Shown: piece by piece, positions 1-35,499 of the stretch | How positions within the stretch are numbered: the stretch's first letter is position 1 | Layout: every line of letters begins with the position of its first letter | Origin: Rubripirellula sp. | GTDB lineage: Bacteria > Planctomycetota > Planctomycetia > Pirellulales > Pirellulaceae | Length of the DNA: 35,499 nucleotides | Assembly (NCBI GenBank): GCA_012270385.1 | Contig: JAAXIK010000421.1 | Coordinates: 1 to 35,499, forward strand | Direction: 5' to 3' | The notes under the pieces: model-generated | Told to the model about the DNA's origin: nothing | What the model saw: only the letters and a program-made list of their open reading frames with translations | The model's database searches: none | Position numbers and translations under genes: made by a program

Positions 1-426
1 ATCTGGTCGCGTTTTTGCCATTTAACATACGCCGCTTTTGACAGTGTCCATTTCTTCGTCCCCTTCTGCCCGCCCCCCCTCCGGGAATATGATCAGGGAA
101 TACACATCGCCCATCTGCTGGAGCATGATATCTATGGGACTCTTATGCACCTTGATTTCTTTGCGGTCGACTAACAGGGCATTAAAACTATTGGCCATGT
201 GTGGCTTTAACCAACCCTTGGCCCAATAATCTTTTGCTGCGACGGGCCGAGTGATTTTTCTTAGATGACGCGGCAGTGCTGACCACAACAATACGGCATC
301 GAGGTGACTCGTATGATTAGCGAAGTAGATTCGCTGCGAGGTCTCAGGTTGACATTCGATCCAGCGCACAGTGAAACCGCTGAACAGCTTTGCGAGTAAA
401 ACAATGGCGTGGCTCGTGAGTGTCAT
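1..426 (-). pseudogene. PlsC-type lysophospholipid acyltransferase, interrupted by an in-frame stop and cut by the window edge
   Basis: The family transfers an acyl chain to a lysophospholipid such as 1-acylglycerol-3-phosphate at the inner membrane. Seen here: a hydrophobic start, the acceptor motif NHTSHLD (H-x4-D) and the FPEGGR motif, in the usual order and spacing. The open frame from ATG 426 stops at a TAA at 22-24 after only 134 residues, although members normally run well past 200. Reading through the stop in the same frame gives VKSGVC-stop-MAKTRPD. This matches the conserved continuation of the family (KSG, two residues, then LAK-x-RPD), so the frame is intact and one codon is replaced by TAA. 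Most likely it is a nonsense mutation (TAT or TAC to TAA) or a sequencing error. The acyltransferase identity is firm. Loss of function is inferred, because the remainder lies outside the window. Confidence 0.7.
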
Positions 427-633
427 GCAATTGAGGGTATATCAGAAAGACGGCTGTGTTTGTGAGCGATAGTATGCATGAATTATGAGTAGTAATACAG
501 AGACCCGATTTACTTTCGATAAGTTCGCATTCGCATGTAATTTCGGTGACGATCTTCTGGTAGATCGGGCAATTCGGACTAGGTTTGCAGTATGAATATC
601 AATTTCTGTTCTGTCACGCATTTTCACCTTTGG

Positions 634-2556
634 TCAGAGATCGAGACCGGAGACTCCATCCCACTGAACGAAACCTTCGATCGCGGCGTACTCCGCCAAT
701 CCTAACGAATCATAGCGTTGAGCAGTCTCAGCATTCCGGGATTCAGCTCTTTGCCAAAACTCTCGTACATCAGAACCCGGGAATAAAGCGCTATCTTTTT
801 GAGATTCATGCTTGAAGATCGCAGCACGTTTTCGAGACACCTCCTGTGGGCTCAGTGGTACCGCCATCTCAATCTCATGTGGTGCCCATTCTTGCCAAGC
901 CCCACGATATAGCCAAACCGCACAATCAGAATACCAGTCTTCGTCTTGGCACTCATGACAAGATTGCAAAATAACGGAAAGGCAGGTGCGATGAGTTCCG
1001 TGTGGGTCCGATAGATCTCCAGCAGCATAAATCTGATGGGGTTTGATTTTTTTTAGCAACTCAGAAGTGATTTCTAAATCCGCATTGGAAATAGGGCTCT
1101 TCGTAACTCGACCCGTTTGATAGAAGGGGAGATCGAGGAAATGTAGATTCTCGTCCCTAACACCACAGCATCTCGCTCCTTCTCGTGCTTCACCACGCCG
1201 AATTAGGCCTTTGATTTTTTGGACATGTTCACTGTCCACCATGCCCGGTTTTTTGTTTCGTAGAAACTCATCCACATGAGTTTCTAGTTGTTCTAACCCC
1301 TCGGTACGAATCTGAAATTCTCGGCAGAAATCCTCGACGAATTCTGAAAATCTCAAAGCATCCTCGTCAAAAACAGCGATGTTTCCTGAGGTTTGATACG
1401 CAATGTGGACGTCATGACCTTGATCGACTAGTCGAATTAATGTTCCCCCCATTGAGATCACATCGTCGTCAGGGTGTGGGGAGAAAATAATCACACGTTT
1501 CGGGTAGATGTCATCTCGGTATCCGGGCCGATCGCCAATCTGTTTCTCGTGCTCCGGTTTACCGCCCGGCCACCCGGTGATCGTCGACTGAAGGTGTCTG
1601 AATACGCGCAGGTTAATGTCGTATGCACTTCCATGCGCAGCTAGTAAATCCTGAAGGCCCTGTTCGTTGTAATCCGCATCGGTGAGCTTCAAGATGGCTT
1701 TTCCAACATCTTCTGACAGATCGATCACTGCACGCCGGATCGTTGCGGGATCCCAGTTGATTTCACCCAGCAACCAAGGAGATTCGACGCGTGTCAGGTT
1801 TGAAGCGGCCGCTTCATCCAAGAGAAAAAGAGTATTCGGGTGGTCCTGAAGAAATGTGGCTGGAATGCTTGAGGTGGCATAGCCTTCAACAGATTTTTCA
1901 ATAATTTTGGCTTTACCCTCACCGAATGCGAGCAGCAGAATCCTTTTCGCTTCCAAGATTGTCCCAACGCCGAGGGTGATGGAGTAGCGAGGTACGTTTT
2001 CTGCTCCAAAGAAATCACTGGCTGCATCAATCCGAGTTACATTATCGAGTGTAATCATTCGGGTTCGTGAATTGCGCTCGGAACCTGGTTCGTTGAGACC
2101 AATGTGTCCGGTGCGATTCAGCCCGAGTATCTGCAAATCGATACCACCCGCATCGCGAATGGATTTCTCGTAAAGTTGACAATACTCTGACGCATCACTC
2201 TTTTCAATTGTGCCATCAGGAATATGAATTTGTTCAGGTGGCAGATCAATATGATCGAAGAGATGCTCATGCATAAACCGCGATACGCTCTGTAGTTCCG
2301 ATGGATGCATCGGAAAATATTCGTCCAGATTGAAAGTGATAACATGCTTAAATGATAGATTGTTTTCACGATGACGTCGGACTAACTCTTCATAGATCCC
2401 GGTGGGGGAGGAACCCGTAACCAGTCCTAGGACACACTTGCGGCCTTCTTTCTCGCAGTCCCGAATCAATTGTTCAATTTCATCCGCGGCTGCAATACTC
2501 GCTTCGGATGCTCGAGAAAAAATCTGACATGGGATACGTTCGTTTGCTGTGGTCAT
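634..2556 (-). CDS. NagB-like glucosamine-6-phosphate deaminase fused to a PIG-L/LmbE deacetylase
   Basis: This 640-residue protein has two domains. Residues 1-330 resemble glucosamine-6-phosphate deaminase (VTGSSPTG phosphate loop, FNLDEY with D78, TGHIGLNEPG with H151 and E156). Residues 350-640 resemble the PIG-L/LmbE zinc deacetylases: the HPDDD motif at 361-365 supplies metal ligands and the catalytic Asp, and DPHGTH (H519, H522) probably supplies the other His ligand. The E. coli NagB residue D141 corresponds to T149 here. The start ATG overlaps the stop of the upstream ROK kinase in an ATGA junction, so the two are translationally coupled. Family knowledge suggests a cytoplasmic enzyme that deacetylates and then deaminates an amino sugar phosphate. 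The true substrate is inferred. Similar fusions are, as I recall, common in Bacteroidota. Confidence 0.88.
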   Translation of the reverse strand: MTTANERIPCQIFSRASEASIAAADEIEQLIRDCEKEGRKCVLGLVTGSSPTGIYEELVRRHRENNLSFKHVITFNLDEYFPMHPSELQSVSRFMHEHLFDHIDLPPEQIHIPDGTIEKSDASEYCQLYEKSIRDAGGIDLQILGLNRTGHIGLNEPGSERNSRTRMITLDNVTRIDAASDFFGAENVPRYSITLGVGTILEAKRILLLAFGEGKAKIIEKSVEGYATSSIPATFLQDHPNTLFLLDEAAASNLTRVESPWLLGEINWDPATIRRAVIDLSEDVGKAILKLTDADYNEQGLQDLLAAHGSAYDINLRVFRHLQSTITGWPGGKPEHEKQIGDRPGYRDDIYPKRVIIFSPHPDDDVISMGGTLIRLVDQGHDVHIAYQTSGNIAVFDEDALRFSEFVEDFCREFQIRTEGLEQLETHVDEFLRNKKPGMVDSEHVQKIKGLIRRGEAREGARCCGVRDENLHFLDLPFYQTGRVTKSPISNADLEITSELLKKIKPHQIYAAGDLSDPHGTHRTCLSVILQSCHECQDEDWYSDCAVWLYRGAWQEWAPHEIEMAVPLSPQEVSRKRAAIFKHESQKDSALFPGSDVREFWQRAESRNAETAQRYDSLGLAEYAAIEGFVQWDGVSGLDL

Positions 2557-3557
2557 ACTTCACGGCCTTTATGTTGTGCGGCTTGCGCTGCACCAGCGAT
2601 TCCTGCTGTGTTTCCAAGTGATGCGTATTCGATAGTGAGGTTTTCACCAACCTGCTTGAGTGTTGACTCTCGGACTGATTGTCTGATGGAAGAGAGAAAG
2701 TCCCTCCCGATTTGTCGTGAGTTTCCCCCAAATGTCATTGCACCTCCCAACAGAACTACACTTGGATCAATGATTTGTCCCATCATTCCAATTGCAACTC
2801 CGAGATACTTTGCGGTCTCAAGAATGATTTGCCTGGCAGGCTCAAAACCTTCTTCCGCTGCAACTCCAATCTCTCGAGTACCTATTTTAGGTTGGCGGAG
2901 AGATAGCGGTAGAGCCTCTCTCTCCCACGGAGTGAATGCATTTATGGCTCTTGCAACAACCGCCGGCGCTCCGGCGTATGCTTCTAGATGACCACGTTTA
3001 CCACAATTGCACCTAGAAGCATCATGAGAAGAATCCACGGTGACATGCCCAAGTTCTCCTGCACAGCCATGATCCCCAGAAAGGTCCTGCTCGCCAATAG
3101 CTAGACCACAGCCAATACCAGTTCCCAAGGTGACCAATGCAAGCGTCTGGGTGTTGAGCTGGCGATGTTTATGTTCGGCCAATGCAGCAGCATTGGCATC
3201 ATTGATTACAGCGGATGGGACATTGGTTTCTTGTTGGACGATCTCCAAAAGGGGGCGGTCAATCCAATGGGGAAGATTAACAACCTCTTTGAGGCTCCAT
3301 GTTTGGGTATCTAGCACACCGGGTACTGCCAAGCCTACACCTGCAAGGTGATTTAAATTTCCTTCGGTTAGTCTCGCAAATTCAAGTCCATATTGAACGG
3401 CGGATTTGGGCCCGGAAAAATCCGTTGTAGCCACAGATTGTTGGTGCAAGATTTTGCCATCCTCAGTGACCAAACCATATTTGATTGTGGTTCCACCTAC
3501 ATCGATACCCAAATATCTCTCATGGGAACCGGCGCTGGCGTGTGAAGGCTCTATCAT
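2553..3557 (-). CDS. ROK-family sugar kinase, probable amino sugar or glucose kinase
   Basis: ROK kinases phosphorylate hexoses or N-acetylhexosamines with ATP in the cytoplasm. This 334-residue protein shows the ATP phosphate loop GIDVGGTTIKYG at 17-28, the catalytic Asp in VINDANAAA (D120), the second glycine loop GTGIGCG at 145-151, the ELGH motif at 168-171 and the ROK zinc motif CNCGKRGHLE at 183-192. There is no N-terminal helix-turn-helix, so it is an enzyme rather than a NagC/Mlc-type repressor. It is first in a two-gene unit with the NagB::PIG-L fusion (4-bp overlap), which favours N-acetylglucosamine or a related amino sugar as substrate. No convincing Shine-Dalgarno site precedes ATG 3557. 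One copy of a 17-bp repeat lies 65 bases upstream. Confidence 0.9.
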   Translation of the reverse strand: MIEPSHASAGSHERYLGIDVGGTTIKYGLVTEDGKILHQQSVATTDFSGPKSAVQYGLEFARLTEGNLNHLAGVGLAVPGVLDTQTWSLKEVVNLPHWIDRPLLEIVQQETNVPSAVINDANAAALAEHKHRQLNTQTLALVTLGTGIGCGLAIGEQDLSGDHGCAGELGHVTVDSSHDASRCNCGKRGHLEAYAGAPAVVARAINAFTPWEREALPLSLRQPKIGTREIGVAAEEGFEPARQIILETAKYLGVAIGMMGQIIDPSVVLLGGAMTFGGNSRQIGRDFLSSIRQSVRESTLKQVGENLTIEYASLGNTAGIAGAAQAAQHKGREV

Positions 3558-3622
3558 TTGATTTTCGGATAGACGGGGAATATTTGGTTTTAGAGAGAGA
3601 TTTTTAAGATTTCAGTATCGTT

Positions 3623-3639
3623 ATCTGTCTTTTGGATGC
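3623..3639 (-). repeat. 17-bp repeat, copy 1, upstream of the ROK kinase
   Basis: The minus-strand sequence GCATCCAAAAGACAGAT occurs here and again, identically and in the same orientation, at 11268-11284 upstream of metG. Both copies lie in non-coding DNA ahead of a minus-strand start codon. A regulator site or promoter element is possible but unproven. Confidence 0.5.
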
Positions 3640-3720
3640 ACTGGATTTCATGATTTCCGATCAAGCTTTACCACGAGTGCTAATGGACGTGTTATGTATC
3701 CTTAAGCAGCCATATCCGAT

Positions 3721-4509
3721 TTATAGCCCATCAGGTAGTTTTCCCTCGGCGACTTCCTCTTCCCATTGGTCCATTAGTGGCCAATGTTCTGCCAACGTTC
3801 CGAAGTCAGCCATTTGAAGGTAAGACTGTAGTCTTTCAATTGTCTTATTGAGTAAGTCAGGTTCATTGCGAAAGATAGGGCCATGACTGGGGGCAAGCCA
3901 TTTCACATCGCTATCTCGAATTCGCTCGAGTGATTGAATGAAGGCGTTGATGTCACTGCCGTGATGTGCATCGATCGCTCCTATGCAACCGTCACGATAA
4001 ATGTTGTCGCCACTTAGCAGTGTATCTCCTATCCGAAAAGCGAGTTGGCTGTCTGTGTGGCCGGGTGTGTGCCACACCTCCAATTCTAGATCACCAACTT
4101 GGATTAAGTCACCGTCTTCAAGTTTGTGATCGACTGAAACGGGGGGCATAGGCATACACAGACCTTGAGCAGCAATCTCTGCCATGGTCAGGAGAGTATC
4201 GCCAGTTTCAATGGCGCTAACAGCATTGGTATGGCAGGAAACCGTCGTTTTTAATGTCTGTTTGGCTTTTGCTAGTCCTTGAATGTGATCCACATCGGCG
4301 TGTGTAGCAATCAGGGTTTTGCATCGTGACAACGGAAAGTCAAGTTGTCTGATGATTTCGATAAAATCATTTACAGTTTCCTCATAGCCAATATCAACGA
4401 GCACCCATTCGTTATCACTGAAGACAAGATACACATTGCAGCCAAGGACTTCACCTGCTTGGAAATTCAGTTCGATGATGCCAGGGAAAATGGTTTTACG
4501 ATTTAACAT
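3721..4509 (-). CDS. Metallo-beta-lactamase-fold hydrolase
   Basis: This 262-residue protein has the complete MBL metal-site pattern: THADVDH (H70, D72, D74, H75; the second His of the usual HxHxDH is Asp, a known variant), HTPGHT with H151, the bridging Asp in LSGDN (D168) and the last His in APSHG (H209). There is no signal peptide, so it is cytoplasmic. Such proteins hydrolyse thioesters, lactones or phosphodiesters; the spacing is closest to the glyoxalase II-like branch, but the substrate cannot be read from sequence. It lies 163 bases upstream of the ROK gene on the same strand with no clear terminator between them, so co-transcription is possible. ATG 4509 is the first in-frame start; no strong ribosome binding site is visible. 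Confidence 0.87.
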   Translation of the reverse strand: MLNRKTIFPGIIELNFQAGEVLGCNVYLVFSDNEWVLVDIGYEETVNDFIEIIRQLDFPLSRCKTLIATHADVDHIQGLAKAKQTLKTTVSCHTNAVSAIETGDTLLTMAEIAAQGLCMPMPPVSVDHKLEDGDLIQVGDLELEVWHTPGHTDSQLAFRIGDTLLSGDNIYRDGCIGAIDAHHGSDINAFIQSLERIRDSDVKWLAPSHGPIFRNEPDLLNKTIERLQSYLQMADFGTLAEHWPLMDQWEEEVAEGKLPDGL

Positions 4510-4608
4510 AATGACGACTTGGGACTGGTTAATCTAACAAGTGGTTTGGTGCTGCGTTCATGGCTCTGAGGATAAGTTTTTAAGCCAAGAGAGTCTTTGG
4601 TAAGCGAT

Positions 4609-5499
4609 TCATTTCAGAAGCGGTGGTAAACCTTCTACGTGGGTTGGATACCTGAGTTTCGGCAAAAGCTCACGTTTCATTCGGCGATTCCAAACTCGCT
4701 TGTTTCCTTCTGACCTTGGCAGTTTCGATTCAGAAGTACCCTCGGTAGTGAAAATCGGCTCCGCTAATCCCAGATGTTTGGTGATGAATGAATAATAATC
4801 ACGTCTTTGGGTAGGTTGATCGTCTGAGACCACATAGGTCCTCTGATTAGAATTTCCGAGTGCCGCAATGACCGCTTGTGCCGCATCTTCCACATGTATC
4901 AGATTGATATAACTGTTCGGGTCAGCTTGGATGGGAATTCGCTTTCGAAGCTGTTGTTGGTTAGGAACACGCTCAAATCCGTAGATCCCCGCCAATCGAA
5001 GCACATTCCATGAAGATGAGCTTCGCTTCCGGCGGATCAAATTTTCCGCTGCAAGGTGTGCTTTTGCACTTTGGCGGGTTGGGTGAGTGGGTGATGTTTC
5101 ATCAACCCAGACACCATTTTTTTGGTGGTAGACTCCCGTGGAGCTGATGTAAACGACGTTTTCTGCTCCTGATAGTCGCGGTAACAGGAGATTGAGCCCA
5201 CCTACCAAGGTTTCCCAGTAGCTTTTTTGGGCGTTTCTGCCGCGACTTACAGCGATCACGACGTGACTGAAAGAATCAAGTTCGCTCAGTGTACGAGGAT
5301 CGTTCCAATCTGAAATAATCGGATTAATCCCCATATTTGACAATTTTTTCCCGTTTTCCCGACACCGTGTGCTGCCCCAAACGTTATCTCCAATACGAAG
5401 GAGTTGCCTGCCAATTTCCTTGCCAAGGTACCCACAACCAAAAATGAGAGTTTTTCTCTCGGTCGGTTCGGTTGAATTGCCGTCGATTGAGTTTGCCAT
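4609..5499 (-). CDS. Atypical extended SDR (NAD(P)-dependent epimerase/dehydratase-like, YeeZ-like)
   Basis: The N-terminus carries a Rossmann nucleotide motif, LIFGCGYLGKEIG (GxGxxG), followed by the SDR strand VVYISSTGVY and the downstream segments LRLAGIYG and INLIHVEDAA typical of extended SDRs. The usual YxxxK catalytic pair is not intact: the equivalent segment reads PTRQSAKAH, with no Tyr four residues before the Lys. This fits the atypical YeeZ-like subgroup, whose catalytic role is unclear. The open frame reaches back to 5577, but I prefer ATG 5499 (296 residues). It has GAGG seven bases upstream, and the extra 26 residues are an unconserved-looking hydrophobic stretch before the Rossmann fold. 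The next gene upstream (5670) is divergent. Confidence 0.85.
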   Translation of the reverse strand: MANSIDGNSTEPTERKTLIFGCGYLGKEIGRQLLRIGDNVWGSTRCRENGKKLSNMGINPIISDWNDPRTLSELDSFSHVVIAVSRGRNAQKSYWETLVGGLNLLLPRLSGAENVVYISSTGVYHQKNGVWVDETSPTHPTRQSAKAHLAAENLIRRKRSSSSWNVLRLAGIYGFERVPNQQQLRKRIPIQADPNSYINLIHVEDAAQAVIAALGNSNQRTYVVSDDQPTQRRDYYSFITKHLGLAEPIFTTEGTSESKLPRSEGNKRVWNRRMKRELLPKLRYPTHVEGLPPLLK

Positions 5500-5669
5500 G
5501 ATTTTTCCTCGCTCTAGAATCCACACTACACTGAGTAAGATAGCAGGTGCGTCTGACAAGATAGCTTTGGCTGCCATTCGATGATCAAGAACAATCAGGT
5601 AGGCCGCTGACTTGTTGACCTGAGACGCTAATTGTACGTTGGCCTCTGAGACCCGATGGGGATTTTGCT

Positions 5670-6782
5670 TTGTTTAGAAACGTCGCTTTACTTATCTTAT
5701 TCACTCTGGGTGGATTTTCTCCTTCAATTGCTCAGATCAAGGAAGCGAGTCCCACCGCATCCGATTCTTCTCTGGAATTTGTAATTCAGCAGGAGAAGGC
5801 CGGCCCCTCCGATGTCCCCGGTGAAATTACCGGTACGGGAACTCGATGTGACGTCGATGACGTTCTTCTGCCGCTGCTCAGTCGGGGTGGGATTCCAAAA
5901 AACATTGATACTCTTCGAGCTCTTGAGGGCCAACAGAATCAGGTGGCTTCTGTTGTGGCAAATTGCACGGTGGGGGTAAAGATAGGCGCTGCGAAAGGTT
6001 GTGGTGTGATCATTACAAAAAGCGGCTACGTGCTGACAGCGGCGCATGTCGCCATGCGTCCAGGATTGACAGCTGAGATATTCTTGGCAGATGGTCGAAT
6101 CGTTAAGGCTAAATCTCTTGGCATGAATCGCAGCGTTGACGCTGGGCTGATGAAAATAGATGTTGACCAGAACGATGGGAAACCTTGGCCGCATGCGACG
6201 TTAGGATCCAGCGAGGGTCTATTACCGGGTATGTGGTGTATCGCAACAGGACATCCCGGTGGCTACGACAAGCAACGTGGAGCCGTTACACGGGTAGGCA
6301 GAATCTTGGCTGTTAGAGATCTAGCGTTAGTTACTGATTGTGCTCTGATTGGTGGGGATAGTGGTGGACCGCTTTTCAATCTAGCTGGTGAGCTGATCGC
6401 TGTTCACAGCCGGATTGGAAATGACGTTGCTGATAATCTACACGTTCCGATCAAACACTATGCAGACTCTTGGGAACGGATGCAGGAAGGCGAATCATGG
6501 GGTTATCTACCAGGTTTTAAGCCTGTCCTCGGCGTTCGCGGAAGCCCCGCGTCTGACAAAGCAGTACTGGAGGTCATTCGTGTTGGATCTCCTGCGGATA
6601 AAGCAGGTCTCCAAGAAGGAGACATTGTAGAGGAATTCGGAGATAAACTCTTGACGGACTTCAAGTCACTCCAAGACGCGGTTGCGGATACAATGCCTGG
6701 TGAACGAGTACGTTTATTGATTAATCGAAATGGCAAGACCCGCATCGTGGTTGTTGAGATAGGGCGAGCAGGTGGAGCTTGA
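5670..6782 (+). CDS. Exported trypsin-like serine protease with C-terminal PDZ domain (HtrA/DegP-like)
   Basis: This 370-residue protein starts at TTG 5670 with a clear signal peptide (MFRNVALLILFTLGGFSPSIAQ), so it acts in the periplasm or outside. The protease domain (about 95-265) has a complete triad: H126 in LTAAH, D157 in VDAGL and S231 in GGDSGGP. One PDZ domain occupies about 285-368 (GSPADKAGLQEGDIV and following residues). A stretch of about 75 residues separates the signal peptide from the protease and shows no known motif. Family knowledge points to periplasmic quality control or regulated cleavage. A related but degenerate protein follows 40 bases downstream on the same strand, so the two are probably co-expressed. 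A GGGG run lies about eight bases before the start. Confidence 0.88.
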   Translation: MFRNVALLILFTLGGFSPSIAQIKEASPTASDSSLEFVIQQEKAGPSDVPGEITGTGTRCDVDDVLLPLLSRGGIPKNIDTLRALEGQQNQVASVVANCTVGVKIGAAKGCGVIITKSGYVLTAAHVAMRPGLTAEIFLADGRIVKAKSLGMNRSVDAGLMKIDVDQNDGKPWPHATLGSSEGLLPGMWCIATGHPGGYDKQRGAVTRVGRILAVRDLALVTDCALIGGDSGGPLFNLAGELIAVHSRIGNDVADNLHVPIKHYADSWERMQEGESWGYLPGFKPVLGVRGSPASDKAVLEVIRVGSPADKAGLQEGDIVEEFGDKLLTDFKSLQDAVADTMPGERVRLLINRNGKTRIVVVEIGRAGGA

Positions 6783-6822
6783 AAGGTCTGATCGAATTAA
6801 TCTTATTCATTGTTGAGTTGGT

Positions 6823-7827
6823 GTGATCATGCTGTTGAGAATCGCGTTAGCGACTATTTTAGCTTTTCAATATGGATCAGTTGTTGATTCACTCCGTGCT
6901 GACGAACGGAGGGATCAGCCTGCAATCCTTGACCTTTTTCGGCCTCTTGGGGAGCAAGTGAAAGAGTCGGTCGTCCAGATTCTGTGTGGTGGAACTCCAG
7001 TTGCATTAGGCACGGTGGTAGCGGCCGATGGTTACGTCATGACGAAGAGGAGTGAATTAACCAGTGACCCTATACGGGTTCGATTCGCTGACGGTCGCTT
7101 GTTTCCGGCAAGGGTAGCTGCTGTGAAGAGACGGAATGATCTTGCCTTGTTACGAGTTGATGCCGAGATAGACTTTCAACCTTTGACTTTCGCCACCCGT
7201 TCTCCCGCTATTGCGAGTTTTTTAATTTCAGTTGGACGGACTGGACGACCGATCGGGCTCGGTGTAGTAGGAGTCAAAGAACGGCCTATTGAACATCGAG
7301 GCCGTTTAGGAGTGATGCTGGAAGATGATGCGAAGGGAAGGGCACTGGTGCAGCTTGTCCTTCCAGAAAGTGGGGCAGCGATCGCAGGTATCAGTCCAGG
7401 CGATCGCATCATCGCTATCAATGGGGAAGCTGAGGGAAGTCGTGATGCTGTAATCAATCGACTAAAGAGTATGTATCCTGGTGAAAGCGTGAAGTTGACA
7501 ATTCTAAGACCGAACGACCTTAGTGAGTTTGATTCGCTCGATATCAGTGCGCAGATACGCGAGTTGGGTATGTTGCAGGAATCTGCTAGCGATACAAAAG
7601 TAAACGGCCCTCGAAATATCAGGCTTAGTGGGTTTGATCGTGTTATCCAACACGATACCGTCCTAGATCCCGAAGATTGTGGTGGCCCAGTTATCGATTC
7701 AGAGGGACGCGCTATCGGTATGAACATCGCTCGCGCTGGACGAGTGGTGAGCTACCTTCTCCCTTCTTCGTTGATCTTACCCGAAATGTTGGAAATGCTC
7801 GAGGAAGCACGGGCCAACCTAGATTGA
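6823..7827 (+). CDS. Exported trypsin-like pseudoprotease with a PDZ domain inserted in the protease fold
   Basis: A signal-like hydrophobic N-terminus begins at GTG 6823 or ATG 6829. Residues 45-150 match the first half of an HtrA-type protease, but the His motif TAAH reads TKRS (S77 replaces His); the Asp remains (D106 in NDLALL). A PDZ domain fills about 158-230 (LPESGAAIAGISPGDRI). The second half of the protease fold then resumes (GFDRVIQHDTVLDPEDCGGP), with C286 where the catalytic Ser belongs, and ends with a PSSL segment like those near the end of HtrA protease domains. It therefore lacks the His and has Ser replaced by Cys, so proteolysis is unlikely. It probably binds peptides or partners, perhaps the active protease encoded just upstream. 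The domain order was read by eye. Confidence 0.82.
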   Translation: MIMLLRIALATILAFQYGSVVDSLRADERRDQPAILDLFRPLGEQVKESVVQILCGGTPVALGTVVAADGYVMTKRSELTSDPIRVRFADGRLFPARVAAVKRRNDLALLRVDAEIDFQPLTFATRSPAIASFLISVGRTGRPIGLGVVGVKERPIEHRGRLGVMLEDDAKGRALVQLVLPESGAAIAGISPGDRIIAINGEAEGSRDAVINRLKSMYPGESVKLTILRPNDLSEFDSLDISAQIRELGMLQESASDTKVNGPRNIRLSGFDRVIQHDTVLDPEDCGGPVIDSEGRAIGMNIARAGRVVSYLLPSSLILPEMLEMLEEARANLD

Positions 7828-7857
7828 GCATCGTAACACGTTAGCTCAGAATTTTTT
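7825..7857 (+). terminator. Possible Rho-independent terminator after the pseudoprotease gene
   Basis: TGAGC (7825-7829, starting in the stop codon) pairs with GCTCA (7844-7848), and CGT/ACG pair inside the loop. A run of six T follows at 7852-7857. It would end plus-strand transcription before the convergent GNAT gene, whose last codons it overlaps. The stem is short, so this is tentative. Confidence 0.45.
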
Positions 7858-8359
7858 GCATGATAGCGACATCAAGCCATTGGTCATTGAGACGCCCAAT
7901 CTCTTTTTGCACACCTACTAAGCCATAGCCCGCACGTTCATGAAATCGAAGGCTGCGTTCGTTGCTGGTAATGACTCGAGCAACGAGGTGATGGATACCT
8001 AAGTCAATGCAAGAATTTTCGGTTAGCTTTAGGAGTTGGCCCGCAATTCCTTTACCCATATGTTCGATAGCGAGATAGATAGCGATTTCGCGAGTAAGCC
8101 TGTAACCAAATCGGTTACTGTGTAATCTAGCTGCAGCCCAGCCAATCACGGTGTGATTCATTTCAGCAACAAACCAGATGTCCTTGTCGTTCTTCATGAT
8201 TTGATCATGAAGAATACTGGTTTCCCATGGGACAGTCTCAAAAGTTGAACCGCCTAACTCAATGTGAGCGTTGTAGATTTTACAAATACCCGAAATGTCC
8301 TCAGAGATGACGCTGCGGTATTCGACATGGTGATGCATCCGGTTCGTGCTATCCATCAT
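7841..8359 (-). CDS. GNAT acetyltransferase, phosphinothricin/MddA-type
   Basis: This 172-residue protein has the GNAT layout: an early segment ISGICKIYNAHIELGGSTFE typical of the phosphinothricin/methionine sulfone branch, the acetyl-CoA loop in HMGKGIAGQLL, and the C-terminal block NERSLRFHERAGYGLVG followed by QWLDVAIMQ. The family acetylates the amino group of small molecules such as amino acid analogues. The acceptor here is unknown. It lies 16 bases after the alpha/beta hydrolase stop and is probably the last gene of a metG-hydrolase-GNAT unit. Start codons at 8359 and 8356 are adjacent; a third in-frame ATG is at 8338. Confidence 0.85.
   Translation of the reverse strand: MMDSTNRMHHHVEYRSVISEDISGICKIYNAHIELGGSTFETVPWETSILHDQIMKNDKDIWFVAEMNHTVIGWAAARLHSNRFGYRLTREIAIYLAIEHMGKGIAGQLLKLTENSCIDLGIHHLVARVITSNERSLRFHERAGYGLVGVQKEIGRLNDQWLDVAIMQKILS
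8190..8214. repeat. Perfect 11-bp inverted repeat with 3-bp loop inside the GNAT gene
   Basis: TTCTTCATGAT at 8190-8200 and ATCATGAAGAA at 8204-8214 are exact reverse complements separated by TTG. The repeat encodes ILHDQIMKN of the acetyltransferase on the minus strand. It may be coincidence or an mRNA hairpin. Confidence 0.6.
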
Positions 8360-8375
8360 TTGTTTATCGGTTCGA

Positions 8376-9179
8376 TTAATCTATCCCTGTATGAGATCGA
8401 ATCCAGCTCAAAGCGCAATCTATCGATTCATGGTGTAGGTTCGTAATCTTATCATCGTGTCCTAAACCCTTCAGGATAACTTTTTTATGAGTACCCCCAT
8501 AAACTTGAATGATTTGGTCCTGTATCCAAGCGGGTACTAAGGTATCGCATTCCGATTGTAAAAAAATTGCGGGAGATGTGCATTGTGGTGCGGTTAGCAT
8601 TGCATTCATCGAATCACAGAGGCTGTTTGCGATGGGTTGAATCAAAGATTTCAAGCGATACCTAGCCGCCACGTTCTCCACCACAGGTATTAGTGAGGGT
8701 GGATTACGTAGTATGAGTCCAATTCTTTTTTTATCCGCGATATCAACTTGAGATGCGATGTTCAAAGCGCTTAAGCATCCGAGGCTATTCCCCAACAGCC
8801 AGAAAGTAACATCGTGAGGCATTTCATCTTTTGCCAAATGCCAGAAATGTCCTGCAAGCTCCGCTATGGTTGGCAGCTTAGCTTTTCCTGAACTGCCTCC
8901 ATAACCCGGCGGATTCCATGTCCAGATTTCCGTCCGAATATCTGGCACGCCTGACATTGGAAAACTAGAGCTTCTCTCTCCTCGTCCAGCAGTCCCCGGA
9001 AACTTCAGCACCAACAATTCAGGTGGTTTCTCCTGAATGAAGTTACGTTGAACGAAGATTTCGATGCTCTCTCCCGCAAGCGTTACAATCTTCTTCAGTT
9101 GTTCAGGATTGTCGATTGGGTGCCGAGTGGGTTTCAGGACAAGTCGATCAAGCAGCGATTTTCGGAAACTCGCCAACAT
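8376..9179 (-). CDS. Alpha/beta-fold hydrolase
   Basis: This 267-residue protein has the serine hydrolase nucleophile elbow LLGNSLGCLSA (S132 in GNSLG), a probable acid D212 in SECDTLVP, and a His in GLGHDD (H241), in the correct order. The oxyanion-region motif NPPGYGGSSG lies at 89-98. There is no signal peptide. The closest general type is the intracellular serine aminopeptidase/esterase-like hydrolases, but the substrate is unknown. It begins 34 bases after the metG stop and ends 16 bases before the GNAT gene, all minus strand, so it is probably in the same transcript. There is no evident functional link to methionyl-tRNA synthesis. Confidence 0.83.
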   Translation of the reverse strand: MLASFRKSLLDRLVLKPTRHPIDNPEQLKKIVTLAGESIEIFVQRNFIQEKPPELLVLKFPGTAGRGERSSSFPMSGVPDIRTEIWTWNPPGYGGSSGKAKLPTIAELAGHFWHLAKDEMPHDVTFWLLGNSLGCLSALNIASQVDIADKKRIGLILRNPPSLIPVVENVAARYRLKSLIQPIANSLCDSMNAMLTAPQCTSPAIFLQSECDTLVPAWIQDQIIQVYGGTHKKVILKGLGHDDKITNLHHESIDCALSWIRSHTGID

Positions 9180-9213
9180 CTAATTGCTCATGATCCTCGT
9201 CTTGGTAGACGCT

Positions 9214-11247
9214 CTAGTGAACGCGTTGCCCCGGCTGAGCTCCACTGTCCACACTCAGAAGAAATACCTCAGAGCCGCCAGGTCCAGCTGCTGTAACCAT
9301 TCCTTCGCTCAATCCAAATCGCATCTTCCTTGGCTTCAAATTCGCCACCATAACGACCAATCTCCCAACGAGCTCTTCCGGTTGGTAGGCTGCTTTGATT
9401 CCAGCGAACACCTGTCGAGTCTCATCGCCACCTAGACTCAACTGTAATTTAAGTAGTTTGTTTGCTTCGGGTACTTGCTCAGCCGAGATCACACGTGCAA
9501 CTCGCAGGTCCACTTTCGCGAAATCTTCAATACTAATTTCATCGGAGAGCGGCTCATCCTGAAGGGGTTGATCGCTGTCCTTGAAAGAGCTTGTTTCAGA
9601 TTGGCTGTCTTCGTTTGTGTCTTTGCTTTCTTCAATCATTTTTTCTAAATCCTCGGTTTGTACGCGATCGAGCATTCGGCTGAATTTTCCGACAGACGTG
9701 CCCAATAGCGGTGTTTTACTCTGTTCCCAAGTGGTGATTGGCTCATTTAACCAGTCGCTACTTTGTTCGGCTAGTTTAGGGAGAACAGGAGCGAGGTAGA
9801 CCATTAGTTGCCGAAAGAGATTGACTGCGATCGTGCAGACGGCTTTTAGGTCTTCCTGCCGCTCCGGATCCTTTTTCATTTCCCATGGCTTGGAGTGTTC
9901 TACGAAGGGATTTGCAGCGTCAGCCAATTCCATAATGCGGCGAATGGCTTTCGCATAATCTTTTTCTTCGTATGCTTTGGCAATTTCATCGCCAGCCTTT
10001 GCACCCTGTTCGAACAAGCCGCCATCATCGGGGTAATGGGTAGCCAAGCCAGTCTGATGAGCGAACTTTCCAACCCGACTCGCCAAGTTAACGACCTTAC
10101 CTACGAGGTCTGTGTTGATTTTCTTAGAGAATTCTTCAATGCCCAGATCCAAATCTTCAACTCTTTGTGTCAACTTCGAGGCATAAAAATATCTGAGATA
10201 GGTGGGGTCTACATGCTTCAGATAGGTCTCAGCAGCGATGAAGGTTCCTTTACTCTTGGACATCTTCTCACCGTTGACGGTTAAGAAGCCATGAATATGG
10301 ACTTTGGTTGGAAGATTGAAGCCCGCAGTATGTAACATGCCTGGCCAAAAGAGAGTGTGAAAGTAAGTGATGTCTTTGCCGATGAAGTGATGGATCTCAC
10401 ACTGGTCGTTCTTCCACCAGCTATCTAACTCTTCGCCATGAGCGTTACACCACTGCTGTGTTGTAGCAATGTAACCAATAGGTGCATCGAACCAAACATA
10501 CCAGTGGTTTCCCGGCGAGTCAGGGATCTCAAAACCAAAGTAGGGAGCAGGGCGACTGATATCCCAATCTCGGAGTTTATCGCTTAAGAAATGACCCTTT
10601 AGATAATTGGCTACCTCGTTTTGGAGGTGGTCACCTTCATCGACCCATGTAGTGAGGAAGTCTCTCAATTGCTCCAATTCAACGAATAGATGTTTTGCTT
10701 CTTTAACAACGGGAGTCGCGCCACTTAACGTACTTTTAGGGTCGATCAATTCAATTGGGCTGTAAGTGTGACCGCAATTACAGTTGTCGCCAGCTTGGTC
10801 CTTCAATCCACACTTAGGGCATGTTCCCCGCACAAAGCGGTCGGCAAGAAATGTCTCAGCTTCCGGGTCATAGAGTTGCTCAATATTTCGCTCTGTTACG
10901 AGATTTGCCTCGCGCAGTGATGACCAAAATTGCGCACATAAATGGAGGTTTTCTTCAGAGTTTGTACTTCCGTAATGATCAAATTGGATTCCAAATCCTG
11001 AGAAATCTCTCTGATGGGATTCACTCATTGTGGCTATCAGTTCTTCTTCACTTCGTCCCTCTTTTCGAGCGCGAATCATGATAGCGGTCCCGTGGGTATC
11101 ATCGGCACAAAGATAGATACAGCGATGTCCACGAAGCTTTTGATAGCGAACCCAGATATCTGTTTGGATGTATTCCACTAGGTGCCCCAAGTGTATTGGA
11201 CCATTTGCGTAGGGCAGGGCACTGGTGACAAGAATTTGGCGTTGCAT
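9214..11247 (-). CDS. metG: Methionyl-tRNA synthetase with C-terminal tRNA-binding OB domain
   Basis: The enzyme charges tRNA(Met) with methionine using ATP. The 677-residue protein shows the class I HIGH-type motif HLGH at 19-22 in [15 protein letters not shown], the zinc knuckle in the connective domain (CPKCG and NCNCG), the KMSKS signature in GEKMSKSKG, and the helical anticodon-binding domain. A Ser/Asp/Glu-rich linker leads to a C-terminal Trbp111/EMAP-type OB fold ([13 protein letters not shown] to the end), which adds tRNA affinity and dimerisation in this family. Length and order are those of the full E. coli-type enzyme. The start ATG 11247 directly precedes the conserved N-terminus ([15 protein letters not shown]). 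A 17-bp repeat lies 20 bases upstream. Confidence 0.97.
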
Positions 11248-11638
11248 GGGGTAGCTTTACGACGTGGATCTGTCTTTTGGATGCTGGTAGACCGACCCAG
11301 TAGTTTTGATGGAAAAAAGGCGATAATACTCGACAAAGTGAATTGTAATCACCAAGTCTGTTTTGGACGACAGGGATTGCGGGTTGGACTTTCAAAAGCA
11401 ACTGCACCCGAGATCACTTCAAGGGCATTATTTTTGAATTTTCAACGAACGTTGCACTTCGGTCCGTGGTTTGGACTTGAATTCTGCCTACCGGTTTGGC
11501 GACGATTGCATTTAGGTTCGGTAAAGATCCTGAACCAAGATGCGGCTCTAGGCAGATATGCAGACAATTTGTTGGCTGCCAACGCCCATCGCATTCATGG
11601 GGAAATAGCACGCAGTACCGGTTTCAAGGAAGAATGGC
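11248..11638. other. Non-coding divergent region between metG and the thioredoxin-protease gene
   Basis: The 391 bases separate two divergent starts and should carry promoters for both. Apart from the 17-bp repeat at 11268-11284 and AAGGA ahead of ATG 11639, I see no RNA gene, strong hairpin or repeat. A plus-strand frame stays open through the region but has no recognisable protein features and overlaps both neighbours. Confidence 0.5.
11268..11284 (-). repeat. 17-bp repeat, copy 2, upstream of metG
   Basis: Identical to 3623-3639 and in the same orientation relative to the following minus-strand gene. It starts 20 bases ahead of the metG ATG, close enough to lie in the 5' leader. Confidence 0.5.
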
Positions 11639-12778
11639 ATGCGCTACATACCATTGTTTGTGCTTCTGCTGAGCATGTTATTTGATCTGCGTCCCAGTAC
11701 TGCCGAGGGACGCGATACAGTCCTACTCTACTTTGGGTCGCCCCACTGTAGCCCGTGTAAACTCATGAAGCCTCGAATTAGAGCTTTGGAACTCGAGGGA
11801 ACCCCGGTTAGACAAATTGATGTTTTGCAAGAACCTTACCTTGCATCACGTTACGGAGTAAGGCAGACACCAACCTTCATTGTCATTTTGGGACAGAAGG
11901 AATTGACACGATTGGTAGGTCCACAGAGTCTTGTTCAATTGAGGCAAGCGATTGCCAATGATTCACCCAATGCAATCGTTCCAACCTGGTCAAAAGCACA
12001 AGAGCGACTGCGTGGAAATCTATCATCACATCGCAAATTTGGGAGTGCGAGCGCAAATGCTCTAAGTTCCAATCACGCCGATCTTTCCCCAATCGGGGGT
12101 CAACAGATTGTCACTGCGAATTCAGTTAGTTCGCTTGGCGAAGCGATGCCAAATCAGCATACGGCAGATTCAATTGAGCGAGCACGGGCAGCCACCGTAC
12201 GTTTACGCGTTCATGACCCTGATGGATATGGTACCGGGACGGGTACGATTATAGACACTCGTGACGGCGAAGCGTTAGTGCTCACATGTGGTCATCTGTT
12301 TCGTGAAACCGGGGTTGATTCAGAGATAGAGGTTGATGTTTTTCGGGGTGGCCAATGTTTCACTTTGCCGGGACGGCTCATCGATTACGATTCGCAAATT
12401 CATGACATTGGTTTGGTTGGAATTCGAACAGAAATCGAATTCCAACCCATTCGGTTGCGTAGCGACAGTCACCACGCTCGGAGCGGTGAAACGGTCTTTA
12501 GTTTTGGCTGTGATCGCGGGAGTTTACCCACACGACGCGATACCCGAATCACTGGAGTGAATAGATACAATCAGCACCTTGGATTAACCAACTATGAAAT
12601 AGAAGGTGCGCCCATTGATGGTCGAAGCGGCGGTGGACTTTTCGATCAACAAGGTTTATTGATCGGCGTCTGCAATGCAGCGGATTACCATGAAAATGTC
12701 GGTATATATGCCGGACTCGGTTCTATCAGGAAGCAGCTAGAACGAATTGGAATGGCTTCTCTAATGTCCCAAGACTGA
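11639..12778 (+). CDS. Exported thioredoxin-fold::trypsin-like protease fusion
   Basis: A signal peptide (about 1-22) is followed by a thioredoxin fold at about 25-108, with the redox motif CSPC (C37, C40) in GSPHCSPCKLM and the cis-proline loop QTPTF (P78). A linker of about 75 residues leads to a trypsin-like domain at about 180-375 with a full triad: H219 in LTCGHLF, D256 in IHDIGL and S330 in DGRSGGG. The protein therefore has both dithiol-redox and protease centres and should act in the periplasm. Function is inferred: redox-controlled proteolysis, or protease delivery to thiol-containing substrates. AAGGA about nine bases before ATG 11639 supports the start. No partner gene is adjacent on the same strand. 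A perfect 13-bp inverted repeat lies inside the gene. Confidence 0.88.
   Translation: MRYIPLFVLLLSMLFDLRPSTAEGRDTVLLYFGSPHCSPCKLMKPRIRALELEGTPVRQIDVLQEPYLASRYGVRQTPTFIVILGQKELTRLVGPQSLVQLRQAIANDSPNAIVPTWSKAQERLRGNLSSHRKFGSASANALSSNHADLSPIGGQQIVTANSVSSLGEAMPNQHTADSIERARAATVRLRVHDPDGYGTGTGTIIDTRDGEALVLTCGHLFRETGVDSEIEVDVFRGGQCFTLPGRLIDYDSQIHDIGLVGIRTEIEFQPIRLRSDSHHARSGETVFSFGCDRGSLPTRRDTRITGVNRYNQHLGLTNYEIEGAPIDGRSGGGLFDQQGLLIGVCNAADYHENVGIYAGLGSIRKQLERIGMASLMSQD
12415..12447. repeat. Perfect 13-bp inverted repeat with 7-bp loop inside the thioredoxin-protease gene
   Basis: GGTTGGAATTCGA at 12415-12427 and TCGAATTCCAACC at 12435-12447 are exact reverse complements around ACAGAAA. The element encodes part of VGIRTEIEFQP, just after the catalytic Asp of the protease domain. 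It can form a strong hairpin in the mRNA. Confidence 0.8.
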
Positions 12779-12834
12779 GGCGATCTTAATTTGAGCATTG
12801 CTTTCTTTTATGATCGCGAAGAAGAAGTTCGCTA

Positions 12835-14955
12835 CTACTCAAAATTGAATTCACTAACAATTTCTCCTGTGACTTTGTGGTGTCGCAGTGTTAGTTTAGG
12901 TGCAGAATTGGCAGATTTTGGGTACGAGAGTTCTCCGCTGAGGAAGCCTCCAGCTACACGAAGAAACCGATGAAGAGAGTGGACATCGCCCTCTCTCCAG
13001 CCCAACTGATGCTTCTCACTCCCAGGCCCACATCCAAACTCCCATAGGCCAGTTTCTTCATCTTCCGATGCGTATTGCCAGTGCCTATCGCCACAGAAAA
13101 TAATCGTTCCCGGATAATCTGCTAGCCTTTTTCTAAGTTCGTTACCCTCATGCTTGAACTGTATGTTGGCGTGATTATCACGTTTGTTATTTCGATCGGG
13201 TCCGATGATAGGAGTCGGGCTTATGATTAATTTGAATTTCGCTTCGGATCGATTCAAGGTCTGAAAAAGCCACTTCTTCTGAGTAGAGCCTAAGATGCTC
13301 TTCTCTGGTCCATCGTCAATGTTGTTTGGGCTCCTGAAATCTCTACCTTCCAATAACCAGATTTGCAGATCCTTGCCCCAATTGATGGTTGTGAACCTTT
13401 CTTTGGCGGTTGGAAACTGTTCGTCGTTGAAGAGATCCCTTCCTTGTTCGAACGTAACCGACCCATAAGTCTGACCGGGCCAGCAATCATTCTTAAGAGT
13501 GTCGTGATCGTCCTTGAGGAAGTAAGAAGTATGGTTTGTATAAAATGCTCTATTACTTGGAAGCGAAAAAATTCGACTCCATTTGAATCGCATAAGTTCT
13601 TTGGTTAGCGCCCACGGCAAGGGCTTGTCATAGTATTCGATGTCCCCTGCGTGTATGACGAAGTCTGGATTTTCCTGTTCCATACTGGGGTAGATTTTAT
13701 GTCCCTGAAATGCGTTGTCTCGCCGAAGGAAATCATGACAAGTGGTCAGGCAGAATTTTATAGGCACTTCCTGTTTTGTAGATGGAGCGGTTTGGAAATG
13801 TCCCCGGATCACTGCTGATACCTGCGAGTCACCCACAGGGCGTGCTTCCACGACCACTGCATAACGTAGGCCGGGGGATAGGTTTTCAAGCTTCCATTGA
13901 TGGGTATAGTCAGTTGCCGAATGTGTCTTCACCCAGTCAGTAGTCTTGATGGACTTATTTTGCTTCTCGGGAAAGTAACTCAGCCGAATTTCGGCTTGCG
14001 TACCTGGACAGGAACCTAGCATTTCCGAAAGTTGATGACCGGGGGGTAACTGTGATGTCAGAAAGCTCTCCTCATCACCGGTGTTCTCCAAGGTTTGAAC
14101 CTCGGAGCGACTTAATTCAATGAAATCAGGGCCATCCCTATTCATCTCCGCGATAGCCGTTGTTCGAGTCCAAATCACTGCTGAAGTTTGGTCAATCCAA
14201 CCATTCTTAATCCCATTAGCGAGATAGGGACCTTTTGATCTTTCAGATTCCGTGGTTGGGTGGGTTCGGTTAGTCCATTGGAACTCTTTGAAAGAGATTT
14301 CACCACCATGGTCAGTGAGCATTATTCGTTGGGAATCAGTTGTATCTGCAAAACCTTGGACTCCCCAGAATTTACTTTTCGCTATCACTGCATCCCAAGA
14401 AGTGCCGGATGTTTTTAATTCAGCAATTAATTCACCATTTAGAAAGTGCTGAATGTGGTTTCCAACGGCGATAATCTTCGAGTAGTTCCATTGCCCTGCT
14501 GGTTTTAGCGGCTTGCTTTCCGAGGGAGCGATGAGATCGTAAATCGAACCGGTACTTGATTTGCCCGCGATGGACCGTTTTTCATCGATGATTTGATATT
14601 CAAGGCCAAGCCAACGATTTCCATGCTGATGGACACGGTACTTCAAACCGGAATTAGTATCACTCGCAATTTTCCATTTCCACGCTAGCTCAAAATCTTG
14701 GGGAATCGGAGGACTTAAAAGACTGCCCGAACCTCCACGGGGCTTGGATAGCTTGATTTCTCCGTCAGTGAAATCCCAGTGTCCTGAACTATCTTTTCCA
14801 TCAAGTGTGACCCAAAAATCTCGCTGAATCCATTTTTCGCTCGACAGATTTGGTTTGGAAGGTGTTTGCGCGTTTACTGTACCCAGCGCACTCCAATTCA
14901 ATACCCATACAAAGAAGGGTATCGCCGGCAAAAAGGTTCTTCGAATCGAATACAT
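12835..14955 (-). CDS. Exported DUF1080 (LamG-like)::PhoD-type metallophosphatase fusion
   Basis: I prefer ATG 14955 to the longer frame from 15000. It gives a standard signal peptide (MYSIRRTFLPAIPFFVWVLNWSALGTVNAQ, shown in part: positive start, hydrophobic core, AQ end), with GAAG a few bases upstream. Residues about 40-235 form a DUF1080 domain (now linked to 3-keto-disaccharide hydrolases and sugar binding; SGLKYRVHQHGNRWLGLEYQ region). A PhoD-type N-terminal domain (ANGIKNGWIDQTSAVIWTR) follows, then a metallophosphatase domain with HAGDIEYYD, LKDDHD and CGDRHWQ, which supply the metal ligands. PhoD enzymes release phosphate from phosphodiesters such as teichoic acids. The sugar-type domain hints at a glycosylated or phosphorylated glycan substrate, which is inference. 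It converges on the upstream plus-strand gene. Confidence 0.87.
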   Translation of the reverse strand: MYSIRRTFLPAIPFFVWVLNWSALGTVNAQTPSKPNLSSEKWIQRDFWVTLDGKDSSGHWDFTDGEIKLSKPRGGSGSLLSPPIPQDFELAWKWKIASDTNSGLKYRVHQHGNRWLGLEYQIIDEKRSIAGKSSTGSIYDLIAPSESKPLKPAGQWNYSKIIAVGNHIQHFLNGELIAELKTSGTSWDAVIAKSKFWGVQGFADTTDSQRIMLTDHGGEISFKEFQWTNRTHPTTESERSKGPYLANGIKNGWIDQTSAVIWTRTTAIAEMNRDGPDFIELSRSEVQTLENTGDEESFLTSQLPPGHQLSEMLGSCPGTQAEIRLSYFPEKQNKSIKTTDWVKTHSATDYTHQWKLENLSPGLRYAVVVEARPVGDSQVSAVIRGHFQTAPSTKQEVPIKFCLTTCHDFLRRDNAFQGHKIYPSMEQENPDFVIHAGDIEYYDKPLPWALTKELMRFKWSRIFSLPSNRAFYTNHTSYFLKDDHDTLKNDCWPGQTYGSVTFEQGRDLFNDEQFPTAKERFTTINWGKDLQIWLLEGRDFRSPNNIDDGPEKSILGSTQKKWLFQTLNRSEAKFKLIISPTPIIGPDRNNKRDNHANIQFKHEGNELRKRLADYPGTIIFCGDRHWQYASEDEETGLWEFGCGPGSEKHQLGWREGDVHSLHRFLRVAGGFLSGELSYPKSANSAPKLTLRHHKVTGEIVSEFNFE

Positions 14956-15210
14956 ATTCAGTGCTTCGTTTATGGCTTGGAAGGAAATCTTGCTCAACAT
15001 GCATCAAGGTTTTGTCTCGGCGAGTATTGTTATACGAAAGACTGACAGCAGAAATGGCTAAATGACTCAAAGCAAATAAACGAGATTGAAATTTGGAAAT
15101 TATTTTCAGTTTCTTACCAAGATTGAGTCCAATCCGGCGAATTGAGGCATAGTTAAACCAATAAATCGTGAGGTTTCCAAGGGTTATCACATCTTTGCTG
15201 GAGAAAAAAC

Positions 15211-16023
15211 ATGATCAAAAAAATGCTTATCGCTTCTGGTGCAGTCTTTCTTCTTTCAACTTTTACAGTGGGTCTTCCTCTCTGGAGTTATGCTCGTTGC
15301 GGATTAGATTGGCTGAGTACTTCGGCCAACGAGGTGTTGCCTTTGGAGTGGGAGATTAAAAGAGCTAGGCAAATGATTGCTGATTTGAAACCAGAAATCG
15401 ACCAAAATGCCCGGGAGATTGCTCGTGAAAAAGTGGAAGTCGCCCGCCTTGAAAAACAATTCAAAGACGCGAAAACAGGGCTGGATAAAAGTCGAGATCA
15501 GATTGAACGGCTCACTTTGGATCTGAAGGCGGGAGATACACAATACACTTATGCTGGTATTCACTATACAAGTGCTCAGGTCAAATCTGATCTAGAGGGA
15601 AGGTTCAAGCGACACAAGACCAAGTCAGAAACTGTGAAAAAGCTTTCGCAGATCTTGGATGCGAGGCGGTTGTCGCTTAAGTCGACGCAAAGCCGCATGT
15701 CGTCGATGATGGATGTAAAGCGTCAGCTTGAGGTGGAAGTAGAAAACCTCGAGGCGCGTCTTGGAGCGCTGCGGGTAGCTGAAACAACTACTGGACTTAG
15801 TCTTGATGACAGCCAACTACAGCGTACGAGAGATCTCTTGGATGACATCGCTATTCGCCTTGATGTTCATGAAGAATCAATAACTATTGAAACCGAGTAT
15901 TTTGATCAGATTGATTTGAGTGAAACCGCAGAGCAAGATCTACTGGATGAGGTTGCTGAATATCTGGAACTTTCTTCAGAACAATCTGACGCGGAATCTT
16001 TGGTCGCGATTCAGCTGGATTGA
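15211..16023 (+). CDS. Membrane-anchored coiled-coil protein of unknown function
   Basis: This 270-residue protein has one N-terminal transmembrane segment (about 5-27) followed by a long charged helical region rich in Glu, Lys, Arg and Leu with heptad character (about 45-110 and 130-185). An acidic tail ends it. GGAG seven bases before ATG 15211 supports the start. The helical part recalls PspA/IM30-like coiled coils superficially, but I see no diagnostic motif. From memory, proteins beginning with a similar membrane anchor and coiled coil recur in Planctomycetota beside signalling genes. The next gene, 146 bases downstream on the same strand, is a membrane Ser/Thr kinase, so a structural or sensing role alongside it is possible. 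No function should be assigned. Confidence 0.8.
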   Translation: MIKKMLIASGAVFLLSTFTVGLPLWSYARCGLDWLSTSANEVLPLEWEIKRARQMIADLKPEIDQNAREIAREKVEVARLEKQFKDAKTGLDKSRDQIERLTLDLKAGDTQYTYAGIHYTSAQVKSDLEGRFKRHKTKSETVKKLSQILDARRLSLKSTQSRMSSMMDVKRQLEVEVENLEARLGALRVAETTTGLSLDDSQLQRTRDLLDDIAIRLDVHEESITIETEYFDQIDLSETAEQDLLDEVAEYLELSSEQSDAESLVAIQLD

Positions 16024-16108
16024 GTCAGATACTTATTCAATAATGCACTGGCGCCCTTTCAGAGGCGTCATGGCAATAGACCCTCGTCGGGTGACTTTCC
16101 TTGTGACA

Positions 16109-16125
16109 TTGAAACTGAGTTTCAA
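16109..16125. promoter_or_regulatory. Perfect 17-bp palindrome upstream of the kinase gene
   Basis: TTGAAACT and AGTTTCAA flank one G, 44 bases before the kinase ATG and 85 bases after the coiled-coil gene stop. This is the form of a dimeric regulator operator. Arms of eight are expected occasionally by chance in a window this size. Confidence 0.3.
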
Positions 16126-16169
16126 ACTTAGGATCGACCAACCAACTACTGAGTGCTTCGAGCCAGAAC

Positions 16170-18056
16170 ATGACTTTTACTCACAAGCCAGGTTCAAAAC
16201 CACTTCCGCGATACGAGATCCAAAGCGGAATCGGACGCGGTGGATTTGGGGAAGTCTATTTTGCTGTAAGCGATGCGGGTAAAGAAGTTGCTTTAAAGTC
16301 AGTGCAACGAAATTTGGACATCGAGCTGCGCGGAGTTACCAACTGCCTGAATCTAAAACATCCAAACCTAGTCGCACTACACGATATATGTGAAGATGAA
16401 AGCCAGCAGCCATGGGTCATCATGGAGTACGTGCGCGGTCCCAATTTACGACAGGTCATTGAGCAATCACCTGGTGGTCTTCCTATACACAAAGTTCAGT
16501 ATTGGATAACTGGTGCGATATCTGGAGTCAAACATCTCCATCAGGCCGGCGTTGTTCATAGAGATTTAAAACCAGAGAATATTTTTGACGATAAGGGAAT
16601 CGTCAAAGTTGGAGATTATGGACTCAGCACGGTGATTCAGCCTGCGCAAGAGAAGGGGACGGAGGGAGTTGGAACAGTCCACTATATGGCACCCGAGGTG
16701 GGTCGCGGTGAATATGGCCCTCCGGTCGATATTTATGCCTTCGGGGTGATTCTGCACGAACTCGTAACAGGTGCAGTGCCTTTTGATGGCGAGACGAAAA
16801 ACGAGGTGATTATTAAACACTTAACTGCAACTCCGTGTCTTGACGATGTTCCCTATGCACTTCGATCGATCATCGAGACCTGTTTGCAGAAAGATCCGTC
16901 GCAGCGTTTTGATAATCTCGATTCACTATCCGAACATTTAGAAGCTGCATTCAGATCTACCGTTCAGTCTGAAATACCCATTGCGGATGTAGTTGACGTT
17001 CGGCAGGGGACTGAGGGGGACATGATCTTGGATGCGGAGCCATATATTTCTGGTAATGTACATCCAAAGGAGAGTGCGGCAATTTATCAGCGGTCTGCTG
17101 AATTTGACTTTCAGCAGCATCGAGATTCATTTCAGGTTTTTAGATATATCGTGGCAGCAATTTTGGTCGTGGGGGTCATCTCAAATCCTTGGGTTTTCGT
17201 CCCGATCATTGTTCTCGGACTAATTATTTACCTCCCAATCTTCGCTCTTCTGAGGATTTTCCGAGCTTATAGCAAGGACTCATCTGATCTGATTGACGAT
17301 GAATCCCAGCAACAAATGGATACCCGTTCAGTTTCTTACCCTGTGGGTTCGAAAAAGTGGCGTTTGGTAATAAGGGAGCGATTAGCTTGCGAAAGTTTCT
17401 CGTACAAAAGTGTGACATGGCTTTTGTCGTCTGCATTGGTTCCCCCACTCTCCTTGCTCTTGAGTCTTATCTTCGTCTCGCTGATTTATCCTGAGAGTAA
17501 GTTGATTTATGCCTCATTTGCTCCTTTTATTTGGAGTGCTTCACTTGCAAGTGTTGCCGCGGTGGGGTTGTTGGCTCTGTCTCAGGTCTGGCAGGTTGAA
17601 GAAGACCATGACATTTCGCAACGGATAACCCTGGCAGCTTTGGGTAGTGTGGTAGGTATGTCGGCCTATCTACTGCATCAGTACCTGATGCTCGATACTC
17701 AGTTTGAATTAATTCGAGATGTGGAGGCAACACAGTTACCCGAATGGATCCTATTTGAGAATTCACCCACCATCTTGGCGTTTGTATCGCATTTTTCTGT
17801 GTTGTTTTTCTTTGTTAATTGGTATCGCTTAACGGACCCACTCAGAAAGAAACGATTTCAGATATGGGGCATTTTGGTGGTAGTGATTTGCGAATGGTGT
17901 GTACAGCAAATTCTCCCACTTTCGCAGCCTGCAACCATGCTTTTCGCCGCACAACTCGGTGTTGTGCTGCAGACTTCATCGGTCTGGCTTTCGAAAACGC
18001 ATCAACTTTCAAATAGGAGTAAAGGAGTAGATCTCATTACAGGACGCTTCACATGA
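16170..18056 (+). CDS. Hanks-type Ser/Thr protein kinase with polytopic membrane C-terminus
   Basis: Residues about 15-262 form a complete kinase domain: glycine loop GIGRGGFGEV, ATP Lys K43 in VALKSV, HRDLKPEN with D132, metal-binding DYG (149-151) in place of the usual DFG, and the APE motif in HYMAPE. Residues about 320-610 contain roughly eight hydrophobic segments (near 324-340, 342-363, 416-440, 447-473, 485-507, 533-551, 564-582 and 588-607). The kinase is therefore fixed at the cytoplasmic face by a large membrane module with no visible extracellular sensor domain. The family phosphorylates Ser/Thr of partner proteins; targets are unknown. The stop overlaps the start of the next gene (ATGA), so their products probably work together. 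Confidence 0.93.
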   Translation: MTFTHKPGSKPLPRYEIQSGIGRGGFGEVYFAVSDAGKEVALKSVQRNLDIELRGVTNCLNLKHPNLVALHDICEDESQQPWVIMEYVRGPNLRQVIEQSPGGLPIHKVQYWITGAISGVKHLHQAGVVHRDLKPENIFDDKGIVKVGDYGLSTVIQPAQEKGTEGVGTVHYMAPEVGRGEYGPPVDIYAFGVILHELVTGAVPFDGETKNEVIIKHLTATPCLDDVPYALRSIIETCLQKDPSQRFDNLDSLSEHLEAAFRSTVQSEIPIADVVDVRQGTEGDMILDAEPYISGNVHPKESAAIYQRSAEFDFQQHRDSFQVFRYIVAAILVVGVISNPWVFVPIIVLGLIIYLPIFALLRIFRAYSKDSSDLIDDESQQQMDTRSVSYPVGSKKWRLVIRERLACESFSYKSVTWLLSSALVPPLSLLLSLIFVSLIYPESKLIYASFAPFIWSASLASVAAVGLLALSQVWQVEEDHDISQRITLAALGSVVGMSAYLLHQYLMLDTQFELIRDVEATQLPEWILFENSPTILAFVSHFSVLFFFVNWYRLTDPLRKKRFQIWGILVVVICEWCVQQILPLSQPATMLFAAQLGVVLQTSSVWLSKTHQLSNRSKGVDLITGRFT

Positions 18057-18643
18057 GGAATTTACAGTTGGTAGGGCAAGTTTTGATCCAGTGGGTAATT
18101 TGTTTCTCAACGATGGGAGTTGGAATCTCTCAGGATTCGAATGCGGTTGAAAAAGAACTTTCAGTGCCTCCTATGGACTTCCATGAATATCCTCGAGGAA
18201 GACCAAATTGGATAAACGCTAATGACTTAGAGAGAAAAGAAATTGCAGTGACATCTGCTCGCGAAACAGAAGAGGATGCAACAAGAGAAATTATCGACTT
18301 GAAAAGGCAGAGCGCCCTTCACTTACTGCAAAAGGCCTTCTTGGATGAAGCCGATCGAGAATTGATCGCCGGTCTTTTTAGTGATGCCGAAATTGAGAAA
18401 TTGTTTGTAACGAAGAATTACTCTGGAAAGGTCAAAGTTGGGGGCAACACACGTTATGAATGTGCTGCGGAATTGATGATGTCTGAGGAGGCCGAAGTTT
18501 TTTTCAAATTGAATTTGTTGAATCAGCAGATTCGACGGCGAATAAAAACCATTTCAATTTCGATGTTGATTTTATCATGCAGTTTCTTTGTCATCGGTTG
18601 GCTGGTCAAAATCAAGTTAGTCGAAAGGGCTTCACAAGGGTAA
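18053..18643 (+). CDS. Small protein with hydrophobic segments at both ends, coupled to the kinase gene; unknown function
   Basis: This 196-residue protein has an N-terminal signal-like hydrophobic segment (about 5-26) and a C-terminal transmembrane segment (about 166-188) ending in KIKLVERASQG. The intervening 140 residues are charged and mostly helical, with no domain I recognise, and are probably exported and tethered by the C-terminal anchor. The start lies within the last codons of the kinase gene (4-bp overlap), implying translational coupling and roughly matched synthesis. The context suggests a periplasmic or membrane partner of the kinase, such as a sensor or stabiliser, but this is inference from position only. 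Confidence 0.75.
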   Translation: MRNLQLVGQVLIQWVICFSTMGVGISQDSNAVEKELSVPPMDFHEYPRGRPNWINANDLERKEIAVTSARETEEDATREIIDLKRQSALHLLQKAFLDEADRELIAGLFSDAEIEKLFVTKNYSGKVKVGGNTRYECAAELMMSEEAEVFFKLNLLNQQIRRRIKTISISMLILSCSFFVIGWLVKIKLVERASQG

Positions 18644-18700
18644 CAAGGCCAGTGCTTAATGTTATGTTGGAGTACGTTTTTTTGGAGTAAAAGGAGATGT

Positions 18701-20614
18701 TTATCCTGTCATCCATCTACGCATCCACATCTCTAGAATTAGAAGATTCCACATCCGATAACCATGATTTTGTTCATGGTTGAAGTGGGCATTGCACAGG
18801 GATTCAATCTTTTCTTTCTGAAAGAATTGACGCGTCTGAGCGTGATCGGATAGCAGCGTTTCTTGCACTAAAGCTTTCAATTCTTTTCTGAACCATCCAG
18901 CGATTGGAATTCCGAATCCCATTTTGGGGCGAGTGAAGATCTCACGCGGTATTTTGTTTGCAAAACACTGCTCAAGAATTAATTTACCCCTGCGGCCGCG
19001 GAATTTATTGCGGACTGGAAGAGACGCAGCCAGTTCTACCAGCCGGTGATCTAGAAATGGCTGCCGTACTTCGAGGCCATGTGCCATGGAGGCAATATCC
19101 ACCTTAGTACACAAATCACATGGAAGGTACGTGAGAAGATCTGCAGACGAAGCTCGAGTCACTACATCTCGACCTTCACTTGAGTTCCAATTGGACTCCA
19201 AAAAAGCAAAGGGATCTTCGTTGGGTAGGCTTTCTAAAAAATCCGTTCTGTAAATTGACGCCCGGAGATCCTCAGGGAAGATCTGTAGCCAGTTTAGATA
19301 ACGCCTTGAGGTCTTCTGACCAAAGGCATCGAGAAATCGCTTTGCCCGCCTGACAAACGATCGTCGTTTATTTGAATCTGGTAATCTTCGTACGATCCCA
19401 TTTCCTGGAAAACGATTTACGGGAAAGAGCTTTTGTAGTTTTTCACTTAACCACAGTGCGCGATAACGCTCATAGCCAGCAAATAATTCATCCCCTCCAT
19501 CACCAGAGAGTGCCACCGTCACTTCATTGCGAGTTTGCTCTGAGAGATACCACGTTGGAACAGCAGAGGAATCTCCGAAGGGTTCGTCGTAGTGGTATAC
19601 CAATTGATCTAAAATCTCAACTCCATTGGGTTGTACTTCGAATCTCTTGTGCACTGTACCAAGGTGATTGGCGACTTGGGCCGCATACTTGGTTTCGTCA
19701 AAATCGGAAACGGGGAAGCCGATGCTGAACGTTCTTATGGGTTCCGATGAGTGCTCTTGCGCTAAGGCTGTCACTAAAGACGAATCGATACCACCCGACA
19801 GAAAAGATCCTAGTGGCACATCGCTCTGAAGGCGGAGGCGAACCGAGTCAGAGAGTATTTCGCTAACTGCGTCTTGGGCATCATGTTCGGAGATCTTGGC
19901 TTCATGCTTTAGGTTGAGATCCCAGTACCGATGAATGGAGATCTTCCCGTTTTCGAATATCAAAAAGTGGCCTGGTGGCAGCTTGTAGACACCTTCCCAA
20001 ATGGTTTCGGGATGTGGAACGTACTGGTAGGTTAAGAAGTTATCGATAGCCTTGGAATTGATTCGTTCACAAACACCATTCACCTTGGCCAAGCTTTTTA
20101 ATTCGCTACCAAATACAAACTGCTGATTTTTGAAAGCGTAATAAAGTGGTTTTTGTCCGATTCGATCACGCGCCAGTATGAGCCGGTGGCGCGTACTATC
20201 CCAAATTGCGACTGCAAACATACCATTGAGTTGTTCAAAGCAATCTGTCCCCTGATCCTCGTAAAGATGCAGGATGGTTTCTCCATCCCCTTCGGTCGAG
20301 AATTGATGACCGGATCCATGCAGCCTTTTGCGCAACGTAGGATAGTTATAAATCTCACCATTGAAGATGAGATGCATATCTTTTTTTTCGTTGCACAGAG
20401 GTTGTTTAGCGCCATCAAGGTCAATGATGCTCAAACGACGGAAACCCAGAGCGATGCCAAGATTCCTTCCTCTAGAATCACGATGATGGTCGCACCGCCA
20501 TTGCGTTGACTGATCAGGGCCCCGATGTGCTAGGCTGTCCGTCATCTTTGTCAGAGTTTCGGTCGAGATTGCCTGTTGGGGATCGAGCCATACAGCCCCC
20601 GTAATACCACACAT
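18701..20614 (-). CDS. asnB: Asparagine synthetase, glutamine-hydrolysing
   Basis: The enzyme makes asparagine from aspartate, glutamine and ATP in the cytoplasm. ATG 20614 gives MCGITG, which places the amidotransferase nucleophile Cys at position 2, and GGAG lies six bases upstream. The longer TTG start at 20626 would bury the Cys and can be rejected. The N-terminal class II glutaminase domain has the expected AHRGPD and FNGEIYNY segments. The synthetase domain has the ATP pyrophosphate loop SGGIDSS at about 273-279 and the GDGGDELFAGYERY block. It is 637 residues, full length for the AsnB type found in many bacteria, where such enzymes may also amidate other compounds. It is divergent from the hydrolase at 20821. 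Confidence 0.93.
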   Translation of the reverse strand: MCGITGAVWLDPQQAISTETLTKMTDSLAHRGPDQSTQWRCDHHRDSRGRNLGIALGFRRLSIIDLDGAKQPLCNEKKDMHLIFNGEIYNYPTLRKRLHGSGHQFSTEGDGETILHLYEDQGTDCFEQLNGMFAVAIWDSTRHRLILARDRIGQKPLYYAFKNQQFVFGSELKSLAKVNGVCERINSKAIDNFLTYQYVPHPETIWEGVYKLPPGHFLIFENGKISIHRYWDLNLKHEAKISEHDAQDAVSEILSDSVRLRLQSDVPLGSFLSGGIDSSLVTALAQEHSSEPIRTFSIGFPVSDFDETKYAAQVANHLGTVHKRFEVQPNGVEILDQLVYHYDEPFGDSSAVPTWYLSEQTRNEVTVALSGDGGDELFAGYERYRALWLSEKLQKLFPVNRFPGNGIVRRLPDSNKRRSFVRRAKRFLDAFGQKTSRRYLNWLQIFPEDLRASIYRTDFLESLPNEDPFAFLESNWNSSEGRDVVTRASSADLLTYLPCDLCTKVDIASMAHGLEVRQPFLDHRLVELAASLPVRNKFRGRRGKLILEQCFANKIPREIFTRPKMGFGIPIAGWFRKELKALVQETLLSDHAQTRQFFQKEKIESLCNAHFNHEQNHGYRMWNLLILEMWMRRWMTG

Positions 20615-20820
20615 TTTGTGCTCCAACTCACTGAAGTAATGCCACTTGTGGCAGTATGACGGGGAATCAAACCCTGAGAAAGATAGATTTTGTTACGAGG
20701 ATCTCAGCAGGACCAACTTGTTTTTTTAGCCAACAGTTAACAGGGCTCGAGTTTCAGGGGTGGAAACCCACAAAATCTGCTGTCACGCCCTTTTTCAAAA
20801 CCGGTTTGGGAGATTTTAAA

Positions 20821-21987
20821 GTGTTCGGTTTACCCTCCACGAATTATCAGATCTCGCTCCTGCTGATTGGACTCGCCCATTTCCTGATGCTCGGATATGA
20901 ATCTAACCGTCCAACGGATTACCTTCGATTGAGTACATCCCCGAACCTATTTATTGAATCTCATCTGTTAATAGCCCAGCATCAGAAGGGAAGACTCAGT
21001 GTTTCGCTAGATGTCTCGTCAGCGAGCGGTCCCCGGGGTAATGGGGTTCAACCAGGCGATTTGGCGCTGATTCAAACCTGTTCCTGTCCAGATGACTCAT
21101 TGGAATCAAAACGCATTAAGCTTCGTTTTCCAAGTTCGATTGATGGATCGATGCAGGAAGCCTTTTTAATTGTACCTAACGATCCAAAGTCTGAGGGTAC
21201 TCATCTTGTGGTAAACCTCCACTCGTGGAGTGCAGATTTGAATCAGAGATCGGATCTTGAAAAATTGGTTTTCGAGAAGAATTGGTATTATCTGTTCCCA
21301 AATTTTCGCGGATCGAATCAACAACCTGAAGCTTGTGGATCAAATCTGGCTCAACAAGATATTTTAGATGCGTTGGATCATACTCTTCGGGAATACTCTC
21401 TTGATCCACATCGTGTTTTGTTATCAGGGACTTCTGGTGGCGGTCACATGACCATGCTGATGGCTGGATTATATCCCGAGCGTTGGCTTGCTGCGTGCGC
21501 TTGGGTTGGGATCAGTGATTTATCCAGCTGGCATCGAAAGCATAAAGGAAGCCGATATGGCGACATGATCGAGAAATGTTGCGGTGGACCACCTGGAGAA
21601 ATTCCGGGCGTTGATAAGCAATATAAAGACCGTAGTCCCATTCACTTTATTGCGTCCGCAAATGACCTGCCCATTGCATTTTTTGCCGGGATTCATGATG
21701 GACATCGTGGCAGCGTTCCGATTCGGCATTCGCTTGACGCCTTTAATCAGATCTGCATTAGAAATGGAGATCCCGTAATCAGCGAAAAAGAAATACAGGA
21801 ATTGTCATCTCGCAATGGAAGGTTGAAAAAACCACAATCAATGGATGAAGGATATGATGCGGCAATTCAGCGTGATTTTTATCTGCAGCGGCATTCTCGC
21901 AACGCTCGTGTATTGATTTTTGAAGGTGGCCATGAAGAAATTGCTTCTGGAACCATTCATTGGTTCGAAAAAGCAGTGGGCCGGTAA
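20821..21987 (+). CDS. Prolyl oligopeptidase/esterase-family serine hydrolase, exported
   Basis: The nucleophile elbow LSGTSGGGHMTMLM (GTSGG), a probable acid in IHDGHRG and the C-terminal His in EGGHEEIA give an alpha/beta-hydrolase triad of the peptidase S9 type. The open frame begins at 20656, but I prefer GTG 20821. GGGAG lies eight bases upstream, and the start then runs directly into a signal-like segment (ISLLLIGLAHFLMLGY), whereas the extra 55 residues upstream have no such feature. The resulting protein is about 388 residues. It probably cleaves a peptide or ester outside the cytoplasm; the substrate is unknown. It converges on another exported serine hydrolase (22015-24087) with little space between. 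Confidence 0.78.
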   Translation: MFGLPSTNYQISLLLIGLAHFLMLGYESNRPTDYLRLSTSPNLFIESHLLIAQHQKGRLSVSLDVSSASGPRGNGVQPGDLALIQTCSCPDDSLESKRIKLRFPSSIDGSMQEAFLIVPNDPKSEGTHLVVNLHSWSADLNQRSDLEKLVFEKNWYYLFPNFRGSNQQPEACGSNLAQQDILDALDHTLREYSLDPHRVLLSGTSGGGHMTMLMAGLYPERWLAACAWVGISDLSSWHRKHKGSRYGDMIEKCCGGPPGEIPGVDKQYKDRSPIHFIASANDLPIAFFAGIHDGHRGSVPIRHSLDAFNQICIRNGDPVISEKEIQELSSRNGRLKKPQSMDEGYDAAIQRDFYLQRHSRNARVLIFEGGHEEIASGTIHWFEKAVGR

Positions 21988-22014
21988 GGTCGCAATAGGC
22001 CCTGATCTATCGAC

Positions 22015-24087
22015 TTATTTAGGTTGCCAGTATTCATCGAAGAAGCCGGCGTATCTCACGATACCTGGATCGCGACTGTTGGCTTGATCGGTGATATCTA
22101 TCAGGGCCCAATCGGGGAGTTTGGGAGTCTGTCTTGCATTATTTAGATAGGCATATTCTCGAAATGTAAATCCACTGTTTAATACGATATACCGACTCCT
22201 ATTCAGCGGGTTAGGATGAATGAGTACGGGGACATGGCCGGCTTTAGGAACAGAATGGTTGCCAATCCGAATTGTCTCGGCATCCCAGCGGACGGGTAGC
22301 TGATCCGCGATCTTTTGAATGACGGAATTCGACTTATGGTCTCCGAACAAGATTAGATTTGAATTTGTAACTATATCTTCCGTCAATTCGTCATCTCTTA
22401 TCTGTCGAATATCGCCACGGAAATGTTTTCGCCAGTGAGTCATTGCATGGGTGCTTTCTTCTTTTACCCACTGGTTGAGATCTTTATCGTCGCTTTGACC
22501 ACTGGGTAAAACGAATACGAATCTCTCCATAAATGCGTCATCAACCGGTCCTTGTAGTCCTGGTTTCTTCATAAGCCGCTCGGGATTCCTCCCCAGCGGC
22601 ACCCATGCATTGTCTTCACGAGAAAGTTTCCAGTGCCATGATAAGTCGGAGCGGGGTATAGGACCGCTCAGCGTTTGTCCATCGATGATGACTTTGATGG
22701 GTTCAGAGATGGGACCGATCCATTGGCCCGAATGGAAGTTAAATGAAAGCTCTGAAACATTATGGGTCTCTACCGTCAATGACTCATTGGTTAAGGATGC
22801 CTGTACTCTTGATTCTTTCCAATGTTCACGAAGTCCCAGAATTTCCAGCCAGTGATGTTTGCTGTAACGAAGGGTATAGGTCGTAAAGTCTAGCTTTGAA
22901 GGTATGGAGTGAGAGAAAGGAGATCTTTCTATAGATTGCATCCTTCGTTCAATCTCATTTTTCGAATCAGCATGTATCTTGTGGGCGGTGTTGGGACCTA
23001 TGATATGGGTCAAGCCTACCCCATGACTCTCAAGGGACTTTGCCATGACATCGGCGGCTTGCTTCTGTTTGTCAAGTTCGCCGCTGTAGGCGATAGTGGG
23101 GCACGCTTTCAAATTTCTCGACCAAGGTGGACAATCATATAGATTCCACAGAGTCTGCTGGTGAACGGGGGCAGATTCTATAACGTTCTCATTCTGAAAG
23201 AGATTGAGAAACTCTCGGGTTTCCGCGAATCCTGCACCGGGGTTAGCAGCAAACCAAAGGTCAGGATAATGAGTGGCAAATTGCCAGCAACCTGCACCGC
23301 CCATTGAAAAACCACGCACACTGATCAATTTAGGATCGACAGGCACTCGTGCTTTCACATGCTCGAGCGATTCAAAGACGTCAACTTCACCAGCGAATTT
23401 AAAGGCATTGCAATAACGTCCATAAGGGTGCAACACGAATGAGTTTGGCGGTGTGTACTGGCCTGTGCTTTTTCTTTGTTGTGTCAGAAAATGAATTTCA
23501 CTGACCTTTTCTCCTCTGCCATGAAACCAAATATCGAGACGTCGCTGTTGTTGACCGGTATTATTGTATTCTGGTGGAATGACGAGTCCGTAAGGCTGAA
23601 TTGAGTCATCCAGTTTGGACTTGTAACCACCAATCACTGTGTAGGGTTGGTTGGACGATCGAATGCCTACTACTTCGGGCCACTTAGCTCCCCCATCAAC
23701 CTTAGCAATACGTCGTGTCGCTTCGTCTAGCAGATCTGAGGCAGCTGCTAAATCTTGCGTTCGGTAAAACTGATTGAACTCCAGAGCAATCTCAACTGCA
23801 CGGGGGAAAACAAGGATCTCCGACTCAATTTCTTCTAAGTGCTTTGCGTTAACACCATCGCCCAGTTTTACTGCTTCGCCTTTCAAGCTTGACCATTGTG
23901 TCCGAATAGCCTTGCACCGCCATAATAACGCCTGCCTGGCCGCTGGGTCGATTGCGATGCCCTCTGGTGGGATTTCGCGAACGTTCCTAGGGTCATTATC
24001 CGAGGGCCCATCTGCCGCTGCAAAAGATTGAAAAAAAAATGCGATCGCCAGAGAGGTTATCGCAATGAAAAAACGGCAGAGATTCAT
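22015..24087 (-). CDS. Exported prolyl oligopeptidase-like serine hydrolase with long flanking domains
   Basis: A signal peptide (MNLCRFFIAITSLAIAFF and on to AAADG, about 1-26) is followed by a helical region of about 110 residues, then an alpha/beta-hydrolase domain with IWFHGRGE, nucleophile GFSMGG (S261), a probable acid in YSGELDKQ and His in NTAHKIHAD. The remaining 300 or so residues form a second region ending in a segment (LILFGDHKSNSVIQK to the C-terminus) that I recall recurring after S9-type hydrolase domains in planctomycete proteins. At 690 residues it is much longer than a simple esterase. The likely role is extracellular peptide or carbohydrate-ester breakdown. Start ATG 24087 places the signal peptide correctly. 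Confidence 0.83.
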   Translation of the reverse strand: MNLCRFFIAITSLAIAFFFQSFAAADGPSDNDPRNVREIPPEGIAIDPAARQALLWRCKAIRTQWSSLKGEAVKLGDGVNAKHLEEIESEILVFPRAVEIALEFNQFYRTQDLAAASDLLDEATRRIAKVDGGAKWPEVVGIRSSNQPYTVIGGYKSKLDDSIQPYGLVIPPEYNNTGQQQRRLDIWFHGRGEKVSEIHFLTQQRKSTGQYTPPNSFVLHPYGRYCNAFKFAGEVDVFESLEHVKARVPVDPKLISVRGFSMGGAGCWQFATHYPDLWFAANPGAGFAETREFLNLFQNENVIESAPVHQQTLWNLYDCPPWSRNLKACPTIAYSGELDKQKQAADVMAKSLESHGVGLTHIIGPNTAHKIHADSKNEIERRMQSIERSPFSHSIPSKLDFTTYTLRYSKHHWLEILGLREHWKESRVQASLTNESLTVETHNVSELSFNFHSGQWIGPISEPIKVIIDGQTLSGPIPRSDLSWHWKLSREDNAWVPLGRNPERLMKKPGLQGPVDDAFMERFVFVLPSGQSDDKDLNQWVKEESTHAMTHWRKHFRGDIRQIRDDELTEDIVTNSNLILFGDHKSNSVIQKIADQLPVRWDAETIRIGNHSVPKAGHVPVLIHPNPLNRSRYIVLNSGFTFREYAYLNNARQTPKLPDWALIDITDQANSRDPGIVRYAGFFDEYWQPK

Positions 24088-24204
24088 GCTTTGCTTTCGA
24101 TGCTGGAAGTTACCTAATATGTCGTCGTTGACAACTCAAAGCCGTAGTCCTGTTAATCAATCCTTGACTTGCGAAAAAGGAATTCATCAGCATGAACATG
24201 AACT

Positions 24205-25242
24205 CTATCTTCGAGGTCTTACAACAACCTTCATTTGTTCCGGATCACCCGCGTAAAGGCGATCAAACCATTCCGGACCCTCTTCTAGATTGATCTCAGA
24301 TGTAATCAATGGAGCGACGTTGATAATCCCTCGATTCATAAGGTCGATGCACTGAGGGTATTCCCCATTGCAACCACAGGTACCGTGAAGTGAAATTTCA
24401 CGAGTTACCACTGACTGTAGTGGTAATTCAATCGTCGGGGACACGTTTCCGACCAAGGTTACATTGCCGCCTTTACGCGTAGATTCAATAGCTGTTGTGA
24501 TTGTCGAGGTGGCCCCGACCACTTCCAAAGCTAAATCAGCGCCGCGACCTTCGGTTAACTGTCGAACCGCTTGTGCTACGGAGGTTTCCTCGGCGTTGAT
24601 GAGATGGTCCGCGCCCAATTCTTTAGCAACTTGGAGTCGCTTGTGATTCACATCTACTGCAATGATTTGGCTTGCGCCAGCCGCCCTAGCAGCTTGAAGC
24701 GTTAACAACCCGATCATCCCTGTGCCGACTACCAATGCAGTATCACCGAGGGTAACAGGTGTGACATTCACGGCGTGCACCGCTACTGAGACAGCCTCGA
24801 CTAACGCGGCGTGCTCGAAAGGAAGGGAGTCTGGCAGGCGATATACAATGCGCCGCGGCACGCTAATGCGTTCAGCGAAAGCACCATGTCTCCGGTATTC
24901 ACCGCATGATACTCCTAGCACCATGCGATTATCGCATAGATTACCATTGCCTTGTCTGCAAAAATGACAGTTACCGCAGGACACCATTGAATCGAAGGTA
25001 ACACGCGCACCCTCTTCCAAGTCATCTACATTTTCTCCGGTGCTGACCACTACACCCGATGCTTCGTGTCCCATCACCAATGGTGGGATACGCCTGCCTG
25101 TGCTGCCGTCATATCCATGAATATCACTGCCACAGATCCCACAAGCTTCGACTTGAATCAACACATCATCAGGACCTACTGATGGTTCTTCCACATCGGT
25201 CACTGTCATTTTTTTGTATTCGGTAAGTAGCAGTGCTTTCAT
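24205..25242 (-). CDS. Zinc-dependent medium-chain alcohol/polyol dehydrogenase
   Basis: This 345-residue MDR enzyme oxidises an alcohol or polyol with NAD(P). It has the catalytic zinc site C37 in ACGICGSD and H59-E60 in MGHE, the structural zinc cysteines C89, C92, C95 and C103 in CGNCHFCRQGNGNLC, and a Rossmann nucleotide motif in VVGTGMIGLLT. The pattern is closest to threonine, sorbitol or galactitol dehydrogenases; the substrate is not readable. It is a single minus-strand gene with no close partner on the same strand. The divergent M41-like gene begins 141 bases away, so the intervening DNA should hold promoters for both. Confidence 0.92.
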   Translation of the reverse strand: MKALLLTEYKKMTVTDVEEPSVGPDDVLIQVEACGICGSDIHGYDGSTGRRIPPLVMGHEASGVVVSTGENVDDLEEGARVTFDSMVSCGNCHFCRQGNGNLCDNRMVLGVSCGEYRRHGAFAERISVPRRIVYRLPDSLPFEHAALVEAVSVAVHAVNVTPVTLGDTALVVGTGMIGLLTLQAARAAGASQIIAVDVNHKRLQVAKELGADHLINAEETSVAQAVRQLTEGRGADLALEVVGATSTITTAIESTRKGGNVTLVGNVSPTIELPLQSVVTREISLHGTCGCNGEYPQCIDLMNRGIINVAPLITSEINLEEGPEWFDRLYAGDPEQMKVVVRPRR

Positions 25243-25383
25243 TGGGATGATTCAATAATAATGGGTTTAGTGGATCTCAAAGGGACACTATTGTAAGTGA
25301 CATCCGCATCGCTTTCATATAAGTACTGACATAAAGCCAAACGCTAATCAGCATTCCACTAGTTTAACACAGGATGTAGAGAT

Positions 25384-25878
25384 TTGGATGATGACGAAAC
25401 TTTGACCGCCTACCATGAGGCAGGGCATGCTACCGTGGGTTATGCATTGGGTGGTTCCGTCGAAGCTATCCAATTAGATGGGGAAAATGAAGTTACGGGG
25501 CAAAGATATTTTGGGGAATGCAGGATTTCTTGGCGGACGCTGAATGGGGAGATAAACACTCAACACCAGATGGAGATTCTAACCGTTTTAGCGGGGCCAG
25601 CCGCGGAGTTAGTTTACCGAGGTGAGCCAATTACTCTGGAGCAGTTGCAACCTTGGAAACAAGATCTGAATATGGCTTGGAGGTTGCTGCAGCGCGTAGG
25701 TGTAAGTCCCCGCGATCAATTAGAGCTGATGAGCAGAATCATCGACCGGTTGAAAGAGGTGATCAAAGAAGAGCCATGCTGGTCCGCTGTCGCGTCACTC
25801 GCAGATGCACTGCTTGCGCATGAATACTTAGAAGAAGATCAAGTCGAGGAGATTCTAGCTTTCTGGATGCATCGCTGA
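25384..25878 (+). CDS. Stand-alone FtsH-like (M41) zinc peptidase domain without an AAA module
   Basis: This 164-residue protein has the zincin motif HEAGH at 11-15 (H11, E12, H15) in AYHEAGHATVGYAL. It also has a second block, AGPAAELVYRG followed by QDLNMAWRLLQRVGVS, that matches the FtsH segment GGRAAEE and ND-IQ-A; D94 would be the third zinc ligand. No AAA ATPase domain or transmembrane segment is present, whereas FtsH carries both. An in-frame TAG at 25378 leaves TTG 25384 as the only start before the motif, with AGGATGTAGAGA just upstream. FtsH activity depends on ATP-driven unfolding, so this protein may act on small or unfolded substrates or use a separate ATPase. It is full length as read. 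Confidence 0.83.
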   Translation: MDDDETLTAYHEAGHATVGYALGGSVEAIQLDGENEVTGQRYFGECRISWRTLNGEINTQHQMEILTVLAGPAAELVYRGEPITLEQLQPWKQDLNMAWRLLQRVGVSPRDQLELMSRIIDRLKEVIKEEPCWSAVASLADALLAHEYLEEDQVEEILAFWMHR

Positions 25879-25992
25879 TGGCTACAGCTCGTGCCTACCA
25901 GATCGTTTAGATATTTCATCGTGTCGGACGCGAGCTATACTTAGCAACAGAGAAAACTAGGATCGATTCGCGAAGATATAGGTTGACTTTTC

Positions 25993-27870
25993 ATGCTACT
26001 GCAGTTTCTCATCCTCCTGCTTATTGCTTCATTGTCCATGCAAAGCTATGCCGGAGACCGTTCCTCGGAGTCTAAGCACACCCGACCAAATATTTTGATT
26101 GTCACGGTCGACGATATGAGCGCTGATTCTTTGGGAATTTATGGGTGTGAATTAGAAAATACATCACCCAACATTGATGCTTTTGCCCGCAGTGCGATGA
26201 GATTCCACCACGCACATGTACAAGTCGGTAACTGTATGCCCGGTAGAAATATCATGTGGTCGGGACTCTACGCACATCGAAATGGTGTAGAGGGTTTTAT
26301 CCAGAATCCATCACCCGATTATCCTGTCCTTTGTGATCTTGCTAGGGAGGCAGGTTATTTTACTGCGATACGAGGGAAGGTTTCGCATTCAACTCCCTAT
26401 TCCCCTTACCCATGGGACGCCATTCTGGATCAGGATTCTTCGGGGAAAAAATATCATGTGAAGGATCCAAGTAGTTATGGCGATGCAACTCGCAGAGGTA
26501 TTGAGCAGGCGAGTGAAGAGGATAAGCCATTTTGTTTGATGGTAAATATTTCAGATCCTCACAAGCCATTTTACAATCCAGAATTTCGCAACGGTAAGCG
26601 AGTTGATCCTTACATACCCTCTCAGGTATTTGCCGCGGATGAAGTTTCGATTCCGGGCTTTCTCTTCGATGATCCAATCGTTCGAGCTGAACTCGCTTTA
26701 TATTATTCATCAGTCCGGAGAGCGGACGATGCCTTTGCGGAAATCATAAGGGCGCTGAGAGAGGCTGGAAAAGAAGACGATACGGTAGTTTTCTTTTGTT
26801 CAGATCATGGCATGCCATTACCCTTCGCGAAAACTCAGCTTTACTATCACAGTACTCGAACACCGCTGATTGTGCGTTGGCCGGGTGTTACCACGCCAGA
26901 TTATGTCGATAACCAACATATGGTCTCAGCCGTGGATTTCCTCCCTACTCTATTGGATGTAATGGGTCACACTTACCCTGTGCCTGGACAATTGCAGGGC
27001 AGGTCGTTTGCTCCGATCTTGCGAGGTGAACAACAGTCGGGAAGGGATTTCGTACTCCTACAATACAATCAGAATTCGGGTGCCTACCGTCATCCTATGC
27101 GAGGCATACAAACGAAAGAATATCTCTACCTATTTAATCCTTGGGCGAATGGAGAACGAAAGTTTGCGACCGCAACCACGGGCACCGCAACTTATCGAAG
27201 GATGAAGGAACTTGCCATAAAAGATGCCAACATCGCAAGAAGGTTGCAGCTATTTGATTATCGAGAGTTGGAGGAATTTTATAATGTCAGTGATGACCCA
27301 GACTGTTTAAAAAACCTTATTGGGTACACCGAGCAACAGAAACTGATACAAGCAATGAGAGGCCGGTTAGAGGAATCCTTGTCGGCAATCAATGACCCTG
27401 TCGCGTCTGTGATTTCAGAGATCAGTACTCCGGGAATCATTGATGCGTACATGCATGAGCAGGATGGAAAAACAGAGGAATTGAGAGAGAAACGTCGGCA
27501 GAATAAGGGAACAAAACCCTCTTCTCAAACAAAGCTGCCGGGAAAATCTTTGAGGATACAGATTCCTTCTAGTGTCTCCAGAGGAAAGGAATGCCAAGTT
27601 AAGGTGACTTATGATGTACCGAAACATCTTGGATCCCAGGCATTGCAGGTCACTCTAAAACGATCTATGGCGAGGGGGAGTACCGATGTTCCAGAGCGGA
27701 TTGATCGGAAGAGTCAAGAAATTTCCGGAAAGGGCATCGAGGTCTTTTCCTTCATTGTCCCGGAAAACCTAAAAGTAAGTGAGGTTAGATTTGCTGCCTT
27801 CATCGGCAAAGAATTCAGTCATAATCTTGTGCACAAAATTAGCGACTCGATCAAAGTGCAGGAAAATTAA
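25993..27870 (+). CDS. Exported formylglycine-type sulfatase with C-terminal accessory domain
   Basis: A signal peptide (about 1-20) precedes a type I sulfatase domain. It has metal ligands in TVDDMSADS (D40, D41), the formylglycine motif NCMPGRN (C81, P83, R85; CxPxR) and the SDHG motif with the HSTRTPLIVRWPG block. The layout resembles choline-sulfatase/iduronate-2-sulfatase-like enzymes, abundant in marine planctomycetes that degrade sulfated algal polysaccharides. The last 120 residues, after a Lys/Arg-rich linker, look like a beta-sandwich accessory domain and are not part of the standard catalytic fold. Activation needs a formylglycine-generating enzyme encoded elsewhere. Its neighbours show no polysaccharide lyase or second sulfatase, so the substrate is open. 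Confidence 0.92.
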   Translation: MLLQFLILLLIASLSMQSYAGDRSSESKHTRPNILIVTVDDMSADSLGIYGCELENTSPNIDAFARSAMRFHHAHVQVGNCMPGRNIMWSGLYAHRNGVEGFIQNPSPDYPVLCDLAREAGYFTAIRGKVSHSTPYSPYPWDAILDQDSSGKKYHVKDPSSYGDATRRGIEQASEEDKPFCLMVNISDPHKPFYNPEFRNGKRVDPYIPSQVFAADEVSIPGFLFDDPIVRAELALYYSSVRRADDAFAEIIRALREAGKEDDTVVFFCSDHGMPLPFAKTQLYYHSTRTPLIVRWPGVTTPDYVDNQHMVSAVDFLPTLLDVMGHTYPVPGQLQGRSFAPILRGEQQSGRDFVLLQYNQNSGAYRHPMRGIQTKEYLYLFNPWANGERKFATATTGTATYRRMKELAIKDANIARRLQLFDYRELEEFYNVSDDPDCLKNLIGYTEQQKLIQAMRGRLEESLSAINDPVASVISEISTPGIIDAYMHEQDGKTEELREKRRQNKGTKPSSQTKLPGKSLRIQIPSSVSRGKECQVKVTYDVPKHLGSQALQVTLKRSMARGSTDVPERIDRKSQEISGKGIEVFSFIVPENLKVSEVRFAAFIGKEFSHNLVHKISDSIKVQEN

Positions 27871-27924
27871 GGTCGACCATAAAATGCTACCAAGCATATC
27901 CTTGGCATTGTCAGAAAGACTGGT

Positions 27925-28872
27925 TCAGGACCAGCGTTGACGCAATGCGTCGGATATCACCGCGATCAGGATAACGGAACCGGTTATGATTTGCTTAATC
28001 GGATCACTCACGCCCAGCGTCGCCAACCCGGTCTGCAGCGTGGCGATGATGAGTACTCCCAGAAATGTTGAGCTCACATTGCCACGACCGCCCATCAGGC
28101 TCGTGCCGCCTATTACACATGCTGCAATAGCCGATAGCTCCATTCCCACTGCTGCGTTTGGGTCAGCAGTTGATAACTTTGCCGCGTGAAAAATTCCCGC
28201 AATCCCACAAAACACTCCGCAAAGGACGAATGCTGTAACTTTGTATGGAACCACGTTGATGCCAGATAGACGAACAGCGTCCTCATTCGTGCCTATCGCA
28301 ATGCAGTATCGTCCGAATACCGTTCGCCGAAGAACAAACTGGCTCGCGACCACTACCGTCACTGCGAATAAAAAAGCTGGAGAAAATGAAATTGGTGAAA
28401 TCGGGTTGCTGATCGGCTCAATAACAGAACCAATATATTTTGTTTCAGAGTTGGTAATCAGTTTGGTAAGACCCCTCGCTATTTCCAGCATGCTCAGGGT
28501 AACGATGAAAGACGGGATATTGGCTTTTACCGAAATCAAACCATTTGCAGCTCCACACAACGAACCGACCAAGACGGCCGCAATGATCGCAAGAAGTACG
28601 GGTTGATCATGGTCGATCAATAATGATCCCAAGGCTGCTGAAGATAAAGCGAGTGTTGAACCGACAGAAAGATCAATCCCACGAATGATGAGCACAAAGG
28701 TCATCCCAACCGCAACCAAGGTTAGGTCTGGTATTTGGTTCGCGATCACTCCAAGGGTTTGGAAACGAAAAAAACTATCGGTTCCCAGACCGAAGATGAG
28801 GGTCAGGATCCCGAGAACAACCAGTAAACCAGCGTGGTGTAATGCGAAATGCTTAGCAGTTTTTAATTGCAT
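27925..28872 (-). CDS. rbsC: Ribose-type ABC transporter permease
   Basis: This membrane permease has many hydrophobic helices, the GIDLSVGSTLALSSA segment and the GGTSLMGGRG loop typical of RbsC/XylH-type sugar permeases. I prefer ATG 28872 (315 residues, close to E. coli RbsC). AGGAAG lies just upstream, and the extra N-terminal residues of the longer frame from 28932 overlap the ATPase gene deeply. With this start the overlap with rbsA is only 10 bases. It is last in the five-gene minus-strand operon that begins with the nucleoside hydrolase and probably forms a homodimer with the double ATPase below it. Confidence 0.92.
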   Translation of the reverse strand: MQLKTAKHFALHHAGLLVVLGILTLIFGLGTDSFFRFQTLGVIANQIPDLTLVAVGMTFVLIIRGIDLSVGSTLALSSAALGSLLIDHDQPVLLAIIAAVLVGSLCGAANGLISVKANIPSFIVTLSMLEIARGLTKLITNSETKYIGSVIEPISNPISPISFSPAFLFAVTVVVASQFVLRRTVFGRYCIAIGTNEDAVRLSGINVVPYKVTAFVLCGVFCGIAGIFHAAKLSTADPNAAVGMELSAIAACVIGGTSLMGGRGNVSSTFLGVLIIATLQTGLATLGVSDPIKQIITGSVILIAVISDALRQRWS

Positions 28873-30392
28873 GGATCTTCCTCGGTTTTGGAATTGGCGA
28901 AACATGCTTTGATGATTTCCTCGGATTTCCAAGTTGCCCGATCAAAAGTCTGAGTGAGTTGTCCCTCAGCTAAAACAATAATTCGATCGCATGTCTGCAT
29001 CAGTTCATCAAGATCACTGCTCACCATAATGATGCTCTTTCCCCTCGAAACAAAACGTTCCATGAGGGTGTAGAGTGATAATCTTGCTGCTGCATCGATC
29101 CCTCGAGTTGGCTCATCTAACAGCAGTGTTTGGGTATGAGTAATTAACCATTTACCAAAAGCTATTTTTTGTTGATTGCCTCCACTCAACGTGTGTAGAT
29201 ACTGTGATTGATCTTGGAAGGACACACCAAGCTCGCTCAGAAGGTCGTCGGAAACTCTTCGTTCTTTGGCTTCTTGCGTGATTCCAAACCTAGAAAACTT
29301 CTTTTTCAGGGAGGAAATTGTCAGATTTTGAGTTAGGTTAAGATCAAGCAGGACACCTGATTCTTTTCGATCTTCGGGGAGCATGCCCAAGCCATTCTGC
29401 GCTGCAAGATGTGGTCGCTGAAAAGGCTTATCCATAGTGTCACCTAAAACTTGTATGCTCCCTCTTTTACTCGAGACCTCACCATAAATTGCATTTAGTA
29501 GTTCTGTGCGACCTGAACCCATGAGCCCCGCAACACCGAGACGTTCGCCCCGTCGAAGATGAAATGAAATGTCTTGTAGCTGGTCATTTACCTTCAGATT
29601 TTTAACCCTAAGCGCTAGCTCGGGTTTGCAATAAGATTTGAATGCTGTTTCTGTCTGTGTTTTTCGATTTTTGCATGCGATCTGATCCAAGATCTGACTT
29701 GGTGTGATCTTGTCAGTGGCTCCTGTATAGACAAGTTCACCATCCCTAAGAATGGAAATTCGATCGGTGATTAAGGAAAGTTCATCTAAACGGTGTGAGA
29801 TAAAAATAATTCCAATCCCTTGGTCTTTTAGTTCACATAGCCACTCGAAGAGTTGTTGTGTTTCAATTGAATTCAAGCTGCTTGTTGGTTCATCAAGAAT
29901 TAGGATTTTGCATTGACGCGAAAGTGCCATAGCAATTTCTACTAGTTGCTGTTGACCCGCACCGAGTGACGCTATGGCACAATCCGGGTCGATCTGTGGG
30001 AGCCCGATGCGGTTGAGAAGCATCGCTGCCTGTTTCAGCAGTTGTCGATGTTGAATCACTCCGCACCGCGTGGGCAGCTTATTGAGAAAAAGATTTTCGG
30101 CTACGGTTAGATGATGGATCAGGGACAATTCCTGATGCACCATTTGAACGCCAGCTTGAATGGACTGTGTTCGATTCCGGGGTTGGTAGGTCTTGCCATC
30201 TAAAGTCATGCACCCGGAATCAGCGATTGTCAATCCGGCGATGATATTACAAAAGGTACTTTTACCCGCTCCATTTGCTCCCACTAAGCCATGAATCTCC
30301 CCCGCAGTGAGATCAAAATTGATGTTGCTTAGAACTTTTACCGCGAAACTTTTTGAAAGGTGATCAGCGGAGAAGAGTACATGCGTTTTCAC
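28863..30392 (-). CDS. rbsA: Ribose-type ABC transporter ATPase with two nucleotide-binding domains
   Basis: This 509-residue protein has two ABC cassettes. The first has Walker A GANGAGKST at 38-46, a signature loop LGAGQQQL and Walker B ILILDEPT. The second has a degenerate Walker A (GLMGSGRTE), a full signature LSGGNQQK and LLLDEPTRGID. This asymmetry is normal for RbsA/XylG/MglA-type proteins. It starts at GTG 30392, sharing one base with the stop of the binding-protein gene, and overlaps the permease start. It powers uptake of the sugar delivered by the binding lipoprotein. Ribose specificity rests on the kinase and nucleoside hydrolase in the same operon. Confidence 0.95.
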   Translation of the reverse strand: MKTHVLFSADHLSKSFAVKVLSNINFDLTAGEIHGLVGANGAGKSTFCNIIAGLTIADSGCMTLDGKTYQPRNRTQSIQAGVQMVHQELSLIHHLTVAENLFLNKLPTRCGVIQHRQLLKQAAMLLNRIGLPQIDPDCAIASLGAGQQQLVEIAMALSRQCKILILDEPTSSLNSIETQQLFEWLCELKDQGIGIIFISHRLDELSLITDRISILRDGELVYTGATDKITPSQILDQIACKNRKTQTETAFKSYCKPELALRVKNLKVNDQLQDISFHLRRGERLGVAGLMGSGRTELLNAIYGEVSSKRGSIQVLGDTMDKPFQRPHLAAQNGLGMLPEDRKESGVLLDLNLTQNLTISSLKKKFSRFGITQEAKERRVSDDLLSELGVSFQDQSQYLHTLSGGNQQKIAFGKWLITHTQTLLLDEPTRGIDAAARLSLYTLMERFVSRGKSIIMVSSDLDELMQTCDRIIVLAEGQLTQTFDRATWKSEEIIKACFANSKTEEDPCN

Positions 30393-31372
30393 TATTCGAG
30401 CGTTTCTTTGGTGATGAGGTCCACAGGTGTCTGAACGTCCAAAAGTTCAGCATTTTGATCACCTAATTGTTGAAGAGCGGCCTCGATACCAAAAACCGCG
30501 AGGTCAGCTGCGTGCTGATCCGCCGTAGCAAGCACGATGTCGTTCCGTATGAGCTCTTGGATGGCCGTGATGTTGTCAAATCCCACCACCTTCACTTGAT
30601 CTGTTCGGTTCAAAGATTTAATTGCTGCCACTGCACCCAAAGCCATTGAATCGTTGGAGGCCATAATTGCTGAAAGATTAGGATATTCGCTGAGAATGGA
30701 TATCGTCAGGCCGTTAGCTTTGTTGGTCTCCCAATCCGCAGACTGACTCGTAACGATTTCGAGCTTTGCATCTCTGGCTGCATCTTCAAAACCAAGTCGT
30801 CGCTGCACACCGTTAAAAGCTGTCGTTTTACCTTCAAGAATCGCGACTTGATCTCCTGGTTTTAGCTGATCTGCCAAGTAAGACCCAACCATTTTTGCAC
30901 CTGATCGATTATCCGGACCGACAAAAGGTATTGAAACTGACTCCTGTTCCATGATGGATTTATCTAACTGGTTATCGATATTCACCACAACAACTCCAGC
31001 TTGCACAGCTCTTCGTAGCGCGGGAATGAGAGCTTTTGAATCCGCGGGGGCAATCACGATCGCATTCACACCTGAAGCGACCATTTCGTCGACCAAGGCA
31101 ACCTGCCGCGCTAGATCCGTTTCATCTTTGATGCCATTACAAATCAATTCGTACGATTGATTAGCTGATTGATGCTGGATCGCTCCCTCTTGCATCGTAG
31201 AAAAAAATTCATTCGCGAGTGACTTCATGATCAAACCAATCCGAGGTTGTTCCATGACGTCGCTTTCTGCTGTGCCCGGTGAAGGGCTGTCATTGGATGA
31301 TGTGCAGCCAACCCATTGAAAGATGAAAGCTGCATAGATAAGACAAAGGATGTTCAAATATTTAGATTTCAT
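30392..31372 (-). CDS. rbsB: Ribose-type periplasmic sugar-binding lipoprotein
   Basis: This 326-residue solute-binding protein of the RbsB type has the paired lobes typical of the family (PRIGLIMKSLANEFF near the start, NAIVIAPADSKAL, FVGPDNRSGA, AILEGK, AIMASNDSMALG, KVVGFDNI). The N-terminus is a lipoprotein signal ending in VGC, so Cys23 would be lipidated and the protein tethered to a membrane. It overlaps the ribokinase stop by four bases (ATGA) and shares a base with the ATPase start. It captures free ribose, presumably that released by the exported nucleoside hydrolase of the same operon. Confidence 0.94.
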   Translation of the reverse strand: MKSKYLNILCLIYAAFIFQWVGCTSSNDSPSPGTAESDVMEQPRIGLIMKSLANEFFSTMQEGAIQHQSANQSYELICNGIKDETDLARQVALVDEMVASGVNAIVIAPADSKALIPALRRAVQAGVVVVNIDNQLDKSIMEQESVSIPFVGPDNRSGAKMVGSYLADQLKPGDQVAILEGKTTAFNGVQRRLGFEDAARDAKLEIVTSQSADWETNKANGLTISILSEYPNLSAIMASNDSMALGAVAAIKSLNRTDQVKVVGFDNITAIQELIRNDIVLATADQHAADLAVFGIEAALQQLGDQNAELLDVQTPVDLITKETLE

Positions 31373-32298
31373 TTAAGTTTGGCCATAGCTAATAGAATTT
31401 CTTCATTGGTTGGCATGCTGGGCTGCGCACCCTTTTTTGTGACCGATAAAGCTCCAGCGACGGCCGCATATCGAGTTGATTCAAGCAGGCAGCCGGTCTC
31501 CACATATTTTACGGAGAAAGCACCGGCAAAGGCATCGCCTGCTGCAGTACTGTCTACAGGAGTGACAGAATAGGGTTCTATGAAGTGTGGTCTGTGGCCA
31601 TCGTGTATCACTGTCCCTTGGCTGGATAATGTCACGATCGCATTCTTTGCTCCCAACTCCATTAACCGCTCAGACGCTTGAATCGCATCGTTTGGATGAT
31701 GAACAGCTATGCCGGTTAGAATCTCGGCTTCAATTTGATTGGGGCAAATGACATCGACCCCATAAATATCATGATTCAAACAAGCCTTAGTAACCGGAGC
31801 CGGATCCAAGATGGTTTGAATGTTTGCTTTTCGTGCAACCTGTAAAGCAGCTTCGACAGTTTCTAAAGGGATTTCTAATTGAATCAATAGAATGTCAGAA
31901 TTCTCAATGCAGTTAGAGCACTCTGTAATATGCGCTGGTTCGAACTGTAGATTCGCTCCCGAGGAAACAACGATTGAGTTCTCGCCTAGCTCATCCACGG
32001 TAACAATGGCGATACCACTCGCACAGTCTCGAACCGCCCGAACGTTTGACGATTCGATTTCGTGCGAATTCAAATTATCAATCAATTGTCCGCCGAAATC
32101 ATCATCTCCAACGCATCCCAACATCATAACGTTCCCACCAGCTTTAGCTGCTGCACCTGCCTGACTTGCTCCTTTTCCACCGGAGACTTGTTGGGTCTGT
32201 TTCGCTAGAACAGTTTGGCCCGCTTTGGGCAATTGATCGCAATGTAGAACCATATCCATGTTGAGCGATCCAACAACGGTAATTTTTGGCTTCTTCAT
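31369..32298 (-). CDS. rbsK: Ribokinase (PfkB family)
   Basis: This 309-residue cytoplasmic kinase turns ribose into ribose-5-phosphate. It shows both PfkB signatures: the N-terminal GSLNMDMVLHCDQLPK with SGGKGASQA, and the C-terminal DSTAAGDAFAGAF with the catalytic Asp (the GAGD motif reads AAGD here, as in many ribokinases). It follows the nucleoside hydrolase by 15 bases and overlaps rbsB by four. No rbsD mutarotase and no LacI-type regulator accompany the operon in this window. PfkB members can also use deoxyribose or other sugars, so ribose is favoured mainly by context. Confidence 0.94.
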   Translation of the reverse strand: MKKPKITVVGSLNMDMVLHCDQLPKAGQTVLAKQTQQVSGGKGASQAGAAAKAGGNVMMLGCVGDDDFGGQLIDNLNSHEIESSNVRAVRDCASGIAIVTVDELGENSIVVSSGANLQFEPAHITECSNCIENSDILLIQLEIPLETVEAALQVARKANIQTILDPAPVTKACLNHDIYGVDVICPNQIEAEILTGIAVHHPNDAIQASERLMELGAKNAIVTLSSQGTVIHDGHRPHFIEPYSVTPVDSTAAGDAFAGAFSVKYVETGCLLESTRYAAVAGALSVTKKGAQPSMPTNEEILLAMAKLK

Positions 32299-32313
32299 GG
32301 GTTACCATTTTGA

Positions 32314-33351
32314 TCATTTTGGTGTCGCTTGTGGCGGTTGGCTTGCGAGGCAAACTAGGGTTTCTTTCACTCTAATTTTCTGAGCTTCTGTGAGTTGTAG
32401 GTATTGATGGCGACCGTCCTCGATAGGCTGGAACGTAGTGACACCATCGGCGTTAACCTGCACAACACCTGGTGAAGAAAGCTTGAAGTAATTCCGGTGA
32501 GGTCGAATAGCATAAAGAACGCTTGTGAGATCCCATGTGGGGCGATCATGTGGTGGAGGGTTGTATGCGTAATAAGCTTGCTTTAGCGGGTGATGCAAAA
32601 CGTATTCAAAATCGTGTTGGATACTTTGGTGGGGATAGGGGATGGCAATGCCAATTTCGAAACCACTCCAAACCACCCGGGTTGGCCATTTTTCGGACAG
32701 AAAGCGAGCAGATTGTAGGTCTTTGATCACGTTGTACTCTCGATGGATCCTTGGTTTACCCTCCGCATCAGGAGGCATCTGAAACGCTCCTGCCATAATG
32801 GAAAGAAGTGACACTTTTTTTTGCACTAATTCTATCCCGCTTAGTTCACTGATTTCGTCGGGTGAGGATTTGAGAAGGTTTGCTAGATTAGTTGAGAATC
32901 CAACCTGCACGATGACCAACGAATGATCTTCAGCTTTGGAGAGTACCTGTCGCAATAGGACTACTGCATCTTCTGCTTTAACATCTTGCGGAAACACAGC
33001 ATCATTTTTTTCACGCAGATCAACTAGTGAATTAAATTTGCCTTCTTCTGGGGTGATACCGCTTCTACAAACACCGATAGGAATATTTCCTCTTCCATAA
33101 AAAGTATTCACAGCATCGGTAAATGCCGCTGCTTTGCTATGGTCCTTTGTAATTGTGACGGCCAGAAGTTCGCACTCATTACGGTCTTGCAGTGCGTGAA
33201 TCATTCCAAGAGCTAATACATCATCCACATCATTACCAATGTCCGTGTCGAAAATAATTTTCTGAGGATTCTTTTTCGAATCATCTCCCATCGCTGGAAG
33301 ATTTAAGGCAAAAAGCATCAAAGTGAGGATCGGCAAGATATGAGCGTTCAT
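32314..33351 (-). CDS. Exported inosine-uridine-type nucleoside hydrolase
   Basis: Nucleoside hydrolases cut ribonucleosides to ribose and a free base. The calcium-binding signature FDTDIGNDVDDVLAL (D35, D37, D41 and D43-D44 from my start) is intact. Starting at ATG 33351 gives a clean signal peptide (MNAHILPILTLMLFALNLPA) and 345 residues; the longer frame begins at GTG 33408 and adds 19 unpredicted residues. The C-terminal DLTSVLYAIRP segment is usual for secreted bacterial members. Most characterised bacterial family members are cytoplasmic, so export is noteworthy. It is the first gene of an operon with ribokinase and a ribose ABC transporter, implying that nucleosides are split outside and only ribose is imported. 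Confidence 0.92.
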   Translation of the reverse strand: MNAHILPILTLMLFALNLPAMGDDSKKNPQKIIFDTDIGNDVDDVLALGMIHALQDRNECELLAVTITKDHSKAAAFTDAVNTFYGRGNIPIGVCRSGITPEEGKFNSLVDLREKNDAVFPQDVKAEDAVVLLRQVLSKAEDHSLVIVQVGFSTNLANLLKSSPDEISELSGIELVQKKVSLLSIMAGAFQMPPDAEGKPRIHREYNVIKDLQSARFLSEKWPTRVVWSGFEIGIAIPYPHQSIQHDFEYVLHHPLKQAYYAYNPPPHDRPTWDLTSVLYAIRPHRNYFKLSSPGVVQVNADGVTTFQPIEDGRHQYLQLTEAQKIRVKETLVCLASQPPQATPK

Positions 33352-33557
33352 CTGAACAGTAAGCCTCAGAGGTTTGACTAAAACATTCGGGGTGACGAAT
33401 ACAGCCACCCCCGTGTGCTTCGGAAGTAAAAACGGAAATGCTGAAGTGTGGGAAGTCCTTGGGGCTAACCTAGGTGATCGCGGGTAGCAATTTTTAAAAG
33501 CAAAGTTTACAGGCTCATCACCAAGTTAATGATCATTGGTTGCTTAGTGTAATCCGT

Positions 33558-33585
33558 ATCCTTCCGCCCGTGTCTGGCGGAGGAT
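33558..33585. other. GC-rich imperfect hairpin between moeA and the nucleoside hydrolase gene
   Basis: ATCC and TCCGCC (33558-33568, with one bulged T) pair with GGCGGAGGAT (33576-33585) around CGTGTCT. It lies about 52 bases beyond the moeA stop and 207 bases before the preferred start of the hydrolase operon. No T run follows on either strand, so it is not a standard terminator. A leader structure or transcription boundary is possible. Confidence 0.45.
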
Positions 33586-33636
33586 GGATTCAGCCCTGTT
33601 TGTAGCTGTAGCCTTCCTCTTCCTACTCAGATGGAG

Positions 33637-34845
33637 TTATGGCCATCGGTAGTAGTTCCGCGGTCCCTCGCTGTCACTGTTTGGTGGTACTTCGATGAAT
33701 CCGGAGCTGTTGCCAAGTGCAACAAGATCTCCGGATCCCTTTGTTTGGCAGAGTTCAATCTCCCCGTTAGGTAGTTCGTTGACTAAGGGAAACCAGTGAA
33801 GAGGGATACTCTGGTTGTTGCATTTCGCCAACCGCACAGCGGTAGGGGGTTGTTTCCAGGTGGTAAATCCAGCCATATATTTCAGCAGCGGTAGGCCGAT
33901 TCGCTGACAACCTACCATTGCACTAACAGGATTTCCCGGTAGACCGAGAATTAACTTTCCTTCTTTTGTCGAAGCTCCAAGAATGGGTTTTCCTGGGCGT
34001 ATGGGTAGGCCGTGGAAGATGATATTCGCGTTCATATCTCGAATCACATCCGGGACATGATCATAATCTCCCATGGAAACCCCACCTGTCATGATCACCG
34101 CATCAGAATGGTTCAAGCTCTGGCTGATCGACTTTTGTATCGATTCTCTGTCGTCAGGAGAATGCTGACAGTGCATGATACGAATCCATGGAAAAGATTC
34201 GAAGAAGACTTTCAAGGAGTTGCCATTGCTGTTCCGGATTTCCCAAGGATTCGGATCGCGCTGACTCAGTGCTCCTACTTCATCTCCCGTCGTCAAAATG
34301 GAGACTTTTATCGGTCGAGTTAACCGTACTTGTGTATGACCAAAGTTTGCAATGGTTGCGGCATTCGCTCCAGTGATACTAGATCCTTCCCGTAAGACAA
34401 TAGATCCTTTTCGAGCGTTCTCTCCAGCCTTTCGGATATTAGCTCCCTCTGGATAACCTCTCTCATTAACTCGAATGAGAATTGTGGAGTCTCCTTCGAC
34501 GGTATCTTCCTTTTTGATAACGATGTTCGCAGATATAGGAACGATGGCTCCAGTGAAAATCTTCATCGCTGTGTGGGGTTTGAGTTTTGGAGCAGGAGAT
34601 CCAGCTTTGCTCTCACCTTCAACTTGAATATTCCTCTCAGTCTGCAGATCTTTGATGTTTAGGGCGTAACCATCCATCGCAGAGACATCAGCTGCGGGGC
34701 TGTGACGATCAGCAACAATGGATTCAGCTAGGACGCGACCATGGATGTTCTCATCTACCGATCTGCTTTCCAGTTCTGTTACGACAGCGAGATGATTAGC
34801 CAGTTCAGAGATGGCCTGATCAGGACACGAATACTTAAATTTCAT
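33637..34845 (-). CDS. moeA: Molybdopterin molybdenumtransferase
   Basis: MoeA inserts molybdate into adenylylated molybdopterin, the last step of basic molybdenum cofactor synthesis. The 402-residue protein has the family landmarks in order: SPAADVSAMDGYALN near residue 55, a GAIVP segment, the MoCF-type TGDE and MTGGVSMGDYDHVPD motifs, and LPGNPVSAM toward the C-terminus. It follows the mobA-like gene by 62 bases on the same strand, so they probably form one unit. It starts at ATG 34845 with no strong Shine-Dalgarno. A short palindrome lies in the gap between the two genes. Confidence 0.94.
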   Translation of the reverse strand: MKFKYSCPDQAISELANHLAVVTELESRSVDENIHGRVLAESIVADRHSPAADVSAMDGYALNIKDLQTERNIQVEGESKAGSPAPKLKPHTAMKIFTGAIVPISANIVIKKEDTVEGDSTILIRVNERGYPEGANIRKAGENARKGSIVLREGSSITGANAATIANFGHTQVRLTRPIKVSILTTGDEVGALSQRDPNPWEIRNSNGNSLKVFFESFPWIRIMHCQHSPDDRESIQKSISQSLNHSDAVIMTGGVSMGDYDHVPDVIRDMNANIIFHGLPIRPGKPILGASTKEGKLILGLPGNPVSAMVGCQRIGLPLLKYMAGFTTWKQPPTAVRLAKCNNQSIPLHWFPLVNELPNGEIELCQTKGSGDLVALGNSSGFIEVPPNSDSEGPRNYYRWP

Positions 34846-34879
34846 TGATTATCGTTGGATCTGTGTTTGTTTGATCGTT

Positions 34880-34894
34880 CGAGAAATTTTCTCG
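34880..34894. promoter_or_regulatory. Short perfect palindrome between mobA and moeA
   Basis: CGAGAAA and TTTCTCG flank a single T. It could be an operator or a small hairpin; arms of seven bases are not rare by chance. Confidence 0.2.
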
Positions 34895-34907
34895 GGTTGT
34901 TCGTCCG

Positions 34908-35499
34908 CTAAAAATCAGTGTCACATCCGAGGAGTTTTTTGTATTCACATGGATGATTAATGTTCGCCAGTTTCGACCTTTCAAAAAGGACAGTACTTAC
35001 ATGGTTTTGATGCATCCACTTATGAACGGCAAGATCGTGCTGGATGACAGATTTTACCGCTGATTGAGCGAGGGAAGTCGGGATAATTGAAATCAGAGGC
35101 TCTAATTGGTTCGTCTTTCCATGGAGGGCACATACAGGTTTAGTGGTGTCAATGATCCACTGATCCCGTAGCCTTGTGAGGTCTTCATGCATTATTTCCG
35201 GTGTGTCGATCGGCAAAAATATGCATGCCTGAAAATGTTTCGTAGCAGCATGCCTCAAGCATGTGGAGATTCCCGCTAGAGGTCCAAGGGATTCGTTTTC
35301 GTCGCTTATCGTGTTGAAGTGATTTCCCAAAGTCTTTTCTGGACTATCTTTCGCGGTCGAGATTACGATGTCCAAGCACAGATGTCTCAATTGCTCTATA
35401 GCGTGATCGAGAAAAGAATGGCCGTCGGAGTGTTTTAAAGATGCCTTGCTTTTACCCATCCTCGAGTATTTTCCCCCGTTCAACACAACGCCCAAAAGC
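34908..35499 (-). CDS. mobA: MobA-like molybdenum cofactor guanylyltransferase, 5' end beyond the window
   Basis: MobA attaches GMP to molybdopterin using GTP. The sequence opens within the nucleotide-binding motif VVLNGGKYSRMGKSKASL, a match to the usual LAGG-xx-RMG-xxK pattern, followed by GPLAGISTCL and the acid-containing block FLPIDTPE, and ends with NINHPCEYKKL. The first codon in frame is TTG 35495, but families of this kind usually have several residues before the motif. The frame is open to the window edge, so the true start probably lies outside. It pairs with moeA downstream. It could also be a related nucleotidyltransferase, but moeA next door favours MobA. Confidence 0.85.
   Translation of the reverse strand, partial: LLGVVLNGGKYSRMGKSKASLKHSDGHSFLDHAIEQLRHLCLDIVISTAKDSPEKTLGNHFNTISDENESLGPLAGISTCLRHAATKHFQACIFLPIDTPEIMHEDLTRLRDQWIIDTTKPVCALHGKTNQLEPLISIIPTSLAQSAVKSVIQHDLAVHKWMHQNHVSTVLFERSKLANINHPCEYKKLLGCDTDF

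Follow-up and report, generated by a model that had tools for sequence, protein, structure and literature searches.

A kinase gene trio of Rubripirellula sp. as the reduced remnant of an ancient gene cluster of planctomycetes

The three genes and their products

The window, a stretch of 35,499 nucleotides from Rubripirellula sp., carries three consecutive genes on the plus strand that encode a coiled-coil protein (CC), a polytopic Ser/Thr kinase and a protein referred to here as the third protein (Table 1). An earlier note, made from the letters of this stretch alone, had described this arrangement, and the open reading frames were found as it had claimed, together with the overlap of the kinase stop codon and the start of the third gene in the sequence ATGA. 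All three frames are open in relatives and their order is kept, which argues against a chance arrangement. Comparisons with relatives drew on 60 genomes, the window's own among them, from the genus, family and order to which the window belongs; a match to Bythopirellula indicates that this order is Pirellulales-like.

Table 1. Features of the locus with their positions in the window
Feature	Coordinates	Strand	Description and evidence
Bipartite ECF-type promoter-like element	15117-15142	+	CCAAGAT-N14-CGAAT; exact match, 94 bases 5' of the CC start codon
CC gene	15211-16023	+	ORF, 270 aa; N-terminal membrane anchor and coiled-coil region of ~230 aa
Intergenic stretch, site of the FHA gene in relatives	16024-16169	+	FHA gene absent; none found in the rest of the genome
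Polytopic Ser/Thr kinase gene	16170-18056	+	ORF, 628 aa; PF00069 E=2e-50; alignment A3 (26); model
Kinase domain, residues 15-248	16212-16913	+	Catalytic motifs intact, invariant columns of A3; VIA-align
Kinase membrane region, residues ~320-607	17127-17990	+	5-8 hydrophobic segments, helices in the model, no family
Third gene	18053-18643	+	ORF, 196 aa; N-terminal signal or anchor, predicted Lpp20-like domain, C-terminal membrane helix
Predicted Lpp20/FlgT-like domain of the third protein, residues ~49-158	18197-18526	+	VIA-align to 5ok8_B

The kinase is of the Hanks type (Pkinase, PF00069) by its catalytic motifs as well as by its fold. It matched PF00069 with 172 bits at a cut-off of 31.7, and the motifs K43, HRD (130-132), N137, DYG (149-151) and APE (174-176) were invariant in 26 relatives (alignment A3). 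Superposition of its kinase domain on PknA and PknB of M. tuberculosis with VIA-align gave a Z of ~30 and an rmsd of 1.7-2.6 Å. At a strict hydropathy threshold of 1.6, hydrophobic segments were located at residues 320, 342, 421, 453 and 565, while a threshold of 1.2 added those at 486, 534 and 589. As this makes eight and a relative (L080) had eight even at the strict threshold, the earlier count of about eight membrane segments was fair. Conserved residues of the membrane region are R485, G492, G496, W551, R559 and Q601 (A3). The best NCBIfam relative, the Stk1/PknB PASTA family NF033483, was matched with 199.9 bits at a cut-off of 450 and only over residues 14-341. The fold of the kinase domain is common to the window kinase and the PASTA kinases PknA, PknB and Stk1; however, the window kinase has several membrane segments instead of one, and a Pfam scan found no PASTA domain in it. 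Judging from these family matches, it is not a PASTA kinase.

Neither CC nor the third protein reached the curated cut-off of any Pfam or NCBIfam family. The claim that two of the three genes have no recognisable family was thus right with regard to Pfam, but not beyond it, as CC constitutes a phylum-wide family and the third protein was modelled with an Lpp20-like domain. CC was detected in 57 of the 60 genomes and in 57 of 244 genomes of the phylum. Its single hydrophobic segment begins at residue 6 and is preceded by MIKK; the long remainder is charged and helical/coiled-coil, in agreement with the single-pass protein described before. By its charge bias, the coiled coil probably lies outside the cytoplasmic membrane, in the periplasm, and would then not be a cytoplasmic anchor.

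The third protein was found with profile A2 in 54 of the 60 genomes. No clear gene was present in G014, G023 and G026, of which the latter two keep the rest of the system. Hydrophobic segments at residues 7 and 167 account for the hydrophobic ends that had been noticed. In the model (pLDDT 87), a helix at the N-terminus precedes an alpha/beta domain, and the C-terminus forms a long helix. Its best structural neighbour in VIA-align was Lpp20 from H. pylori (5ok8_B) with a Z of 7.4, which is below 8, and an rmsd of 3.6 Å over 97 residues; Tip-alpha, HP1454 and FlgT were among the rows that followed. Since Foldseek yielded no match at E <= 0.001 (E values 0.48-0.7), the similarity to Lpp20 is modest and the Lpp20/FlgT-like fold predicted for the soluble domain no more than suggestive. 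Sequence similarity to the Lpp20, Tip-alpha and FlgT-like proteins with which it would share this fold was not detectable, and the third protein differs from Lpp20-type proteins in being anchored at both ends. The sole sequence match among solved structures, Rrp9 with an E value of 0.006, was unconvincing and was discarded.

The gene cluster in relatives and its reduction

In relatives, the trio belongs to a cluster with the order CC, FHA, polytopic kinase, third, ECF sigma factor and a zf-HC2-like protein (ZF). It is near-universal and essentially single-copy in the relatives of the order. CC and kinase genes adjoin each other on the same strand in 54 of the 57 genomes with CC according to best-match coordinates, the remaining three being split between contigs, and the FHA gene adjoins the kinase gene in all 52 genomes with an FHA match. 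The ECF gene has moved in three genera, namely the window's genus and two close ones; among the 33 genomes outside these, 27 have the kinase and ECF genes as neighbours. All six genes lie in a row in the cultured Bythopirellula polymerisocia Pla144 (L135), and five of the six in a class-level relative (L216) and a deeper member of the phylum (L222). The conservation of the trio, which had been named as the first thing to check, was therefore confirmed by order-wide synteny, and the outcome that the earlier note had named as refuting, freely varying neighbours, does not occur.

The gene between CC and kinase in most relatives encodes a product with an FHA domain (PF00498), sometimes with a longer N-terminal region. 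In members of the order, the domain was matched above the cut-off and carries the phosphothreonine-pocket motif SRRHA; distant members also surpassed the Pfam cut-off. The ECF sigma factor downstream of the third gene was recognised by PF04542/PF07638 matches, and its sigma regions could be identified. Its region 2.2 typically reads [A/T/S]-S-E-D, with S in 17 of 24 sequences, E or D at the third position in 24/24 and D at the fourth in 24/24. The linker between sigma2 and sigma4 contains the motif R-x-A-S-S-I-x-R-S-x-E, the Ser residues of which were conserved in 23/24 and 24/24 sequences. ZF, with 136 aa, is encoded downstream of the ECF gene, which it adjoins in many genomes, and has an invariant set of C65, H90, C96 and C99. 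The zf-HC2 match is weak: several members score close to the Pfam cut-off or under it, and the match covers the N-terminal part instead of the Cys/His cluster.

The components are also lost together. CC, FHA, third, ECF (E<1e-25) and ZF were all absent from three genomes that are 96-99% complete and represent three families (G036, G038 and G043), where only generic kinase matches (~1e-28) were left; two of these families hold other members with the system. Further absences include those of ZF in G009 (66% complete) and of ECF in G002 (86%) and G007 (77%). Across the 244 phylum genomes, CC and ZF were both found in 44, CC only in 13 and ZF only in 10 (Fisher p 3.7e-27, a value that ignores phylogeny), and the unpaired cases were weak matches. 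All 17 phylum genomes with the third gene fall within both the CC set and the ZF set, and CC and ZF are direct neighbours in distant lineages (e.g. G092, G104, G111 and G263). These data support the three genes as a conserved functional unit and not a chance neighbourhood.

The window's own lineage has retained a part of this cluster. ECF and ZF are unlinked from the trio in the genus and two close genera and are located on contigs C225 and C205, respectively, in the window's own genome; ECF is nevertheless kept in nearly every genome of the genus. The SRRHA motif of FHA has been replaced by PRKAG-like sequences in the genus, whose FHA proteins gave no PF00498 match by Pfam. A search for FHA in the 60 genomes was positive in 52 and found none in the window's genome (G000), G006, G009 and G015. 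In these four, the gap between CC and kinase measures 150-221 bases compared to ~0.8-2 kb in the others. An FHA gene hidden in the window was dismissed, with 146 bases between CC and kinase and a genome devoid of an FHA match. The window's genome is ~90% complete, but a missing contig is an unlikely cause of the absence because four genomes agree and the gap is closed. The trio is thus a derived, reduced form of the larger planctomycete cluster. The earlier reader saw only three genes because ECF and ZF lie elsewhere, the FHA motif is degenerate in the genus and the FHA gene is gone in the sub-clade. The series from intact cluster via relocated ECF and decaying FHA to lost FHA shows which parts are dispensable.

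A promoter-like element upstream of CC

An alignment of the regions upstream of CC in the genus first revealed two boxes, CCAAGAT and GCGAAT, separated by an unconserved spacer. Of 60 loci, 45 had the pattern CAA[GT]A-N15-CGAA upstream of CC, the window and all 24 loci of the genus clade being among them; discovery and count share the genus data, while the loci of order and class played no part in the discovery. Other spacings gave 0-1 matches and mononucleotide shuffles a mean of 0.09 with a maximum of 2. Over 518 kb of loci, the 15-base spacing yielded 40 matches compared to 5-23 for other spacings.

The element was found upstream of none of 38 ECF genes and in one case upstream of ZF. The canonical ECF promoter AAC-N15-18-CGT was not enriched over shuffles upstream of CC, ECF or ZF, and no sigma-70-type site was found on the plus strand in the region of the window element. 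Genomes of the genus mostly contain 1-3 matches to the strict pattern, usually including the one of CC. The window's genome has one match besides that of CC, and hence no sizeable regulon was identified. We infer that the element is an ECF-type promoter that gives autoregulation and that the ECF of the cluster may be the factor recognising it.

A proposed route from envelope to transcription

Control of ECF sigma factors by Ser/Thr kinases (STKs) is established for EcfP-PknT from Vibrio parahaemolyticus and EcfK-PknS from Xanthomonas citri, both of group ECF43 (PMC8999054, PMC8103513, PMC13147305). The kinase phosphorylates its ECF in sigma2 in both cases, and PknS modifies EcfK in the sigma2-sigma4 linker as well (PMC8999054, PMC13147305). 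The kinase gene lies beside the ECF gene in these systems as it does in most of the window's relatives outside the three genera named above, but not in the window itself. In EcfP, which is intrinsically inactive, the DAED of region 2.2 is replaced by the uncharged STTA, whereas the cluster ECF keeps two acidic residues. As the loss of acidic residues in this region defines the group, the cluster ECF, judged by this motif, is not of the ECF43 type. The multi-helix membrane half of the kinase and the dedicated CC, FHA, third and ZF genes set the cluster further apart from both systems. Planctomycete STK-associated groups, Rhodopirellula members included (ECF59, ECF61, ECF62 and ECF217), are also listed, for which control by a nearby kinase was predicted from synteny; the passages on these groups do not mention CC, FHA and third components (PMC8999054).

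The trio is explained most economically by a role in sensing the envelope. The suggestion of an envelope-sensing system in the earlier note was sound in recognising a conserved unit round a polytopic kinase, but took the trio for the whole, while FHA, ECF and ZF belong to it in relatives. We consider it fairly probable that the trio represents the membrane-borne half of a pathway leading from the kinase to the ECF sigma factor. CC, periplasmic by its charge bias, and the Lpp20-like third protein, anchored alongside the multi-helix C-terminal half of the kinase and possibly in a physical complex with it, would sense or transmit the state of the envelope. The envelope state would alter how active the Hanks-type kinase domain in the cytoplasm is, and in most relatives the FHA protein would read the phosphorylated kinase or a client. 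The output would be ECF, probably phosphorylated on conserved Ser of the linker motif and/or of the xSED in region 2.2, and ZF would keep it in check. As region 2.2 retains ED, a phospho-switch of the EcfP type is not required. Active ECF would transcribe the operon from CAA[GT]A-N15-CGAA in positive autoregulation, and perhaps a small number of further genes. Given that ECF and ZF have moved away in the window's genus and FHA first decayed and was then lost, the kinase there presumably reaches the sigma factor in trans and with no adaptor. Since the unlinked ECF of the genus also lacks the promoter-like element in its upstream region, the coupling of kinase and ECF proposed there is based on orthology and co-loss.

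The position of ZF beside ECF also fits classical anti-sigma control. A reading centred on ZF and ECF would draw on their adjacency, the invariant Cys/His set with its weak zf-HC2 matches, the acidic residues retained in region 2.2 and the joint occurrence of CC and ZF in the phylum, where they can be neighbours. It appears rather unlikely to us, as the zf-HC2 match is borderline in several members and off the Cys/His cluster, the conserved Ser-rich sigma linker is left unexplained, and CC and ZF lie apart both in the window's genus and among the Planctomycetaceae-like members of the class.

In the window's clade, the relocation of ECF and ZF together with the degenerate and finally lost FHA could alternatively mean that the trio has been cut off from the sigma factor and serves as a phosphorylation-regulated scaffold of the envelope or cell division with no transcriptional output. 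One would expect a system cut off in this way to lose ECF, the promoter-like element and the kinase motifs; yet, ECF is kept in nearly every genome of the genus, the element in all loci of the genus clade, and the motifs are intact, which makes this improbable.

That the trio is just a housekeeping neighbourhood, in which one of the numerous membrane kinases happens to sit next to conserved but unrelated genes, would be in line with the many membrane STKs of planctomycetes (PMC11032199) and at least 21 kinase matches in the window's own genome, but is hardly credible for orthologues that occur as a rule once per genome, are arranged alike within the order and in deeper lineages and share a promoter-like element, and a generic kinase neighbourhood was ruled out by this synteny and the co-loss in three families.

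The kinase-to-ECF pathway can be extended, more tentatively, to an ancient system at the level of the phylum. It is conceivable, if somewhat doubtful, that a dedicated coiled-coil protein of the periplasm, together with an Lpp20-like protein anchored at both ends, governs a polytopic kinase, and that this kinase drives an ECF sigma factor of its own from a self-specific promoter, the FHA adaptor being dispensable. If true, this would be a route from the envelope to transcription by protein phosphorylation, in the place that two-component or regulated-proteolysis (RseA-type) logic has elsewhere.

The envelope of planctomycetes is unusual, their kinases and ECF sigma factors are very numerous, and to our knowledge almost no planctomycete kinase has been wired to an output. 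The cluster offers a complete hypothetical pathway with envelope partners, kinase, sigma factor and promoter, which is present in nearly all genomes of the order and recognisable in deeper lineages, with cultured species among them.

Upstream genes and the promoter-like pattern

Two multidomain genes of the window and a further match to the promoter-like pattern CAA[GT]A-N15-CGAA are listed in the table. The 379-aa protein carries a hydrophobic segment at its N-terminus. The match was the only strict one in the window's genome (G000) besides that of the coiled-coil protein gene (CC) itself.

Features and their coordinates
Feature	Position	Strand	Source
Thioredoxin-like and trypsin-like serine protease domain fusion, 379 aa	window 11639-12778		
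3-keto-disaccharide hydrolase domain (PF06439) and PhoD-like phosphatase domain in one 721-aa protein	window 12835-15000	-	
Strict promoter-like pattern match, CCAATATCATTGTTCAGCCAGCGAAT	G000:C149:14265-14290	-	pattern search of window's genome

Neighbourhood of the relocated zf-HC2-like gene

In the window's genome, the relocated gene of the zf-HC2-like protein (ZF; G000:C205, L263:1842-2261) lies directly 3' of a ketoacyl-synthase-like gene, assigned as FabF-like by eye. Ketoacyl-synthase-like genes are likewise found close to the ZF position in the genus members G003 and G018.

Second copies of CC

Divergent second CC copies were observed in the genomes G052 (L230, G052:C1 around 1789000) and G292 (G292:C1:1735305, 1728569). 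As FHA-like and ECF-like genes lie downstream of the G052 copy and the G292 copy is close to a second ZF, the system is suggested to be present as paralogous copies in these genomes.
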